A DNA stretch of 64,000 nucleotides from Limnohabitans sp. T6-5 (GTDB lineage Bacteria; Pseudomonadota; Gammaproteobacteria; Burkholderiales; Burkholderiaceae_C). Location of the stretch: assembly GCF_003063315.1 (NCBI RefSeq), contig NZ_NERV01000001.1:186001-250000 (forward strand), in the 5' to 3' direction. A program made the position numbers and the translations under genes. This document shows positions 1-64,000 of the stretch, in pieces (position 1 is the stretch's first letter; each line of letters begins with the position of its first letter). Below the pieces are notes generated by a model. That model was not told the DNA's origin and ran no database searches. It saw nothing but the letters and a program-made list of their open reading frames with translations.

Positions 1-2
1 AC

Positions 3-716
3 CTGATCGACGCCGATCCGACCGCACGCATCAAGAAACACAAAATTGGCGGCAACACTGAGCGCGACCGTGTTCTGTCCGAGCCCGAGCTGATCGCTTT
101 TTTTCGCCTATTGCCTTCGTCGGGCCTGGCCGAAACATCCCAATGCGCCCTGCTGATCCAGTTGGCAACGGCTGGCCGCATTGGTGAAGTATTGGGCGCA
201 CGCTGGGATCATGTCGATTTTGAACGGCGCACCTGGACGCTGCCCGAAACCAAGAACGGCAAGCGGCACATGGTCAGCCTGAGCGACACGGCCATCAAGC
301 AATTCAAACGCCTGCACGCCCTCACGGGCTTGACGCCATGGGCTTTCCCGGCTTCACGCCTGAACGGCCCTGTGTGCTCAAAAACCGTCAGCAAGCAGGT
401 CACAGACCGACAGCGAGGTGATGGCGAACCCATGAGCGGCCGCACCAAACAAATCAACGCGCTGGCGCTGGCTGGCGGCAAGTGGACCCCACATGACCTG
501 CGGCGCACAGCGGCCACCCTCATGGCCGAATTGGGCGTTTTGCCCGAGGTGATCGAGCGGTGCCTGAACCACACCGAGCAAGTCAAGGTCAAGCGCATTT
601 ATCAGCGTGCGCAATATGAAGCCCCGATGCGTGAAGCATGGCAACGGCTGGGTGACCGGCTGGCGCTGCTGGCCGACAAGCCGGGTAACGTGGTGACACT
701 GGCGAGGGCGGCATGA
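3..716 (+). CDS. Tyrosine recombinase/integrase, C-terminal part (5' end outside window)
   Basis: The open frame enters from the left edge, so only the last 237 residues are visible. They contain the catalytic core of phage-type tyrosine integrases: the first Arg in 'TAGRIGEV' (codon near 177), a Lys in the following beta-turn, the H-x-x-R box 'HDLRRT' (near 492), a His in 'CLNHTEQ' (near 570) and the nucleophilic Tyr in 'RIYQRAQY' (near 600). All catalytic residues are present, so it is probably active. It overlaps the next gene by 4 bases (ATGA). Its partner att site is probably the 3' end of tRNA-Pro at 14453, at the far end of the element; the other att copy should lie just left of the window. 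TTG at 111 is an internal codon, not the start. Confidence 0.93.
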   Translation: MIDADPTARIKKHKIGGNTERDRVLSEPELIAFFRLLPSSGLAETSQCALLIQLATAGRIGEVLGARWDHVDFERRTWTLPETKNGKRHMVSLSDTAIKQFKRLHALTGLTPWAFPASRLNGPVCSKTVSKQVTDRQRGDGEPMSGRTKQINALALAGGKWTPHDLRRTAATLMAELGVLPEVIERCLNHTEQVKVKRIYQRAQYEAPMREAWQRLGDRLALLADKPGNVVTLARAA

Positions 717-1273
717 GCATGTTCAACCGCGTGCGAGACACTCAAGAAATCAGGGCCGCTATGTGGCCCCCTGGAGGCAAGTCAGAGGAAGATGGACGCA
801 CTGCCAACGCTGAAAAGGCGCACGCGGGGGATTACGCCGCCGCGTGCAAGCGCATTGCCCAGCTTGAAATCGCCTTGCAAGACGTTGAGGACCAACACTC
901 TGACTTGAAACAAGCCTACGACTTGGCACAGGGCACGGCTGAGGTGCTCGCACAAAAGGGTGAAAAAGCCCCAAGCGTGGATCAAGTCGAGCACTTTCTT
1001 CAGATGAATCGTCAATTCTGCACGGACCTGGCGACTGAAGGTTTTTTCAATGGTGTGACACACGTTCAACGCAAAGCAGCCACTCTGAAAGGACAACAAA
1101 ACATTGCGAAGGTGGAGGCTTGGCTTAACGAGCATGGCGTTCGATACCGTGGGATCGAGGCGGCCGCAAGAACAATATGTGAAGCGACAGGTATCGGATT
1201 CAGAACCGTGCAACCAGTGGTCAGCAACTGGGTCAAAAAGCATGGCTACGCTCTGTCGGACAAGAAAATTTAA
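713..1273 (+). CDS. Hypothetical protein translationally coupled to the integrase
   Basis: A 186-residue soluble protein whose ATG overlaps the integrase stop. The N-terminal half is charged and probably helical or coiled (about residues 40-85, rich in Glu, Asp, Gln and Lys). The C-terminal half (about 125-180) looks like a small DNA-binding or helix-turn-helix fold ('RTICEATGIGFRTVQPVVSN'), but I do not recognise a named family. Its position directly after the integrase would suit an accessory recombination or regulatory factor; that is inference only. Confidence 0.65.
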   Translation: MSMFNRVRDTQEIRAAMWPPGGKSEEDGRTANAEKAHAGDYAAACKRIAQLEIALQDVEDQHSDLKQAYDLAQGTAEVLAQKGEKAPSVDQVEHFLQMNRQFCTDLATEGFFNGVTHVQRKAATLKGQQNIAKVEAWLNEHGVRYRGIEAAARTICEATGIGFRTVQPVVSNWVKKHGYALSDKKI

Positions 1274-1373
1274 ATCTGGCAACTGCCGGTAGTAGGCATT
1301 CTCTTTCACCAACGGAAATCGGACATTACCCCCACGCCCTTGATTTGCAAGGGCTTGCACCAAGGGGCAAACA

Positions 1374-1643
1374 ATGTCTGAAATCGAAATCCTGCGCCTT
1401 CCAGCCGCCATGTCGGCCTTTGGATATCGCAGTCACGCAAGCATTTACGGCAACGTCAAAGACGGTTTGCTGACCAAGCCGGTATCTATCGGGGCACGCT
1501 CAGTGGGCTGGCCACGAGGCGAGATTCAGGCCGTCTTGCAAGCGCGAATTGCTGGCCACACCGACGAGCAAATTCGCACCCTGGTTGACCGCCTGCACGC
1601 CGAGCGTCAAGAGCGCGTTGCAGCGCTGGGGGTGGTAGCGTGA
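1374..1643 (+). CDS. AlpA-family helix-turn-helix phage/island regulator
   Basis: An 89-residue protein with the layout of AlpA/CP4-57 type regulators: 'ILRLPAAMSAFGYRSHASIYGNVKDGLL' gives a short helix-turn-helix, followed by 'KPVSIGARSVGWPRGEI', the usual wing in which the domain ends (ImG.RavgW...EI). AlpA proteins activate integrase or excisionase genes of P4-like islands. Here it sits 100 bases after the integrase-linked gene and overlaps the next gene by 4 bases, heading the early operon. A second protein of similar design lies at the other end of the element (13952-14251). Confidence 0.85.
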   Translation: MSEIEILRLPAAMSAFGYRSHASIYGNVKDGLLTKPVSIGARSVGWPRGEIQAVLQARIAGHTDEQIRTLVDRLHAERQERVAALGVVA

Positions 1644-1981
1644 ACAAAGTCATCATCACCAAGAACGGCGCGGCGCTGAACTCGCCCGTGGGCTTCGAGC
1701 CTGACCCCAGAAAAGATGAAGCCCCCAGCGGTGAACTGGAGGCTTCGATTACCGACAAGCCCTGCAAAGAAACTTTCGATGCCCCGATTGTCTCGCAGTA
1801 CCGCCCGTCCGTCAAAGAGTTTGAAACTGTTCGCGCTCAGTTGGCATTGCGCGCCCATACACTGACCGCCAAACCGCATCAAAGCGGCTTGACCTTGTGG
1901 GAGGTCGGCAAGTGGGGCCAAACCCGAGTGTTCAGCCACTGGAATGACGTTCTGGCGTTTCGTGCGCAGATTGGGGTGTAA
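1640..1981 (+). CDS. Hypothetical small protein of the element's early operon
   Basis: 113 residues, starting at GTG 1640 inside the alpA-like stop region (4-base overlap). No signal peptide or membrane segment. The C-terminal part (about 60-113, 'FETVRAQLALRAHTLTAKPH' onwards, ending 'NDVLAFRAQIGV') is the best conserved-looking segment. I cannot assign a family. It sits 2 bases before the next gene, so it belongs to the same transcript. Confidence 0.65.
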   Translation: MNKVIITKNGAALNSPVGFEPDPRKDEAPSGELEASITDKPCKETFDAPIVSQYRPSVKEFETVRAQLALRAHTLTAKPHQSGLTLWEVGKWGQTRVFSHWNDVLAFRAQIGV

Positions 1982-1983
1982 CC

Positions 1984-2223
1984 ATGGCCAAACTCCCCAG
2001 CAAATACGCCGCACAAAGGAACCTGGTTTTGGAGACGCTGAAGCTGTCGCCAAAGACCACATACGACTTGCGCCGCATGGGCATTTTTCAGCCGCCGACA
2101 CGGGTTTTTGAGTTGAAGGCCATGGGCTACCCCATTCAAACGAGCCGTGTTCGCGTGGTCGACCAAGACGGTTATCCGCATAACGGTGTGGCCCTCTACT
2201 CGCTCGAGGGTGCCAAGCCATGA
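1984..2223 (+). CDS. Small winged-helix/HTH protein (phage type)
   Basis: 79 residues matching the small helix-turn-helix proteins common in prophages: an opening 'QRNLVLETLKLSPKTTYDLRR' helix pair, then 'GIFQPPTRVFELKAMGYPI', which resembles the pattern G-I..P..R...L...G..I of that fold, then a short beta wing ending 'GVALYSLEG'. Such proteins bind DNA and often act as regulators of early genes. The start ATG follows the previous stop by 2 bases and the stop overlaps the next ATG by 4 bases. Family name (HTH_39-like) is from memory of the motif. Confidence 0.7.
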   Translation: MAKLPSKYAAQRNLVLETLKLSPKTTYDLRRMGIFQPPTRVFELKAMGYPIQTSRVRVVDQDGYPHNGVALYSLEGAKP

Positions 2224-2519
2224 CCCAAAGCGAAATCCTTCAAGCCGCCATGGAAATTCGTAGCTCGTTGCCTGATGGGCCGGGGTTGATGTTGCTTGTC
2301 CTGGCGTGCAGGGAACACGAACCGATGGATTTGGCTGGCCTTGCGAACCTAGTCGGATTGCCAAAAGAAACCGCACGCGAACACGTACAGGAGCTGGTGA
2401 ACGGTGGATATGTGACTTTCGTGCGTGGCCTGCCAAGCCTGCACTTTGGGGCAGAGGCTGCGTTCAATGGCCTGATGGCAAGGCTGACAGGCTTGCGTGT
2501 GACGGAGAAGAGCCGATGA
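2220..2519 (+). CDS. Winged-helix DNA-binding protein
   Basis: 99 residues. Residues about 35-75 form a recognisable winged helix: 'EPMDLAGLANLVGLPKETAR' is helix-turn-recognition helix, and 'EHVQELVNGGYVTFVRG' is the third helix and wing. No catalytic residues. Overlaps both neighbours by 4 bases, so it is translationally coupled in the early operon. Likely a regulator or replication accessory; target unknown. Confidence 0.65.
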   Translation: MTQSEILQAAMEIRSSLPDGPGLMLLVLACREHEPMDLAGLANLVGLPKETAREHVQELVNGGYVTFVRGLPSLHFGAEAAFNGLMARLTGLRVTEKSR

Positions 2520-2698
2520 CCTTCACCGCCTTCAACAAATTCATGCAGCGCGTGCTGACAACATCCGCGCCGCTGCTCAAGTGCATGGGTTGTGGCAAGC
2601 CCGGCGCGCCTGTTTGCCCGGGCTGCCTGAGAATCCATAACTATGTGCGCGAGGTGGAACAGCGCCGTTCATCCAGTCCGACAGGGAGGTCAGCATGA
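2516..2698 (+). CDS. 60-residue zinc-ribbon-like protein
   Basis: Begins at ATG 2516 overlapping the previous stop, and its TGA at 2696-2698 overlaps the next ATG at 2695, so the tight 4-base coupling on both sides supports this start rather than the longer in-frame extension upstream. Residues 23-36 contain two Cys-x2-Cys pairs ('CMGCGKPGAPVCPGC'), a compact zinc ribbon. A basic, Ser-rich tail follows. Small zinc-finger proteins of this kind are common in phage early regions; role unknown. Confidence 0.7.
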   Translation: MTFTAFNKFMQRVLTTSAPLLKCMGCGKPGAPVCPGCLRIHNYVREVEQRRSSSPTGRSA

Positions 2699-3603
2699 CA
2701 CCCACAGACCTGAACGAAGCGCCATACCCGCCTGAAATCAAGGCGCGTGGCTGGGGCTTTGACATCGACGTTGAACGCATCGAGGCCTCAGAAACATGGG
2801 CACTGGCAGGGCCTGAATTGCGCCCCTGGCTGCTCATGACCTGGATCACCGCGTGGCGCAGCCAGCCGGTGGGCACGATGCCCGCTTCACCTAGAGTGTT
2901 TGCCGCTCGAATTGGGATGCAATGGGTGCCATTCCAAGACGCGGCTGAGGTGCTGATGCGGGGATGGGTTCAACATGCCGATGGCCTGCTTTATCACCCC
3001 GTGATCACCGAGCGTGTTCTTGCCATGAGCGAGAAAAGGCTGAAAGACAGTGTGCGTGTGGCTACATGGCGTGCGCGTAACGCCAAACCCCGTAACACGT
3101 TACAGACGGGTGACACCGATGTAACAGACGCAGATGCAACGCGTGACGAACGTGTGAGTACGACACCCCTACCCCTACCCATACCCAAAGGGGAGAAAGA
3201 GGGAGATGAAGCTACGCTTCCCCGCACCGACAGCACGATTGAAAAAACAGTCACCAAAAAGAAGCCGGTGCCAGATTGCCCGCACGGGGACATCATTCGC
3301 CTTTGGGGTGAGAAGCTGCCAAGCGCAGTGCAACCCCGCACCTGGACAGGGGCAAGAGCTGATGCACTCAAGGCCCGGTGGCGTGAAGATCCTGACCGCC
3401 AAAGTCTTGATTGGTGGACAGGATTTTTTGAACACATTGAAAAATCAGACTTTTTGATGGGCCGGACTTCAGGCCGTGACCGAGGCCCGTTCAGCATCAC
3501 CCTGGATTGGCTGTGTGAAGCCAGAAACTTCGCCAAAGCACTGGATGGCCAATACGACAACAAAGAGCCTCAGATGGTTTCGCTTTTGCAGGGGGGTATA
3601 TGA
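2695..3603 (+). CDS. Phage replication protein, helicase-loader/O-like
   Basis: 302 residues in two parts joined by a low-complexity linker (about 150-195; Pro-Leu repeats then charged residues; the DNA has a run of CCCTAC units near 3168-3186). The N-terminal part (1-125) is a compact domain rich in Trp ('WALAGPELRPWLLMTW', 'RGWVQHADGLLYHPVI') as in DUF1376-like replication proteins. The C-terminal part ('WGEKLPSAVQPRTW', 'FGR/MGR...GPFSITLDWLCE') resembles the tails of phage proteins encoded just before the helicase gene. It overlaps the DnaB-type helicase by 4 bases, which fits a loader or initiator role. Assignment is by architecture and context. Confidence 0.7.
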   Translation: MTPTDLNEAPYPPEIKARGWGFDIDVERIEASETWALAGPELRPWLLMTWITAWRSQPVGTMPASPRVFAARIGMQWVPFQDAAEVLMRGWVQHADGLLYHPVITERVLAMSEKRLKDSVRVATWRARNAKPRNTLQTGDTDVTDADATRDERVSTTPLPLPIPKGEKEGDEATLPRTDSTIEKTVTKKKPVPDCPHGDIIRLWGEKLPSAVQPRTWTGARADALKARWREDPDRQSLDWWTGFFEHIEKSDFLMGRTSGRDRGPFSITLDWLCEARNFAKALDGQYDNKEPQMVSLLQGGI

Positions 3604-4952
3604 CCTACCAGACCACCCACAAAAACGCCGAGATGGCCGTTCTGGGGGCCTTGCTGTTGGATAACCTGGCCATAGACCGAATTGACGTGCAGCTCAAGCC
3701 TGAGCATTTCACCGACCAGACGTGTCGCATTGTGTTTACGGAGCTGAGTCGCCAGATCGCCAAGGGCAAGCCAGCGGATGTGATCACGTTGTTTGCTGGC
3801 CTGAGCGAAGAGGTTTCGCTTGATGAATTGAACGCCCTGGCGCAATACGTGCCCGGAACCACCAACATCCGCCGCTACGCCCAGCTTGTGATCGAGGGCG
3901 CGCAAGAGCGGGCACTTAAAACCGCTGCTGTCAGGATTCATGAGCTGGCCAGCGATGACGAAAAAACGATCCAAGAGCGGGTTGACGGTGCGCAGTCCGA
4001 GTTATCAGGCCTGCTGTCGGACGATGCCACCGACGATGATGGCTGGGTGCCGCTTTATGACGGCCTGAAGCTTCACCTGGACGTGATCGAGGCCCGGAGG
4101 GAGGGCAAGGTAACGGCATGGCCTACGGGCTTGTTTGACCTGGACGCTGCCCTTGAGGGAGGGTTGTCGCCCGGTGAGCTGACCATTGTGGGTGCCCGCC
4201 CCGCCATGGGCAAAACAGCCTTTGCCATGACCGTGGGCCTGCACATGAGCCAGACGCTGACCGTGGGCATGTTGAGCATGGAAATGAGCCATGGCGCTTT
4301 ACGTGATCGCCAACTGTCCGGGCTGGGCGAGGTTTCAATGTCGCAATTGCGCCGCCCGCGAGAGAAGGATTTGGATTACGGCCGCGTGGTCAACGGCGTG
4401 GAGGCTGCCAAGGCGCGGCGCTGGTTTACCCGTGAGCTGTCAGGGCCCAACATCAACCAGGTGCGAACCTTGGCCAGACGCTTGAAGCGAAAGCACGGGC
4501 TTGATGTGCTGCTGGTCGACTACCTGCAGCTGATGAGCGGCACAGATTCCAAGCAAGCGAGAACGTATCAGCTTGAGGAGGCAAGCCGAGGCCTCAAGAG
4601 CCTGGCCAAAGAGCTGAATATCGCCATCGTTTGCTTGTCCCAGGTCAACCGCAAAGTCGAGGAGCGCACGGACCAAATGCCCATGCTCAGTGATTTGCGC
4701 GACTCAGGCGCGATTGAACAGGATGCCGACAACTGCCTGTTCCTGACGCGCCCGGTCGTGACAAACAACAGCCTAGGCCCTGACTGGAAACACTACACGC
4801 GCCTGTCTGTTGCCAAACAACGGCAAGGCCAAACCACTGAGCTGCCTTTGTTCTACCAGGGTGATCAGACCAAATTTGGCAATTGGTCAGGCCCACCACC
4901 TGCCCATGAAGCGCCCAAAAAATCAGGCTACGGTTACCAAGGAAAACCATGA
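3600..4952 (+). CDS. Replicative DNA helicase, DnaB type
   Basis: 450 residues, normal DnaB length. Residues 1-110 form the DnaB N-terminal helical domain ('NAEMAVLGALLLDN', 'HRIVF' region). The RecA-like motor follows: Walker A 'GARPAMGKT' at 198-206, Walker B in 'LLVDYLQLM' near 302-310, the H3/H4 region 'LSQVNRKVEERTDQMPMLSD' with 'LRDSGAIEQDAD' and the arginine-finger area 'TELPLFYQGDQTKF'. It unwinds DNA at the element's replication fork. Being encoded within the element beside a loader-like gene, it gives the element its own helicase rather than relying on the host enzyme. Confidence 0.93.
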   Translation: MTYQTTHKNAEMAVLGALLLDNLAIDRIDVQLKPEHFTDQTCRIVFTELSRQIAKGKPADVITLFAGLSEEVSLDELNALAQYVPGTTNIRRYAQLVIEGAQERALKTAAVRIHELASDDEKTIQERVDGAQSELSGLLSDDATDDDGWVPLYDGLKLHLDVIEARREGKVTAWPTGLFDLDAALEGGLSPGELTIVGARPAMGKTAFAMTVGLHMSQTLTVGMLSMEMSHGALRDRQLSGLGEVSMSQLRRPREKDLDYGRVVNGVEAAKARRWFTRELSGPNINQVRTLARRLKRKHGLDVLLVDYLQLMSGTDSKQARTYQLEEASRGLKSLAKELNIAIVCLSQVNRKVEERTDQMPMLSDLRDSGAIEQDADNCLFLTRPVVTNNSLGPDWKHYTRLSVAKQRQGQTTELPLFYQGDQTKFGNWSGPPPAHEAPKKSGYGYQGKP

Positions 4953-5167
4953 TCGAATCACTTGAAAGCTTCGCGCCCTGGCAGGTCAGGGCAAAGACAC
5001 GCCCGCAAACTGAGGCCGCCCACCCGGTAGCCAGTGGCACAATCACAACGCGCCGCGTTTGCCCGGGTCACCATCTGGAGCCCTTCGCGGTGCCCCCCCC
5101 CGCACGTCACCAGCCGTGCACCCGCCCCCGGTGGCGTGGCCCCGATGCCATGATCAAGTTGCCGTGA
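4949..5167 (+). CDS. Small hypothetical protein after the helicase
   Basis: 72 residues, ATG overlapping the helicase stop by 4 bases. The first 35 residues look ordinary, but the rest is rich in Pro, Arg and His and crosses a C-rich tract, so the C-terminal half may be poorly constrained. No recognisable domain. It is the last possible gene before the terminator at 5266-5292. Confidence 0.4.
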   Translation: MIESLESFAPWQVRAKTRPQTEAAHPVASGTITTRRVCPGHHLEPFAVPPPARHQPCTRPRWRGPDAMIKLP

Positions 5168-5265
5168 TCAATCGAGGCCGAATATCCGGCGTGCTTGTGA
5201 AGACCCGGCCATAGCAATAAGCCCGGGCACTCGCACCCCCCACACCCCCCCACAAAACCACCACC

Positions 5266-5292
5266 AGCGCCAGCTATGCCCGGCGCTTTTTT
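5266..5292 (+). terminator. Rho-independent terminator of the early operon
   Basis: A perfect 6-base-pair stem (AGCGCC at 5266-5271 with GGCGCT at 5282-5287), a 10-base loop and a T tract running to 5292. It closes the transcript carrying the regulators, loader and helicase. Confidence 0.8.
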
Positions 5293-5382
5293 GCGTTTGC
5301 GCACAAACCTGGAAAACAAGGCTGAAGCCCGAAATTTGAGGCGGGAAACTTGGTGCTGTTATTCAACACAAAGGACGCAACT

Positions 5383-6012
5383 GTGAACATCAATCCCCCG
5401 ACCAAAGAACTCCTTCAGGCGCTGCAAGGCCCTGACGCTTCAGCCCTCATCGTGGCCCGTGGGTTGTCCGAAACCTTATTGATGACCGCTCACGCCCTGA
5501 GCAAAAGCCCTGCGGCCCTGGTGCAGCTTTGCCAGCAACTCAGCCCGGACGACAGTGCAGTCGATGCTGTCAAGAAAGTACACGATCAATTGCAGTCCCT
5601 GTTGGGCAGCGTCACCGCGTTCAATGATCGGTGGAGCGCGATACGACAGGAAATGTTGGACCAAACCCGCTTTCTCCGCCAAGCCGTGAATGAGCGCAAT
5701 GATGCGATTGGCTATGAACTGCGTCAACTGAACGCGAAATTGACGGGTGAAAAGGCGCAAGCGCAAAACAAGCGCAAGGCCCTGACTGACGCTGGTGTTA
5801 CCGCTGATGAAGCCGAACGCCTGAGCCCAGAACCCAGCGACACCGCACATGCCGAGCAAAGCGCCGCCCTCCATGCCGAGCGTGCGATTTACAGCGCGTT
5901 TGGTCGCACGTTGGATGCAGCCTTGTTGTCGCCCGCCTTGCACGAACGCGCCAAAGAGTTGGAGCATCGAAAGGATTGGGCCGTGGGTCACCGCCAACAG
6001 GTGCCCGCATGA
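5383..6012 (+). CDS. Hypothetical protein, helical
   Basis: 209 residues from GTG 5383, chosen because AAAGGA at 5370-5375 sits 7 bases upstream; the longer TTG frame at 5350 has no ribosome site. The protein is almost all helix, with a likely coiled coil around residues 60-155 ('QLQSLLGSVTAFNDRW', 'LRQLNAKLTGEKAQAQ'). No membrane segment or known motif. It begins the second operon of the element and overlaps the first small-terminase-like gene by 4 bases, so a link with DNA packaging or partition is possible but unproven. Confidence 0.65.
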   Translation: MNINPPTKELLQALQGPDASALIVARGLSETLLMTAHALSKSPAALVQLCQQLSPDDSAVDAVKKVHDQLQSLLGSVTAFNDRWSAIRQEMLDQTRFLRQAVNERNDAIGYELRQLNAKLTGEKAQAQNKRKALTDAGVTADEAERLSPEPSDTAHAEQSAALHAERAIYSAFGRTLDAALLSPALHERAKELEHRKDWAVGHRQQVPA

Positions 6013-6329
6013 TCCGGGCAGCCCGCCCGGGTGCAGGTCGCCCGTCAAGCTACAAACCTGCGCACGCGGTAAGCCTGCGCGAGTATTTTGAAAACACGGT
6101 CAAGCGGATTGACCAGTTGATCACCGCCGACCAGCGCGAAAACTTGCCATACCCAACGGTCGCCGCATGGTGTCGAAAGGAAGGGCACGAAAGACGCGCC
6201 CCCGAACGCTGGTCAAAAGAGCCGGAATTTCGGGCCGCATTGGATTTCGCCAAACAGGTGCAACGCGATTTGAACCAACTGGCAGTTGGTGCAGGCCTTA
6301 AGTTCACGCTGAAAGAGTCTGAGACATGA
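6009..6329 (+). CDS. Small-terminase-like DNA-binding protein, paralog 1
   Basis: 106 residues from ATG 6009, overlapping the previous stop. It opens with 'RPGAGRPSSYKP', a signature often seen at the N-terminus of small phage terminase/DNA-packaging proteins, followed by a helix-turn-helix ('YPTVAAWCRKEGHERRAPERW') and 'EPEFRAALDFAKQVQRDLNQ'. The next gene is a clear paralog with the same order of motifs and the same 'GLKFTL' end. Small terminases recognise pac/cos DNA. No large terminase is visible, as in phage satellites that redirect a helper's packaging machine. The family call is by motif, not by search. Confidence 0.6.
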   Translation: MIRAARPGAGRPSSYKPAHAVSLREYFENTVKRIDQLITADQRENLPYPTVAAWCRKEGHERRAPERWSKEPEFRAALDFAKQVQRDLNQLAVGAGLKFTLKESET

Positions 6330-6676
6330 CCCCGAAAAAGCCCCCAACCGTGGGCCGCGTAATCAGAGCAAGCCGCCCAGGTGTAAGCAGACCGAGCCCA
6401 CAGCGCATCGTGAAAGCTGCAAGCCTCAGAAAGTACTTTCAATGCGCCCAGGCCCGAATTGACGAGCTGATTGCAGACGGTCAACGTGAGGGCCTGCCCT
6501 GTCCATCTGTTGCGGATTGGGCACGCAAAGAAGGGCTGAACAGAAGTGCCCCCTACCGTTGGGCCAAGTCTCACGACTTCAGCGCGGCGCTTGAATTTGC
6601 CCGCAAGGTACAGCGGGATTTGAACGAGCTGGCACTTCGCAAGGGCCTGAAGTTCACGCTGATGGACCAGCCATGA
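6326..6676 (+). CDS. Small-terminase-like DNA-binding protein, paralog 2
   Basis: 116 residues, 4-base overlap with paralog 1 and clearly duplicated from it: both share 'IRA(A/S)RPG', 'SLR.YF', 'RID.LI', a helix-turn-helix 'CPSVADWARKEGLNRSAPYRW', then 'FSAALEFARKVQRDLNELA' and 'GLKFTL'. The 'GRPSSY' box is worn here ('SRPSPQ'), suggesting that the two copies have diverged in their DNA target or partner. It overlaps the following short gene by 4 bases. Confidence 0.6.
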   Translation: MTPKKPPTVGRVIRASRPGVSRPSPQRIVKAASLRKYFQCAQARIDELIADGQREGLPCPSVADWARKEGLNRSAPYRWAKSHDFSAALEFARKVQRDLNELALRKGLKFTLMDQP

Positions 6677-6861
6677 CCGAGAGCGCCATGATGGCAAAAG
6701 ATAGCATTTCCCCGAAAAAGCACATGTGCGCGCAAAGCCCGTTTTTGGCAGTAATTGGTAGCATCAAGCCAAAAAATGACAGTTGCGCGCAAAGCCTGTC
6801 GCACAGCAAAAAACAGCATCAAGCCCCAAAACTGCGGGTGTGCGCAAAGCTGGCAGATTGA
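6673..6861 (+). CDS. Short repeat-containing reading frame (62 residues)
   Basis: An open frame that overlaps the previous stop by 4 bases and ends 1 base before the next ATG. Its protein has no known motif, and its DNA is built from direct repeats: TGCGCGCAAAGC at 6727-6738 and 6784-6795 (shortened copy TGCGCAAAGC at 6841-6850) and AGCATCAAGCC at 6760-6770 and 6815-6825. It may be a real peptide, or a cis-acting repeat that happens to stay open. Confidence 0.4.
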   Translation: MTESAMMAKDSISPKKHMCAQSPFLAVIGSIKPKNDSCAQSLSHSKKQHQAPKLRVCAKLAD

Positions 6862-6862
6862 C

Positions 6863-7141
6863 ATGGCCGCCATCCAATGCCCCAGCACTGACAACCGCCG
6901 CCGCCCTGGTGGCGCACGCCATGGAGCGGGCAGGCCTTCGAGCTACACCCCGTTGGTGGCCGAACAAATGGCCGCGTACGCGAAGACCACCGCCTACCCC
7001 AGCCTCAAGCATTTTTGCGAGTGCTACGGGTACCGCCGTGGGACCGTGTCGGCGTGGGAGCTGCAAGGACACCGGGAATTGCTGAACGCGCTTGGAACCC
7101 TTAGATACATGCAGGAATTGGCTTCAGGCAAAGCGGCCTGA
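6863..7141 (+). CDS. Small-terminase-like DNA-binding protein, paralog 3
   Basis: 92 residues from ATG 6863; the frame upstream is open but overlaps the preceding gene. It keeps the best 'RHGAGRPSSYTP' box of the three related proteins, then a helix-turn-helix ('YPSLKHFCECYGYRRGTVSAW') and a terminal helix 'HRELLNALGTLRYMQELA'. It is more distant from paralogs 1 and 2 than they are from each other. As with those, a DNA-packaging (TerS-like) or regulatory role is inferred from motif order. Confidence 0.6.
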   Translation: MAAIQCPSTDNRRRPGGARHGAGRPSSYTPLVAEQMAAYAKTTAYPSLKHFCECYGYRRGTVSAWELQGHRELLNALGTLRYMQELASGKAA

Positions 7142-7286
7142 AAACCGTTCATATGAATCCCGATCACCCCTTTTTCCGCCCCTATCGCGCACGGACGCGT
7201 ACGCGGCCCGGAATTTTCCGAGGCCTAACGCGCACGCACGCACACGCAAGGCCCCAAGCCTGAAACCAACACCGAGAACCCAATTT

Positions 7287-8051
7287 ATGAACAAAGCAAG
7301 CGACAGTTTTACAGGCCTGAGCCCGCACCTTATCGCCAGCATCTACCCCATGAAGCGCGTGGGTGACGGGACTGAGTGGGCACGGGATGATTCTGAAGAA
7401 CCATTCGAGGCCCCGCTGACCCAAGCAAACCTTGAAATGTTGGCTACGTGGCAAAGCCCCTTTGAAGGTGCCGGGGTTGAATCAAAATTTCCGGGTCTTA
7501 GTCAGATGGCACAGGCTGGGCTATTCAAGGGCGTGTTGCAGGCCCTCGGTTCAAAAATCCCTGAAAAGATGGAGCGAACAAAAGAGTTCGTGGCGGATAT
7601 TGAAAGGTCCGCAAACAAGCTTGTCGGCAAAAGCGGTGTAACCAAGTTGAATAGCCATCAGGTGTTCAGCGGTGCCCCGCCGCTAAAGATCCAAATCACC
7701 GCCTTTTTGCGTGCCTTCAAGTATCCAGTTTTGGAGGTTGAGGAACCTTTGAAGAGGTTGCAAGAATGGACCTTGCCCCAAAAGCTTGCACGCGATGGCA
7801 CGGCTGCTGAGTTCATCCGATCGGGCGCTGATGTGTTGAGTTTGATGCCGTCACTGGTCCCCAAAATTGTCGGCTTTCACTACAAAAATAGAGTGATACA
7901 GCCGTGTGTGATCGAGTCGGTCAGTGATCCGCTCGATGCGCCAATTCACTCCAGCGGCTTCCGCATTTCAGCCACCGTGCAAATCACCCTGTGCAGCTTG
8001 ACCGCGCTGGATCGCAACGACTGGAACGAGACCTACCACCGCACGTTCTGA
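7287..8051 (+). CDS. Conserved-looking phage/element protein, function unrecognised
   Basis: 254 residues from ATG 7287; the frame is open back to 7092, but the upstream part is Arg/Pro-rich and overlaps paralog 3. The middle ('VFSGAPPLKIQITAFLRAF', 'EVEEPLKRLQEWTLPQKLA') and the C-terminus ('GFRISATVQITLCSLTALDR') alternate beta strands and helices. The end vaguely recalls tube- or baseplate-associated proteins of contractile tails, but no tail genes are nearby, so I give no function. No membrane segment. A 145-base gap before it holds only a G+C-rich CGCACG repeat. Confidence 0.6.
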   Translation: MNKASDSFTGLSPHLIASIYPMKRVGDGTEWARDDSEEPFEAPLTQANLEMLATWQSPFEGAGVESKFPGLSQMAQAGLFKGVLQALGSKIPEKMERTKEFVADIERSANKLVGKSGVTKLNSHQVFSGAPPLKIQITAFLRAFKYPVLEVEEPLKRLQEWTLPQKLARDGTAAEFIRSGADVLSLMPSLVPKIVGFHYKNRVIQPCVIESVSDPLDAPIHSSGFRISATVQITLCSLTALDRNDWNETYHRTF

Positions 8052-8060
8052 TCATGATTG

Positions 8061-8402
8061 ATGACTGAAACGGAACCCAGCCACATGACAGAACCCAAAA
8101 AGCCCGGCCACATCCCACGTCAGCACCGCAAAGCCGCCGAACAGTACGAATCCCAGGTATTGGCAAGGATTGCCCCGGCAAGCGAGAAGGGGCGCAAGGC
8201 AGAAGACGCCCGCCTTCGCAAAGTCTTTGCAGAGCGCATGTTCAAAGCCCGCCATGAGTTGAATGGGTGGACTCAGCTTCACGCTGCCAAGATGCTGGGT
8301 TTCAGTAATTCCAGCCCATTGGCAAAGATCGAGATGGGCGAGTCGTTCGCCCGCACGCTGCCCGGGATTGCTGCCCGTGTGTACCGGGTGAGTACCGGGT
8401 GA
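8061..8402 (+). pseudogene. XRE-type regulator, N-terminal half (frame broken by 11-bp duplication)
   Basis: 113 residues ending just after an XRE helix-turn-helix ('ERMFKARHELNGWTQLHAAK' through 'NSSPLAKIEMGESFARTLPG'). The frame stops inside a perfect 11-base tandem duplication (8381-8391 and 8392-8402). Removing one copy joins this frame to the next gene and yields 'YRVSTDYLLGISD', the usual end of an XRE domain, in one protein of about 249 residues. So the present stop looks like a recent frameshift. The GTG of the next gene overlaps this stop by 4 bases, so both halves may still be made separately. Confidence 0.75.
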
Positions 8403-8821
8403 GTACCGATTACTTGCTGGGTATCAGCGATTTTGAATATGAGTGCAGGCCCCCGGGCACTGAATGGGAAAGCGCCATCGTCAACGCGAACGCGGCCTTT
8501 TTTCAGATGGCCATGAACGACCATGCCAAGGCCCTGGCCAGAATCGCCCGTTCTACCGGTGTCAGCGTGGACGGCCTGGCCAAGGTCATCGTAGTGGCCA
8601 GCAAGGCAAAAGAGGTCTTCGGCCGCATCCAAGAAATCAACCCTGAGGCGTGGGGTGACGTGAAAGGTGGCACGCGCTTGGAGGCTGTGATTTTGGAGCT
8701 TGACCGTGTGTGCCAAGACGTGCGCCGCACCGCCGCCCGTGCTCGTGTGGACCTGCAAAACCAAGGCTATGCGGCCGGTATCACCGAGCTGGTCGACAAG
8801 ACGCTGGAAACGTGCCAGTGA
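8399..8821 (+). pseudogene. C-terminal half of the split XRE-type regulator
   Basis: 140 residues from GTG 8399. It begins 'VSTDYLLGISDFEYE', which is normally the last helix of an XRE DNA-binding domain, then a helical domain (about 25-135) with 'RSTGVSVDGLAKVIVVASKA'. It thus lacks its own DNA-binding region and makes sense only as a continuation of 8061-8402. The overlapping GTGA start-stop arrangement could allow reinitiation. Whether this is decay, phase variation or a read error cannot be told from one sequence. Confidence 0.7.
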
Positions 8822-9708
8822 GGATAGGGCGCACCCTCACGCTGGCGCTGGCCTTCGGTGTCCTGCTGGTGGCCGTGGGCATGGCCGGTGTTTCGGCTTG
8901 GCACCGAGCCGATGGCATGGTGGACAAGGTCCTGATGGTCGCCCTGGCGTGTGCCGTGGTGGGCGCTGTGCACCTACTGCCCGCCCTGTGCCGGTCGCTG
9001 GCAGTGTGGCCGCTTTGGCTGGCCTGCTTTGTGGTGGCGGTGCACGGTCACGCGGGTTTTCTGTTGCAAGCCGGTGAAAAGGTCGCCGCTGTCAGGCAAG
9101 CGCCGCAGGCACAGGCCCTGCAAGACAAGCGTGAAGCCATTGGGCAGGCCCTGGCCAGCATCGCCGCCCGCCCGGTGGCCGTGGTCGCCGCACAGATTGC
9201 CCGGGTGCAAAGTCCTGAGCGTAGGCAGGCCCTGACCGTGGAGCTTGCAGAGTCACAAAAAGCCGCCGCGTTACGTAACGAGCTGGTGACGCTGGCGCAA
9301 AAACGCGCTGACGATGCCCGTCACGGTGGCGTGACGGACCCAGTAACCAAAGGGATTTCAGCCGTTACGGGCTTGCCGGTGCAGGCGGTGACGCTGGCGG
9401 TCGCCATTGTCACGGCCGCGCTGCTCGAGCTGGTGGGCGTGGTGCTTTGGCGTGCTGCTTTGAGGCCTGAGCCGGTGGCCCCTGTCACCCTTTACGATGC
9501 CCAGGCGGTCAACCCGCCCCCTGTGCCCAAGATGATGGCGACTGCCCAGCCTGAGCCGGTTCAAGCCCCTGCTGACCCGGTGGCCGCGTTGCGTGAGGCG
9601 GTGGCCCGTGGAGAGGTGGCGCTGTCGGTGCGCGATATCAGGCGGTTCCTGTCTTGCAGTCAGGCCCGAGCGTCAGAGCTGCGCCGCCACCTGGTCAGTG
9701 TGGCCTGA
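8818..9708 (+). CDS. Membrane protein with cytoplasmic helix-turn-helix tail
   Basis: 296 residues from GTG 8818, which overlaps the previous stop. Three hydrophobic segments lie in the first third (about 6-28, 37-58 and 62-84), then a charged helical stretch (about 90-175), a fourth membrane segment (about 190-215, 'LAVAIVTAALLELVGVVLW'), and a soluble tail whose last 35 residues ('ALSVRDIRRFLSCSQARASE') look like a small helix-turn-helix. This kind of membrane-plus-DNA-binding design occurs on mobile elements, but I cannot name the family. It ends the second operon. Confidence 0.65.
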   Translation: MRIGRTLTLALAFGVLLVAVGMAGVSAWHRADGMVDKVLMVALACAVVGAVHLLPALCRSLAVWPLWLACFVVAVHGHAGFLLQAGEKVAAVRQAPQAQALQDKREAIGQALASIAARPVAVVAAQIARVQSPERRQALTVELAESQKAAALRNELVTLAQKRADDARHGGVTDPVTKGISAVTGLPVQAVTLAVAIVTAALLELVGVVLWRAALRPEPVAPVTLYDAQAVNPPPVPKMMATAQPEPVQAPADPVAALREAVARGEVALSVRDIRRFLSCSQARASELRRHLVSVA

Positions 9709-9712
9709 TGGA

Positions 9713-9740
9713 TTGCACCACTACTGATAACCCGTACAAT
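9713..9740 (+). promoter_or_regulatory. Promoter of the toxin-antitoxin pair (leaderless)
   Basis: TTGCAC (9713-9718) and TACAAT (9735-9740) separated by 16 bases. The -10 box ends 6 bases before the toxin ATG at 9747, so transcription would begin at or next to the start codon, giving a leaderless mRNA. Confidence 0.6.
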
Positions 9741-9746
9741 CGGGCC

Positions 9747-10049
9747 ATGCAAACAGTGATCGAGCACCCCACATTTCAGCGGCAAGCCGAAAGCATCTGG
9801 AATGAGTCTGAGCGTCACGCCTTCATCGACTGGATTGCCCAAAACCCGACAGCGGGCGATGTCATACCCGGGGCCGATGGGGCGCGTAAAGTGCGTTGGG
9901 CAGTGCAAGGAAGGGGCAAACGCTCAGGCGCACGGGTGATTTTTTTCAACTTCACCGAGGAAGGCGTCATTGAACTGTTTGCGGTGTACGTGAAGGCTGA
10001 GTTGGAGAACATGCCAGCCAGCACCATCAAACGCAACCGGAGAGCATGA
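9747..10049 (+). CDS. RelE/HigB-type toxin
   Basis: 100 residues matching the RelE-like toxins that pair with NadS/HigA-type antitoxins: 'HPTFQRQAESIW', 'FIDWIAQNPTAGDVIPGADG', 'GARKVRWAVQGRGKRSGARV' and 'FFNFTEEGVIELFAVYVKAE'. The basic Arg/Lys core and the Tyr in 'AVYVKAE' are as in mRNA interferases of this fold, which cut ribosome-bound mRNA. The toxin gene comes first and overlaps the antitoxin by 4 bases, the usual order in this subfamily. Likely stabilises the element in the host. Confidence 0.85.
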   Translation: MQTVIEHPTFQRQAESIWNESERHAFIDWIAQNPTAGDVIPGADGARKVRWAVQGRGKRSGARVIFFNFTEEGVIELFAVYVKAELENMPASTIKRNRRA

Positions 10050-10372
10050 TGAAGCGCCAATTCGACATTGAAAAGATCGCCAAAGCCATCGAGGCAGACA
10101 TGGGCGAGGCCCTGCCCGACATTCGTCAGGCATTGGCCGAAGTCAAGGGTGGAACTGAAGGGGCGCGAGTAACGACGCCCGAACAGATTTTGATGCGTCA
10201 GGCGCGCCAGAAAACGGGACTGTCACAGGTGGAGTTTGCCAACCGCATTGCAACGCCTGTGGCCACCTTGCGCGATTGGGAGCAAGGCCGTTTCAAGCCG
10301 CCCGGGGGTGTGGTGTGCCTGTTCAAACTGATTTCCGCGCATCCTGAGCTGTCGCAGGAGTTGGCGGCGTAG
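10046..10372 (+). CDS. XRE-family antitoxin (NadS/HigA-like)
   Basis: 108 residues. The C-terminal half is an XRE helix-turn-helix ('ARQKTGLSQVEFANRIATPV', 'TLRDWEQGRFKPPGG'), the form found in NadS/HigA antitoxins; the N-terminal half binds the toxin in this family. It follows the toxin with a 4-base overlap and an AGAG ribosome site. The pair probably represses the promoter at 9713-9740 through this domain. It ends immediately before the long non-coding stretch. Confidence 0.85.
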   Translation: MMKRQFDIEKIAKAIEADMGEALPDIRQALAEVKGGTEGARVTTPEQILMRQARQKTGLSQVEFANRIATPVATLRDWEQGRFKPPGGVVCLFKLISAHPELSQELAA

Positions 10373-10379
10373 TGGAGCA

Positions 10380-11118
10380 TATGGCCGGGTGATGGTGCAG
10401 CCCTGCCCCCATGGATTGACGCGGGGCAGGTTCACGGGATCGGGCGAGCTGTTGGCGATCCACTGCGTAAATGGTGCAGCCGCTGGGGCCACGATGGACA
10501 CCCCCAGCATTGGTGCCCGGGATGACACGGCTGGCCCGGGCGCTGCGAAAAAGTGGCGGTGCTCACCCGGAAACGAGCCAGGCGCTGCCGCCGTGCATCC
10601 ATTTAAAAAGCCTGTCAGTGTCCGCAGCACCTTAACAAGTCGGCTGGATGCCCACCTAATCCCTGCGGAGGATGCCCCATAGTCGTAGCGGTCAATCCTA
10701 CGGTTCGCTATCCAACACCGATACAAAAGAGTGTGGGCATTGGGTCAAAGCATCCTGTCTCAGTTTCCACCGAGCATCCCAAAAGGCCAATGGAATATAG
10801 CGTATTTGGCTTACACTGACTGCTTCAGTTGAGGGTGGTAGGGAAAGATCAGGATCGCCCAGCTCTGCCACATCCCCCTTTTTTTCTAGACTGAAACCGC
10901 CCGCTGGTTGACCTGATAGCGGGCACCTTACAAACGCGCCACTCTCTTGGAGTGCATCTGACCCGAAAGGGTTCCGTAAAGCCGGGCTACAGCGATGTGG
11001 CTTTGACGTTCCAGTGAAAACTGGTGATGGCGGTACCTCCCTGCGACTAGCGCCCGGCAACGGGGCGGTGCAGAACGTATGGTGTTAAGGGGCCGCATTA
11101 TTTGCGGCCCTTTTCTTT
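10380..11118 (+). ncRNA. Candidate large structured non-coding RNA (about 740 nt)
   Basis: No convincing protein gene lies here, but the sequence folds repeatedly and ends at a strong terminator. Perfect stems include 10402-10409/10423-10430 (8 bp), 10437-10442/10456-10461, 10482-10488/10502-10508 (7 bp), 10515-10521/10535-10541 (7 bp), 10621-10627/10663-10669 (7 bp), a long-range 10648-10655/10733-10740 (8 bp), and 10899-10905/10918-10924 (7 bp). Near the 3' end are three successive hairpins with GNRA loops: ACCC-GAAA-GGGT (10961-10972), CCAGT-GAAA-ACTGG (11011-11024) and CCCG-GCAA-CGGG (near 11052). Size, phage-like context and freshwater host suggest a GOLLD- or ROOL-class giant RNA or a new class; this is inference. 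The 5' end is not fixed. Confidence 0.6.
11089..11118 (+). terminator. Strong intrinsic terminator after the non-coding RNA
   Basis: Perfect 8-base-pair stem GGGCCGCA (11090-11097) with TGCGGCCC (11103-11110), 5-base loop and a TTTTCTTT tract at 11111-11118. On the other strand the stem is not followed by a T tract, so it acts on plus-strand transcripts. Confidence 0.88.
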
Positions 11119-11344
11119 GGCCGAAAGCATTTGCTTTGCCGTTGTTTATCTGTTCGTGCACCGTGCCTGCAACGTCAGCGCAAAAGTGCGCTCAGTGCAA
11201 TAACGGTATTGGCACGGGGTCAGGCCTGCACGATAACGGTATTGGCCCCACCAAGGCACATCCAAGGCCGGTGCAAGCGCCTTCAAAGGGTGCGCGTTCA
11301 AAACGAACCCCCGCAATGCGAGAGTTCACCCACCAATGGTGGAC

Positions 11345-11385
11345 GGACACACTCACGCCTTCGCTGGTAACGGGTCAAGTTTTCG
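11345..11385 (+). repeat. 41-base direct repeat, copy 1
   Basis: Matches 11894-11934 at 36 of 41 positions (GGACACACTCACGCC ... GGGTCAAGTTTTCG); four of the five differences are one contiguous block in the middle. Confidence 0.85.
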
Positions 11386-11475
11386 ACTCAGCGCAAAATT
11401 GCGCCAACCACAAATTGTGGACGGACCAAAAGCGGCCCATGGGGGTATCGTTTTCGTAAACGACACCCAGCGCCA

Positions 11476-11505
11476 GAACATGCGCTCAAAACTGAGGGCA
11501 TGTTC
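11476..11505. repeat. Long hairpin with GAACATG arms, copy 1
   Basis: Arms 11476-11488 and 11493-11505 pair over 13 bases with one mismatch and a 4-base loop. It is flanked by the same CGCCA... and ...AATGAG sequences as the hairpin at 11706-11733. Confidence 0.8.
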
Positions 11506-11553
11506 AATGAGATGAATCCAAAAGCGGATTGATCTTCAATGGGTGTCCCCAGA

Positions 11554-11591
11554 ATTGGGGAGATACCCCCTCATTGGGGAGATACCCCCTC
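11554..11591 (+). repeat. 19-base perfect tandem repeat
   Basis: Two exact copies of ATTGGGGAGATACCCCCTC (11554-11572 and 11573-11591). Each unit can itself fold through GGGG and CCCC. Confidence 0.85.
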
Positions 11592-11671
11592 AAACTGAGG
11601 AAGTCCCCACGATGCCTGCACAAAATTGCGCAACCATCTAACGCGCCGTTAGGGGTTTGCCGTGTCTGACC

Positions 11672-11693
11672 GTGTCCCCAAATTTGGGGACAC
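11672..11693. repeat. Perfect 22-base palindrome
   Basis: Both 11-base arms (GTGTCCCCAAA and its complement) meet with no spacer. A symmetric site of this length is a likely binding site for a dimeric regulator or initiator. Confidence 0.85.
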
Positions 11694-11705
11694 CCCCATT
11701 CGCCA

Positions 11706-11733
11706 GAACATGATCCAGAACTGGATCATGTTC
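11706..11733. repeat. Long hairpin with GAACATG arms, copy 2
   Basis: A perfect 13-base-pair inverted repeat (11706-11718 with 11721-11733) and only 2 bases between the arms. Related to 11476-11505 in arms and flanks, but with a different inner stem, i.e. the pairing is kept while sequence changes. Confidence 0.85.
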
Positions 11734-11893
11734 AATGAGGCCTGCGCAAAATTGCGCACCCCCCCCCAAAAAAACCTTGCAGGGCTTGAAAATTTGCGGT
11801 TAAGATCGCGGCAACCCTGAAAAGGGCCGGTGCGTAAGAACACCTTTTCAATAAGCGGTGCAACCTCCCCGACAGTGAGGTTTTTTCACGTCT

Positions 11894-11934
11894 GGACACA
11901 CTCACGCCCTCGCTGGCGCTGGGTCAAGTTTTCG
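11894..11934 (+). repeat. 41-base direct repeat, copy 2
   Basis: Partner of 11345-11385, 549 bases downstream, 36 of 41 positions identical. Confidence 0.85.
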
Positions 11935-12058
11935 GACTGGATGGCCAAAGCGGTAACGCCTGGCGCACGTCTTATTGCGTGTTCTTAACATCCAGTCCAC
12001 CCGCTACGCGTAAGAACGTGGCGTGTGGTTTTCAAGTCTCAATAAGGAGCATGAAACC

Positions 12059-12352
12059 ATGTCCAAAAACCCGCAAACCCAAACGGCTACCCCGTTCGCC
12101 CAAACCCTTGCTGACGAGTTGATTCGTCAGGTCAAGCTGAACGTGTCGCTTGCCGATCGCGACAAAGAAACCCGCCTGCTGGCCGCCCACCAAGATGCCG
12201 AAAACGCCCTTTCCATGGCGCTGCACTACCTGCGCACTGGTGCAGGCAACGTGCCTGGCGCTACCCGCAAAGCGGTGCAGGCCTTGTCTGCCCTGAACAC
12301 CCTGCAATCCGCTGGCGCTGGCCGTGCCCCTCAGATCGGCGGTGCGGCATGA
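12059..12352 (+). CDS. Hypothetical small protein, first gene of the third operon
   Basis: 97 residues from ATG 12059, preceded by AAGGAG at 12044-12049; the longer frame from 12023 starts before this ribosome site and is unlikely. Mostly helical, with 'TLADELIRQVKLNVSLADRD' and 'ALSMALHYLRTGAGNVPGAT'. No recognised family. It opens a run of four genes that overlap by ATGA or more, directly after the palindrome-rich region. Confidence 0.6.
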   Translation: MSKNPQTQTATPFAQTLADELIRQVKLNVSLADRDKETRLLAAHQDAENALSMALHYLRTGAGNVPGATRKAVQALSALNTLQSAGAGRAPQIGGAA

Positions 12353-12801
12353 TCCGGCCCGACACACCCACCACAAAGGCAAACCCGCTGTCATTCGTGC
12401 ACATCACCCGCGATGACCAGGGAGAAATCGTTTCTGGCGAGTACTTCGCTGTGGCTGATGAACCTTACCTGCAAGGCTATCTGACGGGCATGAAAGCCGC
12501 CCGTGAGCTGGTGGAGTGGATCAAGACCACCACCGACACCAGTGGTTTCAAACGCTTCGTGATCTGCGAAATCCTGAACCAAGTGAGCGCCATTCGCAAC
12601 CATGCAGGCCCTGCCCATGGCACGCCCAATAAACGCGGTGCAGCCGCTGCACTGACCAGCTACGCCGTGGAACTCATGCTTGAAGGCGTGCGCAACTTCA
12701 ACGTGAACGACATAGACGCCCGCATTGCCCAGCATGGGCGTCACACCAGTGCAACGGCCAACGTCACCAGTGCGGCCATCAATGCAGGGAGTGCAGCATG
12801 A
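12349..12801 (+). CDS. Hypothetical protein of the third operon
   Basis: 150 residues, overlapping both neighbours by 4 bases. A short beta-rich start ('LSFVHITRDDQGEIVSGEYF') is followed by helices ('YLTGMKAARELVEWIKT', 'ALTSYAVELMLEGVRNF') and an Ala/Thr/Ser-rich tail. No signal peptide, membrane segment or known motif seen. Confidence 0.6.
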   Translation: MIRPDTPTTKANPLSFVHITRDDQGEIVSGEYFAVADEPYLQGYLTGMKAARELVEWIKTTTDTSGFKRFVICEILNQVSAIRNHAGPAHGTPNKRGAAAALTSYAVELMLEGVRNFNVNDIDARIAQHGRHTSATANVTSAAINAGSAA

Positions 12802-13121
12802 GCGAAGCCCTGACCTTCAAGACCAAGAAACACTTGCTTCACGCGCTGATCGACGGCAAGTTGGGCGAAGCCTTTGGCGCACAGTTGATTTCACATGCCT
12901 GTATCCGCATGATGACCGGATCAAAGGACATGGTTGAAAAACTGCGCTTGCCTGAAACCCGTGCCGCCCTAAAGCGCATGGGGGACATGAACCCCGAAGA
13001 GTTGCAGGCGCTGATTAAGGGGGCAAGCGAGGAATTGTTTTTCCGTTCTGCGCGCGCTGCCTCAGAGGCTGATTACCCAACACCCCGGATCGGCGGGACC
13101 GCTGACCATGGGGCGCGATAG
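12798..13121 (+). CDS. Hypothetical protein of the third operon
   Basis: 107 residues, helical throughout ('TFKTKKHLLHALIDGKLGEA', 'MNPEELQALIKGASEELFFR'). It overlaps the previous gene by 4 bases and the next, initiator-like gene by 14 bases, which implies translational coupling with it. Family not recognised. Confidence 0.6.
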   Translation: MSEALTFKTKKHLLHALIDGKLGEAFGAQLISHACIRMMTGSKDMVEKLRLPETRAALKRMGDMNPEELQALIKGASEELFFRSARAASEADYPTPRIGGTADHGAR

Positions 13122-13863
13122 ACGCAAAAAGGGGCACGACACCACCAGGGACGCCGGGCAGTTCGTGGCCCTGCCCTGCGTGGTGTTGGACTGCCCCAAC
13201 TACCTCAACCTGAGCCATCCAGCCAAGTCCCTGTTGCTGGAAATCGCACGGCAATACAACCGTGACAACAACGGGCGACTGCTGGCCAGTCGAGCCCATT
13301 TGCTTGACCGTGGGTGGACATCAAACGACACCATCACACGCGCACTGAAGGAGCTACTGGCCGCGAAGCTGATCCACCAAACGGTGATGGGCTGCCGCCC
13401 CAACAAGGCCAGTTGGTACGCCTTGACCTGGCGAACCCTTGACCGACATCCGGGTTATGACCATGGCGCTGTCGAATCTTTTCTCCGTGGAGCGTACAAA
13501 AACACCCCCCTGAAAAACGATGGCGCTACACCGCCAGACGGTGCAAATAAAAACGCAAGGCTTAAACCGTCAGACGGTGCAGAGAGGCCCAAAATAGCAC
13601 CGCCAGACGGTGTAGAGCTTCACCCCATTGCACCGCCAGACGGTGCTATCAAGGGGGTTTTTGGTGCTTCGCCTACACCGCCAGACGGTGACCATCTAGA
13701 TAAACCATCTACTGGTGCACGGCAACGGGCACACGCGCACCACAATGACTGCGTGAACCATGCACCTGACCATGGGCATGAAAGACACGCGGGCAGTGGC
13801 CCGGTTCGCATGTTGACCTACACGCCCGCACCATTCGCGATGTTGACCATCGACAGCGGCTAG
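13108..13863 (+). CDS. Replication-initiator-like protein with in-gene iterons
   Basis: 251 residues. Residues about 20-110 form a winged-helix domain ('FVALPCVVLDCPNYLNLSHP', 'KSLLLEIARQYNRDNNGRLL', 'TSNDTITRALKELLAAKLIH'), the arrangement of initiators and phage O-like proteins. The second half is low complexity and contains five spaced PPDG or PSDG motifs (about residues 140-195). These are encoded by a repeated palindrome CACCGCCAGACGGTG (13529-13691). Phage lambda O also carries its origin iterons within its own gene, so this gene may hold the element's origin. The His-rich tail (200-230) is unexplained. Confidence 0.65.
   Translation: MGRDRRKKGHDTTRDAGQFVALPCVVLDCPNYLNLSHPAKSLLLEIARQYNRDNNGRLLASRAHLLDRGWTSNDTITRALKELLAAKLIHQTVMGCRPNKASWYALTWRTLDRHPGYDHGAVESFLRGAYKNTPLKNDGATPPDGANKNARLKPSDGAERPKIAPPDGVELHPIAPPDGAIKGVFGASPTPPDGDHLDKPSTGARQRAHAHHNDCVNHAPDHGHERHAGSGPVRMLTYTPAPFAMLTIDSG
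13529..13691 (+). repeat. Five palindromic iterons inside the initiator-like gene
   Basis: Copies at 13529-13544, 13565-13580, 13598-13613, 13631-13646 and 13676-13691 share CACCGCCAGACGGTG with at most two changes at its ends or centre. Start-to-start spacings are 36, 33, 33 and 45 bases: all multiples of three, and the 33-base steps equal about three helical turns. Each copy has inverted CACCG/CGGTG arms. Candidate origin of replication. Confidence 0.8.
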
Positions 13864-13951
13864 GGTCAAGCCTACACGCCATCCAACCCGCCCGGGCACC
13901 ACCGAGCCCAGGCGGCAAAACCAAACTTTTCCAACTTGAAGGACAGAGCAC

Positions 13952-14251
13952 ATGAACCCGAAGCAACAGCCCAAAGGCATTGATCAAATTGAAACCCTCA
14001 GACCTGCAGTACTGGACATCGATCAGTGCGCCGCCTACCTGACCTTGTCCAACGGCACAATTGAAAGATTGGTGCGCAAGGGCGAGTTCCCGGCCCCGCG
14101 TCAACTGTCCGGCCGCCGTGTCGGCTACCTGCTGCGTGAAGTGGATGAGTGGCTTGAATCGCGCCCGGTGTCGGATTTGCCGCCGCCCGTGAACTGCGAG
14201 TTTGGCCGCGCTGGCAACCCGGACAATGCAAAGCCACTGGCAAGCGACTGA
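13952..14251 (+). CDS. Excisionase/AlpA-like helix-turn-helix protein
   Basis: 99 residues. Residues 15-75 form the MerR-like winged helix of excisionases and AlpA regulators: 'AVLDIDQCAAYLTLSNGTIE', 'RLVRKGEFPAPRQLSGRRVG' and 'YLLREVDEWLESRP'. GAAGGA ends 12 bases before the ATG. It is the last gene before the element's right end at tRNA-Pro, the expected place for a recombination directionality factor. A tail of about 25 residues is disordered. Confidence 0.8.
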   Translation: MNPKQQPKGIDQIETLRPAVLDIDQCAAYLTLSNGTIERLVRKGEFPAPRQLSGRRVGYLLREVDEWLESRPVSDLPPPVNCEFGRAGNPDNAKPLASD

Positions 14252-14272
14252 CTGAGCACGCCATCGTTGAAG

Positions 14273-14301
14273 GGCCATCCTGACCGGGTGGCCTTTTTTT
14301 T
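14273..14301 (+). terminator. Terminator at the right end of the element
   Basis: Eight paired bases with one G-T wobble (GGCCATCC at 14273-14280, GGGTGGCC at 14286-14293), 5-base loop, then eight T residues. Confidence 0.85.
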
Positions 14302-14395
14302 GGGGTGCTGGTGGGCGTGGTGGCAGTTTGAGCAAAACACGCGGTGTGGGGATTGGTGTGGGGATTCTTGGCTTTTTTGAGATGCCAAGCCCGGA

Positions 14396-14434
14396 AAGAA
14401 AAACGGGTCACACCCTTGTGAGGCGTAACCCGTT
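14396..14434 (-). terminator. Terminator downstream of tRNA-Pro
   Basis: On the minus strand, AACGGGT (14434-14428) pairs perfectly with ACCCGTT (14408-14402), followed by a T-rich tract TTTTTCTTT to 14396 (overlapping the stem's last T). It ends the merR-tRNA transcript. Confidence 0.7.
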
Positions 14435-14452
14435 GATTTCATTGGTAATAAA

Positions 14453-14529
14453 TGGTCGGCGTGGCGGGATTCGAACTCGCGACCCCTTGCACCCCATGCA
14501 AGTGCGCTACCAGGCTGCGCTACACGCCG
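14453..14529 (-). tRNA. tRNA-Pro (anticodon GGG)
   Basis: 77 nt including an encoded CCA end. Acceptor stem CGGCGTG/CACGCCG; D arm with GCGCAGCCTGGTAGCGC; anticodon stem CTTGC/GCAAG with loop ATGGGGT, giving anticodon GGG (CCC codons); T arm with GTTCGAATC. The element to the left ends at its 3' end, so this is very probably the integration site, with the tRNA rebuilt by the element or left intact on this side. It lies just downstream of merR on the same strand. Confidence 0.97.
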
Positions 14530-14562
14530 ACAAGTCTGCAATTATAGACTGAAAAGATTGCC

Positions 14563-15018
14563 TCAAAGGGTTAACAGAGAACGAATTTCGAAAAGTTCAT
14601 GGCGAATGGCCAGATAGTCTGTCCCGCTTTTGTTGGCCATGTAGGAGTCTCCCATAGGAAAGCTCATTGGATTCGAGTCCTTGAATGATGGAACCAGTTG
14701 GTCTGCGGGCGGTGGCTGGATGGGCTCAGAGGGGAACATCAGCCGATCTGCCTGGACTTGCTCATGGAGTTTGTTTCGCGCACCACTGATGGTGAAACCT
14801 TGCTCATAAAGCAAATCGCGAATACGACGGATCATCAGCACCTCGTGGTGCTGGTAATAGCGCCGATTACCTCGGCGCTTGACAGGACGCAGTTGCGTGA
14901 ACTCCTGCTCCCAATAGCGCAGCACATGCGGTTTGACACCGCACAACTCGCCAACTTCACCAATGGTGAAGTAGCGTTTGGCCGGAATGGGTGGAAGTGA
15001 ACTGTCCATGAATGACAA
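14563..15018 (-). CDS. MerR-family transcriptional regulator
   Basis: 151 residues. The N-terminal MerR winged helix is clear: 'YFTIGEVGELCGVKPHVLRY', 'WEQEFTQLRPVKRRGNRRYY' and 'HEVLMIRRIRDLLYEQGFTI'. The C-terminal part is variable and has no metal-binding Cys pattern. This short MerR is the one commonly found next to ihfA and upstream of tRNA-Pro in betaproteobacteria. Here the tRNA link is kept, but no ihfA lies upstream; the gentisate operon begins there instead. ATG 15009 (MDSS) is an alternative start. Confidence 0.88.
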   Translation of the reverse strand: MSFMDSSLPPIPAKRYFTIGEVGELCGVKPHVLRYWEQEFTQLRPVKRRGNRRYYQHHEVLMIRRIRDLLYEQGFTISGARNKLHEQVQADRLMFPSEPIQPPPADQLVPSFKDSNPMSFPMGDSYMANKSGTDYLAIRHELFEIRSLLTL

Positions 15019-15103
15019 CTAGTTACCTGAGAAACCTTGTAGCTTACTGCAACTTGAAGGCTGCATTCATAAGCGCTGTCGACAGCTCAGGGTTTTTGCG
15101 TAT

Positions 15104-15131
15104 TTGACGATTTAATAAGCATGCATATAAT
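15104..15131 (+). promoter_or_regulatory. Sigma-70 promoter of the gentisate operon
   Basis: TTGACG (15104-15109), 16-base spacer, TATAAT (15126-15131). Transcription would begin near 15138, which rules out the in-frame ATG at 15121 and supports ATG 15169 for the first gene. Confidence 0.82.
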
Positions 15132-15168
15132 TTACCCACCTTCATTGATCCACTTTTTAAGAAAGCCC

Positions 15169-16380
15169 ATGAGCACTTCCCCCTCCGAACTTCCCGTCAT
15201 CGTCGCAGGCGGTGGCATTGGTGGCCTGGCCGCCGCTTTGGCGCTGGTGCGACAGGGCTTTCAGGTCACCGTGCTGGAGCAAGCCCCCGAGATCGGCGAG
15301 ATCGGTGCGGGCATCCAGCTCGGCCCCAACGCTTTCCACGCCTTTGACGCCTTGGGCATCGGGGACAAAGCGCGTGGCCGTGCGGTCTACACCGACTTCA
15401 TGGTGATGCACGACGCGATCGACGAGTACCAAGTGGGCAAGATCCCCACCGACGAGAAATTCCGCCAGCGCTTTGGCAACCCCTACGCCGTGATCCACCG
15501 GGCCGATGTGCATTTGTCACTGCTCGAAGGCGCGCAAGAAACCGGTCAAGTGCAATTTCACACCAACACCCGTGCGGTGCGCATCGAGCAAGACGAACAC
15601 AGCGTGACCGTGTGGGACCAGAACGGCAAAGCCTTCAAAGGCTGCGCATTGATCGGCGCAGACGGGGTCAAGTCGGTGGTGCGCGAGCAGTTTGTGGGCG
15701 ACCCGGCCCGCGTCACAGGCCATGTGGTCTACCGCGCCGTGGTCGAGAAAAAAGACTTCCCTGCCGACCTGCAATGGAACGCTGCCGCCATCTGGGTCGG
15801 TCCCAACTGCCATTTAGTGCACTACCCCCTGCGCGGCGGCGAGCAATACAACGTGGTCGTGACCTTCCACAGCCGCCAGCAAGAAGAATGGGGCGTGACG
15901 GATGGCAGCAAAGAAGAAGTGCAAAGCTACTTCCAAGGCATTTGCCCCAAAGCACGCCAGCTGATCGATCTGCCCAAAACCTGGAAGCGCTGGGCAACAG
16001 CCGACCGCGAGCCCATTGGCCAATGGACCTATGGCCGCGTGACTTTGCTGGGCGACGCTGCCCACCCCACCACCCAGTACATGGCGCAAGGCGCTTGCAT
16101 GGCCATGGAAGACGCCGTCACTTTGGGCGAAGCCCTGCGCACGCACCACAACGACTGGCCGAAAGCGCTGGACATGTACCAACGTGCCCGCGTGGCCCGC
16201 ACGGCCCGCATCGTGCTGTCGAGCCGCGAAATGGGCCGCATCTACCATGCCAAGGGTGTGGAGCGCCTGGTGCGCAATGACCTGTGGCGCGGCCGGGGTG
16301 CAGAGCGCTTTTATGATGCGATGGAATGGCTGTACGGCTGGAATGTGGGCAACTGCCTCGACGCCGCCCAAAACACCTGA
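15169..16380 (+). CDS. 3-hydroxybenzoate 6-monooxygenase
   Basis: 403 residues. FAD-dependent aromatic hydroxylase: GxGxxG box 'VAGGGIGGLAAALAL' at the N-terminus with 'VTVLEQAPEIGEIGAGIQLG', the DG motif in 'LIGADGVKSVVRE', and the GD motif 'LLGDAAHPTTQYMAQGACMA' with 'EDAVTLGEAL'. This subgroup converts 3-hydroxybenzoate to gentisate with NADH and oxygen. The next three genes complete gentisate breakdown, which fixes the substrate class better than the motifs alone; a salicylate 5-type reaction is the main alternative. The start at 15169 follows the promoter at 15104-15131 by about 30 bases. Confidence 0.88.
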   Translation: MSTSPSELPVIVAGGGIGGLAAALALVRQGFQVTVLEQAPEIGEIGAGIQLGPNAFHAFDALGIGDKARGRAVYTDFMVMHDAIDEYQVGKIPTDEKFRQRFGNPYAVIHRADVHLSLLEGAQETGQVQFHTNTRAVRIEQDEHSVTVWDQNGKAFKGCALIGADGVKSVVREQFVGDPARVTGHVVYRAVVEKKDFPADLQWNAAAIWVGPNCHLVHYPLRGGEQYNVVVTFHSRQQEEWGVTDGSKEEVQSYFQGICPKARQLIDLPKTWKRWATADREPIGQWTYGRVTLLGDAAHPTTQYMAQGACMAMEDAVTLGEALRTHHNDWPKALDMYQRARVARTARIVLSSREMGRIYHAKGVERLVRNDLWRGRGAERFYDAMEWLYGWNVGNCLDAAQNT

Positions 16381-16398
16381 TTGCACGGAGACAACCCC

Positions 16399-17436
16399 AT
16401 GAACGAACTCGGCCGACTCGAAGACCTGCCCAAAGACTATGTGCAGGACCTGCGCAACGTGAACCTGGTGCCCCTGTGGCCCAGCCTGCGTGGCGTGCTG
16501 CCGCCCAAGGTGCCCACCCGCCAGACCCAGCCGACCTGCTGGGCTTACAAAGACATCAAGCCGCTCTTGCTCAAAGCGGGCGAGTTGACCCCGATCGAAA
16601 AAGCCGAGCGCCGCGTGCTGGTGCTGGCCAACCCTGGCCACGGCCTGGACAAGATGCAAGCATCTGCCGCCATGTATTTGGGCATGCAACTGCTCATGCC
16701 CGGCGAGTGGGCCCCCAGCCACCGCCACACCCCCAACGCGGTGCGCATGGTCGTAGAAGGCGAAGGCGCCTGGACCACCGTGGACGGCGAAAAATGCCCG
16801 ATGAGCCGCGGCGATTTGATCCTCACACCCACGGGCCTGTGGCACGAGCACGGACACGATGGGACCGACCCCGTCATCTGGCTCGATGTGCTGGACCTGC
16901 CCCTGGTCTATTACATGGAAGCCAGCTACCACATCAACGGCGACCGCCAAACGGTGCAGCCTGGCCGCAGTGACCAGCAATACGCCCGTGGCGGCGTCGT
17001 GCCCTCGCATGTGTTTGACCGCAGCAAAAAGGCCTACCCCATGCTGCGCTACGCCTGGAAAGACGCCAAAGCGGCATTGGAAGCGCTGGCCGCTGACGAT
17101 ACCGGTTTGGAGCAGGTGCAAGTCACCTACACCAATCCTGAAACCGGCAGCGACGCCGAAAACATCTTGGGCTTTTACGCGCTCATGCTGCACCCCGGCC
17201 AAACCCTGCGTTTGCCTGCGCGCTCCCCTGCCCAAGTGTTTCACGTCATCGAAGGCGCGGTGCAAGCCCAAATCGTGGCCAGCACCTTCACCTTGGCCGA
17301 AGCCGACACCTGCTGTGCACCGGGTTATGAAGCCGTGACGCTGACCAACCTGAATGCCATCCAGCCTGCGTTCGTGTTCATCGCCGACGAATCCCCCCTG
17401 CACCGCAAGCTCGGCGTGTACGAAAACCGCGGCTGA
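16399..17436 (+). CDS. Gentisate 1,2-dioxygenase
   Basis: 345 residues from ATG 16399, with GGAG 9 bases upstream. A bicupin: the first cupin carries the Fe(II) ligands in 'APSHRHTPNAVRMVVEGEGA' and 'TPTGLWHEHGHDG', and the second cupin around residues 255-320 ('MLHPGQTLRLPARSPAQVFH', 'VIEGAVQAQ') is degenerate. It opens gentisate to maleylpyruvate using oxygen. It lies 18 bases after the hydroxylase, in the same operon. Confidence 0.93.
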   Translation: MNELGRLEDLPKDYVQDLRNVNLVPLWPSLRGVLPPKVPTRQTQPTCWAYKDIKPLLLKAGELTPIEKAERRVLVLANPGHGLDKMQASAAMYLGMQLLMPGEWAPSHRHTPNAVRMVVEGEGAWTTVDGEKCPMSRGDLILTPTGLWHEHGHDGTDPVIWLDVLDLPLVYYMEASYHINGDRQTVQPGRSDQQYARGGVVPSHVFDRSKKAYPMLRYAWKDAKAALEALAADDTGLEQVQVTYTNPETGSDAENILGFYALMLHPGQTLRLPARSPAQVFHVIEGAVQAQIVASTFTLAEADTCCAPGYEAVTLTNLNAIQPAFVFIADESPLHRKLGVYENRG

Positions 17437-17449
17437 CATGACGCTCCAC

Positions 17450-17517
17450 CGTCATCGCGAGGAGCGAAGCGACCTGGCGATCCAGCAATCGATTGCCACG
17501 CTTCGCTCGCCATGACG
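17450..17517. repeat. REP-like imperfect palindrome within the gentisate operon
   Basis: Begins CGTCATCGCGAGGAGCGAAG and ends CGCTTCGCTCGCCATGACG; the two ends are inverted copies. This is the widespread proteobacterial 'GTCATTGCGAG...' intergenic repeat. It lies between the dioxygenase and the hydrolase genes and may stabilise the mRNA. Confidence 0.8.
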
Positions 17518-17549
17518 AATTCAAAAAATACAAACACTGAAACCTCTCA

Positions 17550-18251
17550 ATGACCTCTTACCTCTTCACCCCACCCGCCGTCCAATCCCTGCCCATTCGC
17601 GGCAAAACCGAGCGCTTCCCCGTCAACCGCATCTTCTGCGTGGGCCGCAACTACCATGCGCACGCTGTCGAGATGGGCCGTCCTGTCGACAAGAGCGTCG
17701 AGCAGGCGTTTTACTTCACCAAGTCGCCCCAGACCCTGGTGGAAAGTGGCGCGACTGTGGCTTACCCACCCCGCACCAGCAACTACCACTTCGAGATGGA
17801 ACTGGTGCTGGCCATTGGCAAAGAAGGTTTCCGCGTGAGCGAGGCCAACGCGCATGAACTGGTCTATGGCTACGCTGCAGGTCTGGACATGACCCGCCGC
17901 GACCTGCAACTGGTGGCACGCGACAAGGGCCGCCCCTGGGACACGGGCAAGGACATCGAGCAAGGCTCGGTCTGTACCGAGATCGTGCCCATGCCCGGCG
18001 TGGTGATCGAGAACGGCGCCATCGCGCTGGAAGTCAACAGCGCGACCAAACAGTCGTCCGACGTGGACAAGCTGATCTGGAACATCCGCGAAATCATCGC
18101 CGACCTGTCCACCTACTACCACCTGCAACCCGGCGACCTGATCTACACCGGCACGCCCGAAGGCGTGGGTGCTGTGCTGCCTGGTGACAAGATCACGGGC
18201 CGGGTCGAGGGCGTGGCCGAAGTCGCACTGACGATTGGCGCTGCGGAATAA
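17550..18251 (+). CDS. Fumarylpyruvate hydrolase (FAH family)
   Basis: 233 residues, the normal length for single-domain FAH hydrolases. Seen motifs: 'NRIFCVGRNYHAHAVEMGRP', the metal-binding acidic pair in 'NYHFEMELVLAIGKEG', 'YGYAAGLDMTRRDLQ', 'KGRPWDTGKDI' and 'QPGDLIYTGTPEGVGAV'. It cleaves fumarylpyruvate to fumarate and pyruvate, the last step of the gentisate route. It is third in the operon, before the isomerase whose product it uses. Confidence 0.9.
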   Translation: MTSYLFTPPAVQSLPIRGKTERFPVNRIFCVGRNYHAHAVEMGRPVDKSVEQAFYFTKSPQTLVESGATVAYPPRTSNYHFEMELVLAIGKEGFRVSEANAHELVYGYAAGLDMTRRDLQLVARDKGRPWDTGKDIEQGSVCTEIVPMPGVVIENGAIALEVNSATKQSSDVDKLIWNIREIIADLSTYYHLQPGDLIYTGTPEGVGAVLPGDKITGRVEGVAEVALTIGAAE

Positions 18252-18263
18252 TGCAATCCTTCA

Positions 18264-18288
18264 GCAGACACCATGGTTTGGTGTCTGC
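18264..18288. other. Perfect 10-bp hairpin between hydrolase and isomerase genes
   Basis: GCAGACACCA (18264-18273) pairs with TGGTGTCTGC (18279-18288) around a 5-base loop. No T tract follows, so it is more likely an mRNA-stabilising or processing hairpin, or a weak attenuator, than a full terminator. Confidence 0.7.
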
Positions 18289-18311
18289 ATTCCAGTGAAC
18301 AGGACCACACC

Positions 18312-18947
18312 ATGAAGCTCTACAACTTTTTCCGCAGCGGTACCTCGCACCGCCTGCGCATTGCCCTGAACCTCAAAGGCATTGCCACCGACTACGTGGC
18401 GGTGGACTTGCGGGTGGAAGAGCATTTGAAAGATGCCTTCAAGTCGGTCAACCCGCAGCAGCTGGTGCCCGCGCTCGACACCGGCGAGCAGGTGCTGGTG
18501 CAGTCGCCCGCCATCATCGAGTGGCTGGAAGAAAAGTACCCCACACCCGCCCTGCTACCGCAAGGTGCTGACGAGCGCGCCCATGTGCGTGCGCTGGCGG
18601 CGATTGTGGGTTGCGACATTCACCCGATCAACAACCGCCGCATTCTGGAGACCCTGCGCAAGCAGTTTGGCGCCAACGAAGACGCCATCAACGCCTGGTG
18701 CGGCACCTGGATCAGCGCCGGGTTTGACGCCTACGAAGCCCTGATCGCGGCCGATGCAAAACGCGGCGCGTTCAGCTTTGGCAACACGCCCACCCTCGCC
18801 GATGCGTATTTGATCCCCCAAGTGGAAAGCGCACGCCGCTTCAAGGTGGACTTGGCCCGCTGGCCGCTGATCAGCGCCATCGACAAAGCATGCGGTGAGT
18901 TGGAGGCGTTCAAAAAGGCAGCGCCGATGGCCCAGCCTGACGCTTGA
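18312..18947 (+). CDS. Maleylpyruvate/maleylacetoacetate isomerase (zeta GST)
   Basis: 211 residues from ATG 18312. A zeta-class glutathione transferase: 'FRSGTSHRLRIALNLKG' holds the active-site Ser and glutathione contacts, 'NPQQLVPALDTG' and 'VQSPAIIEWLEEKYP' complete the thioredoxin-fold domain, then a helical domain ('DIHPINNRRILETLRKQF', 'TLADAYLIPQVESARRF'). In this operon it would isomerise maleylpyruvate to fumarylpyruvate with glutathione. Last gene of the operon; it ends 3 bases before a heptamer repeat array. Confidence 0.9.
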   Translation: MKLYNFFRSGTSHRLRIALNLKGIATDYVAVDLRVEEHLKDAFKSVNPQQLVPALDTGEQVLVQSPAIIEWLEEKYPTPALLPQGADERAHVRALAAIVGCDIHPINNRRILETLRKQFGANEDAINAWCGTWISAGFDAYEALIAADAKRGAFSFGNTPTLADAYLIPQVESARRFKVDLARWPLISAIDKACGELEAFKKAAPMAQPDA

Positions 18948-18950
18948 ATG

Positions 18951-19174
18951 GTTGAGCGTTGGGCGTTGAGCGTTGGGCGTTGAGCGTTGAGCGTTGAGCG
19001 TTGAGCGTTGAGCGTTGAGCGTTAGGCGCTGAACCCTGAACCCTGAACCCTGAACCCTGAACCCTGAACGCTAAACGCTAAACCCTTAACGCTAAACGCT
19101 AAACGCCGAACCCTGAACCCTTAACGCTAAACGCTAAACGCCGAACCCTCAACGCTCAACGCTCAACGCCAAAC
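18951..19174. repeat. 32-unit heptamer array forming a large imperfect palindrome
   Basis: Thirty-two consecutive 7-base units without a break in phase. Units 1-11 are GTTGAGC or one-base variants; units 12-32 are mainly CCTGAAC, GCTAAAC and finally GCTCAAC, which is the reverse complement of the first type. The whole array can therefore fold back on itself. It lies between two convergent genes and runs into the last codons of the aldo/keto reductase (stop at 19156-19158). It may serve as a two-way terminator; no spacers are present, so it is not a CRISPR. Confidence 0.92.
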
Positions 19175-20169
19175 ACCTCGGTATCCACCTCGCTGTTGGC
19201 CTGCGCGTTGTAGCGGTTTCCCGTGACCGTTTGCTGGTTGATCAGGGCTTCCAGGCGCTGCAACAAGCCCGCATCCAACTGCACTTGCGCAGCGCCCAGG
19301 TCATCCAGCAAATGCGCCACAGACGTTGTGCCAGGGATGGGGATGATGTGGTCCGCCTTGTGCAGCAGCCAGGCCAGCGCCAGTTGTGCCGGGCTGCAAT
19401 CGGCCTCCTGTGCCAGAGCGTGGTATGCGGGCAGCAGTTTCAAGTTGGCCGCAAAGTTTTCGGGGGCAAAACGCGGCATGCTGCGACGGATGTCCTTGGC
19501 GTCCAGCCCTTCAATGTCTATCGCTGCCCCACACAAAAAGCCACGGGCCACCGGGCTGAAGGCGACAAAAGCGGCCCCCAGCTCGCGGCAAGCCTGCAGC
19601 AGGGCGATTTCCGGGTTGCGCGTCCAGAGTGAATACTCTGTTTGCACGGCCGCGATGGGGTGCACCGCATGCGCTTTGTGCAGCGTGTTGGCCGACACCT
19701 CAGACAAGCCAATCGCCTGGATCTTGCCTTGGCGCACCAGATCGCTCAAGGCGCCCACGCTGTCTTCAATGGGCACCTTCTTGTCCCAGCGGTGCAGGTA
19801 ATACAGGTCAATCACCTCGGTTTGCAAGCGGCGCAAGGCGTCTTCGCAGGTCTTTTTGATCGTCTCCGGACGACCATCGATCACGCGCACCAGCTTGCCG
19901 TCCCCCGGGTCCACGCCCTGCATGCCGCATTTGCTGGCCAGGGTGAACTTTTGGCGATGCGGCTTGAGAACCTTGCCCAGCAGGGTTTCATTGGCGCCAA
20001 AGCCATATAAAGCGGCGGTGTCAAAAAAGGTCACACCCTGGTCGAGTGCCGTGAGCAAAACCCGCTCGCCTTGCTCGGCAGAGACAGGGGCGCCATAGGC
20101 ATGGCTCAGGTTCATGCAACCCAGGCCGATGGCACTGACTTGGAAAGAGGCAATTTGTCGGGTTTTCAT
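19156..20169 (-). CDS. Aldo/keto reductase
   Basis: 337 residues, a TIM-barrel oxidoreductase of the AKR superfamily. The catalytic tetrad is visible: Asp50 ('VTFFDTAALYG'), Tyr55, Lys80 ('LASKCG') and His126 ('YYLHRWD'). NADPH-binding features follow ('AFSPVARGFL', 'IPIPGTTSVAHLLDDL'). It most resembles the AKR13-like general reductases; the substrate cannot be read from sequence. The last codons are formed by the heptamer array, so its C-terminal residues are set by repeat expansion. Confidence 0.9.
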   Translation of the reverse strand: MKTRQIASFQVSAIGLGCMNLSHAYGAPVSAEQGERVLLTALDQGVTFFDTAALYGFGANETLLGKVLKPHRQKFTLASKCGMQGVDPGDGKLVRVIDGRPETIKKTCEDALRRLQTEVIDLYYLHRWDKKVPIEDSVGALSDLVRQGKIQAIGLSEVSANTLHKAHAVHPIAAVQTEYSLWTRNPEIALLQACRELGAAFVAFSPVARGFLCGAAIDIEGLDAKDIRRSMPRFAPENFAANLKLLPAYHALAQEADCSPAQLALAWLLHKADHIIPIPGTTSVAHLLDDLGAAQVQLDAGLLQRLEALINQQTVTGNRYNAQANSEVDTEVFGVER

Positions 20170-20266
20170 GGCGACATCTTAGACGCTCCAGCCGTGTACC
20201 CCGCTGCTTGAAGGCTCGACCCAACGGCTCCTTTTTCAAAGCAGGCCGAACCACGAGCCCGGCACA

Positions 20267-23200
20267 TCAATGCACTGCCAGTGTCAGCGTCGCCCGGGGC
20301 GTGAAGCCCGGCTTAGGGGCCGCTTCGGTGCGCGCTGCTCCCAAAAATATTTGCGCAGCAGGCACTTGGCGGTTGATCAGCGCATCCCGCACGGCTGCAC
20401 TGCGGGCCTCGGCCAAAGACTGCATATCGGCCGGTGTCACATCAATGGCCGCCAGCAGCAAAGCCGACATGTCGGCGGGCGGCAAATCTTTGGGCATGCC
20501 CAGCAGATTGCGCGGCTTGGGCACGTCCGAGCGCAAATAGACGGACTTGAGCAAGACTGCCTGTTCGTCGGCCGTGATGCGGGTGAGCGCTGAGGCATCC
20601 TGGCCAGCGCGTCTCAAGCTGCGGCGCTTTTCTGCCAAGAGCTGGTCTTGCAGCATGGCTTGGCGATAGGCCTCACCCTCGGCATCCATGTCGCTGTGGC
20701 CCACCACGGTCAGGTGCAATTGGGGCCGATCCGTCAGGGCTTGGGCCACCTTTTGCAAGGACTGAGCAGCCTCGTCTGACAATTGGGCACTGCCAGGCGC
20801 AAAGTTCAACTGCGCCAGGTCTTCATGCCCGGTCAGCAGACCGGTGATGAGATTCAGGGGCGAGGTGATGGCCTTGCCCACCAGGTTCATCAACAACTTC
20901 CAGACAATGGCGCCCACGCGGAAATCCGGGTCGTTGATGGAGCCGCTCACGGGCAACTGGATGTCGATCACTCCCTGACTGTCGGCCAGCAAAGCTGCCG
21001 CCAGTTTGACGGGTAGATTGGGGGCCGAACTGCCTTCGGCCCGGTCACCAAAGCGCAATTGGTTGAGGATGATCTGGTGATTCGCCTGCAACTGGCCATC
21101 GCGGTCCAAGTGATAGTTCAGCGTGGCCGAGAGCTTGCCGCGCTCAATGCCATAGCCTGCGTACTTGCTGCTGTAAGGCGACAACTGAGGCAACTCCAGA
21201 TCACGCAACTGCCCTTGCACATCGAGCGACATGGGCCGCACCAAGGGGTTGATGTGGCCATGAATCTCGACACTGGCCGTGCCAGCGCCCTGCCCGCGCA
21301 GGCTCAACTCCGCCAGGCCGGGCGCCTGTGCGCTCGCGCCCTGGTTGGAGAGGGCCGACAAACTGCCAGTCATCCCATGCAAATCGATTGCGACATGGGG
21401 TTGAACATGAACATCCGAAAACGCCACCCGCCCATTGATCAAGGCCATCGGCCCCAGATCCATCACAGGCTGCGGCCCAGCGACCGCCGCATGGGGCGGC
21501 GTCTCAGTCGGCGCCGTCTTGCGCAAGCCCAGCCAATTGAGACGTCCTGCTGCATCAATGGCCACACGGGCTGAAAAATCATTGAGCACGGTTTCTGCCA
21601 CCTTCAGGCTGTGCAATGCACCGGCCTGAATGATCATGTCCAAACCTCGCAAATTCAGGCTTTTGGCATCCAGCAAGCTCGCCTGCGTGGACTGCTCTTC
21701 GGTACGCAAGGCATTCAGCGTCAGATCACCTTGCAGGCCCAGGCCCAAACCGGCCTCTGCAAAACTCACATCGAGTGCGCCGGCATAGCTCAGGTCTGCA
21801 CGCTTGAATTTCACATCCAGCGCGGAGGCCAGATAAGACCCCAGCTTGTGCGCCGGAAACTTGTCCATCTGCAAGCGCCCGGCAAGGCCAAAGGCCTGAG
21901 CTTTTGCGCTGCCCTGCGCAGCCCCAGGCCAGCGAACACGGCCCTCAAACCCCACGCGGCCACCCGCTTGTCCCCCATCACGGCGCACATTGACGGCATT
22001 CAATCGCCCTTGCACAGCCATGGGGGCTTGTGCCGTACCCGTTGACTGCCAAGCCCCGGTGAGCAAGTCCACATCCTGCAAGTCCAGCCGCACGCCACCG
22101 GGCACAGCGCGATCATCGAATTGGACTTGGCCCCCACTGACTTGCACTTGACGAACATCCCATGACCACGGTGGCTTGCCCGATGCCTCTGTCGACGAAA
22201 CAGTGGGTGTGGAGGAGGTCAAAGGCGCAGCAGGCACAGCCCGCCAGTCTTCAAACATCCAGCGCCCATTGGCCTGGCGCATGACCTTGGCCACAGGCCG
22301 AGTCCACAAAGCCTTTTCTACGCGCACCTGCGACTTGAGCCAGTCCAGCTCCAGCTGCGCCAATTCCAGCGATGCCCAGGACAGCTCTGCCTGCGCCAAC
22401 GCGCCCAAGGACACCTGGTCCAGGCGGACCGAGGGCGCCTTGAGCAGCATCACCCCAGCCTCGTTGGCACGGGCACGTTTCCAGTCCAGCGTCATGTCCG
22501 CCGACAGCTGACCGGTCATCGGGTCCAACAAGTCCGGGCGCAAATACCCGGCGCCATAAGCCGCGCCTGTAGCCAGGGGCAGTGCTTTGGCGCTCATGTG
22601 CAATTGCGCACTGTTCAGGTCCGTCTCACCTTGCCAGGTGATGCGCCCACCACTCAGAGACGCCGAGCCCTCCAGCTTGGCCAAAGCTCTGGGCGAATCC
22701 ATGGGCCAATTCAGGTCATGGGCCTTCAGTACCACATCCCGCAACGTCAACTGCGTGGGCAGCCGCGTGCTGGCATCGGCCCAATGCACCTGCCCACCCG
22801 AGATGTGCAGGCTTTGCAAGCCGAACACAGGCGCATGGCCTGAAGGCGCAGCGACTTCAGGGACCGCAGCAGCAGGCGTCTTGGCCGAAGCAGCGGGCCA
22901 CAGCGTCTGGAACTGCCCCTGCGCATCCCGGCGCAGATGCAGCACTGGCTGCACCACATCGAGCGCAGACAGTTTGAACACCTGTTCCAGCGGCCGCCAC
23001 TCGTCCACCTTCAGCGCCAGGCTGTCCGCTTGAAACAGCGGCATGCCCGCAGGTTTGTCGGCCACTTTTTCCAGCACATTCACGCCCTGCGCCGACACCT
23101 GGCCGGACACCAGAACCTGCGGACGGTCGGCCTGCTTGAACGCCACATTGAAGTCCAGATCCAGCCGCCCCTGCACCCAGCGCACGGGCCACGCGGCGGG

Positions 23201-23944
23201 CCAATAAGGCACATACGCAGCGACATCCAGGTCCTTGATACGCAAGTGGGTCTGGGTGCGCCGGTCGGCGGCAAAAGGGGCGGTCTCGGCCTCGCTGTCA
23301 AAGGCCACGCCGTTAAGGGTGAACGCCAGACGCGGGTGCGTGCTGACCTCGCGACGCGCACCGATGTTGCTCAAAAATGGAATCTGCAGCGTCACATCGT
23401 CCAGCGTGTGGGTGAGCGACTTGGGGGCATCGCGAAGCACCACACGGCCGCCTATCAATTGCACGTTGAACAGCGAAAAACGGGGCATCCCACCCTGGCT
23501 GGCGCCCGGCTGGCGGACCCGACTCAGCAAGTCGTCCACATCAAAATGCCCACCGCCCGAATACGTCACATGCCACTGCGGGTGCAGCACCACGACTTCG
23601 TCCATCACGGGTGCCCAGTGCCACAAGGACGACAGGGCCAGATTCAGGCGAACCTCCTCAATCTGCAAGGGCGGCGGCCCCGGCACATGCCCAGCGCCTG
23701 CCGGGCCCACGCTCAGTCCATGCACAAGCAGCGCCATCGACCACGGCCTGAAGGACACCGACTCGACCTGGACATCGCGCCCCAAGGCCTGACTGCCCTG
23801 CGTTTGCAGCAGCCAACGCACCCCCAAGGGCACGCACAGGGCGCCAAGCCCCCACACCAGCGCCCCAGCCAACAACACACGCATCCCCCAACGCGGCCAC
23901 CCGGACAGGTCGCGCCATTTTTTGAATAATTCTTTGTGATTCAT
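20267..23944 (-). CDS. Giant DUF748/AsmA-like envelope protein
   Basis: 1225 residues from ATG 23944; a 12-residue longer frame exists but lacks a ribosome site, whereas GGGAAG lies just before 23944. One N-terminal membrane anchor (about 18-40, 'MRVLLAGALVWGLGALCVPL') is followed by a very long periplasmic beta-rich region with repeated 'LxLxDVxLxxxxL' and 'VQVSGGQVQFDDRAVPGGVR'-type strands typical of DUF748/AsmA proteins, which are thought to move lipids or support outer-membrane assembly. Near the C-terminus an OmpA-like segment occurs ('LHLTVVGHSDMDAEGEAYRQ'), as in other DUF748 proteins. No operon partner is evident. Confidence 0.88.
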   Translation of the reverse strand: MNHKELFKKWRDLSGWPRWGMRVLLAGALVWGLGALCVPLGVRWLLQTQGSQALGRDVQVESVSFRPWSMALLVHGLSVGPAGAGHVPGPPPLQIEEVRLNLALSSLWHWAPVMDEVVVLHPQWHVTYSGGGHFDVDDLLSRVRQPGASQGGMPRFSLFNVQLIGGRVVLRDAPKSLTHTLDDVTLQIPFLSNIGARREVSTHPRLAFTLNGVAFDSEAETAPFAADRRTQTHLRIKDLDVAAYVPYWPAAWPVRWVQGRLDLDFNVAFKQADRPQVLVSGQVSAQGVNVLEKVADKPAGMPLFQADSLALKVDEWRPLEQVFKLSALDVVQPVLHLRRDAQGQFQTLWPAASAKTPAAAVPEVAAPSGHAPVFGLQSLHISGGQVHWADASTRLPTQLTLRDVVLKAHDLNWPMDSPRALAKLEGSASLSGGRITWQGETDLNSAQLHMSAKALPLATGAAYGAGYLRPDLLDPMTGQLSADMTLDWKRARANEAGVMLLKAPSVRLDQVSLGALAQAELSWASLELAQLELDWLKSQVRVEKALWTRPVAKVMRQANGRWMFEDWRAVPAAPLTSSTPTVSSTEASGKPPWSWDVRQVQVSGGQVQFDDRAVPGGVRLDLQDVDLLTGAWQSTGTAQAPMAVQGRLNAVNVRRDGGQAGGRVGFEGRVRWPGAAQGSAKAQAFGLAGRLQMDKFPAHKLGSYLASALDVKFKRADLSYAGALDVSFAEAGLGLGLQGDLTLNALRTEEQSTQASLLDAKSLNLRGLDMIIQAGALHSLKVAETVLNDFSARVAIDAAGRLNWLGLRKTAPTETPPHAAVAGPQPVMDLGPMALINGRVAFSDVHVQPHVAIDLHGMTGSLSALSNQGASAQAPGLAELSLRGQGAGTASVEIHGHINPLVRPMSLDVQGQLRDLELPQLSPYSSKYAGYGIERGKLSATLNYHLDRDGQLQANHQIILNQLRFGDRAEGSSAPNLPVKLAAALLADSQGVIDIQLPVSGSINDPDFRVGAIVWKLLMNLVGKAITSPLNLITGLLTGHEDLAQLNFAPGSAQLSDEAAQSLQKVAQALTDRPQLHLTVVGHSDMDAEGEAYRQAMLQDQLLAEKRRSLRRAGQDASALTRITADEQAVLLKSVYLRSDVPKPRNLLGMPKDLPPADMSALLLAAIDVTPADMQSLAEARSAAVRDALINRQVPAAQIFLGAARTEAAPKPGFTPRATLTLAVH

Positions 23945-24001
23945 AGCTTCCCGATTCTCTATGATCCTCGGGCGCCCCATCGCAGCCGACTGTGCATGGG
24001 C

Positions 24002-24588
24002 TCACGTCAGCAGCAAATGTCGCAAAGCGTCCACGCCCACGGAGGGCTGCACCACCCAGGGCACGACATACAGCCGCTGGGCAAAACCTTGCCGTATCCG
24101 CGCCATCTGCTTGCGCTCGCCCTCCAGACGGGTGCACAGCAATGGATCTCTGGGCTGGGCGGCCAGCACAGACCGATTCATCACCCAGGCATAAGGCTCG
24201 ATCTGCGCTCGCCGCAAATCCTCTTGCAAGGCGGCCGCCTGGGACACCGGCGTGTCTTCCGGCAGCGTCACCAAAATGATGTGCGAGAACGCATGTCCTC
24301 CAGCAACAAGGCCTTTTCGTTCTCGTCCAGCCCCGGCCCCCGCGCAGCCATGATTTTGTCGATGTACTTCCGGGTTTCCAGCTGGGGGTCAATCCTGCTG
24401 AGCTGCAAACCAGGTACTTGCTCGCCCAGCATGGCCGCCACATGGGCCGCCGGGTCGGTCGTACTCAGGTGCACGGTACGGCCTTTTTGCACCAGCCCCA
24501 GTGCCAAAGCAGCCGCCACGGTGGTCTTGCCTACCCCGCCTTTGCCCATGAAAAACAAAAACCGCGCAGGGTTCGTGAGCCAGTTCAT
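24002..24588 (-). pseudogene. arsA: Decayed arsenite-pump ATPase arsA (internal deletion and frameshift)
   Basis: The first 106 codons (24588-24268) encode a good ArsA start: P-loop 'FMGKGGVGKTTVAAALALG', then 'DPAAHVAAMLG' and 'DENEKALLLEDMRS'. The frame then breaks at 'RTSFW' and stops. In another frame the typical ArsA end appears at once ('IILVTLPEDTPVSQAAALQE', 'RRAQIEPYAWVMNRSVL', 'RLYVVPWVVQPSVG') to 24002. The middle, including the DTAPTGH signal region, is missing, so the protein cannot work. It is divergent from the arsR operon, consistent with a relic of a larger arsenic locus. Confidence 0.85.
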
Positions 24589-24678
24589 AGGGTTTGTATC
24601 CTCTCAAAATCGGTCTCACCACTTGTACCCCTTGCCCCCGCCTGCAAACTGGACATGGATCAAATGTGCGCCATTGTC

Positions 24679-24715
24679 TTCACACCGACATATATTTCGA
24701 CTATATTCGAAATAT
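24679..24715 (+). promoter_or_regulatory. ars promoter and ArsR operator, overlapping the arsR start
   Basis: TTCACA (24679-24684), 17-base spacer, TATATT (24702-24707). A perfect inverted repeat ATATTTCG (24692-24699) / CGAAATAT (24708-24715) spans the spacer, the -10 box and the first two bases of the arsR ATG (24714). ArsR bound there would block polymerase, and transcription from about 24714 would be leaderless. Confidence 0.75.
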
Positions 24716-25037
24716 GGAAGAAAAAGACGTGATCCGCGCGCTGGCAGCCCTCGCCCACCCCAACCGCTTGCAGCTGTTTCGAGCCCTGGTGGTGCAAGGC
24801 CCCGAAGGCATGACCCCGGCCGTCATGGCCCAGGCCATGGCCATTCCCGGTGCCACGTTGTCTTTCCATCTCAAGGAATTGCTGCAAGCCGACCTGATCT
24901 CGCAAGAGCGCAGCGGCCGCAACCTGATTTACCGCGCCCGCTTTGAGCGCATGAACGCCGTCCTGAGCTACCTGACCGACAACTGCTGCCAAGGTCAGGC
25001 TTGCCTGCCCGAGTCCGCTACCCCTTGTGATTGCTGA
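24714..25037 (+). CDS. arsR: ArsR-family arsenic-responsive repressor
   Basis: 107 residues. Winged helix: 'VIRALAALAHPNRLQLFRAL', 'GMTPAVMAQAMAIPGATLSF' and 'HLKELLQADLISQERSGRNL'. Five cysteines cluster in the C-terminal tail ('NCCQGQACLPESATPCDC'), a place used for As(III) binding in one ArsR subtype, rather than in the classical helix-3 site. It represses its own operon (arsR-arsC-acr3) through the palindrome at its start codon and releases it on arsenite binding. Confidence 0.92.
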   Translation: MEEKDVIRALAALAHPNRLQLFRALVVQGPEGMTPAVMAQAMAIPGATLSFHLKELLQADLISQERSGRNLIYRARFERMNAVLSYLTDNCCQGQACLPESATPCDC

Positions 25038-25044
25038 ACACACC

Positions 25045-25557
25045 ATGACCACTTCACGCCCTTTGAACGTCCTTTTTCTGTGCACCCACAACTCGGCGCG
25101 CAGCATCCTGGCAGAAGCCCTGCTCAACCACATCGGCCAAGGCCACTTCAAGGCTTTTTCTGCAGGCAGCAGCCCACGCGAGAACCAACAACCCCATCCC
25201 TTGGGGCTGAAAGTTCTGGAAAACGCAGGCATCCCGATTCACGGCCTGCGCAGCAAAAGCTGGGACGAATTTGCCACGCCCAATGCGCCTCACATGGACT
25301 TGGTCATCACCGTCTGTGACAACGCCGCAGGCGAAGTTTGTCCCTATTGGCCAGGCCAACCCGCCACCGCCCACTGGGGCTACCCAGACCCTTCTGCAAG
25401 CGACGCATCCGATGAGGTCAAAACCGAAGCCTTCAAGCACACCCTGATCGCCATCAAACAGCGCCTTGAATTGCTGGTGAATTTGCCCAGCGACCGCCTG
25501 AATGCGCTGAGCCTGCAAGACACGGCCCGTCAGCTGGCCCATCAACCAGGCGCTTGA
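25045..25557 (+). CDS. arsC: Arsenate reductase, low-molecular-weight phosphatase type
   Basis: 170 residues. The P-loop of LMW-phosphatase-like arsenate reductases is present near the N-terminus: 'VLFLCTHNSARSILAEALLN' (C-x5-R). 'PHMDLVITVCDNAAGEVCPY' brings the Asp/Cys region, and 'WGYPDPSA' the DP motif. It reduces arsenate to arsenite for export by the next gene product. The gene starts 7 bases after arsR; a GTG at 25027 would overlap arsR and is possible. Confidence 0.9.
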   Translation: MTTSRPLNVLFLCTHNSARSILAEALLNHIGQGHFKAFSAGSSPRENQQPHPLGLKVLENAGIPIHGLRSKSWDEFATPNAPHMDLVITVCDNAAGEVCPYWPGQPATAHWGYPDPSASDASDEVKTEAFKHTLIAIKQRLELLVNLPSDRLNALSLQDTARQLAHQPGA

Positions 25558-25559
25558 TC

Positions 25560-26588
25560 ATGGGACGCTTTGAACGCTATCTGACCCTTTGGGTTTTTCT
25601 GTGCATCCTGGTGGGCATGGCTTTGGGGCAGGTTTTCCCCGGGGTCTTCCAGGCCATCGGTCGACTCGAAGTGGCGCATGTCAATTTGCCTGTGGGTGTA
25701 CTGATCTGGGTGATGATCATCCCGATGCTGATCAAGGTGGACTTCCGGGCTCTGGGTGAAGTGCGCCAGCATCTCAAGGGCATTGGCGTGACTTTGGTCG
25801 TGAACTGGTTGGTCAAGCCCTTTTCCATGGCCTTTTTGGGCTGGCTGTTCATCCGCCACTGGTTTGCGCCTTGGCTGCCCCCCGAGCAGATCGACAGCTA
25901 CATTGCAGGCCTGATTCTTCTGGCTGCGGCGCCATGCACCGCCATGGTGTTTGTCTGGAGCCGACTGACCCAGGGCGACCCCTTGTTCACCCTGTCTCAG
26001 GTGGCCTTGAATGACAGCATCATGGTCTTTGCGTTCGCCCCTCTGGTCGCCTTTTTGCTCGGCCTGTCAGCCATCACGGTGCCCTGGGACACCCTGCTGA
26101 CCTCGGTGCTGTTGTACATCGTGGTCCCGGTGGCCTTGGCCCAGTGGCTCAGGCATGCCCTGCTGCAACGCGGCCCGAAAGCTTTTGACAGAACCATGGC
26201 CCGGATCGGGCCGTGGTCCATCACCGCGCTGCTGGCCACGCTGGTGTTGCTCTTTGCATTCCAAGGCAAGGCTATTTGGCAGCAACCCCTGGTGATTGGG
26301 CTGCTGGCGGTGCCCATCCTGATTCAGGTGATTTTCAATTCGTCTCTGGCCTATTTGCTCAACCATGCCCTTGGCGAGAAACACAACATTGCCGCTCCCT
26401 CAGCCTTGATTGGAGCCTCCAACTTCTTTGAACTCGCCGTGGCTGCCGCCATCAGCCTGTTTGGCTTTCACTCGGGGGCCGCTTTGGCCACCGTGGTCGG
26501 TGTGCTGATTGAGGTGCCGGTCATGCTCCTGGTGGTCTATATCGTCAACCGGACCCGACCTTGGTACGAAGGCCCAACCCTCACATGA
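25560..26588 (+). CDS. Arsenite efflux permease, ACR3 family
   Basis: 342 residues from ATG 25560, ten membrane segments. ACR3 landmarks are visible: 'VLIWVMIIPMLIKVDF', 'AAPCTAMVFVWSRLTQGDP' with the conserved Cys, 'QVALNDSIMVFAF', and 'ALIGASNFFELAVAAAISLF' with the conserved Glu. It exports arsenite driven by the proton gradient. Third gene of the ars operon, starting 2 bases after arsC; its stop overlaps the tail of the convergent Crp-PAS gene by 8 bases. Confidence 0.93.
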   Translation: MGRFERYLTLWVFLCILVGMALGQVFPGVFQAIGRLEVAHVNLPVGVLIWVMIIPMLIKVDFRALGEVRQHLKGIGVTLVVNWLVKPFSMAFLGWLFIRHWFAPWLPPEQIDSYIAGLILLAAAPCTAMVFVWSRLTQGDPLFTLSQVALNDSIMVFAFAPLVAFLLGLSAITVPWDTLLTSVLLYIVVPVALAQWLRHALLQRGPKAFDRTMARIGPWSITALLATLVLLFAFQGKAIWQQPLVIGLLAVPILIQVIFNSSLAYLLNHALGEKHNIAAPSALIGASNFFELAVAAAISLFGFHSGAALATVVGVLIEVPVMLLVVYIVNRTRPWYEGPTLT

Positions 26589-27963
26589 ACCAGAACTCTG
26601 AAGATCCGGAACTCGGCCGAAGTGACTCCTGTTGAGGAACATCCCTGTAAACCGCCTGACAATCAAATTTGTCTAAGCCCGGCTGGCCTGATGCTGAGCA
26701 GGCATTCCCGGTCGGGGTGGACGGGGCTGAAATTTGTCGAGAACCCGAATCTTTGAGCGCCTGCATGGCGGGTTGCTTGAGCACAAAGTCCTGCTGCTGA
26801 CGTTCCCGCGCCAGCAGTTGAGTCAGCTGTTTTCTTTCTTCTGTCACATCAATCATCACCAAAGAGCATTCTTCACCCGACTCATCCAATGTGCCGTCAA
26901 TTCGCACCATCATTTCCGCACGATGCTCGGTCCCTGACAGCGTGATCTCCAAGTGGTGACGGCACTTGCCACTGAGCACAGCTTGGTGAAAATCCCGAAA
27001 CCGACTCTGATCATCTGTCGGTATGAATTCCAAAAAGGAGTGATGGTAGCCATTGGAGCGCTGAATACCCAGCATGATGGCGCCAGTCAAATTGGTTTGA
27101 ACCACCTGGCATTGACGGTCCAGACTCACAAAACCCACTGGGGCGAAGTCATACGCATCCTGGTATTTTTGTAACAAGCTCAGATCAGGCGCTGACTGTG
27201 CCTCATCGGCCATGGGTGTATGCGCCTCGTCAGTACCGCAAGCGCGCAATGCCCGTTCATGCAAACGCTGCGTCTCTGAGGTCACCAGCGAAAAACACTC
27301 ACACACCTGCTGGGTCAAGCCCTCGCGGTCCAAGACCGTGATTTTCCCGCGTCCGCTGGCCACCAATCCTGATGCCTGCAATTTACCCAACGCCTGAGTC
27401 ACGGACTCCCGACGCACCCCCAACATGTGGGCAATCATTTCATGCGTGATCTTGATGGGGTCGTGTAACAGCTGATCACTGTTGAACAGCAGCCAGTAAC
27501 ACAGGCGCTCGCTGACTGCATGGTGGCCGATGCAAACAATGCTTTGAGAAATTTGCGTGATCAAGGTCTGAACATACGACAAAGACAATTGTTGCAAAGC
27601 CCTGGAGTGAAGCAGTTCGGCTTCAAAGGCTTCGGCGGACATTCTGAAAGCACACCCGGCACGCTGCACCATCACGCGATGATTCATGGATGCCCCACCC
27701 AAAACGAGCGGAATCCCCACCAGCCCATCGCGCCCTGTCATGGCCAGTTCGGAACTTTCTCCATCTTGGGTGTGCGACACCAGGGATGTGGTGCAAGTGA
27801 TTGGAAAATAAACAAAATCCAAAGCTTCCCCTGGTTCATAAATCACCTGACCAGAGACCAGATCCACAGGTTTCAGGTGCTCGACCATGCGGGTATATTG
27901 ACTCAATGGCAATGCGGCCAGAATACGATTTCTGCGGGCACTTTCAAGCATGGGGTAAGGCAT
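26581..27963 (-). CDS. Crp/Fnr-type regulator fused to a PAS domain
   Basis: 460 residues, about twice a Crp protein. Residues 15-150 form the cyclic-nucleotide-like beta barrel ('LVSGQVIYEPGEALDFVYFP', 'MTGRDGLVGIPLVLGG'), residues 165-235 the Crp helix-turn-helix ('ITHEMIAHMLGVRRESVTQA', 'LGKLQASGLVASGRGKI'). A PAS domain follows (about 265-390, 'AYDFAPVGFVSLDRQCQVVQ', 'FRDFHQAVLSGKCRHHLEI'), then a Ser/Pro-rich tail. No Fnr-type cysteine cluster is seen. The signal is unknown. Divergent from a decayed gene for a Cys-rich secreted protein, which may have been a target. Confidence 0.85.
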   Translation of the reverse strand: MPYPMLESARRNRILAALPLSQYTRMVEHLKPVDLVSGQVIYEPGEALDFVYFPITCTTSLVSHTQDGESSELAMTGRDGLVGIPLVLGGASMNHRVMVQRAGCAFRMSAEAFEAELLHSRALQQLSLSYVQTLITQISQSIVCIGHHAVSERLCYWLLFNSDQLLHDPIKITHEMIAHMLGVRRESVTQALGKLQASGLVASGRGKITVLDREGLTQQVCECFSLVTSETQRLHERALRACGTDEAHTPMADEAQSAPDLSLLQKYQDAYDFAPVGFVSLDRQCQVVQTNLTGAIMLGIQRSNGYHHSFLEFIPTDDQSRFRDFHQAVLSGKCRHHLEITLSGTEHRAEMMVRIDGTLDESGEECSLVMIDVTEERKQLTQLLARERQQQDFVLKQPAMQALKDSGSRQISAPSTPTGNACSASGQPGLDKFDCQAVYRDVPQQESLRPSSGSSEFWFM

Positions 27964-28323
27964 ACAAAATCCCTTTCAGGCGTGATGGAAATTCAAGCTG
28001 ATCCAGCTCTCCCGCCAGTGGGAAAATGACTCGGCCACACCACCACCAGCTCACTTACATGGTGCGTGAATTCCACGTCGACTTCCATTGATCAAACGAT
28101 GTGAATCCGTTGGCATACAGATATATATCGTTGGGTCATACCTGAAAAAAGTCCTCCTCCCCCCACCGTGAATCAACAGACTGATCAACAATCCGTGCAT
28201 GAACCACCAAAAACAACTGATGTGGGGCAAAAGACTGAAAAGATCAACTGCTGCCCAGAGCGGATCCTGAGTTCAGCATGCCTGCATCCCCTGCCCTGTA
28301 ACCCGTATCAAAAAGGATGAGCC
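27964..28323. other. Intergenic region between Crp-PAS gene and decayed gene
   Basis: 360 bases without a credible gene. It has TTGATCAA at 28088-28095 and an alternating ATATATAT-like tract near 28122-28131 that could serve a promoter, but no clean -35/-10 pair or full Fnr box could be established. Confidence 0.5.
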
Positions 28324-28905
28324 ATGAACGATTCCACCTGCATTTGCTGTCCATCGTCATCGGCATGGCATTGACGGGGAAGTTGCCACGCAGAGCATGA
28401 CCCGAGCCGAATACCAGACCGAAAAGAACAAAATCAGTGCAGACTACAAAGCGGCTAAAACGATTTGTGCGGCATCCAAAGACCACGGCAAAGACGTGTG
28501 CATGTCGCAAGCCCATAGCGATGAAAAAAAAGCCAAAGCCCAACAGGAAGATCGCTTGAAACCCACATTGAAAAGCCACGACCAAACTGAAGTGGTGAAA
28601 GCCGAAACCAACTATGCGATGGCCAAGGTGCGCTGTAATGAATCCACGGGAAAAGACAAGGACAACTGCCTACAGGCAGCCCAAGCGACTGGGAAAACTG
28701 CAAAAAATCAGGCCAAAACAGACTTGAAAACTGCCGAAAAAAAACCGCACCCCAGCACAAAGAAGCCTAACAGGCAGAAAAGGAAAAATGTGACGCCATG
28801 AGCGGGATCAACAAAATCGAGTGCCAGCGCAAAGCCCATCTCAAATTGACCGAATCAACGTCTGTCTACACAGGGCCCGGAGGAACATCGGGACGGTCTT
28901 ACTGA
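28324..28905 (+). pseudogene. Decayed secreted protein with Cys-pair repeats
   Basis: The main open stretch (28397-28801) encodes 'MTRAEYQTEKNKISADYKAA' and two copies of a K-x-x-C ... KD-x-C unit ('KTICAASKDHGKDVCMSQA', 'KVRCNESTGKDKDNCLQAA'). A signal-peptide-like segment ('HLHLLSIVIGMALTG') lies upstream in another frame, behind an ATG at 28324. A third Cys unit ('EKEKCDAMSGINKIECQRKA') lies downstream in a third frame, after an in-frame TAA at about 28770. Small frameshifts plus this stop break one ancestral protein, a family I recall from Burkholderiales beside Crp-type regulators. Confidence 0.75.
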
Positions 28906-29013
28906 CCATTTTGATGGCTCTGCTCAATGAGCCCCATGGCGCAACACCCTCCTCATGGGCCCCAACAGTGAGGCCGATCCCCCCTTTAAAAGAGAGGAAA
29001 TGCCACTGAAAAA

Positions 29014-29685
29014 TCAGAAGTTCAATGTCTTCACGCCTTGCGCCGTGCCCAGCAAGCAGACCTGGGCTTTTTGCAGGGCAAACACGCCCACCGTGACCAC
29101 GCCGGGCCATTGGCTGACGGTGTTCTCAAAAGCCACCGGATCGGTGATCTTCAAACCCTTCACATCCACAATGTGCTGGCCGTTGTCGGTGACCAGGGGC
29201 TGGCCGTCTTTGAGGCGTACGGCCGCCGTTGCGCCCATGGCCACAAACTGGCGCATCACGCGCGCAGTGGCCATGGGGATGACTTCGACCGGCAAAGGGA
29301 AAGCGCCCAAAGCGTCGACCAGCTTGCTCTCGTCGGCAATGCAGACAAACTGCTTGGACTGAGCGGCCACGATTTTTTCGCGGGTGAGCGCCGCACCACC
29401 GCCCTTGACCATGTGGCCCTGATGGTCGATTTCGTCTGCACCGTCGATGTAGACCGACAGGCTCTCGACCTCGTTGCAGTCGAACACCGGAATGCCCAGC
29501 GCTTTCAGACGCACCGTAGAGGCTTCTGAGCTGGACACGGCGCCTTTGATCTGGTCTTTCATCGTGGCCAGCGCGTCGAGAAAAAAGTTGACGGTGGAGC
29601 CCGTGCCCACGCCGACGATCTCGCCAGGGACAACGTATTTCAGGGCGGCTTGGCCCACCAGGGCTTTGAGTTCGTCTTGTGTCAT
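29014..29685 (-). CDS. rpiA: Ribose-5-phosphate isomerase A
   Basis: 223 residues from ATG 29685; the frame upstream is open but overlaps the divergent pyrD leader. RpiA motifs: '[17 protein letters not shown]', '[18 protein letters not shown]', '[20 protein letters not shown]' with the catalytic Asp and Lys, and '[18 protein letters not shown]'. Interconverts ribose-5-phosphate and ribulose-5-phosphate. The 104-base gap to pyrD holds the divergent promoters. Confidence 0.95.
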
Positions 29686-29789
29686 GGAGGTGGCTTGGTT
29701 GAATGGACAAAAAAGGCAGGCCGGGGTTTGCGACAATCGGGACAACCCATTCATTCGCCGCAGACCCTGCGCAAGTCCGGAATTATCCA

Positions 29790-30833
29790 ATGTCCCTGAT
29801 CCCTTACGCCCTCGCCCGCTCCTTTTTGTTCAAGATGGACCCTGAAGAAGCCCACGAACTGACCATCGAGGGCCTGGCCCGCACCCAAAACACCCCGCTC
29901 GACCGCGTCTACCGCCAGCCCTTTGTGGCTCAGCCGGTCACGTTGGCCGGTCTGCATTTTCCCAATCGCGTGGGCCTGGCTGCTGGCTTGGACAAAAACG
30001 CCCGTTGCATCGACGGTCTGGGCGCCATGGGATTTGGCTTTGTCGAAGTGGGCACCGTCACACCCAAGGCGCAACCGGGCAACCCCAAGCCCCGCATGTT
30101 CCGCCTGCCCGAAGCGCAAGCCCTGATCAACCGCCTGGGCTTCAACAACGACGGGCTGGACGCCTTCATCGCCAACGTCAAGCGTTCCAAGTTTCGCCAG
30201 CAAGGTCGCTTGCTGGGCCTGAACATCGGCAAGAACGCCGCCACCCCGATTGAAAACGCTACCGACGATTATTTGATCGCGCTGGCAGGCGTGTACCCAC
30301 ATGCCGACTATGTGACCGTCAACATCTCCAGCCCCAACACCAAGAACTTGCGCGCCTTGCAAAGCGACGAAGCGCTCGACGGCCTGCTGGGCGCCCTGGT
30401 GGCGCGGCGCGAAGAACTGGCTGCCGAGCACGGCCGCCGCGTGCCCATGTTCCTCAAAATCGCGCCCGACTTGGACGAAACCCAAGTCGGCGTGATCGCC
30501 GCCACGCTGCAAAAGCACGGCATGGACGGCGTGATCGCCACCAACACCACCTTGGCCCGCGAAGCCGTGAGTGGCCTGCCGCATGCCGAAGAAATGGGCG
30601 GCCTGTCAGGTGCGCCAGTTTTTGAGGGCAGCAACCGCGTGATCCGCTTGCTGCGCGCCGCCCTGGGCAAAAACTTCCCCATCATTGGTGTGGGCGGCAT
30701 CCTGAGCGGCCACGACGCGATCGCCAAGATCGAGGCCGGGGCCGACGTGGTGCAGATCTACACAGGCCTCATCTACAAAGGCCCAGCACTGGTGACCGAA
30801 GTGGCCAGCGCCTTGCAGCAGATGAAGCGCTGA
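29790..30833 (+). CDS. pyrD: Dihydroorotate dehydrogenase (quinone), class 2
   Basis: 347 residues from ATG 29790. N-terminal membrane-associating helices ('[20 protein letters not shown]'), then the FMN barrel: '[20 protein letters not shown]', '[20 protein letters not shown]', '[17 protein letters not shown]' with the class 2 catalytic Ser, '[11 protein letters not shown]', '[11 protein letters not shown]' and '[20 protein letters not shown]'. Oxidises dihydroorotate to orotate and passes electrons to quinone in pyrimidine synthesis. Confidence 0.96.
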
Positions 30834-30858
30834 GCCCTGAGAATCCCTTGGCGAGTTG

Positions 30859-31149
30859 TCACGGCTGCGCAGGGTGCTCTGCCAAGTAGTTCCTCAAAGC
30901 CTGGTTGATGCGCGTTTGCCAGCCCTGTCCTTGGGCACGAAACGCCTCTAGGATGTCCTTGTCCAGGCGGATGGCCACCTGCTCCTTGACGCCACTGCCC
31001 GCAGGCCTGCCGCGTTTGCGGACCAACGCCAAACCGTGCGCCAACTCCTCAGGCGTTGCCGGGCGCTCGTCCTCGTCCTGGCCATCCCACACATAAGGCG
31101 CTTCGCGCTCTTTGGCCTTCAACGCCGTGATCACGTCTTTACGGCTCAT
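30859..31149 (-). CDS. brnA: BrnA-type antitoxin
   Basis: 96 residues from ATG 31149, which lies 11 bases inside the end of brnT. The C-terminal half shows the BrnA/ribbon-helix-helix pattern 'RGRPAGSGVKEQVAIRLDKD', 'ILEAFRAQGQGWQTRINQAL' and 'RNYLAEHP'. BrnA neutralises BrnT and represses their shared promoter. Toxin-first order and the overlap match known brnTA operons. Confidence 0.88.
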   Translation of the reverse strand: MSRKDVITALKAKEREAPYVWDGQDEDERPATPEELAHGLALVRKRGRPAGSGVKEQVAIRLDKDILEAFRAQGQGWQTRINQALRNYLAEHPAQP

Positions 31150-31438
31150 CGCATTCGTTTTCGATCCAGACAAGGTAAGCCTCTCTTTCTTCGCGGCTGG
31201 CACGGCGGAAACTGATGACCCGGATCGACGCATCGCGCGACGTGTGCACCACCGTCAAGACAGCCAAAAAACCCATGGCATAAGACATGGACAAAATTCT
31301 TGGCTCGTTGCCGCGAACCACCGGAATGTCCAGCCGATAGCGTGAATCGAGGACAACACCTGCCAAGGCAAAGTCCAGACCGTGCTTGCGCAGGTTGATT
31401 TGCCTTTTGGTTTCATCCCAACTCAACTTGGCATCCAT
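31139..31438 (-). CDS. brnT: BrnT-type toxin (ribonuclease)
   Basis: 99 residues from ATG 31438. BrnT features: 'WDETKRQINLRKHGLDFALA' at the start, 'DSRYRLDIPVVRGNEPRILS' and the basic end 'IRVISFRRASREEREAYLVW'. BrnT adopts a RelE-like fold and cleaves RNA. An excellent promoter lies directly upstream (31445-31473), placing transcription start on the ATG itself. Confidence 0.9.
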   Translation of the reverse strand: MDAKLSWDETKRQINLRKHGLDFALAGVVLDSRYRLDIPVVRGNEPRILSMSYAMGFLAVLTVVHTSRDASIRVISFRRASREEREAYLVWIENECDEP

Positions 31439-31444
31439 TGAATT

Positions 31445-31473
31445 AATGTAGATGCAAATAATCAAGCTGTCAA
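31445..31473 (-). promoter_or_regulatory. Promoter of brnTA (leaderless)
   Basis: On the minus strand TTGACA (31473-31468), 17-base spacer, TACATT (31450-31445). The predicted start of transcription coincides with the brnT ATG at 31438. Confidence 0.85.
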
Positions 31474-31508
31474 GGCTTTTAGACCATTGGTGAACTCAGT
31501 CCCTGAGC

Positions 31509-32327
31509 TCAGTCCTTGAAATACACCAGTTGGTGCGTGCTCGCCAGCAGCTGACCTTCGGGACTCCACAGCTCGCCGGTCTGGTCAAAGTAGCCGTGGC
31601 GGTAGTTGAGTGCCTTGGCCACACCCAGCACATGGCGCGTGCCAACCTGCGCCAGCAAGGCGCTGTCGGCGTGGAAATAGGTGGTGAGGGACACCGTGCC
31701 AATCAAGGCGCGGCGACGGCGGCGGATGTAGATGCGCGGGAAGAAGCTGTCGCTGATGGCGACCAATGAGGCAAAGTCCATCGCCCGCTCGGGCTCGTCG
31801 CGCACCCACAAGGTTGAGCGCGAATGGGCTTGCTCCTGCTCGTCAAAGGCAGCGGGGAACGCGCCTTCGACAAAGCGCATGTCGTAACGCTGCGGCCAGG
31901 CGGGCATACCCTTCACGGGCATGCGGGGCACGGCGTCGGGCGCGGGCACGTTGGCGGGCATCACGGCCTCCACGTCTGACCAGGTCTCGCGCCGCACGGC
32001 AAACACGGCTGTGGCGGTGGCCACCACGCCTTCGGTCTGATGGGCTTCGATGATCCAGTGCTGGGTCGATCGGTTGGTGCGCACGGGTCGCGCCACAAAA
32101 CGGATCTCGCCATCGGCCACCGGAGCCGCAAAGTTGACCGTAAGGGCCACGGGTTCGCCCAAGCGCTCTGGGTGCAGCATGGCCGACTGCAGCAACTGCG
32201 CCGAAGTGGTGCCACCAAAGGGCCCAATCATGTTGGCGTAGGCTGGGTGGGTCGCGCCCGTGAATTCGTGGGGCAAGTCCTGACGCTCTGAGGCTTTCAG
32301 GTCAATGGCTTCGTCGAGAGGGTGCAT
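31509..32327 (-). CDS. Acyl-CoA thioesterase, double hot-dog (TesB-like)
   Basis: 272 residues with two hot-dog halves. First half: 'HPAYANMIGPFGGTTSAQLL', 'GEPVALTVNFAAPVADGEIR', 'ATATAVFAVRRETW'. Second half: 'STLWVRDEPERAMDFASLVA', 'VSLTTYFHADSALLAQVGTR' and 'GYFDQTGELWSPEGQLLAST'. Such proteins hydrolyse acyl-CoA esters; the substrate is not evident. It stands alone between brnTA and the oxidoreductase gene. Confidence 0.85.
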   Translation of the reverse strand: MHPLDEAIDLKASERQDLPHEFTGATHPAYANMIGPFGGTTSAQLLQSAMLHPERLGEPVALTVNFAAPVADGEIRFVARPVRTNRSTQHWIIEAHQTEGVVATATAVFAVRRETWSDVEAVMPANVPAPDAVPRMPVKGMPAWPQRYDMRFVEGAFPAAFDEQEQAHSRSTLWVRDEPERAMDFASLVAISDSFFPRIYIRRRRRALIGTVSLTTYFHADSALLAQVGTRHVLGVAKALNYRHGYFDQTGELWSPEGQLLASTHQLVYFKD

Positions 32328-32359
32328 GCGAAAAATGGGGCTGGTGGATCATGGTGTCT

Positions 32360-32432
32360 TCGCGACGAGGGCGTCGCTCCCACACGTTGGACAATGGCCT
32401 TGTCTCTGTGGGAGCCGCGCCCTCGCGGCGAT
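32360..32432. repeat. GGAGCGGCGCCCTCGCCGCGAT-type palindromic repeat, copy 1
   Basis: An inverted pair of the dispersed element: CGCGACGAGGGCGTCGCTCC at the left and GGAGCCGCGCCCTCGCGGCG at the right. Two further copies lie at 33622-33697 and 36968-37049, all intergenic. Confidence 0.8.
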
Positions 32433-32480
32433 CAAGTGCAGCATAGGTGCACGCCGGAGCCTGCGCTGTCTCACAAGCGA

Positions 32481-33599
32481 TCAACCCAGCCGGGCGCAGA
32501 CCTCTTGCGCAATCGCCAGCGAGCTGGTCAAGCCCGGCGACTCGATGCCCAGCAGGTTCACCAGCCCCGGCACGCCATGCTCGGCGGGGCCTTGGATCAT
32601 GAAGTCGGCAGCCGCTTCGTGCGGTGCATTGATCTTGGGTCGCATGCCTGCATAACCCGCCTGCAAAGCGCCATCGGCCAAACCCGGCCAATACTTGCGC
32701 ACCTCGGCATAAAAGGCGTCGCCCCGGCGCGGGTCAACTTGCAAGTCCGTGGGGTCCTCGACCCATTGCACGTCAGGCCCGAACTTGGCCTGCCCGCCCA
32801 AGTCCAGCGTCAGGTGCACACCCAAACCGGCTTTTTCGGGCACGGGGTAGATCAAGCGGGAGAACGGCACCTTACCCGCCAGGGTGAAATAGTTGCCCTT
32901 AGCGAAATGCGCTGACGGCAGCAGGCTTTTGTCCAACCCGTCCATGCGCTCGGCCAGCGCGACGGCATTCAGACCTGCGGCGTTGACCAGCACTTGGCAC
33001 GCCAGCTCGGTGCCGTCTTGCGTGGTCACGCGGATCGGGTGCGTGGCGGTGCCGTGCTTCACGCCAATGCGCTGCACGGGTGATACCAGCGCCAGCAGAC
33101 CGCCTGCGTTTTCCATATCGCCTTGCAGGGCGAGCATCAGGCCGTGGCTGTCCACCACGCCCGTGCTGGGCGAAAGCAGCGCCGCGTCGCAAGAGAGCGT
33201 TGGTTCCATCGCCTGGGCCTGGGCAGCCGTGAGTTTTTGCAAATCATGCACACCGTTGGCCGCGGCTTTGGCGACGATGCCGTCCAGCGCCAGCACTTGC
33301 TCAGGAGTTGTGGCCACGATCAGCTTGCCCAGCCGCTGGTGCGCCACGCCGCGCTCAACGCAATAGGCGTAAAGCATTTGCTTGCCTTGCACACACAGCC
33401 GCGCCTTGAGCGAGCCAGCAGGGTAATAAATGCCCGCGTGGATGACCTCGCTGTTGCGCGAGCTGGTGCCCGTGCCGATGGCGTTTTCCGATTCGAGCAC
33501 CATCACCTCGCGGCCCGAGAGCGCCAGCGCCCGCCCCACCGCCAGGCCGACCACGCCGGCCCCGATCACCACAGCATCGATTTGTTCCATGGGCAGCAT
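32481..33599 (-). CDS. FAD-dependent oxidoreductase, L-2-hydroxyglutarate oxidase-like
   Basis: 372 residues of the DAO/glycerol-3-phosphate-dehydrogenase fold. FAD box '[20 protein letters not shown]' with '[20 protein letters not shown]', then '[20 protein letters not shown]', typical for LhgO-like enzymes, and the C-terminal '[20 protein letters not shown]'. Likely oxidises a 2-hydroxy acid such as L-2-hydroxyglutarate, passing electrons to quinone; substrate is inferred from resemblance only. ATG 33590 (MEQID) is an equally good start. Confidence 0.85.
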
Positions 33600-33621
33600 T
33601 GTGGCTCAGAGAGCGGTGTCA

Positions 33622-33697
33622 TGTAGGAGCGGCGCCCTCGCCGCGATAGGCCTCTCGCAGACCACAAGCCATCGCCCCGAGGGCGGGGCTCCCACAC
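33622..33697. repeat. GGAGCGGCGCCCTCGCCGCGAT-type palindromic repeat, copy 2
   Basis: TGTAGGAGCGGCGCCCTCGC at the left and an inverted GAGGGCGGGGCTCCCACAC at the right, enclosing about 30 bases. Confidence 0.85.
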
Positions 33698-33811
33698 AAG
33701 GCAAGGCGACCTCAAAAGAGGTAGATCCGCCCCAAGAGGTGACACCCGCAAGACAGACACCCGCACCGAGCGCAGGCAGACTGCCAGTCATTCAAACAAG
33801 GAGATAGTTTC

Positions 33812-34573
33812 ATGTCGCTGTTCAATCTGAAAGGCAAAGTCGCCGTCGTCACGGGTTCCAGCCGGGGCATTGGCCGATCCATCGCACACCAGCTGGCCAA
33901 GCAAGGCGCCAAAGTGGTGGTATCCAGCCGCAAGCTGGATGCTTGCGAGGTCGTGGTCAAGGAGATTCAGGCCGCAGGCGGCGAGGCGATGGCGATGACC
34001 GCCAGTCTTTCGAGCAAAGAGCAGCTTCAAAACCTGATCGACCAAACCCGCCAAGCGTGGGGTCCCATCGACATCTTGGTGTGTAACGCGGCCACCAACC
34101 CCTATTACGGCCCCACCACGGGCATGAGCGACGAGGTGTTCGACAAGGTCATGCGCAACAACGTGCTGGCCAACACCTGGCTGTGCACCATGGTCTACCC
34201 CGACATGAAGGCCAAAAAGGACGGCGCCATCGTGATCGTGTCATCGATCGGTGGCCTGCACGGCTCGGCCATCATCGGGGCGTACAACATCTCCAAGGCA
34301 GCCGACATGCAACTGGCGCGCAACCTGGCGGTGGAATGGGGTCCAGACAACATCCGGGTGAACTGCATCGCCCCGGGCTTGATCAAAACCGACTTTGCCA
34401 AGGCCCTGCACGAGGACCCTGTGCTGAGCGCCAAGTACAACAACGAAACGCCGCTGCGCCGCATGGGCGAGGCCGATGACATTGGCGGCATCGCGGTGTT
34501 TTTGGCCAGCCCGGCCGGGCAGTACGTGACGGGTCAGACCATCGTGGCCGACGGTGGGATGATGATTCGCTGA
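33812..34573 (+). CDS. Short-chain dehydrogenase/reductase
   Basis: 253 residues, classical SDR. Cofactor loop 'TGSSRGIG' at 14-21, 'VCNAATNPYYG' near 90-100, catalytic Ser145, Tyr158 and Lys162 ('SSIGGLHGSAIIGAYNISKA'), and 'NCIAPGLIKTDFAKAL'. AAGGAG lies 10 bases before the ATG. It resembles reductases of the DHRS4/FabG-like group. Its substrate cannot be deduced; neighbours on both sides point the other way. Confidence 0.9.
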   Translation: MSLFNLKGKVAVVTGSSRGIGRSIAHQLAKQGAKVVVSSRKLDACEVVVKEIQAAGGEAMAMTASLSSKEQLQNLIDQTRQAWGPIDILVCNAATNPYYGPTTGMSDEVFDKVMRNNVLANTWLCTMVYPDMKAKKDGAIVIVSSIGGLHGSAIIGAYNISKAADMQLARNLAVEWGPDNIRVNCIAPGLIKTDFAKALHEDPVLSAKYNNETPLRRMGEADDIGGIAVFLASPAGQYVTGQTIVADGGMMIR

Positions 34574-34599
34574 GTGCAAACCACTGCAATTACGTAACA

Positions 34600-34686
34600 G
34601 GTCGGACTCTGCGAGTACCGACCCGCAAAACCATTCACGTCATCACTGAACAAGTTGTTGTAGGTCGGCGGTCGAAGACTCCGACA
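34600..34686. repeat. GTCGG palindromic intergenic repeat (GGTCTTCGACC variant)
   Basis: Starts GGTCGGACTCTGCGAGTACC and ends GTAGGTCGGCGGTCGAAGAC with CCGACAT: two facing copies of the dispersed 'TGTCGGGGTCTTCGACCGCC' element. Confidence 0.75.
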
Positions 34687-34735
34687 TGCAATGCCTGACC
34701 GCTATCGCCTGCCGCAGCGCAAGTACTTATTGCCC

Positions 34736-35506
34736 TCACAACAAAGGCCGCAACTCACGCGCCGCGTCCAGCAGCAAGGGCAACCACTTGCGCTCCACCG
34801 CACCGTCCGACAACTGTTCGGCAGTGCCCACCACATTCAACGCAGCCAACGTCTGTCCTTGCATGTTGCGCAAGGGCACAGCCAATGCTTGGATACCCAA
34901 CTCGTGCGCATCGCGGGCCAGGCAGTAATCGTCCAGTCTCACCTTGTCAATCAATGTCTTGAAACGCGCCAAGCCCACTTCCGTTTGTGGGGTGATACGA
35001 GCCAGCTCGCGGCCCTTGAGCCAGACGTTGAACTCGGCCTTGGGCCAGCACGCCAACAGCATGCGCCCGGTGGACGTGGCGTGTGCGGGCAAACGCGCCC
35101 CCAAGTGCAGGCCATAGGCCAGTTGCCTCACGGGTTCGGCCACACCTGCGCTGCGTGCCACGATCACGCCCTCACCGCCATCTAGCACCACAGCGCTGAA
35201 GGCCGCTTGCGTTTGCTGCGCCAGGCGGTTGAGCGTGGGCTGCAGCGTGCGCGGCAGGCGCGAGGTGGCCATGTAGCTGCCCGCAAAGCGCAACACTCGG
35301 GCCGACAACCAATAGTGGCTGCCGTCGGTTTCCAAATAGCCCAGTTCGGCCAGCGTGAGCAAATGCCGCCGCGCCGCCGCCCGCGTGATGCCGGTGCGCT
35401 GCGATGCCAGCGTGGCGTTCAGGCGCTGGCGTTCGGTGTCAAAGGCTTCGAGCACGGCCAGGCCTTTGGCCAGGCCTTCGATGTAGTCCGCTTTGGCTAT
35501 CGTCAT
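34736..35506 (-). CDS. IclR-family regulator, PobR/PcaU-like
   Basis: 256 residues from ATG 35506. N-terminal winged helix ('IEGLAKGLAVLEAFDTERQR', 'LASQRTGITRAAARRHLLTL', 'AELGYLETDGSHYWLSARVL') and the IclR effector domain ('ARLPAHATSTGRMLLACWPK', 'CLARDAHELGIQALAVPLRN'). It is divergent from pobA, and IclR proteins of this branch activate pobA or pca genes when bound to 4-hydroxybenzoate or protocatechuate, so regulation of pobA is the natural reading. A possible binding site is GTCAA-N5-TTGAC at 35601-35615. Confidence 0.85.
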   Translation of the reverse strand: MTIAKADYIEGLAKGLAVLEAFDTERQRLNATLASQRTGITRAAARRHLLTLAELGYLETDGSHYWLSARVLRFAGSYMATSRLPRTLQPTLNRLAQQTQAAFSAVVLDGGEGVIVARSAGVAEPVRQLAYGLHLGARLPAHATSTGRMLLACWPKAEFNVWLKGRELARITPQTEVGLARFKTLIDKVRLDDYCLARDAHELGIQALAVPLRNMQGQTLAALNVVGTAEQLSDGAVERKWLPLLLDAARELRPLL

Positions 35507-35527
35507 GGTTGAAGATGCTCCAGAGAG

Positions 35528-35591
35528 ATGTCGGGGCTGAAGCCACCGATCCACAGGAAATTTCTTGGGTCGGTGGCTTCAGCCCCGACAT
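35528..35591. repeat. Perfect long palindrome of the GTCGGGGCTGAAGCC family
   Basis: Arms 35528-35549 and 35570-35591 are exact 22-base inverted copies (core TGTCGGGGCTGAAGCCACCG) around a 20-base loop. It lies between the IclR start and the pobA start. Confidence 0.92.
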
Positions 35592-35614
35592 GGTTTGTAA
35601 GTCAACTCAATTGA

Positions 35615-36949
<1,335 letters not shown>

Positions 36950-36967
36950 ACGGCGAGATATCCCCCT

Positions 36968-37049
36968 TGTAGGAGCGACGCCCCCGTCGCGATAGAACCC
37001 GTGCACAAGCCCTGGTTCATCCATCGCGGCGAGGGCGCCGCTCCCACAA
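36968..37049. repeat. GGAGCGGCGCCCTCGCCGCGAT-type palindromic repeat, copy 3
   Basis: TTGTAGGAGCGACGCCCCCG at the left; CATCGCGGCGAGGGCGCCGC then TCCCACAA at the right. Fills the gap between pobA and the next gene. Confidence 0.85.
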
Positions 37050-37080
37050 AACCAGAGCCCATTCACACTATGATCTGTAC

Positions 37081-37947
37081 ATGAGCACTACCAAAACCCT
37101 TCGCGGCATCCGTGTCGTCAGCCTGGCCCTCAACCTGCCCGGCCCTGCGGCCCTGATGCGGCTGGCCCAAATGGGCGCCAGCTGCACCAAGATCAACCCG
37201 CCCTCTGGCGACCCCATGCAGCACTACACGCCCGATGGTTATGCGCTGATGCACCAGGGCGTGAAACACCACACACTGGACCTTAAAACCGAGGCAGGCC
37301 AAGCCGCCTTGCACAAACTATTGCCCAAGACCGATGTGCTGCTGACTTCGTTCCGCCCTTCGGCCCTGACCAAGCTGGGCCTGAGCTGGAAGACCCTGCA
37401 CAAGCAATACCCCGCGCTCAGCCTGATCGAAGTGGTCGGTGCCCCCGGCCCGCTGGCCGAGATCCCGGGTCACGATCTGACGTACCAAGCCGAAGTGGGC
37501 TTGGTCAACGGCATGGACCTGCCCCCGAGTTTGTTTGCCGACATGGGCGGCGCACTCATGGCCAGCGAAGCAACCCTCAAGGCGATCATCTCGCTCAAAA
37601 CCACGGGCAAAGGCTCGCGCCACGAAGTGGCCTTGTCTGACGCCGCCGCCTGGCTGGCCCTGCCCCGCCAGCTGCGCATGACCACGCCCGACGGTGCGGT
37701 GGGCGGTGCGCACGCGGGCTACCGCATCTATGCCTGCAAGAACGGCCGCGTGGCCGTGGCGGCGCTGGAGCCGCACTTTGCGGTCAGCCTGTGCGAAGCC
37801 GCTGGCGTCCAGCTGTCGCACCCGGTCAAAGACCTGTTCAAGCCCGCGACCCGCAAAGCCATCGAAGCCTTCTTGGCAAGCCAAACGCGTGCCCAGCTGG
37901 ACAAGCTGGCCACGGCCAAAGACATCCCGCTGATGACCCTCAAATAA
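37081..37947 (+). CDS. CaiB/BaiF-family CoA-transferase, short form
   Basis: 288 residues, against about 360-400 for the family. Kept features: 'GIRVVSLALNLPGPAALMRL' at the start, 'GHDLTYQAEVGLVNGM' with the catalytic Asp, 'FADMGGALMASEATLKAIIS', 'AHAGYRIYACKNGRVAVAAL' near the C-terminus. The usual segments between the second and third of these, and the C-terminal fold-back, are short. It may be active on a small acyl-CoA or be an alpha-methylacyl-CoA-racemase-like relic. Convergent with an enoyl-CoA hydratase gene. Confidence 0.78.
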   Translation: MSTTKTLRGIRVVSLALNLPGPAALMRLAQMGASCTKINPPSGDPMQHYTPDGYALMHQGVKHHTLDLKTEAGQAALHKLLPKTDVLLTSFRPSALTKLGLSWKTLHKQYPALSLIEVVGAPGPLAEIPGHDLTYQAEVGLVNGMDLPPSLFADMGGALMASEATLKAIISLKTTGKGSRHEVALSDAAAWLALPRQLRMTTPDGAVGGAHAGYRIYACKNGRVAVAALEPHFAVSLCEAAGVQLSHPVKDLFKPATRKAIEAFLASQTRAQLDKLATAKDIPLMTLK

Positions 37948-37969
37948 GCCGCTACCAGCGGCGGCCAAC

Positions 37970-38782
37970 TCATTGGCCCGTGAATTGCGGGGCGCGTTTT
38001 TCCATGAAATGCGCCACGCCTTCGCGGAAGTCATCACTGACGAAACTGCGGGCCATCTCGGCGTTGGCCTGACGGGTGTTTTCTGCCAAGGTCTGGAACG
38101 GCGCCTCGTACTGCTGGCGCTTGATGACGGCCATCGAGCGCGGCGACACGTTGTCCACCAAGTCACGCGCATAGGCGTAAGTTGCGGCGGCCAAAGCCTC
38201 AGGCGCAAACACCTTGTTGACCAAACCCATGGCCTGCGCCTCGGGGGCCAGCACCTTGCGGGCCGACAGCAGCAAATCCATCGCGTTGGCGTGGCCCACG
38301 ATGCGGGGCAACATCCAGCTCAGGCCATGCTCGGCAATCAGCCCGCGCCTTGAAAACGCGGTGGTGAACACCGCGTTGTCGGCTGCAAAGCGGATGTCGC
38401 AATACAAGGCATGCACCAGCCCAATGCCTGCTGTGGCGCCATTGAGCATGCCGATCACGGGCTTGGGGATCGCCGGGTAAAACCCATAACGCGTCTGGTA
38501 GTCCAGCCGCTGGTTCACATCCAAAGGTTTCGTCCATGTCGTGGCGGTGATGTCGCTCGGGTCCAAGCCCTTGAGCAAATCCATGTCGGCCCCCGCGCAA
38601 AAGCCCCGCCCTGCCCCTGTGAGCACGATGGCGCGCACACCGTCGTCTGCGGCGGCCGCGTCCATGGCCAGGCGCACCTCGCGCTCCATGACGTTGGTCC
38701 AGGCATTGAGCTTGTCGGGTCGGTTCAAGGTGATGGTCGCGATGCGGTGCTCGACGTTGTAGGTGATGTCTTGGTAAGTCAT
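37970..38782 (-). CDS. Enoyl-CoA hydratase/isomerase
   Basis: 270 residues from ATG 38782. Crotonase fold: 'RIATITLNRPDKLNAWTNVM', 'LTGAGRGFCAGADMDLLKGL' (first oxyanion loop), 'PVIGMLNGATAGIGLVHALY' (second oxyanion loop) and 'SRRGLIAEHGLSWMLPRIVG'. The second catalytic Glu position carries 'AEHG', as in hydratases. C-terminal 'FMEKRAPQFTGQ' is also typical. Heads a minus-strand group with the SnoaL-like gene; pathway unknown. Confidence 0.9.
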   Translation of the reverse strand: MTYQDITYNVEHRIATITLNRPDKLNAWTNVMEREVRLAMDAAAADDGVRAIVLTGAGRGFCAGADMDLLKGLDPSDITATTWTKPLDVNQRLDYQTRYGFYPAIPKPVIGMLNGATAGIGLVHALYCDIRFAADNAVFTTAFSRRGLIAEHGLSWMLPRIVGHANAMDLLLSARKVLAPEAQAMGLVNKVFAPEALAAATYAYARDLVDNVSPRSMAVIKRQQYEAPFQTLAENTRQANAEMARSFVSDDFREGVAHFMEKRAPQFTGQ

Positions 38783-38813
38783 GGCAAATCCTTTCAAAGC
38801 AGCATTGAACAAT

Positions 38814-39311
38814 TCACACGGTGCGTTTGCCACGGGCCAAAAACGCTTGGGTGGCGGGCTGGTCCAGCAGCTGCTGGCTCCAGCGCTTGAGCACCTTTTC
38901 CAGGCGTGGCGCAGCCACCCCCAGCTGCACCATGGCCACACCGCCATTGACCGATTCGCTGTAGTCGCAGATCAGCCCGTCACGCAGCTCAAAACGGCTG
39001 ATGCCGTCGATCACCACCTGCCGCCCCGCAAATTCAGGCACCTTGGAGGTGAAACTCGACAAAGACCGTGCATACGCCAGATGCCCTTGGCACACGGGCT
39101 CGAACATCTCCCAGCGGTAATCCGGTCCGGCATCGCGGTGAAACAGGTCGTTCATCATGTGGGCGATGTCGGCACGGCCCGTGTGGTCTCCGTAGATGTA
39201 GTCGTGGTAGACACCGTCGGGCGTGAAGCACTGGGCAAAGGCCTCGCCATCGCCCGCTTCGGCGGCGGCAGAAAACCGCTTGAGCAAGGCCTCGAAATCG
39301 TGTTGTTCCAT
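38814..39311 (-). CDS. SnoaL/NTF2-like protein
   Basis: 165 residues. The first 130 form a cone-shaped NTF2-like fold: 'FEALLKRFSAAAEAGDGEAF', 'AQCFTPDGVYHDYIYGDHTG', 'IDGISRFELRDGLICDYSES'. Such domains are small ligand-binding enzymes (isomerase, hydratase or cyclase types). It lies 32 bases upstream of the enoyl-CoA hydratase gene on the same strand and is probably co-transcribed with it. Confidence 0.8.
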   Translation of the reverse strand: MEQHDFEALLKRFSAAAEAGDGEAFAQCFTPDGVYHDYIYGDHTGRADIAHMMNDLFHRDAGPDYRWEMFEPVCQGHLAYARSLSSFTSKVPEFAGRQVVIDGISRFELRDGLICDYSESVNGGVAMVQLGVAAPRLEKVLKRWSQQLLDQPATQAFLARGKRTV

Positions 39312-39337
39312 GATGTTGTCTCCTGTCGTAGTTCACT

Positions 39338-40561
39338 TCAATCGGGCAAAGGGTCAGGCAATCGCTTGAGTGTGCGCACCTTGGACGCGCTGATGATGAC
39401 GGCCTGCAGCCCAAAGCCCAGCACCACACACCACAGGCTGACCGAGGCCGGAAAATACACCCCCAACAAGCCGCCCAGCGCCGCGCCCAAAGGCCGTGCG
39501 CCCGTGCTCGCCACGATGATGATGGATGTGACCCGCCCGATCATGGCGCGCGGCGTGACGGTCTGGCGCAAAGTGGTCGAGGTGATGACCCACAGGATCG
39601 GGCCGGCACCGTACAAAAAATAAGACAAAGCGGCCACCCAGCCGTGCGGCCAATACAGGGTGAGCGCCATGGTGATGGCCGCCAGCACCGAGAAATAAGG
39701 CCCCACCAAAATCGCCTGCCCAAAGGGCAATGCCGCCACCACGCGCGGTGCCAGCAAAGACCCCACGATCATGCCCACGCCATACAAAGCCAGCGTCACC
39801 CCCACACCACTGGCATCCAGCCCCAGGTCGTTGATGGCATAGGGCACATAAGCCGCTTGCAGCATGAACCACGAGATGTTCCAGGCCACCGAGCAAAACA
39901 CCATGGGCCTGAGCAAATCGCTCTGCCACACCCACTTGGCACCGTCTTGCAACTCCAGCAAGGGGTGGCGCGCAGGCATGGCAGCGCGCGCAGGCTCAGC
40001 AATGCCGCGCAAGCACAACACCGCAGCCACCGACAACATGCCCGACAGCACAAACGCGGCCGACGCCCCGGTCCAAGCGATCAGCGCACCGGCCAAAGCA
40101 GGCCCCGCGGCAAAGGCGGCGCTGCGTGCCAGCTCCAAGCGGCCATTGGCACGCGCCAGCCCTTCCACCTGCACCAAAGCAGGCACCAGCGATGGCGCGG
40201 CCACGCTGAACGCCACCGTGCCCACAGCCGCCATGAAGCCGATGACAGCCAGGGCCATGATCGAAACATGTCCTGTGAGAATCAAAGCCAACAAGAGCAA
40301 CAAGGCCAGTGCCCGCAAGGCCTCGGCCAAGGCCATCAGGCGTGTGCGCGAAGTGCGGTCAGCCAGCAGCCCCAATGGCATGGACATCAGCAAGAAAGGC
40401 AAAGACTGAACAGAGGCGAGCAAACCGATCTCACCTGGCCCCGCCTTGAGCATCAGCACCGCCACCATCGGCACAGCAGCCAGACTCAACTGCTCCGCCG
40501 ATTGGGCCAAGAGGTTGGACAAAGCCAAACGTTGAAATGAAACTGGAAAAGGGAGCGACAT
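39338..40561 (-). CDS. MFS transporter (DHA3/enterobactin-exporter-like)
   Basis: 407 residues from ATG 40561, supported by AAAGG 9 bases upstream; ATG 40585 is an alternative. About 12 membrane helices. The MFS loop motif appears as 'MPLGLLADRTSRTRLMALAE', and 'YVPYAINDLGLDASGVGVTL' and 'LAPRVVAALPFGQAILVGPY' mark the second half. The pattern fits drug or siderophore exporters of the EntS/DHA3 type. Substrate unknown. Divergent from the secreted hydrolase gene, with about 200 bases between. Confidence 0.88.
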   Translation of the reverse strand: MSLPFPVSFQRLALSNLLAQSAEQLSLAAVPMVAVLMLKAGPGEIGLLASVQSLPFLLMSMPLGLLADRTSRTRLMALAEALRALALLLLLALILTGHVSIMALAVIGFMAAVGTVAFSVAAPSLVPALVQVEGLARANGRLELARSAAFAAGPALAGALIAWTGASAAFVLSGMLSVAAVLCLRGIAEPARAAMPARHPLLELQDGAKWVWQSDLLRPMVFCSVAWNISWFMLQAAYVPYAINDLGLDASGVGVTLALYGVGMIVGSLLAPRVVAALPFGQAILVGPYFSVLAAITMALTLYWPHGWVAALSYFLYGAGPILWVITSTTLRQTVTPRAMIGRVTSIIIVASTGARPLGAALGGLLGVYFPASVSLWCVVLGFGLQAVIISASKVRTLKRLPDPLPD

Positions 40562-40764
40562 CAAAAACCTTTCGATGCTCACCATGCTAGAGCCTGCCTG
40601 CAAGGCAAGCAGTCGCGCATGCTTCAGGGGCAGGCGCTGCACTGTCACCAAGGCGGCTGATGAGGCCCTTGCAGCCCCACCCCTTGGGGTCTGCACCCTT
40701 GAAGCCCCTCGGCGATTCCGGTTGAATTGAACGCCACTGCCATCTGGCACATCTTGGAGCTTTC

Positions 40765-42876
40765 ATGAACGCATCCACCCCTTGGCTCTTGGCCACGGCC
40801 ATGCTCAGCCTGGCCAGCCACAACGCCCAAGCCCGTGTCACCCGCATCGTGATCGACGACACCCGGCCTGTTGCCGCATCACCTGCCGCGCCCGGCAAAC
40901 CTGCGGGCATCGCTTATGAGCAAGTCGTTGGCCGCGCCTTTGGCGAGCTGGACCCCAAACTCGCACAAAACGCCATCATCCAGGACATCGAACTGGCCAA
41001 AGACGCCGACGGCAAAGTCCGCTACATGGCGTCCTTTGTGATCTACAAGCCCGTGAACCTCAAAGACGCCAGCGGCCTGATGTGGCACGACGTGCCCAAC
41101 CGGGGCCGGGTGGGCTTGCCCGCTGAGCATGAGCTGGCGGCAGGCGACATCGGTCTGCTCAGCGCCTGGCAAGGTGACAACGCGGGCGCTACCGCTGTCA
41201 AACCCAAGGCCAGCATCGACGGCATGCAGTTTTTGCAAGTGCCTGTGGCGCGCAACGCCGACGGCAGCACCGTCCAGGGCCAGGTGTTCGCCCGCATCGT
41301 CAACCGCGCAGGCCCGGCCTCGCAGCCGCTCATGGTGCAGACCAACCCTGTGCCCTACAAACCCGCGAGCCTCGACACCGCCAAAGCCACCCTGGTCTCT
41401 CGCGGGCGCGAGAACATGAATGGCGAAGTCTTTGACGAGCAAACCATCGCCCCCACCGACTGGGCCTGGGCCAAGTGCGACGCGCAAAACCCCTTTCCGG
41501 GCACGCCCGACCCCACACAGATTTGCCTGAAAAACGGCTTTGACGCCAAGCGCATGTACCAGGTCGTCTTCACGGCGCAAGACCCCTATGTGCTGGGCAT
41601 CGGCTTTGCCGCCTGGCGCGATGTGGCCGTGTTCTTCAAGCACGCCAAGGCCGACGACGCGGGCACCCCCAACCCGGTGGCCAGCACCGTCACGCACAGC
41701 ATTGCGCGGGGCATCTCGCAGTCAGGCAACTACCTGCGAGGCTGGCTGCACCTGGGCTTCAACCAGGACGAAGCGGGTCAACAAGTGCACGAAGGCCTGT
41801 GGCCCATCATCGCGGGCCGCCGCATTGCGCTCAACTTCCGCTGGGCGCAGCCCGACGGCGTGTTGGAGCTGTACCAGGCAGGCAGCGAAGGCCCACAGTG
41901 GTGGCTGCCCCACCCCGACCCGGTGCGCGGCACACCCGCAGCAGGCATCCTGGACCGCTGCACCCAGACCCGCACCTGCCCCAAGATCATGGAGCATTTC
42001 GGCTCGGCCGAAGTCTGGGCTTTGAAGCTCACGCCCGAGTGGATCGGCACCGACGCCAAGCAAGATCTGCCCCTGCCCGCCAACGTCAAGCGCTATTACA
42101 TTGCCAGCAGCAACCACGGCGGTGGCGCGGGCGGCTTTGACACCAGCATTCCCGGTGCGGCCCTGCCCAAGGCAGGCCCCATGTGCCCAGGCAACAACTT
42201 TGGCCAGGGCCTGCTGCCTGCCAACCCTGTCCCGCACAAAGAGACTGTCAACGCCTTGCGCTTGCACTTTCGCCACTGGGTCATGAAAGGCACCGAGCCG
42301 CCCGCCAGCCGCTACCCCACGCTGGCCAAAAACCAGCTGGCCGTGGCCGAGAAAACCGCGCTGGGCTACCCCAGCCTGCCGGGCCTGCGCCCCACTGTGC
42401 CTGAGCGCGACTTCATCATGCCCGTGCACGATTACGACTGGGGCCCCGGCTTCAAGGCGGTGGATGGCTCGGGCGTGCCCAGCAATGCGCCACCCAAAAT
42501 CAAACAGGTGCTGACCATGTACGCGCCCAAAGTCGACGCCGACGGCAATGAACTGGGCGGCGTGCCCGTGGTGCTGCTCGATGCACCGCTGGGCACTTAC
42601 CTGGGCTGGAACGTGACAGCAGGCGGCGCCAAACCCTTCCACCAGGGCGAGATCTGCAACTACGTGGGCGGCATGGTGCCCTTTGCCAGGACCGCTGCCG
42701 AGCGTCAAGCCATCGGCGACACCCGCCCATCTTTGCAAGAGCGCTATGGCTCACACGAGGGCTATGTGCAAGCCGTGCGCAAGGCCACTGAACGCGCTGT
42801 GCAAGAACGCTTTTTGCTGCCTGAAGACGCGCTAGACCTGATCGACGCCGCGCAAAAGAGCGCTGTGTTGCGCTGA
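40765..42876 (+). CDS. Secreted alpha/beta-hydrolase-domain protein
   Basis: 703 residues with an N-terminal signal peptide (about 1-23, ending 'SHNAQA'). The nucleophile elbow is in 'RGISQSGNYLRGWLHLGF' (G-x-S-x-S-G). A conserved core 'GRRIALNFRWAQPDGVLELY', 'WALKLTPEWIGTDAKQDLPL', 'YYIASSNHGGGAGGF' and 'LGWNVTAGGAKPFHQGEICN' is shared by the large 'alpha/beta hydrolase domain-containing' family (Abhydrolase_10). Probably a periplasmic esterase or amidase; natural substrate unknown. Confidence 0.85.
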   Translation: MNASTPWLLATAMLSLASHNAQARVTRIVIDDTRPVAASPAAPGKPAGIAYEQVVGRAFGELDPKLAQNAIIQDIELAKDADGKVRYMASFVIYKPVNLKDASGLMWHDVPNRGRVGLPAEHELAAGDIGLLSAWQGDNAGATAVKPKASIDGMQFLQVPVARNADGSTVQGQVFARIVNRAGPASQPLMVQTNPVPYKPASLDTAKATLVSRGRENMNGEVFDEQTIAPTDWAWAKCDAQNPFPGTPDPTQICLKNGFDAKRMYQVVFTAQDPYVLGIGFAAWRDVAVFFKHAKADDAGTPNPVASTVTHSIARGISQSGNYLRGWLHLGFNQDEAGQQVHEGLWPIIAGRRIALNFRWAQPDGVLELYQAGSEGPQWWLPHPDPVRGTPAAGILDRCTQTRTCPKIMEHFGSAEVWALKLTPEWIGTDAKQDLPLPANVKRYYIASSNHGGGAGGFDTSIPGAALPKAGPMCPGNNFGQGLLPANPVPHKETVNALRLHFRHWVMKGTEPPASRYPTLAKNQLAVAEKTALGYPSLPGLRPTVPERDFIMPVHDYDWGPGFKAVDGSGVPSNAPPKIKQVLTMYAPKVDADGNELGGVPVVLLDAPLGTYLGWNVTAGGAKPFHQGEICNYVGGMVPFARTAAERQAIGDTRPSLQERYGSHEGYVQAVRKATERAVQERFLLPEDALDLIDAAQKSAVLR

Positions 42877-42897
42877 AAGCCTGCACATCAGGCCACT

Positions 42898-42925
42898 TGT
42901 CGGGGCTGAAGCCAGCGACCTACGG
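42898..42925. repeat. Single GTCGGGGCTGAAGCC element
   Basis: TTGTCGGGGCTGAAGCCAGC then GACCTAC: one half of the dispersed palindrome, between convergent genes. Confidence 0.75.
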
Positions 42926-42949
42926 GGTGACTTGGCGCCAATTTTTCAG

Positions 42950-44041
42950 TCAAGGCGCTGATTCAAACCGCACCGGAATGCGCTGGCGCCCAAACGGTTT
43001 GAACGCCTGGCCCTCGGGCGCAAAGTGCCCGGGCAAGGGATGCGCGCAGTGCCCGCAACGGTTGCCCTGCAGGGCGTTGTGCGTCACCAGGTGCCAGTCA
43101 CGCACCAGCACGGGCGCCTGACACAGCGGGCAAAAGGTCGTGCCGCCTTGCGCATCGTGCACGTTGCCGGTGTAGACAAAGCGCAGGCCTTCGCCCATGG
43201 CGATGTGCCTGGCTCGGGCCAGCGTCTCGGGCGGGGTGCGGGGTCGGTCCTGCATCTTGTAGTCCGGGTGAAAGGCCGTGAAATGCAGCGGCACATCGGG
43301 CCCCAGCTCACGCACCATCCAGCGCGACAGGGCCGTGAGTTCGGCATCCGAATCGTTGGCCCCGGGAATCAGCAAAGTGGTGACCTCCAGCCAGCAGCGG
43401 GTGGCATGCCGCACATGCACCAGGGTGTCGAGCACGTTGTTCAAATCTCCGGCGCACCATTGGCTGTAAAAGTCTTGCGTAAAGGCCTTGAGGTCGATGT
43501 TGGCCGCATCCATGTGGGCAAAAAACTCACGCCGGGGCGCATCATGGATAAAACCCGCCGTGACCGCCACCGATTTCACGCCCGCTGCACGGCAAGCTTG
43601 CGCGGTGTCGATGGCGTACTCGGCAAAGATGACCGGGTCGTTGTAAGTGAAGGCCACCATCGGCGTTTGCAGTTGCACGCAGGCGGCGGCAATTTCTGCG
43701 GGCATCACACGCTGACCCAGTTTGTCGACATCGCGGCTTTTGGAGATGTCCCAGTTCTGGCAAAACTTGCACGACAGGTTGCACCCCGCAGTGCCAAAGC
43801 TCAAGATGCTGCTGCCCGGATAAAAATGGTTGAGCGGCTTTTTCTCGACCGGGTCCAGACAAAAACCGCTGGAGCGGCCATAGGTGTCCAGCACCATCTG
43901 ATCGCCCACACGCTGACGCACAAAACACAAACCGCGCTGCCCCTCGTGCAGCTTGCACTCACGCGGGCACAGATCGCACTGCATGCGGCCATCGGCCAGC
44001 ATCTGCCACCAGCGGGCGGGGTATGGCGTGTCAGGTTGCAT
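42950..44041 (-). CDS. AmmeMemoRadiSam system radical SAM enzyme
   Basis: 363 residues from ATG 44041. 'MQCDLCPRECKLHEGQRGLC' is a Cys-rich N-terminal motif of this family, and 'GTAGCNLSCKFCQNWDIS' provides the C-x3-C-x2-C radical SAM cluster. 'FTYNDPVIFAEYAIDTAQAC' and 'FHPDYKMQDRPRTPPETL' follow, and the C-terminus has a zinc-ribbon-like pair ('FCPLCQAPVL', 'RCGHCAHPLPGH'). Its start overlaps the Memo-AMMECR1 gene by 11 bases, so both are made together. The reaction catalysed by this system is not established. Confidence 0.92.
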   Translation of the reverse strand: MQPDTPYPARWWQMLADGRMQCDLCPRECKLHEGQRGLCFVRQRVGDQMVLDTYGRSSGFCLDPVEKKPLNHFYPGSSILSFGTAGCNLSCKFCQNWDISKSRDVDKLGQRVMPAEIAAACVQLQTPMVAFTYNDPVIFAEYAIDTAQACRAAGVKSVAVTAGFIHDAPRREFFAHMDAANIDLKAFTQDFYSQWCAGDLNNVLDTLVHVRHATRCWLEVTTLLIPGANDSDAELTALSRWMVRELGPDVPLHFTAFHPDYKMQDRPRTPPETLARARHIAMGEGLRFVYTGNVHDAQGGTTFCPLCQAPVLVRDWHLVTHNALQGNRCGHCAHPLPGHFAPEGQAFKPFGRQRIPVRFESAP

Positions 44042-45734
44042 GGTCTGCCTCGGTGAACTTTTGCACCCGGTACACCGACAGGCGCACCGCATCCGACCAA
44101 TGGTCAGAAGGCAAACCCGCCTTGCGCTTGAGCTGCGCCATGAACTTGCGCGGATCGGGCAACTGATCCCACACCTGCGGCAAGAAGGTGCTGCGATAGG
44201 CCCGCCCCTCATGCTCACAGCTGAAGATCACGCCGTGCTCATGCGGCTGCAACTGCCACAGGGCGTGCGATTCGTTGGCAAAGGGCAGCGGCTCGGGCGC
44301 CGTCAAGACCGACACCTCCACCGCCAGAGTGGGCGCCTCTTGGGCCGTCACAGGGGCAAAGCGAGGGTCTTTCAAAGCAGCGGCTTGCGCATTGGCCATG
44401 ATGTCTTCGTGCAATGACCGATGCGCCTGCAAGCTGCCAATGCAGCCGCGCAGCTGGCCCGCCTGGGTCAAGGTCACAAAACTCGCGCCCAATTCGTTCA
44501 AGGCCTGCACAGCGGGCGCAGGCACCGGGGCAGACACTGGGGCAGCCGCTGTGGCCCGGTGCAAGCTGTGCCGTGCCAATTGCAGCAAACTGGCTCCGGC
44601 TTGCGCATCCAGCCCAGACACCGCGCTTGGCACGGGGGGCTCATACAAAGCAAAGCTGGCATACCCCACCACCCGCTGGCGGCCTTCGGGGGCGTTGCCC
44701 GCTGTGTCGCCCGAGTTGCAATACCCCAGCTGCCGCACCTGCAAAGCACGGGTGCGCGCTTGCAGCAAAGCCGCATTGAGCGGCGTTGCGCCACAGGCTT
44801 GCTGGTGGTTCAGGTCAGTCGCCATGGACAGCACCTGAGCGCAGGTGGCCAGGTCCATGCTGCAGGCCTGTTCATAGGTGTGAAAGTGCGACAGGTCCGT
44901 GCTGATGAGGATCAAGGTGTCGTCTCCGCCCCACAGTCGGTCGAGCAGCAAGGCCACATCTTGCGGCGACACCGCGCCCACCAGCAGCGGCAATACCCGG
45001 GGCAATTCCTGCCCGGCCCACAGCCGCTGAATGAAGGGCAAATGCACCTCCAGACAGTGCTCCTGCGCGTGGGCTTCGGGCACCGACAGCACAAAGGGCA
45101 AATCGGCCACGGCATGCGCGGCCAAAGAATCCACCTCCACACCCCCCAAAGGCGTGGCAAAACTGCCCACGCCAGGCAAAGCCACGCCCCGCACCGCCAT
45201 GCGGTGAGTCGGCCCCAAAATCACGATCTTGCGAATGCGCTGCAAATGCGGGCGCAGCAAGGCATAGCCCTGCGCCGCCATGCCCCCCGAATACACATGC
45301 CCGGCATGCGGCAGCACCAGCACCTTGGGCGGCTGCACCTCATCCCGCACCTGCTGAGCCTGCTGTGCCTGTGACAAGGCCGCATCCACATCACGGGCCA
45401 ATTGCGCCGCATCCCCCGCGTAAAACCGCCCCGCCAAAGCGGGTGGGCGCACTATGGCCAGATACGCTTGCGCCAGTTCTTGCTCCAGAGCTTGCGCCTG
45501 AGGCTGCTTCAAGGCCAAACCTGCAGCCCGGTGACGGGCCGCCTCCACGCGGCCAACGCCCAACTCCACCCGTGCCAAATTGGCCTCGATCCCCACATCG
45601 TCTGGCGCATGTGCGTGGGCTTGTTGCAATAAGCCCAAGGCCTGCTCACGCTGTCCGCCCTGCCAGGCAGCAAAAGCCTGCTGAATCCAGCTCGCCACGG
45701 AGGCCGATGAGGTGTTGTGCAAAGTTTCAGACAT
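44031..45734 (-). CDS. TPR-Memo-AMMECR1 fusion protein
   Basis: 567 residues from ATG 45734. Residues about 10-95 are a short TPR-like helical region ('FAAWQGGQREQALGLLQQAH'). Residues about 105-370 are a Memo domain: 'LAGRFYAGDA', 'VLPHAGHVYSGGMAAQGYAL', 'ILGPTHRMAVRGVALPG', 'EHCLEVHLPFIQRLW' and 'ISTDLSHFHTYEQA', with the metal-site His residues. Residues about 385-560 are AMMECR1: 'LRGCIGSLQAHRSLHEDIMA' is the family signature. The partner radical SAM gene follows. The N-terminal TPR is unusual. Confidence 0.9.
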   Translation of the reverse strand: MSETLHNTSSASVASWIQQAFAAWQGGQREQALGLLQQAHAHAPDDVGIEANLARVELGVGRVEAARHRAAGLALKQPQAQALEQELAQAYLAIVRPPALAGRFYAGDAAQLARDVDAALSQAQQAQQVRDEVQPPKVLVLPHAGHVYSGGMAAQGYALLRPHLQRIRKIVILGPTHRMAVRGVALPGVGSFATPLGGVEVDSLAAHAVADLPFVLSVPEAHAQEHCLEVHLPFIQRLWAGQELPRVLPLLVGAVSPQDVALLLDRLWGGDDTLILISTDLSHFHTYEQACSMDLATCAQVLSMATDLNHQQACGATPLNAALLQARTRALQVRQLGYCNSGDTAGNAPEGRQRVVGYASFALYEPPVPSAVSGLDAQAGASLLQLARHSLHRATAAAPVSAPVPAPAVQALNELGASFVTLTQAGQLRGCIGSLQAHRSLHEDIMANAQAAALKDPRFAPVTAQEAPTLAVEVSVLTAPEPLPFANESHALWQLQPHEHGVIFSCEHEGRAYRSTFLPQVWDQLPDPRKFMAQLKRKAGLPSDHWSDAVRLSVYRVQKFTEADHAT

Positions 45735-45826
45735 GGTCCTGATTTCCTGCCAAAAGTCCAAAGAACAAATCGCAGGCAAGCTTACTTCACTTCAGTGCGG
45801 ACATTTCAGGCGCCGGCACAGGCCCT

Positions 45827-45854
45827 TGTCGGGGCTGAAGCCGCCGACCTACAA
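45827..45854. repeat. Single GTCGGGGCTGAAGCC element
   Basis: TGTCGGGGCTGAAGCCGCCG then ACCTACAA, with a weak inverted partner (TGGTCGGTCGCC) just downstream. Confidence 0.8.
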
Positions 45855-45885
45855 ATACTCTCGATGGTCGGTCGCCACAGCGGCG

Positions 45886-46638
45886 TCAGGACTTGCCGGC
45901 ACTGAAGCCACCGTCGACCAACAACTGCGCACCGGTGACAAAACTGGCCTCATCGCTGAGCAGGAAGACAACCGCATTGGCCACCTCTTTGGGCTGACCG
46001 AGTCGGCCCAGGGGGTGAAGGCTGGTCAAAAATTGGCGCTTTGCCACATCAATGCCAGAAAGCAAGGGCGTATCAATGTAGCCTGGGCAAATCGTGTTCA
46101 CGCGCACCCCATGGCTGGCTGCCTCCAATGCAAGCGTGTGGGTCAGATTGACCACGCCTCCTTTGGCTGCGCTGTAAGCGGCTGTGTGGCTCTGCCCAAG
46201 CAAGCCCAAAATGGATGAACAGTTGACGATGCTGCCATGCCCCTGCTGGTACATGTGGCGCAACGATGCCCGCGCCACCCGAAACACCCCCACCAGATCA
46301 ATGTCAAGCACGCGGCCAAAGTCCTCGTCGGTGTATTGCTCGGCCGGGCTCAAGCCACCCACGCCTGCATTGTTGAAGACACCATCCAGACTGCCAAACG
46401 CCTCGACCGTGAGGTTCACCATCTTGTCCACCTGATCTGTCGAGGTCACGTCCACGGGCACAAAGATGCAGCACCCGGGGTACATCAGGCTCAAATCCAC
46501 CACCCGCTCCTGCCCTGGCGAGGTGGGCAAATCGGCCAGCGCCACCCGGGCACCTTCTTGCAAGCATCGGTCTGCCGTGGCCAACCCAATGCCACTGGCC
46601 GCGCCGGTGATGAGGATGGTTTGATGGGCAAGTCGCAT
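45886..46638 (-). CDS. Short-chain dehydrogenase/reductase
   Basis: 250 residues from ATG 46638 with AGGAG upstream. Cofactor loop 'TGAASGIG' at 11-18, Asp in 'VALADLP' favouring NAD(H), 'VFNNAGVGGL', catalytic Ser142, Tyr155 and Lys159 ('CSSILGLLGQSHTAAYSAAK'), and 'NTICPGYIDTPLL'. Substrate unknown. Divergent from the ftsH-like gene. Confidence 0.9.
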   Translation of the reverse strand: MRLAHQTILITGAASGIGLATADRCLQEGARVALADLPTSPGQERVVDLSLMYPGCCIFVPVDVTSTDQVDKMVNLTVEAFGSLDGVFNNAGVGGLSPAEQYTDEDFGRVLDIDLVGVFRVARASLRHMYQQGHGSIVNCSSILGLLGQSHTAAYSAAKGGVVNLTHTLALEAASHGVRVNTICPGYIDTPLLSGIDVAKRQFLTSLHPLGRLGQPKEVANAVVFLLSDEASFVTGAQLLVDGGFSAGKS

Positions 46639-46903
46639 ATGAATCTCCTGAAAGCGCTGGCGCAATCTGGCACCAACCGTGTGAAAAGTCCCCTTGCATT
46701 GCAACGCAGGGTCGTGACCAAGGCATTACTTGAAACAAGGTAAGCCCGTTGTCATCTCCTCATTTCATTGCGCTAACGCAAGGAACAGAGACCCCGCTGT
46801 GTTCAGCATGCAGGTTTTGTCACCTCGGACAAGCATGAACACGAGCCTCATGGCCACAGCGATCCGGGAGTGCTCCCAACCGATCTTCACCGAATCCATC
46901 CGC

Positions 46904-48763
46904 ATGAGCCGACCGCCCTCTGTCCCCCCTTCTGCGCAAAACCGGAAAATTTGGACCGTGGTCTACGTGGTCATGGCCACGCTGACACTGATCTGGTTAC
47001 AAGGCCTGTTTCAGGGCTCGGCCACCATCGACATGGTGCCTTACAGCCAATTTGAACAAGCGCTGAGCGAGGGGCGCATCCAGGAAGTCACCGTGTCAGA
47101 CAAAACCCTGACCGGCCAACTGAAAGAAGCCATCAACGGGAAAACTCGCTGGGTCACCATCCGCATCGAACCCGACCTGGCCACCCGCCTGGACCGTTTC
47201 AAAGTGCCCTATTCACGAGTCATTGAAACCACTTGGCTGCGCGATGTGTTGAATCTGATTTTGCCCTCACTGGTCTTTTTTGGACTCTGGTTTTTCCTGA
47301 TCCGTCGCCTGGTCGGGCAGCAAGGCGCAGGCAGTTTCCTGAACATTGGCAAAAGCAAGGCCAAGGTCTATGTGATGCAAGTCACGGGCGTGAGCTTTGC
47401 CGATGTCGCCGGGGTCGATGAGGCCAAGCAAGAACTGATGGAGGTGGTCGATTTTTTAAAGCATCCACAAGACTATGGCCGCCTGGGCGCGCACATTCCC
47501 AAAGGCGTCTTGCTTGTGGGGCCGCCAGGCACCGGCAAAACACTGCTCGCCAAAGCCGTGGCCGGTGAGGCGGGCGTGCCCTTCTTTTCGATGTCGGGCA
47601 GCGAGTTTGTGGAAATGTTTGTGGGTGTGGGCGCTGCGCGTGTGCGCGACCTGTTTGAGCAAGCACGCCTCAAAGCGCCCGCCATCATTTTCATTGACGA
47701 GCTGGATGCGCTGGGCCGCGCTCGGGGCGCCTTCCCCGGCCTGGGCGGGCACGACGAAAAAGAGCAAACCCTTAACCAATTGCTGGCCGAAATGGATGGT
47801 TTTGACACCTCATCGGGGGTGATCATTCTGGCAGCCACCAACCGACCGGAGATTCTGGACCCGGCCTTGCTGCGGGCGGGCCGATTTGACCGACAGGTGC
47901 TGGTGGACAAACCCGACAAAAAGGGGCGGCTGGACATCCTGAAAGTGCATGCCCAAAAAATCTCACTCGATGCACAGTTGTCGCTTGAAGCCGTGGCCGC
48001 CATCACACCGGGCTTCAGCGGCGCAGACCTGGCCAATTTGGTCAACGAAGCGGCCATTGTGGCCACCCGCCGCAAAGCGAACAGCGTGACCCTGGCCGAC
48101 TTTACGGCAGCGGTGGAACGCATCGTGGCCGGTCTGGAAAAACGCAACCGCGTGCTGAACCCCCATGAAAGGCTCACTGTCGCACACCACGAAATGGGGC
48201 ATGTGCTGGTCGCACTGGCCCTGCCAGACAGCGACACCGTGCACAAGGTGTCCATCATTGCGCGGGGCATCGGCTCGTTGGGCTACACCATCCAGCGCCC
48301 CACCGAAGACCGCTACCTCATGACCCGGGAGGAGCTGGAGCGCAAGATTTGTGTCTTGCTGGGTGGGCGTGCCGCAGAAAAATTGATGCTCGGCCACCTC
48401 TCGACAGGCGCAGCCGATGATCTGGCCAAAGCCACCCAAATTGCCCGTGAAATGGTCACACGCTTTGGCATGGATGACGATCTGGGCTGTGTGAGCCATG
48501 ACAGCAACCGAGCCATTTCGCCCGGAATGCCCGAAGTTTTTGGCAATCCGCCAACACCCGTATCCGAAGCCACGCTGCAACGCATGGATGCCGCCATTGA
48601 CCGCCTCATGACAAGCGGTTTGCAGCGTGCAGAGGACATTTTGAGCCGAAACCGTGACCTGCTGGCACGCTGCTCACAAGAATTGCTCCAACAAGAAACG
48701 CTTGATGCAGAGGCCTTGAAAGTACTCACTGCAGATCTCAAAAAAGAACCCGCCAGTGAATAA
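46904..48763 (+). CDS. FtsH-like AAA+ zinc metalloprotease (second copy type)
   Basis: 619 residues from ATG 46904; ATGs at 46808, 46835 and 46850 in the same frame are alternatives, none with a strong ribosome site. Two membrane helices (about 17-35 and 118-136) enclose a small periplasmic domain. AAA+ motor: Walker A 'GPPGTGKT' 206-213, pore loop '[17 protein letters not shown]', Walker B 'IIFIDE' 261-266, second region '[18 protein letters not shown]'. Protease site '[13 protein letters not shown]' has H-E-x-x-H (429-433), with Met where the main FtsH has Ala. Likely an extra FtsH working on membrane proteins under stress. Confidence 0.9.
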
Positions 48764-48796
48764 TTGTCACACCCTGGGTTTGAGACAATACCCCGC

Positions 48797-48910
48797 ATGG
48801 ATGCGGACAACTGGATGGAACATTTCACTGCGCTGGCCTATCGCCTTGCAGGCTACGCCACGCTCAACCTCATCGACGATGTCGCGATGCTGGCCCTGAT
48901 TTTTAGCTGA
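48797..48910 (+). CDS. Possible 37-residue peptide
   Basis: ATG 48797 opens 'MDADNWMEHFTALAYRLAGY' and ends '...MLALIFS'. The reading frame is open and Trp/aromatic-rich, but no good ribosome site precedes it and the size alone makes chance likely. It may be a real small protein or the C-terminal fragment of something lost. Confidence 0.3.
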   Translation: MDADNWMEHFTALAYRLAGYATLNLIDDVAMLALIFS

Positions 48911-48944
48911 ACACGCCCTATACTTTCGCGCTCCCATGCGCCCC

Positions 48945-49017
48945 ATGTCGGGGTCTTCGACCGCCGCGCTACTCAAGTGCCATGTCCACGTAGGTCGGCA
49001 CTCGCAAAGTCCGACAT
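48945..49017. repeat. GTCGGGGTCTTCGACC palindromic repeat
   Basis: ATGTCGGGGTCTTCGACCGC at the left; GTAGGTCGGCACTCGCAAAG then TCCGACAT at the right. Same element as 34600-34686. Confidence 0.85.
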
Positions 49018-49067
49018 CATCTGACGCAACACGCAGGTGGATGGTTCATTGGCTGATCACATGTCGC

Positions 49068-49140
49068 ATGTCGGGGTCTTCGACCGCCGACCTACAAAAG
49101 ACCAATGCCCGCGCAGTTCGGTACTCGCAGAGTCCGACAT
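49068..49140. repeat. GTCGGGGTCTTCGACC palindromic repeat
   Basis: ATGTCGGGGTCTTCGACCGC with GACCTACAA at the left and an inverted AGTTCGGTACTCGCAGAGTC then CGACAT at the right; tandem neighbour of 48945-49017. Confidence 0.85.
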
Positions 49141-49147
49141 GTGCCCT

Positions 49148-51892
49148 TCAGCGACGCAGCAAGTTCTTCAGGACGTTTTGCAATCGGCGTGCCGTAGCAG
49201 CTTCATGAGGACCGGACAGCACTTGGGCCACGTCCTGGCCCCAGGTTTCTGCTGGACCGGGCTGATTGCGTTGGGTCAAGAGTTGCAACTGCAAAGCACG
49301 GCGTTCAGACAAATGCTCTGCGGGCGTGGGCACTTCGGCGGCCATTTCCAGACGTAACAAGGCCGTGGCAGCAGGCGCTTTGGCGCTGGAACTCACAGCT
49401 TGGGTCCATGCCTGACGGGTTGTGGCGTTGACTGCTTTGCCCAGTTCCTGAGCGGTCGGCAGCGCATCGGCTTGACGATCTTGCCAAGCGCTCATCATGC
49501 GGGTCAGCGTTTCGCCATGGGCCTGCGCGGCCAATTTGCGCAAGGACATTTCGGCACGTTCCATGGCGTCGCGTTGCGCACGGAAAGCCGCATCGCCCAG
49601 ACGCGGTGCGCGATCGCCACGGTCCTGAAAATCATCACGAGAGAAACGGTCACCGCGATCCCCAGTGCGAGGGCCTCGGTCAGCGGTGCGACCTGGGCGG
49701 TCGCCAGGACGCGCATTGCGGTCACCCGGACGGCCATCGCGGCGTCCATCACGGCCACCAAAAGCCCCAGCAGGTGCTTCGGCTTTCTTTTGGCCAGGGC
49801 GGTCATCACCACGCACGGCCACCACCGGTTTGACAGGCTTGGGCGGCGTGACGACTGGTGCGGGCTCAGGCGCTTCTTCTGGTGCTGCGGCATCCACTTC
49901 GGCGACCACATCACCTTCCGGCGCAGTTGCACTGGTCGTTTCAGTCGCAGCAGCTTCGGTCACTGCGGGTTCTGCGGCAATGGCCTCGGTAGGCATCGGC
50001 GCCGCTTTGGCTTGCGCTTCGGCGGCTTCTGCCTGTCCGCGCAATGCCGCGTCCAACGCGACCATGGCGGCGCGAATTTGGGCGGCATCGCCACTGGCGT
50101 TGGCGGTATCCAAGGCCTTGGACGCGTCGATCACAGCGCGATCACGGGCGCTCAGTTGGGTCACAGCCTGCTGTCGCTCGGCGCCTTTGCGCTGGAAGGC
50201 CTCGTCCAAGGGCGCACGGAAGACTTCCCACAATTTTTGCTCGGTCTTGCGGTCCAGCGGCACCGCTTGGGCTTCGGATTGCCAGCGCAACTGCAAGGCT
50301 TTGATGGCATCCACACGCAATGCAGCAGCGCCCAATTCACGCGCCTCAGTGATCAGGGCCTGGCGACGCTCGATGCTGGCTTTTTGTGCAGCTTCCAAAC
50401 GGGCCGCTGCGGCTTTGATGATGGCCTTCCACTGCGACTGCATCTCACCAAATGCTTTTTCGCTCAAGTGACCGGCATTGCGCCAGCGATCAGCAAATTG
50501 GTGCAAAGCGCGCAAATGGCTGCGCCAGTCATCGCTTTGCGCATGTTCGACCGTCCATGCTTTAACTTCCTCCATCAAAGCCACACGCTGGGCGCGGTGG
50601 GCTGCGGATTCTTGTTTGATCTGATCGAGCCAGGTCTGCACGGTTTTGTAGGCTTCGTTGCAAGCCGCGTCAAAACGCTTCCACAGGGCATGGTTGGGCA
50701 AGCCGCCTTGGTCAGTTTGCTTCCAGCTTTCGCGCAGTTGACGCAGGTTTTCCTGCATTTTCCGGCCACCCATTGCCGGTGTTTTGTCGGCGCCCAGCAA
50801 GGCTTCGGCCTTGGTCACCAGCTCTTGGCGGAGCTGGTCAGCACGCCAGCGCTGCCAGCCTTCGAGTTCACCGGCAGCCGTCAAAGCGGTGTGCACACGT
50901 TCATCCAAGGCAGTGTCCAGGTGCTTGCCATGGGTCTTGAGCACGGCACGCAAAGCTGCCGCTGCACCCGCTGACGCTTTGCCGTGGCCTTCAGCCACTT
51001 CTTTTTCAACAGCATCGAGCACGTCGGTCACTGCCAGGTTGGCGGCATCACGCAAAGCCTGACGCTGCGCAGGGTCCAGCTTGGGTTTGGCAGGCTTGGC
51101 GGGCTGCTCACCCGTGGGCGCCTCTGCTGAATGCTCTCCGCGTGCACGGCGAACCTCGTCGGCCCAAACCGGCACCGAAGGCAACGCAGCAGAAGCATCC
51201 GACTGCGCTTGCAAAGCCAAAACCAGCGCCGCAGAGAACCCCTCCCAAACCGCCTGCAACTGATTGCGCGCCGCATCGAGCTGTGGCGGAAACTTCATGT
51301 CCACACTGGGCCAAACTGCGTGGGTGGTCAGCTGTTGCGCCTGCGCTTGCCATTGAGCGACATCGGCTTGCAAACCGGTTTGGCCCGCATGCGCTTCGGC
51401 AATGGGTTTGGTAGACAGCACTTCAATGCGCTGAGCCAGCAAAACGGCCGCTTCGCGCTGCACCATCACCTGGTGCTGCAAATCTTCCACGCCTTTGACG
51501 ACTTCGGCCAGGCGGATCTTGAGACTGGCCAAAGGCTCGCGAGACAAGGGGGCTCCCGCCTTGGCGGCATCGCGCTGCCAGGCCAAAGCGTCGGCGATGT
51601 TCAGACGAGGCGCTTGCAACATGTGCTCGGCCTTTTGTGCCCAATCGCTGGCCAGCGCGTCCTGACCTTGTGCACGCTTGATCTCATCCAGTTTTTCTTT
51701 AAGGATTTTGGCCACGCCTTTGTCACGGGTAGACAGCTCCCGGTACACCTCGTTCATCAGCTCAGCCGAGGGCTCAGTCTGAAGCCAGTCGCGTACGCGT
51801 GCGCTGCGCTCGCCTGAAGTGGCTGCCGAAAAGGCCCCCCCGGTCAATTGGTCCAGGGCGGCAAGGTCAAGAGGCTTATAAGATGAAGTCAC
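49148..51892 (-). CDS. DUF349-domain protein, very long
   Basis: 914 residues from GTG 51892 (TTG 51898 is possible). Almost all helix: repeated segments of about 70 residues with 'LRQLRESWKQTDQGGLPNHA', 'LWKRFDAACNEAYKTVQTWL' and 'LWEVFRAPLDEAFQRKGAER', which is the DUF349 pattern. A Gly/Arg/Asp-rich stretch (about 680-770, 'RDGRRDGRPGDRNARPGDRP') looks like an RNA- or protein-binding disordered region. A final helical domain follows. DUF349 proteins are of unknown function. Divergent from the transglycosylase gene. Confidence 0.85.
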   Translation of the reverse strand: MTSSYKPLDLAALDQLTGGAFSAATSGERSARVRDWLQTEPSAELMNEVYRELSTRDKGVAKILKEKLDEIKRAQGQDALASDWAQKAEHMLQAPRLNIADALAWQRDAAKAGAPLSREPLASLKIRLAEVVKGVEDLQHQVMVQREAAVLLAQRIEVLSTKPIAEAHAGQTGLQADVAQWQAQAQQLTTHAVWPSVDMKFPPQLDAARNQLQAVWEGFSAALVLALQAQSDASAALPSVPVWADEVRRARGEHSAEAPTGEQPAKPAKPKLDPAQRQALRDAANLAVTDVLDAVEKEVAEGHGKASAGAAAALRAVLKTHGKHLDTALDERVHTALTAAGELEGWQRWRADQLRQELVTKAEALLGADKTPAMGGRKMQENLRQLRESWKQTDQGGLPNHALWKRFDAACNEAYKTVQTWLDQIKQESAAHRAQRVALMEEVKAWTVEHAQSDDWRSHLRALHQFADRWRNAGHLSEKAFGEMQSQWKAIIKAAAARLEAAQKASIERRQALITEARELGAAALRVDAIKALQLRWQSEAQAVPLDRKTEQKLWEVFRAPLDEAFQRKGAERQQAVTQLSARDRAVIDASKALDTANASGDAAQIRAAMVALDAALRGQAEAAEAQAKAAPMPTEAIAAEPAVTEAAATETTSATAPEGDVVAEVDAAAPEEAPEPAPVVTPPKPVKPVVAVRGDDRPGQKKAEAPAGAFGGRDGRRDGRPGDRNARPGDRPGRTADRGPRTGDRGDRFSRDDFQDRGDRAPRLGDAAFRAQRDAMERAEMSLRKLAAQAHGETLTRMMSAWQDRQADALPTAQELGKAVNATTRQAWTQAVSSSAKAPAATALLRLEMAAEVPTPAEHLSERRALQLQLLTQRNQPGPAETWGQDVAQVLSGPHEAATARRLQNVLKNLLRR

Positions 51893-52285
51893 GGTCAAAA
51901 CGCTTTAAAACACAATCCATGCCGAACACGGCATCAGGCGACGGACCCGGACGTACAAGCCACAACTTGTACAACGAGCCAAAACCGGTATTTTCACCGG
52001 TATTTGGACATGAGAGAACAGTTGGCCCGAATACGAGGCAATCTCTGGCTGTTTTCAGCCCCTGCGGGCTTCCTTATATCCAGAACACATCAAAATTCTT
52101 CATTGATATTCTTGACGAGATATGAAATGTTTCTAGAATTCGCACAGCTCACCCCAATTAGGGATAACCCTAAACCACCCGCCCGGTTCAGCCTGCGAAA
52201 GTATTTTGTTCTTTTTGCAGGCCCCTGCCCCCCAACCTACAAGCCATGTGACAGCGTCGCATGGCTTGGCATGAGAGGACGTGCT
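51893..52285. other. Divergent regulatory region between DUF349 and transglycosylase genes
   Basis: About 390 bases without a gene. It holds two ACCGGT sites in AACCGGTATTTTCACCGGT (51983-52001), a motif seen again at 62172-62191 upstream of another minus-strand gene; a plus-strand promoter (52112-52139); and a small hairpin TTAGGG/CCCTAA with loop ATAA at 52158-52173. Confidence 0.65.
52112..52139 (+). promoter_or_regulatory. Sigma-70 promoter of the lytic transglycosylase gene
   Basis: TTGACG (52112-52117), 16-base spacer, TAGAAT (52134-52139). Predicted start near 52146 leaves a leader of about 140 bases with the hairpin at 52158-52173. Confidence 0.75.
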
Positions 52286-53053
52286 ATGACAGCGAGTTCA
52301 AATTTATCTCGCCTTTGGCTGAGCCTGACCACCTGCGCAGGCGATGTCCGAGAAGGCTTTGTTGAAATTACCCGCCATGGCCTGGCGCTGCTGGGTTTGG
52401 TGGTGGTGGCCGTCACCCTGACATTCGCCACCCGGCCCGACTTGCAGTCATCAGCCAGCGAAGTTCTGATGAGCTGGCTGGAATTGCGCCAGGCCGACAG
52501 CCTGGACATTCCGGAAGTGCGCAACGCGGCCAGCCGCTCCACCGCCACGGCCGTCAAAAACCTGCCCAAAGACCAATTGGCCGTAACCTATTGGCTCAGC
52601 CGCAAATACCGCGTCTCGCCCGAACCGATGGGCGCACTGGTGTCAGAAGCCTGGACAGTCGGTGAACGCAGCCAGATTGCGCCCACACTGATCCTGGCCG
52701 TGATGGCGATTGAGTCGAAATTCAACCCTTTTGCTTCAGGCACTCAAGGTGGGATGGGCTTAATGCAGATCGAACCTCAGGCGCACACTGAGACACTCAA
52801 ACCCTTTGGTGGACGCTTGGCAGCCTTTGATCCGCTGACCAATTTGCGCGTGGGTGCACGCCTGCTGCAAGAATTGCTGCAAAAATCCGACTCCATCGAA
52901 TCGGCTCTGCAAGGCTATGCACTGGCCTCTGGTCAATCGGATGACAACCAATACATCGACCGGGTCTTGACCGAGCAAAAGCAGCTCGACCGTCTGACAA
53001 AAGGCCAGCCCACCGCGGCCATCTCCACCCGATCAGGGCCAGCACAACTTTGA
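52286..53053 (+). CDS. Membrane-anchored lytic transglycosylase (SLT family)
   Basis: 255 residues from ATG 52286, supported by AGAGGA 6 bases upstream; the frame is open much further upstream but crosses the promoter. One membrane anchor (about 33-52, 'LALLGLVVVAVTLTFATRPD'), then the goose-lysozyme-like SLT domain: 'IAPTLILAVMAIESKFNPFA' with the catalytic Glu, 'SGTQGGMGLMQIEPQAHTET' and 'FDPLTNLRVGARLLQELLQK'. Cleaves peptidoglycan glycan strands. Confidence 0.9.
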   Translation: MTASSNLSRLWLSLTTCAGDVREGFVEITRHGLALLGLVVVAVTLTFATRPDLQSSASEVLMSWLELRQADSLDIPEVRNAASRSTATAVKNLPKDQLAVTYWLSRKYRVSPEPMGALVSEAWTVGERSQIAPTLILAVMAIESKFNPFASGTQGGMGLMQIEPQAHTETLKPFGGRLAAFDPLTNLRVGARLLQELLQKSDSIESALQGYALASGQSDDNQYIDRVLTEQKQLDRLTKGQPTAAISTRSGPAQL

Positions 53054-53318
53054 CCAGCCAGCACAAAACGGGCTCGGCTACACTTAAGGGGTGCGCAACT
53101 GGCGATAGGAGCGCTGTCCAGACCCTCAAAACGGACAGCAAACTCTGACGTGGACCGCGGTGCCCCTCCAACAAGGAACCACCCCAAACCACTGGGAAGC
53201 GCGCAACCCGGAACCGGCCGAAAAGGCCCCAACCAGGGTTTTCAGCCGTTCGCCTGGGCAGCCCTTGTCAACAACACCCCTGTTTGAGCCAAGGTTCCAT
53301 CTCTTTTGAAGGACTGCC
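53054..53318. other. Leader region of glyA
   Basis: 265 bases. It contains a perfect hairpin GCTGTCC (53113-53119)/GGACAGC (53133-53139) and a C-rich stretch, ending in a ribosome site GAAGGA (53308-53313). No glycine-riboswitch or other riboswitch core that I know was found. Confidence 0.5.
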
Positions 53319-54578
<1,260 letters not shown>

Positions 54579-54588
54579 GGCCTGAGCC

Positions 54589-55035
54589 ATGAAATGCCCC
54601 TTCTGCGGTCACCTCGAAACCCAAGTGGTGGAGACTCGGCTGGCCGAAGACGGGGGCTTCATCCGGCGTCGCCGCCAGTGCGGCGCCTGTGAAAAACGCT
54701 TCACCACCTACGAAAAGCCCGAAGTGAACTTTCCGGCCATCGTCAAAAAAGACGGTCGCCGCATCGAATACCAGCGCGACAAACTGCGCGCCAGCCTGAA
54801 CCTGGCACTGCGCAAGCGCCCCGTGAGCACCGAGCAGGTCGACGGAGCGATCGAGCGCATCGAAGAAAAACTCCTGGCCATGCCCAGCCGCGAAGTCGCC
54901 TCGCACCGCATTGGCGAGTTGGTCATGCGCGAACTCAAAAAGCTCGACAAAGTGGCCTATGTGCGCTTTGCCAGCGTGTACCGCAGCTTCGAAGACATCG
55001 ACGACTTCAAGACCCTGGTCGACGAAGTCCGCTGA
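54589..55035 (+). CDS. nrdR: Transcriptional repressor NrdR
   Basis: 148 residues. Zinc ribbon '[20 protein letters not shown]' with the second Cys pair '[15 protein letters not shown]', then the ATP-cone domain ('[20 protein letters not shown]', '[20 protein letters not shown]', '[16 protein letters not shown]'). It senses ATP/dATP and represses ribonucleotide reductase genes. Same operon as glyA. Confidence 0.98.
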
Positions 55036-55038
55036 GTA

Positions 55039-55614
55039 TTACGGGCAGTCCTGCGGGCTGTACTTTTGCAAACGCGGCTTGCCCAAAGCGTTGCTCACCA
55101 CCTGCCAGCCGGCGTCTGAACCCGGCCTGCAAAAGCTCCAGGTGCCCGCCATGAAGGCGCCATTAAGCGTTGCGCTGCGTCCCTCTGCACCGTAAGAAAA
55201 ATAAGCCCGGACCGTGTTGCTCACTGTCAGGCGCATGGCGGTCGGCACAGGCGCATGCACCTCGATCAACACTTCGCCCGGATCAAGCAGCGCGTTGTCG
55301 TTGGCATCGGCAAACACCAGCCAGCCTTGCTGCCATGGGCCTTGGGCATCGCATGCGCTGTCGCTGGCTTTCGCACACAAGGTCACGCGCTGCTGACGGC
55401 GTAAGGCTTCTGAGCGGGCCAAAACCAGACTGTCCAAGAAGCCTTCAGCCTGCGCTTGCAACTGATGCCGCTCACGCACACCCGACAAAGTGGGTGCGGC
55501 CAGGGCCACCAAAATGCCCAGCAGCCCCAGAACCACCAAAGCCTCCAGCAAAGTGAAGCCCTGGGCCCGGCCCGAATGAGCCCGGCTGAGTGTTGAAAAA
55601 GTGGCATGACGCAT
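55039..55614 (-). CDS. GspH/FimT-type minor pseudopilin
   Basis: 191 residues from ATG 55614, with GGGAGG 7 bases upstream. The prepilin site is 'GRAQG|FTLLEALVVLGLLGILVALA' split by the peptidase after Gly, with Glu at +5, then a helix and a beta-rich GspH-like domain with 'RSEALRRQQRVTLCAK' and 'GTWSFCRPGSDAGWQVV'. It primes assembly of type IV pili. Divergent from pilE; its stop is 4 bases from that of nrdR. Confidence 0.9.
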   Translation of the reverse strand: MRHATFSTLSRAHSGRAQGFTLLEALVVLGLLGILVALAAPTLSGVRERHQLQAQAEGFLDSLVLARSEALRRQQRVTLCAKASDSACDAQGPWQQGWLVFADANDNALLDPGEVLIEVHAPVPTAMRLTVSNTVRAYFSYGAEGRSATLNGAFMAGTWSFCRPGSDAGWQVVSNALGKPRLQKYSPQDCP

Positions 55615-55724
55615 CTTGGACCTCCCTGACATCTGGTGCACCACAGCCTCATGCACGATGCGGCGCTTGCCAATTTTTGAATAAAAAGATACAAAAGGCC
55701 ACATAAAAATCAGGGAGACACAGC

Positions 55725-56186
55725 ATGCACACACCCCGCAGCGCCTCAAAGGACCGCCAAGGCCAATCCTATAGAGGATGGACACTCACCGAACTGCTCA
55801 TCAGCCTGGCCTTGATGAGCGTGCTTGCAGCGCTGGCCCTGCCCACTTACCAGCAGCAGCAACGCCAAACCCGGCGCAGCGATGGGCAAGCGGCCTTGAT
55901 CCAACTGCAAATGGACCAGGCACGCTGGCGCAGCACGCACGACAGCCATGCCGACGCGCTCAGCGCCCTGGGCTGGGCCAGCGACCATTCGCCCCAGGGG
56001 CATTACCAAATCAGCATCACCGAAGCCACGCCCGACGGCTACACCCTAGAGGCCTCGGCCCTGAGCGGCCAGGCGGCAGACCGCGACTGCAATCCCTTGC
56101 GCCTGCGCTGGCAAGGCGCGGCCACCGCCGTGTTCAGCGCCAGTGAACACCTGGACAGTGACCCGGCACGCTGCTGGCGACGTTGA
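55725..56186 (+). CDS. PilE-like type IV pilin
   Basis: 153 residues. Prepilin cleavage motif 'RG|WTLTELLISLALMSVLAAL' split after Gly, with Glu5 present but Trp instead of Phe at +1, then 'ALPTYQQQQRQTRRSDGQAA' and a C-terminal region with two Cys ('DRDCNPLRL', 'DPARCWRR') forming the D-loop. First gene of the plus-strand minor pilin operon. Confidence 0.88.
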   Translation: MHTPRSASKDRQGQSYRGWTLTELLISLALMSVLAALALPTYQQQQRQTRRSDGQAALIQLQMDQARWRSTHDSHADALSALGWASDHSPQGHYQISITEATPDGYTLEASALSGQAADRDCNPLRLRWQGAATAVFSASEHLDSDPARCWRR

Positions 56187-56190
56187 CCCC

Positions 56191-56814
56191 ATGGCACCCC
56201 GCTCAGAACGTGGTGAAACCTTGATGGGCCTGCTCGTGGGTTTGTCGGTGGGCTTCGTGGTGCTGACCGCTGGCAGCGCCTTGCTGGCCCACCACCTGCG
56301 CGGTCACCGCATGGCATTGCAAGACAGCCACTTGCACCACGATTTGCGCTCGACAATGGACTGGATGGCGCGCGAACTGCGCAAAGCCCAATACTCGGCC
56401 AAGGCCTGGGAAACGCGTTCACCCACGGAGTGCGCGGACACGTTTTGCGACGGTTTTGAGGACTTCAGCATCGAAGACGACTGGATCGACTTCAGCTACG
56501 ACCGCAACCACAACGGCGAGCAAGACAATGACGAATGCATGGGTTTTCGCTTGTCAGGCACCGAATTGAGTGCCAAACGCTCATGCAGCGCCAGCGGAGA
56601 CTGGCTGGTGATCACCGACCGCGCCAGTCTGGAGATCACCGCACTGAGCTGGCAATTGCACTGTGAGCTGCACCAGGGCTGGCTGCACCGCTCCGTTAAG
56701 TTGGCCATGACGGCGCAATGGCCGGGGGATGCCTCTCGCCAACTCAGCCTGTCGCAAACCGTGCATTTGCGCAACGATCTGCCTGCGCGCATGCAAGCGC
56801 TGTATTGCCCATGA
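56191..56814 (+). CDS. PilW-like minor pilin
   Basis: 207 residues from ATG 56191 (a GTG at 56143 would overlap pilE). 'RSERGETLMGLLVGLSVGFV' matches a PilW start, but the residue five positions after the cleavage Gly is Gly, not the usual Glu. 'MARELRKAQYSAKAW' and 'CADTFCDGFEDFSIEDDW' follow, as in PilW proteins. Position between pilE and pilX supports the call. Confidence 0.82.
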   Translation: MAPRSERGETLMGLLVGLSVGFVVLTAGSALLAHHLRGHRMALQDSHLHHDLRSTMDWMARELRKAQYSAKAWETRSPTECADTFCDGFEDFSIEDDWIDFSYDRNHNGEQDNDECMGFRLSGTELSAKRSCSASGDWLVITDRASLEITALSWQLHCELHQGWLHRSVKLAMTAQWPGDASRQLSLSQTVHLRNDLPARMQALYCP

Positions 56815-58028
56815 CGCCCCGACCTCACTTGGCACAGCAAAACGGCGCCATCACCTTGCTGGTGGCCATCGGCTTGGTGATATTGGCCAGCCTGACCAGC
56901 TTTTACAGCGCACGCAGCGTGCTCATGGACCAGCTGGCCAGCCACAACCACGCCCGCGCCAGCCAGGCCAGACTGGCCGCAGATGCGGCCCTGGCCAGTG
57001 CGCAGGCCACGCTGCCCAGCACAGGCCCCGAGGTCAATGCCCTGTTCAACACCTTGGCAGCCTGCCCTGCAGGTGTGACCGGTCCGCAGTGGCAATGCGC
57101 CCGTCTCAACCCCGCGTCCCACCCGGCCATGCCCCAGGTCCAACTGAGCGCCACGGCCGTGCGCGACCTGGTTCAGTCGCCACATGTGCTGACGGTGCAT
57201 GCCAGCGCCAGCCTCTCCAGCCAAAACAGCCAGGCTCAGGTGCGCGAGAGCCTGTTCACCCCCACGCTGGCCCCCGCCCCCGTTCTGGAGGCACAAGCCG
57301 CAGTGGTGCTCAATGGCTGCGTCAGCGAGGCCACCGGGGCCAGCTTGCGCGTGTGCCCCCTCACCAGCAAAGGCGATGCTTGCAGCGGCACCGCCAAAGG
57401 CCCGGCCGTGCTGACGCATTTTGTGGTGGACACCAACCGCAACGGCATCATCACCAGCGCCGAAAAAACCGCCTGTCTTGCCCTGAGCAGCACCAGCTTG
57501 CCCGGCGGTGGCAGCAAAACCGGGCCCAATGCGGCCGTTGCACGCAGCCCCTGCAGCCGTGCCGCCTGGCACAGTGTGCTGGGCGACATCACTGACGAAC
57601 AATTGCAAGCGTGGTCCACCGCGCAAGCGCGCAACGGTCTGCATGCACAAAGCACCCCCTCCCGCTCGATTTACTGGATCGACAGCCCTGCAGACTGGCT
57701 GCAAAGCGTGGGCACAGCCAGCAGCCCGGTGCTGCTGGTGTTTTCGGCGCAGGCCTGCGCACAGCACTGCCCCCGCATCGCCTCGGGCGTGCGCATCGTC
57801 GGCAGCGTCTTGCTCGACTCAGGCTGCAACGACGAAAAAATGCGCGGCTGGCAGGCCGGGACCATCGAAGGCCAACTGGTCGTCGAATCAGGCCTGCCCG
57901 AATGGCGCACAGGCACGGTGCTGGCACGCCCCGAGGCACGCAACGCCTACATCCTGAACTGGCCCGAAAGCATCGATGCTCGCCAGGTCCAGCGCGTCAA
58001 CGGCAGCTGGAGCGAGGGCGCCCCATGA
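56811..58028 (+). CDS. PilX-like minor pilin, long form
   Basis: 405 residues, longer than ordinary PilX (about 170-200). It starts with 'NGAITLLVAIGLVILASLTS' (a PilX-type membrane start lacking Glu5) and has many Ala/Ser-rich stretches, several Cys pairs ('NTLAACPAG', 'GDACSGTAK', 'QACAQHCPR', 'DSGCNDEK') and a hairpin-rich adhesion-like region. PilX/PilY1 proteins sit at the pilus tip. The extra 200 residues may carry an adhesin function. Overlaps both neighbours by 4 bases. Confidence 0.75.
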   Translation: MTPRPHLAQQNGAITLLVAIGLVILASLTSFYSARSVLMDQLASHNHARASQARLAADAALASAQATLPSTGPEVNALFNTLAACPAGVTGPQWQCARLNPASHPAMPQVQLSATAVRDLVQSPHVLTVHASASLSSQNSQAQVRESLFTPTLAPAPVLEAQAAVVLNGCVSEATGASLRVCPLTSKGDACSGTAKGPAVLTHFVVDTNRNGIITSAEKTACLALSSTSLPGGGSKTGPNAAVARSPCSRAAWHSVLGDITDEQLQAWSTAQARNGLHAQSTPSRSIYWIDSPADWLQSVGTASSPVLLVFSAQACAQHCPRIASGVRIVGSVLLDSGCNDEKMRGWQAGTIEGQLVVESGLPEWRTGTVLARPEARNAYILNWPESIDARQVQRVNGSWSEGAP

Positions 58029-58450
58029 CGCCACGCCCCACTGGCCAAGACGGCATGGCCTTGATCGAAGCCCTGGTCGCATCGGCGATCCTGGGCATCG
58101 GACTGGTGGGTGCCTCGCAATTGACGCTCAAAACCCTGGCCAGCGCCAGCGAAAGCCGCCAACACACCGTGGCCCAACACCTGGCGCAGGAGGCCATGGA
58201 CTGCCTGCGTGCCAACGCGGCACGGTGTCCAGCTCAAGAAAAAATCCAGCTCAATGGCGTCAGCTACACCCGGCAAGCGCGCAGCACATCCCGCAGCAAT
58301 GGCCTGCTCAATGACCTGCAAGTCAGCGTGGAATGGTCCCCCAGCGGGACGGCCTCCGGCACAGCCAGCAGTTCCCCGGCCAGCCAGCGCATCGAATGGC
58401 ACAGCAGCGCCTCGGCTGTGCCCGCCTGGCTTGGCGTATCCTCGCCTTAA
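58025..58450 (+). CDS. PilV-like minor pilin
   Basis: 141 residues from ATG 58025. Prepilin motif 'QDG|MALIEALVASAILGIGLVG' split after Gly, with Glu at +5, then 'LAQEAMDCLRANAARCPAQE' as in PilV. Last of the plus-strand minor pilin genes; ribD starts 85 bases later. Confidence 0.85.
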   Translation: MTPRPTGQDGMALIEALVASAILGIGLVGASQLTLKTLASASESRQHTVAQHLAQEAMDCLRANAARCPAQEKIQLNGVSYTRQARSTSRSNGLLNDLQVSVEWSPSGTASGTASSSPASQRIEWHSSASAVPAWLGVSSP

Positions 58451-58535
58451 TCTTCGTGCGTTCAGTCGCACGCCCCTCCCTGAAACGCCCCATCTGCTGT
58501 CCGCCGTGCCTTCTTCCAACGCTCACCCCGCCCCC

Positions 58536-59639
58536 ATGCAACGCGCCCTTGATTTGGCCCACCAGGCCCTGTGGCTGACCTCACCCAATCCCCGCGTGGG
58601 CTGCGTGATCACCGCAGCCGACGGCACCGTGCTCGGCGAAGGCCGCACCCAGCGTGCAGGCGGCCCGCACGCCGAGATCATGGCGCTGCGCGATGCCGCC
58701 GCACGCGGGCACAGCGTGCAAGGCGCCACTGCCTGGGTCACCCTGGAGCCCTGCGCCCACCAAGGCCGCACCGGGCCGTGCTGCGACGCCCTGGCCGCAG
58801 CAGGCTTGGGTCGCGTGGTTTCGGCCATGACCGACCCCAACCCCAAAGTGGCGGGCCAGGGCATGGCGCGTTTGGGGGCTGCGGGCGTGCACACCGAAAC
58901 GCTGGCCCCCACCTCAGATGAAGCCATGCAAGCCCGTGAACTGAACATCGGCTTTTTCAGCCGCATGGAACGCGGCCTGCCCTGGGTGCGCATGAAGATG
59001 GCCGCCTCGCTGGACGGGCAAACCGCCTTGCAAAACGGCCAAAGCCAATGGATCACCAGCGCCCCCGCCCGCACCGACGGCCACGCCTGGCGCGCCAGAG
59101 CCTGCGCCATCCTGACGGGAATCGGCACCGTGCTCGAAGACGACCCCCTGCTCAATGTGCGCGGTGTGGACGCCCCGCGCCAGCCGCACCTGGTGGTGGT
59201 AGACAGCCGCCTCGACATGCCCCTGAACGCCCAACTGCTGGACACGCAAGGCACGGGCGACCAGGCCCGACAGATCTGGATTTACACAGCCACAACCGAA
59301 CACCTGGACAAACGTGCAGCGCTGACGGCGCGCGGCGTGACCGTGATCGACTGCCCCGGCCCCAGCGGCAAGGTCGATCTGGGGGCCATGCTGCGCGACC
59401 TGGCCCGGCGTGAAATCAACGAACTGCATGTGGAGGCCGGGCACAAGCTCAACGGCTCGTTCATCCGCGAAGGGCTGGTCGACGAATTTCTGGTGTACCT
59501 GGCCCCGCAACTGCTGGGCCCTGGCCAGGGCTTGGCGAATTTGCCTGTGCTGACGGCGCTCAGCGATTCGGTCAAGCTTGCCTTCCATGCTGTGGACCGC
59601 ATCGGTCCGGATTTGCGTTTGCTGCTGCGCCGCGCCTGA
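58536..59639 (+). CDS. ribD: Riboflavin biosynthesis deaminase/reductase RibD
   Basis: 367 residues from ATG 58536 (a GTG at 58506 is possible), the usual length. Deaminase domain: His45-Ala-Glu in 'GGPHAEIMALRDAAARGHS', Cys73 and Cys82 in 'EPCAHQGRTGPCCDALAAAG'. Reductase domain from about residue 150: 'PWVRMKMAASLDGQTALQNG', 'RACAILTGIGTVLEDDPLLN' and 'ELHVEAGHKLNGSFIREGLV'. Catalyses steps 2 and 3 of riboflavin synthesis. Confidence 0.96.
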   Translation: MQRALDLAHQALWLTSPNPRVGCVITAADGTVLGEGRTQRAGGPHAEIMALRDAAARGHSVQGATAWVTLEPCAHQGRTGPCCDALAAAGLGRVVSAMTDPNPKVAGQGMARLGAAGVHTETLAPTSDEAMQARELNIGFFSRMERGLPWVRMKMAASLDGQTALQNGQSQWITSAPARTDGHAWRARACAILTGIGTVLEDDPLLNVRGVDAPRQPHLVVVDSRLDMPLNAQLLDTQGTGDQARQIWIYTATTEHLDKRAALTARGVTVIDCPGPSGKVDLGAMLRDLARREINELHVEAGHKLNGSFIREGLVDEFLVYLAPQLLGPGQGLANLPVLTALSDSVKLAFHAVDRIGPDLRLLLRRA

Positions 59640-59696
59640 CCACTGAGCTCTACAGACGCCTTAAGCTTTGAAATTGACCTCTTCGGCACCGACCCC

Positions 59697-59765
59697 ATGT
59701 CGGGGCTGAAGCCGCCGACCTACAAAGACCACTCTCCCGTAGGTCGGTAGCTTCAGCTCCGACAT
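59697..59765. repeat. GTCGGGGCTGAAGCC palindromic repeat
   Basis: ATGTCGGGGCTGAAGCCGCC with GACCTACAA at left and GTAGGTCGGTAGCTTCAGCT with CCGACAT at right. Confidence 0.88.
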
Positions 59766-59786
59766 TGTTCGCTTCGTTGCAGGCCC

Positions 59787-59855
59787 ATGTCGGGGCTAAA
59801 GCCGCCGACCTACAAAGTCCACTCTCCCGTCGGTCGGTAGCTTCAGCACCGACGT
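59787..59855. repeat. GTCGGGGCTGAAGCC palindromic repeat, tandem copy
   Basis: ATGTCGGGGCTAAAGCCGCC at left and CGGTCGGTAGCTTCAGCACC with GACGT at right; 90 bases from the preceding copy. Confidence 0.88.
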
Positions 59856-59876
59856 TGCTGGCTTTGGCGCAGACCC

Positions 59877-59899
59877 ATGTCGGGGCTGAAGCTGCCCAC
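59877..59899. repeat. Half copy of the GTCGGGGCTGAAGCC element
   Basis: ATGTCGGGGCTGAAGCTGCC, third in the row and lacking its inverted partner. Confidence 0.8.
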
Positions 59900-59972
59900 A
59901 CAGACGTCCAAGCGACAAACTGCACGCGACTGTCAGGGTCAAAATAGCGACACTTTTGCTGGAGACTTTGAA

Positions 59973-61508
59973 TTGAACCTCGCCCATTTGCTGCAACGCC
60001 AAGCGCGCATGAACCCCTTGCACCCCGCCATTTTCAGCGGCTCCGAATGCGTGGCCACACATGCACAGTGGGCGCAGCGCTGTCAGCACTTGGCGGCGCA
60101 GTTTCAAGCCGCAGGTTTGCAGCCGGGCGACCGGGTCGCGCTGTTCATGCGCAACCATGTGCGTTACTTGGAAGTGCTGTTTGCTGCCTGGTGGGCCGGG
60201 CTGGCGGTGGTGCCCATCAACGCCAAACTGCATGTGCGCGAAGCCCAATGGATCATCGACAACGCCCAGGCGCGCTGGGCCTTTGTGACCGCCGACATCA
60301 CGAGCGACACCGGCGAAAACCTGACCGGGCTCGAACGTGTGATCGATGTGGACAGCGCCGAAGCCAATGCGCTGTGGCAGTTGCCAGCATCCCCGCTGGA
60401 TACGCCCATCACCGAACGCCGCGCCGACGACCTGGCCTGGCTGTTCTACACCAGCGGCACCACGGGCAGGCCCAAGGGCGTGATGATCACCCACCGCAAC
60501 CTCATGACCATGGGGCTGGCGTATTTCACCGATGTCGATGCGGTGACGCCGCAAGACTGCATCGCCTACGCCGCGCCCATGTCGCACGGTGCGGGCATTT
60601 ACGCCATTCCCCACCTGATGGCGGGCGCCCGGCACATGGTGCCACCTTCGGGCGGATTCGACCCAGCCGAGCTGTTTGCCCTGGGCCAGCAGCTCGGGCC
60701 GCTGTCGATGTTTGCTGCGCCCACCATCGTCAAGCGATTGGTAGACCATGCCGAGGCGGCAAGCTTGTCGGCGCAAGCGTGCGGGCAGTCTTTCAAAACC
60801 GTGGTCTATGGCGGCGCGCCCATGTACGCGGCCGACATCCAGCGGGCGCTGCGCGTCATGGGGCCGCGTTTTGTGCAGATTTACGGCCAGGGCGAAAGCC
60901 CCATGGTGGGCACCGCCCTGTCACGCCAGCATTTGCAGGACACGGCCCACCCGCGCCATCTGGAACGCCTGGCCTCGGTGGGCGTGGCACAAACGCCGGT
61001 GTGCATCCGCGTGACCGATGCACAAGGCAAAGACCTGCCCCTTGGGGAAGTAGGTGAAGTGCTGATCCTGGGCGACAGCGTCATGGCCGGTTATTGGCGC
61101 AACCCTGAAGCCACGGCCAGCGCGATTCAAAACGGCTGGCTGTTCACCGGCGACATGGGGTGCCTGGGCGCCGACGGCTTTTTGACCTTGAAAGACCGCA
61201 GCAAAGACCTGATCATCAGCGGCGGCTCCAACATCTACCCCCGCGAAATCGAAGAAGTGCTGTTGCACGCGCCGGGCGTGGCCGAAGTGGCCGTGGTGGG
61301 CGCGCCCGATGCCGAATGGGGCGAAGTGGTGGTGGCCTTTGTGGTGCCACACGCAGGCCACACGCTCGACACCGCCGCACTCGATGCGCTGTGCCTGCAA
61401 GAAATCGCCCGCTTCAAGCGGCCCAAGCGCTACGAAGTATTGAGCAGCCTGCCCAAAAACAATTACGGCAAGGTGCTCAAAACCGAGTTGCGTCAGCGGC
61501 TGAGCTGA
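59973..61508 (+). CDS. AMP-forming acyl-CoA synthetase/ligase
   Basis: 511 residues from TTG 59973, chosen because GGAG lies 8 bases upstream; the longer frame runs into a palindromic repeat. AMP-binding core 'LFYTSGTTGRPKGVMITHRN', 'APMSHGAGIYAIPHLMAGAR', 'YGQGESPMVGTALS', 'GWLFTGDMGCLGADGFLTLK', 'DRSKDLIISGGSNIYPREIE' and the catalytic Lys in 'LPKNNYGKVLKTELRQRL'. It activates a carboxylic acid as the CoA ester; chain or aromatic type unknown. The thioesterase downstream is on the other strand. Confidence 0.9.
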   Translation: MNLAHLLQRQARMNPLHPAIFSGSECVATHAQWAQRCQHLAAQFQAAGLQPGDRVALFMRNHVRYLEVLFAAWWAGLAVVPINAKLHVREAQWIIDNAQARWAFVTADITSDTGENLTGLERVIDVDSAEANALWQLPASPLDTPITERRADDLAWLFYTSGTTGRPKGVMITHRNLMTMGLAYFTDVDAVTPQDCIAYAAPMSHGAGIYAIPHLMAGARHMVPPSGGFDPAELFALGQQLGPLSMFAAPTIVKRLVDHAEAASLSAQACGQSFKTVVYGGAPMYAADIQRALRVMGPRFVQIYGQGESPMVGTALSRQHLQDTAHPRHLERLASVGVAQTPVCIRVTDAQGKDLPLGEVGEVLILGDSVMAGYWRNPEATASAIQNGWLFTGDMGCLGADGFLTLKDRSKDLIISGGSNIYPREIEEVLLHAPGVAEVAVVGAPDAEWGEVVVAFVVPHAGHTLDTAALDALCLQEIARFKRPKRYEVLSSLPKNNYGKVLKTELRQRLS

Positions 61509-61527
61509 AGCCGATCAAACGCCCCCC

Positions 61528-61695
61528 ATAGGTCGGCAATCGCCGAGTCCGACATCTTCGATGCACAGCGACAGCCACCACCAGCGTTGTCGCTGTGCAA
61601 GCATCTGTCGGGGTCTTCGACCGCCGACCTACAAATCAGTGCTTGCTCGCAGGTCGACCCAGTCGCCGCGTCCTCGCAGGTCGGCGCTCGCAGCG
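61528..61695. repeat. GTCGGGGTCTTCGACC palindromic repeats, compound
   Basis: An inverted half copy (TAGGTCGGCAATCGCCGAGT) at 61529-61555, then CTGTCGGGGTCTTCGACCGC from 61605, then GCAGGTCG elements to 61695. Confidence 0.75.
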
Positions 61696-61710
61696 TATGA
61701 GCAGCATGGG

Positions 61711-62148
61711 TCAGCAGACAGGCAATGCGGACACCCGTGCCACAAATTCACTGGGCACTGCCGCCACCTTGCGGCTGTCTTGCTCAATGAACACGATGCC
61801 GATCTTGCCACGCGCCACTTCACGGGCCGTGTCCAGGCACTCCATGCGGTAAACGAGGTCAAAGCCGTATTTGTTGTAGTCCTGCGGGATCATGCTCACG
61901 CGCATGGTTTCGCCGTGAAAGCCCTCTGACTTGTATTGGGCCACCATGTCGCCGACGACGATGGGGAAGCCCGCCACATTGCCTTCGGTGTAACCCAGTG
62001 ATTTGAAGAAACGCACCCGCGCTTCGGACACCAGGGTCAGCAACTGTGCGTTGTCCAAATGCCCACCTTGGTTGACGTGGCTGATGTAGATCTGAATGTC
62101 GGTGGCGAAAATGAAACCGTCAGGTAAGGAAAACTGAATGCGGGGCAT
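61711..62148 (-). CDS. Acyl-CoA thioesterase, single hot-dog (4HBT-like)
   Basis: 145 residues. 'FIFATDIQIYISHVNQGGHL' with the conserved Asn/His region, 'DNAQLLTLVSEARVRFFKSL', 'VVGDMVAQYKSEGFHGETMR' and 'VARGKIGIVFIEQDSRKVAA' follow the YbgC/4HBT pattern. It could hydrolyse the products of the ligase next to it. Upstream is the motif AAAACCGTATTTTCACCGGT (62172-62191), shared with 51982-52001. Confidence 0.85.
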   Translation of the reverse strand: MPRIQFSLPDGFIFATDIQIYISHVNQGGHLDNAQLLTLVSEARVRFFKSLGYTEGNVAGFPIVVGDMVAQYKSEGFHGETMRVSMIPQDYNKYGFDLVYRMECLDTAREVARGKIGIVFIEQDSRKVAAVPSEFVARVSALPVC

Positions 62149-62289
62149 AGGAACAAAGTGAAATCGGAATCAAAACCGTATTTTCACCGGTGTGACCACA
62201 GGCCTGTCTCAATCGCTTGCTCAGAGTCCATCGCCCATTTTCAAGATCCAAGCGCGCGCGCCCTGCCAAGGGCGTTCACGCGGCTTCGC

Positions 62290-63579
62290 TCAGTCTGGTG
62301 CTGGGACCAACTTATTCTGAACTGCAGGCTGGTTGCGCAAGTGTCTGTAGAGCAAGCCACGCGAAACCCCCAGCGTACGGGCAGCTCGGGATATGTTGCC
62401 ACCACAAGCGGCCAAGGTGCTGTCAATCAACTGATGATGGTGGTCACTCAAACGCGCTTGCGTGGCATCCTCTGCATCAGTGCCGTCGGGCTCTGCAGAT
62501 GCCGTACCGTGCGATACGTTTTCCTTGTCCGGCTCCATCAACGTCTCGCAGGGCTGCGACAAGCGGTGTGAAGCAAACGTCAGAGCATGTCTCAAATCGA
62601 TGCCATCACGGGCCAGCAAGTTCGCCTGCGTCCAGACACCCAGGCCATTGGGCAAGCGAATCGCCTGCAAGTCCGCGCGACGCGTCATGGCCAGTACCGC
62701 TTCAAGCTCCAGCCCGAACAGCGCCATCACATCACGTCCAGCCGCAAAAGCAGGCACCCCCAACAAGCGTGAAGCGACGCCATTGAGCCAGTTAACTTGA
62801 CCATCCGCTGTGATGCCCGCAAGGGCTTCCATGGGTGTGGCCAGCAGCGCCGGGCTGGCCTGAAACCGCAGCACCACATGTTCATGCGACTGGGACATCA
62901 GCAGGCGATTTTCAATCGATGTCGCGTACATGCCCACGACCGAAGCGGCATCAAAGTTGAAACTGCGCCCTTCCACCGTGATATCCAGCACCGCTGCCAC
63001 TTGGCCTTGTACATCATGGATGGGCGCGGCGACACATTCCAGCGCGTGAAGGCAATTGAAATAGTGTTCTGCCCCCGTGACGGTACAGGCTTGGCTGGAG
63101 TGCTTGGTGATGCCGGGCGCTGTCGTCCCCATGCGCGACTCGGCCAGATTGACACCAACCCGAGTCGCCTTGCTCAGCAAAGGCTCATGTGCCGCCAACG
63201 GGTTGTGCGTGCCATGAACGATCACGCCTTGGGCGTCCGTCAGCAAAACACGGCACTCAATGCCCGCCAAAGACGCCTCCATGGTCACCAATTCCTGGTG
63301 CGCCGCCGCCAGCAATTCCTGATTTCTCGCCAAAGTGGCGTGCATGCGACTGATCGACACATGGTTGAACTGCAAGGCCTCCGTCACAGAATGGCGATCA
63401 GATGTGCAGCGCATCCAGGATTGGATCACCGCCTCACTCACCAGCCCGCTGGGCCGCACGCCTTCTTCAAAAAATTGCTGCCTTGCCTGTGCAATGCGCT
63501 GCTCGCGCGTGCTGGAAAACAAGGGGTTGTAGCCGCTGCCGTTGTGTGAGGCCGTAAAACCCTGCGTGCGCATGAACAT
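62290..63579 (-). CDS. GAF/PAS regulator with Fis-type HTH, lacking the AAA+ domain
   Basis: 429 residues. An AcoR-type start ('FFEEGVRPSGLVSEAVIQSW'), a GAF domain (about 100-215, 'EASLAGIECRVLLTDAQGVI'), a PAS-like region (about 235-310, 'ITADGQVNWLNGVASRLLG') and a C-terminal Fis helix-turn-helix (about 385-420, 'LIDSTLAACGGNISRAARTL', 'GVSRGLLYRHLRNQP'). AcoR proteins normally have a sigma-54 AAA+ motor between PAS and HTH; none is present, so it probably acts with ordinary sigma factors. Divergent from a PQQ alcohol dehydrogenase gene, its likely target. Confidence 0.85.
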   Translation of the reverse strand: MFMRTQGFTASHNGSGYNPLFSSTREQRIAQARQQFFEEGVRPSGLVSEAVIQSWMRCTSDRHSVTEALQFNHVSISRMHATLARNQELLAAAHQELVTMEASLAGIECRVLLTDAQGVIVHGTHNPLAAHEPLLSKATRVGVNLAESRMGTTAPGITKHSSQACTVTGAEHYFNCLHALECVAAPIHDVQGQVAAVLDITVEGRSFNFDAASVVGMYATSIENRLLMSQSHEHVVLRFQASPALLATPMEALAGITADGQVNWLNGVASRLLGVPAFAAGRDVMALFGLELEAVLAMTRRADLQAIRLPNGLGVWTQANLLARDGIDLRHALTFASHRLSQPCETLMEPDKENVSHGTASAEPDGTDAEDATQARLSDHHHQLIDSTLAACGGNISRAARTLGVSRGLLYRHLRNQPAVQNKLVPAPD

Positions 63580-63693
63580 GTGAGCTTGTCTCCAGACCGA
63601 ACACTTGGAGCGTCAAAGTGTGCATGGCCGCGCTGCGTCCAACCAGCGGGAAACTACCAAGACCGGCAGACAACTGACATTCGCGGGGTGCAA

Positions 63694-63707
63694 CTGTTCC
63701 AGAACAG
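63694..63707. promoter_or_regulatory. Candidate operator upstream of the PQQ dehydrogenase gene
   Basis: CTGTTC (63694-63699) and GAACAG (63702-63707), inverted around CA. It lies in the 250-base divergent region, with a second palindrome GGGAATTCCC near 63722. A good site for a dimeric Fis-type regulator; not proven. Confidence 0.5.
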
Positions 63708-63831
63708 AACAATTTTTGACTAGGGAATTCCCGAGCGTGCAAAAAAGCATGTCCACCGCAATGATGCCAAGACCTTGCACACGAAGTGCCAGGCTTGTGA
63801 AGCGATACCCCATCAAAAAGGAGACTTGTAC

Positions 63832-64000
63832 ATGACCCCCAATTACCGGCTCGTCGGCGGCTTGATTGCCGCAGCGATATTCTCAGGCGCTCAGGCTCAA
63901 GGGCTGGATGCCCTCAAAAACGACGCCGCGACCCCGGGTGATGTGCTCACCTATGGCATGGGCTACAACAACCAACGCTACAGCCCGCTCAAGCAGATCA
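63832..64000 (+). CDS. PQQ-dependent alcohol dehydrogenase, N-terminal part (runs off window)
   Basis: The 56 visible codons begin at ATG 63832 after AAAAAGGAGA (63817-63826). A signal peptide (about 1-22, 'LVGGLIAAAIFSGAQAQ') is followed by 'LDALKNDAATPGDVLTYGMG' and 'YNNQRYSPLKQI', the opening of quinoprotein ethanol/methanol dehydrogenases in the periplasm. The metal and PQQ sites lie beyond the window, so calcium- or lanthanide-type cannot be told. Confidence 0.82.
   Translation, partial: MTPNYRLVGGLIAAAIFSGAQAQGLDALKNDAATPGDVLTYGMGYNNQRYSPLKQI

What the first reader, a model, noticed from the sequence alone, without database searches (positions are those of the whole stretch)
42950..45734. 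Fused TPR-Memo-AMMECR1 with its radical SAM partner
The three conserved AmmeMemoRadiSam parts are reduced to two overlapping genes, and a TPR-like region precedes Memo. The fusion implies the parts act as one machine. The reaction of this system is still unknown.
Basis: partly seen in the sequence, partly recalled or inferred. Interest (0 to 1): 0.5.

Follow-up and report, generated by a model that had tools for sequence, protein, structure and literature searches.

The report
Radical-SAM redox system with added TPR
A freshwater bacterium carries a known but unexplained three-part redox system packed into two overlapping genes, one of which has gained a small protein-docking repeat domain found so far in only a few relatives; this is a real but modest variation on a known theme.

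Summary
Window 44031-45734 (-) encodes one 567-residue protein: two TPR repeats (13-46, 47-80), Memo (98-360), AMMECR1 (385-560). It overlaps by 11 nt a PFL-activase-like radical SAM gene (42950-44041, -). All three AmmeMemoRadiSam models score over cut-off. The TPR part is real: it is under purifying selection, and differs from a relative's by exactly one 34-residue repeat.

Memo-AMMECR1 fusion itself is common (28 of 80 radical SAM loci). The TPR form is rare: six genomes of one supported clade (four of 90 Limnohabitans genomes, G167, G190). The listed rows of family, order and phylum samples (399, 399, 398 genomes) gave no other; order and phylum lists were capped.

One result goes further. 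G190 keeps an open TPR-Memo-AMMECR1 gene but no radical SAM gene was found, and its Memo has lost seven of eight residues around the metal site that 109 other fusions keep (four with E225D). This suggests that, in this lineage, Memo's metal site has no use without the radical SAM enzyme. Eight genomes with a confirmed radical SAM gene lack both glycyl-radical families searched.

The parts
44031..45734 (-). TPR-Memo-AMMECR1 fusion gene, 567 aa, ATG at 45734, TGA at 44033-44031
   Evidence: models
45495..45698 (-). two tandem TPR repeats (residues 13-46 and 47-80)
   Evidence: purifying selection
44655..45443 (-). Memo domain (residues 98-360) with H143, H177, H222, E225, H226, D280, H283, C314
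   Evidence: H143 and H177 align with MEMO1 H49 and H81 (numbering worked out by hand)
44055..44582 (-). AMMECR1 domain (residues 385-560) with the RGCxG motif at 429-433
42950..44041 (-). radical SAM gene (TIGR04337), 363 aa, CxxxCxxC at C87/C91/C94, further invariant Cys towards both ends
44031..44041 (-). 11-nt overlap of the two genes
45744..45748 (-). AGGAA, likely ribosome-binding site 9 nt upstream of ATG 45734
   Evidence: read
42898..42923 (+). REP-like repeat at one edge of the two-gene block
45827..45852 (+). REP-like repeat at the other edge

Best explanation
It is an AmmeMemoRadiSam system in which the radical SAM enzyme and the Memo metal site act as one redox unit on the same target, with Memo and AMMECR1 made as a single chain and an added TPR that docks a partner or client protein. 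SHOWN by sequence: the domain order, the gene coupling, the conserved SAM-cluster motif, the conserved residues around the Memo metal site, and selection on the TPR. INFERRED: the radical SAM protein makes a 5'-deoxyadenosyl radical (family knowledge) and starts the reaction on a substrate held by Memo-AMMECR1. INFERRED: the Memo iron site (two His, one Cys in human MEMO1) finishes or controls it. INFERRED, weakest: the TPR recruits a protein client or the radical SAM partner itself.
For: The radical SAM gene follows AMMECR1 on the same strand in all 76 of 80 loci where AMMECR1 was found, within 60 nt in 69 of 76. In the window the genes overlap. Of 110 fusions, 105 keep all eight residues around the metal site, four have E225D, and one, G190, keeps only H226. 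No radical SAM gene was found in G190. There 20 of 29 invariant Memo positions changed against 5 of 18 in AMMECR1 (Fisher p 0.008; positions are not independent), and Pfam no longer sees Memo at E 0.05. Omega for G167-G190 is 0.52 in Memo, 0.31 in TPR, 0.26 in AMMECR1. TPR omega in Limnohabitans pairs is 0.09-0.19 in five of six pairs; the sixth, 0.32, rests on 4 synonymous changes. H143 and H177 align with the iron ligands H49 and H81 of MEMO1 (ligands from PMC11081632, passages).
Against: Human MEMO1 keeps the iron site and, to my knowledge (recalled), has no radical SAM partner, so the dependence is not universal. G190 is a single genome; its AMMECR1 is also worn (F419Y, L428P, L518P, Q520K, K538Q), so the whole gene may be decaying; its synonymous distances are near saturation. 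In Limnohabitans the TPR changes faster in amino acids than Memo (dN 0.10-0.20 against 0.08-0.10 in five pairs), omega being alike because dS is higher too in most pairs. No substrate, structure or complex was tested. C314 lies outside the HMMER alignments to MEMO1; its match to C244 rests on family conservation only. Nothing shows what the TPR binds.
Confidence: 0.4

Rival explanations
1. Maturase model: the radical SAM enzyme modifies the fusion protein itself (for example near the RGCxG loop of AMMECR1 or the Memo metal site) or another protein, as an activase does its partner, and the modified protein does the chemistry.
For: The only solved relatives found by the radical SAM profile are PFL-activating enzymes, which act on a protein. 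A related radical SAM domain is reported in peptide-processing systems (prediction in PMC7159879, passages). The eight genomes in which I saw the radical SAM gene (G000, G026, G458, G460, G167, G088, G213, G181) have neither PF01228 nor PF13597, so another target is needed. Gene overlap suits an equal-amounts pair. R429, G430, C431 and G433 are kept in all 110 fusions.
Against: No modification site is shown. AMMECR1 and Memo exist in eukaryotes without this enzyme (recalled). RGCxG is not the glycyl-radical motif (recalled).
Confidence: 0.25
2. Small-molecule pathway: the three domains are consecutive enzymes on a soluble metabolite (isoprenoid or base, as I recall Burroughs 2019 to propose); the TPR is a scaffold.
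For: Memo has an extradiol-dioxygenase fold (PMC11081632, PMC7694686, passages). An ispD-like gene is a neighbour in 15 and an ispF-like gene in 6 of the loci compared (gene names from reading the sequences, not from a model).
Against: The ispD- and ispF-like genes are on the opposite strand in every such locus, and an mfd-like gene lies on the other side in 12 loci, so adjacency looks like insertion beside a conserved block. I saw none of them beside the window's operon in the frames. No dioxygenase activity has been found for MEMO1 (PMC11081632, passages).
Confidence: 0.25
3. The radical SAM protein is an activase of a glycyl-radical enzyme encoded elsewhere, and Memo-AMMECR1 is accessory.
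For: Similarity to PFL-activating enzyme. Among the 56 genomes searched, 1 has PF01228 and 8 others have PF13597.
Against: 47 of 56 genomes, the own genome and all six TPR-form genomes among them, have neither, while control genomes such as E. coli ring. The 56 were picked by Memo-AMMECR1 matches; the radical SAM gene was confirmed in only eight of them, all without both families. The own genome is 93.71% complete, so a missed gene is possible.
Confidence: 0.06
4. The TPR is a neutral passenger joined by chance.
For: It is absent from the sister groups G086 and g54 and no remnant was found upstream there, so the system can do without it.
Against: Purifying selection on it in Limnohabitans (omega 0.09-0.19 in five of six pairs); it is kept in G190 although the radical SAM gene is missing.
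Confidence: 0.15

Closest known systems
AmmeMemoRadiSam system (NCBIfam TIGR04335, TIGR04336, TIGR04337)
   Same: All three parts, adjacent, each above its curated cut-off
   Different: Two genes, not three (fused also in 28 of 80 loci), plus an N-terminal TPR pair found in six genomes only
Human MEMO1 (PDB 7kq8) and AMMECR1
   Same: Memo by sequence, His ligands H49 and H81 aligned; AMMECR1 domain present
   Different: Fused, with a radical SAM partner and TPR
PFL-activating enzyme (PDB 3c8f)
   Same: Radical SAM core over about 200 residues, CxxxCxxC
   Different: Extra invariant Cys towards N and C termini; no glycyl-radical partner found in the own genome
TPR proteins such as TTC0263 (PDB 2pl2)
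   Same: 34-residue repeats
   Different: Only two repeats (three in G167 and G190), attached to Memo

Membership tests
AmmeMemoRadiSam | Memo component (TIGR04336) | tested here: met
   221.3 bits, cut-off 26
AmmeMemoRadiSam | AMMECR1 component (TIGR04335) | tested here: met
   182.5 bits, cut-off 99
AmmeMemoRadiSam | radical SAM component (TIGR04337) | tested here: met
   584.3 bits, cut-off 220; C87, C91, C94 invariant in 33 sequences
AmmeMemoRadiSam | components encoded together | tested here: met
   11-nt overlap, same strand; one match each in the genome
Iron-binding Memo (human MEMO1 type) | H49 and H81 ligands | tested here: met
   H143 and H177 in the HMMER alignments to 7kq8
Iron-binding Memo (human MEMO1 type) | C244 ligand | tested here: inconclusive
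   C314 is kept in 109 of 110 fusions but lies beyond the aligned stretch
Iron-binding Memo (human MEMO1 type) | binds iron | not testable with these tools
   needs protein
Glycyl-radical activase | a glycyl-radical partner in the genome | tested here: not met
   own genome (93.71% complete): no PF01228, no PF13597
TPR | tandem 34-residue repeats recognised by a curated model | tested here: met
   29.6 bits for the N-terminal part alone, cut-off 25, though 22.4 in the whole-protein scan; 34-column indel
TPR | helical-pair fold | not testable with these tools
   structure jobs failed, tool switched off

The most novel reading that the evidence does not exclude
The TPR form is a client-specific version of the system: the radical SAM enzyme and Memo iron site together install a modification on a protein recruited by the TPR (or on the fusion itself). 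G190 is then a natural uncoupling mutant, in which Memo has become a pseudoenzyme after loss of the radical SAM gene while the TPR and AMMECR1 still do a binding job.
Probability: 0.15. Interest if true: 0.75.

Novelty: new variant of a known kind. Interest (0 to 1): 0.38.

Why it matters
Memo is conserved into humans and linked to disease, yet its chemistry is unknown (PMC11081632, passages). AMMECR1 has the highest importance of the seven anaerobe-side genes in a published oxygen-tolerance model (3.38% of 4,227 aerobes, 50.66% of 1,293 anaerobes; PMC13386939, passages). A compact two-gene form with a built-in docking domain gives a simple system for co-purifying a client, and G190 gives a natural test of which parts depend on each other.

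Tried and rejected
Artefact of start choice: rejected. Glycyl-radical activase: made unlikely; odds moved from 0.05 to 0.06 on recheck, because the radical SAM gene was confirmed in only eight of the 56 genomes. Isoprenoid link through ispD/ispF-like neighbours: opposite strand, so not used as support for the main reading. FNR box upstream of the operon: none; 23 FNR-like matches in the window, 14.9 expected, 7 of 100 shuffles as many. No sigma-70-like promoter was found from 42850 to 46000. The one Rfam match of the window is a tRNA at 14456. Other N-terminal extensions as TPRs: 45 stretches scanned with Pfam; of the 16 only the G167 one carries TPR (one other holds an alcohol dehydrogenase frame); of the 29 none matches anything at E 0.1. 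TPR remnant upstream in G086 or four g54 genomes: none. In the listed rows of the order and phylum samples, matches that begin before profile position 60 (G797; G1200, G1103, G1037) have stop codons inside and were not counted; both lists were capped. In the family list the rows G306, G305, G256, G324 begin at 55-65 without stops: three were scanned without TPR (L126; L118, L124) and the fourth (L116) has only 35 residues before Memo. Papers: 'AmmeMemoRadiSam' gave 5 papers, one mention each (listing only). No paper on a TPR-Memo-AMMECR1 protein showed in the listings. Burroughs et al. 2019 (J Biol Chem) was not held and is cited from recall.

Full report
OBSERVATION. The first, 45734 to 44031, encodes 567 residues with Memo at 98-360 and AMMECR1 at 385-560. 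The second, 44041 to 42950, encodes a 363-residue radical SAM protein. Its start lies inside the end of the first gene, an 11-nt overlap. The three NCBIfam AmmeMemoRadiSam models all pass their cut-offs. Each gene has one match in the genome.

TPR. Residues 13-46 and 47-80 are two TPR repeats in tandem. The whole-protein scan left TPR_19 just under its cut-off (22.4 against 25), but the N-terminal part alone passes (29.6). Of the four Limnohabitans N-terminal parts, each passes the cut-off of TPR_19 or TPR_14. All six members with the extension match TPR_19 at E 0.1 or better. A profile of the six finds 8 solved sequences at E 0.01, all TPR proteins by their names or, for TTC0263 and the O-GlcNAc transferase, by recalled knowledge (best 2pl2, E 3.7e-08). 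G167 and G190 differ from Limnohabitans by an indel of 34 columns, one repeat. Between Limnohabitans species the TPR shows omega 0.09-0.19 in five of six pairs and 0.32 in the sixth (4 synonymous changes); Memo 0.08-0.16; AMMECR1 0.08-0.11 (Nei-Gojobori, own script, no bootstrap). The fold itself could not be predicted.

WHO HAS IT. The radical SAM gene is full-length in 4 of 90 genomes of the genus, with a fragment in a fifth, G469. The genus is Limnohabitans by inference: the 97% match L020 is Limnohabitans sp. DM1 on a contig of 19785 bases, and G458 has a contig of that number and length. All four have the TPR form. In the family sample 63 of 399 genomes match; three of these (G128, G134, G292) only through short TPR-like stretches. 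The TPR form was seen there in the own genome, G167 and G190. In the order sample 171 of 399 and in the phylum sample 119 of 398 genomes match, some only weakly; among the listed rows no unbroken TPR form appeared but the window's own (lists capped). Pfam scans of 45 other N-terminal stretches found TPR only in G167's. A tree of 113 fusion rows puts all six TPR rows in one clade of 13 rows (11 genomes) with SH-aLRT 100, together with G086 and genus g54, which lack it. The fewest changes are two (two gains); one gain with two losses needs three. The likeness of the two TPR stretches (E 1.4e-10) and the same junction make me favour one gain. G190's place is unsure because of its long branch.

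ARCHITECTURE AT LARGE. Of 80 radical SAM loci, 28 have Memo and AMMECR1 in one frame, 46 separate, 4 only one of them in view (L067, L068, L081, L087), 2 neither (L054, L071). In L068, L071 and L081 the radical SAM match lies within 640 bases of the start of the stretch held, so parts may be cut off.

G190. Its gene is open for 563 codons with TPR and AMMECR1 recognised and Memo not. Of eight residues around the metal site only H226 remains. No radical SAM gene was found in that genome (98% complete), nor a second Memo or AMMECR1. Shared neighbours with G167 (YVTN-type propeller and polysaccharide-deacetylase-like genes, named from reading the sequences) support common descent. As a control, G167 departs from none of the invariant positions. 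AMMECR1 in G190 is also worn at 5 of 18 invariant positions, so decay of the whole gene is an alternative to a retained binding role.

MECHANISM. Shown: anatomy, coupling, conservation, selection. Inferred: radical SAM and Memo metal site serve one reaction, and the TPR docks a protein. The maturase and small-molecule rivals are not excluded. A glycyl-radical role is unlikely: of 56 genomes with Memo-AMMECR1 matches, 1 has PF01228 and 8 others PF13597, so 47 have neither. The radical SAM gene was confirmed in eight of the 56, and those eight have neither.

LITERATURE. MEMO1 iron ligands H49, H81, C244, no dioxygenase activity found: PMC11081632 (passages). A radical SAM domain related to that of Memo-Ammecr1 systems in peptide-processing systems: PMC7159879 (passages). 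Memo in the dioxygenase superfamily: PMC7694686 (passages). Anaerobe marker: PMC13386939 (passages).

Noticed in passing
window 42898-42923, 45827-45852, 35529-35590, 59698-59813: REP-like 26-base repeat, 7 matches in the window with up to 3 mismatches (0 in 100 shuffles), one at each edge of the two-gene block.
   Followed up: partly
L138 (G469) 2006-2281: Remnant of the radical SAM gene beside hipB- and hipA-like genes (named from reading); the same pair sits beside the intact system in L134 (96% over 1606 bases), so the system looks deleted in G469.
   Followed up: partly
window 46730-48763 (+); L133 6152-8167: An FtsH-like protease gene (named from reading) lies two genes from the system in the window and next to it in G458 (84% over 1958 bases), not in the aligned stretches of L134 or L135. 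PMC7159879 (passages) reports a related radical SAM domain in FtsH-containing systems; any link here is untested.
   Followed up: partly
L054 (Pseudomonas sagittaria): Radical SAM gene with no Memo or AMMECR1 match in the 17 kb held.
   Followed up: partly
L067 and L087 (Variovorax): Memo and radical SAM genes adjacent, but no AMMECR1 match in the stretch held.
   Followed up: no
15 of 80 loci, for example L071 1115-1903: An alpha/beta-hydrolase-like gene (named from reading) follows the radical SAM gene on the same strand; a phosphoribosyltransferase-like gene is in 12 loci.
   Followed up: partly
L077, L046, L057: Contigs labelled Halobacteria, Chitinophaga and Bordetella rank among the closest matches, between betaproteobacterial ones; the labels of these metagenome bins may be wrong.
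   Followed up: no
L036 6573-9092: Memo and AMMECR1 lie in different frames and Memo's frame runs on into the radical SAM region; possibly a frameshift in the assembly.
   Followed up: no
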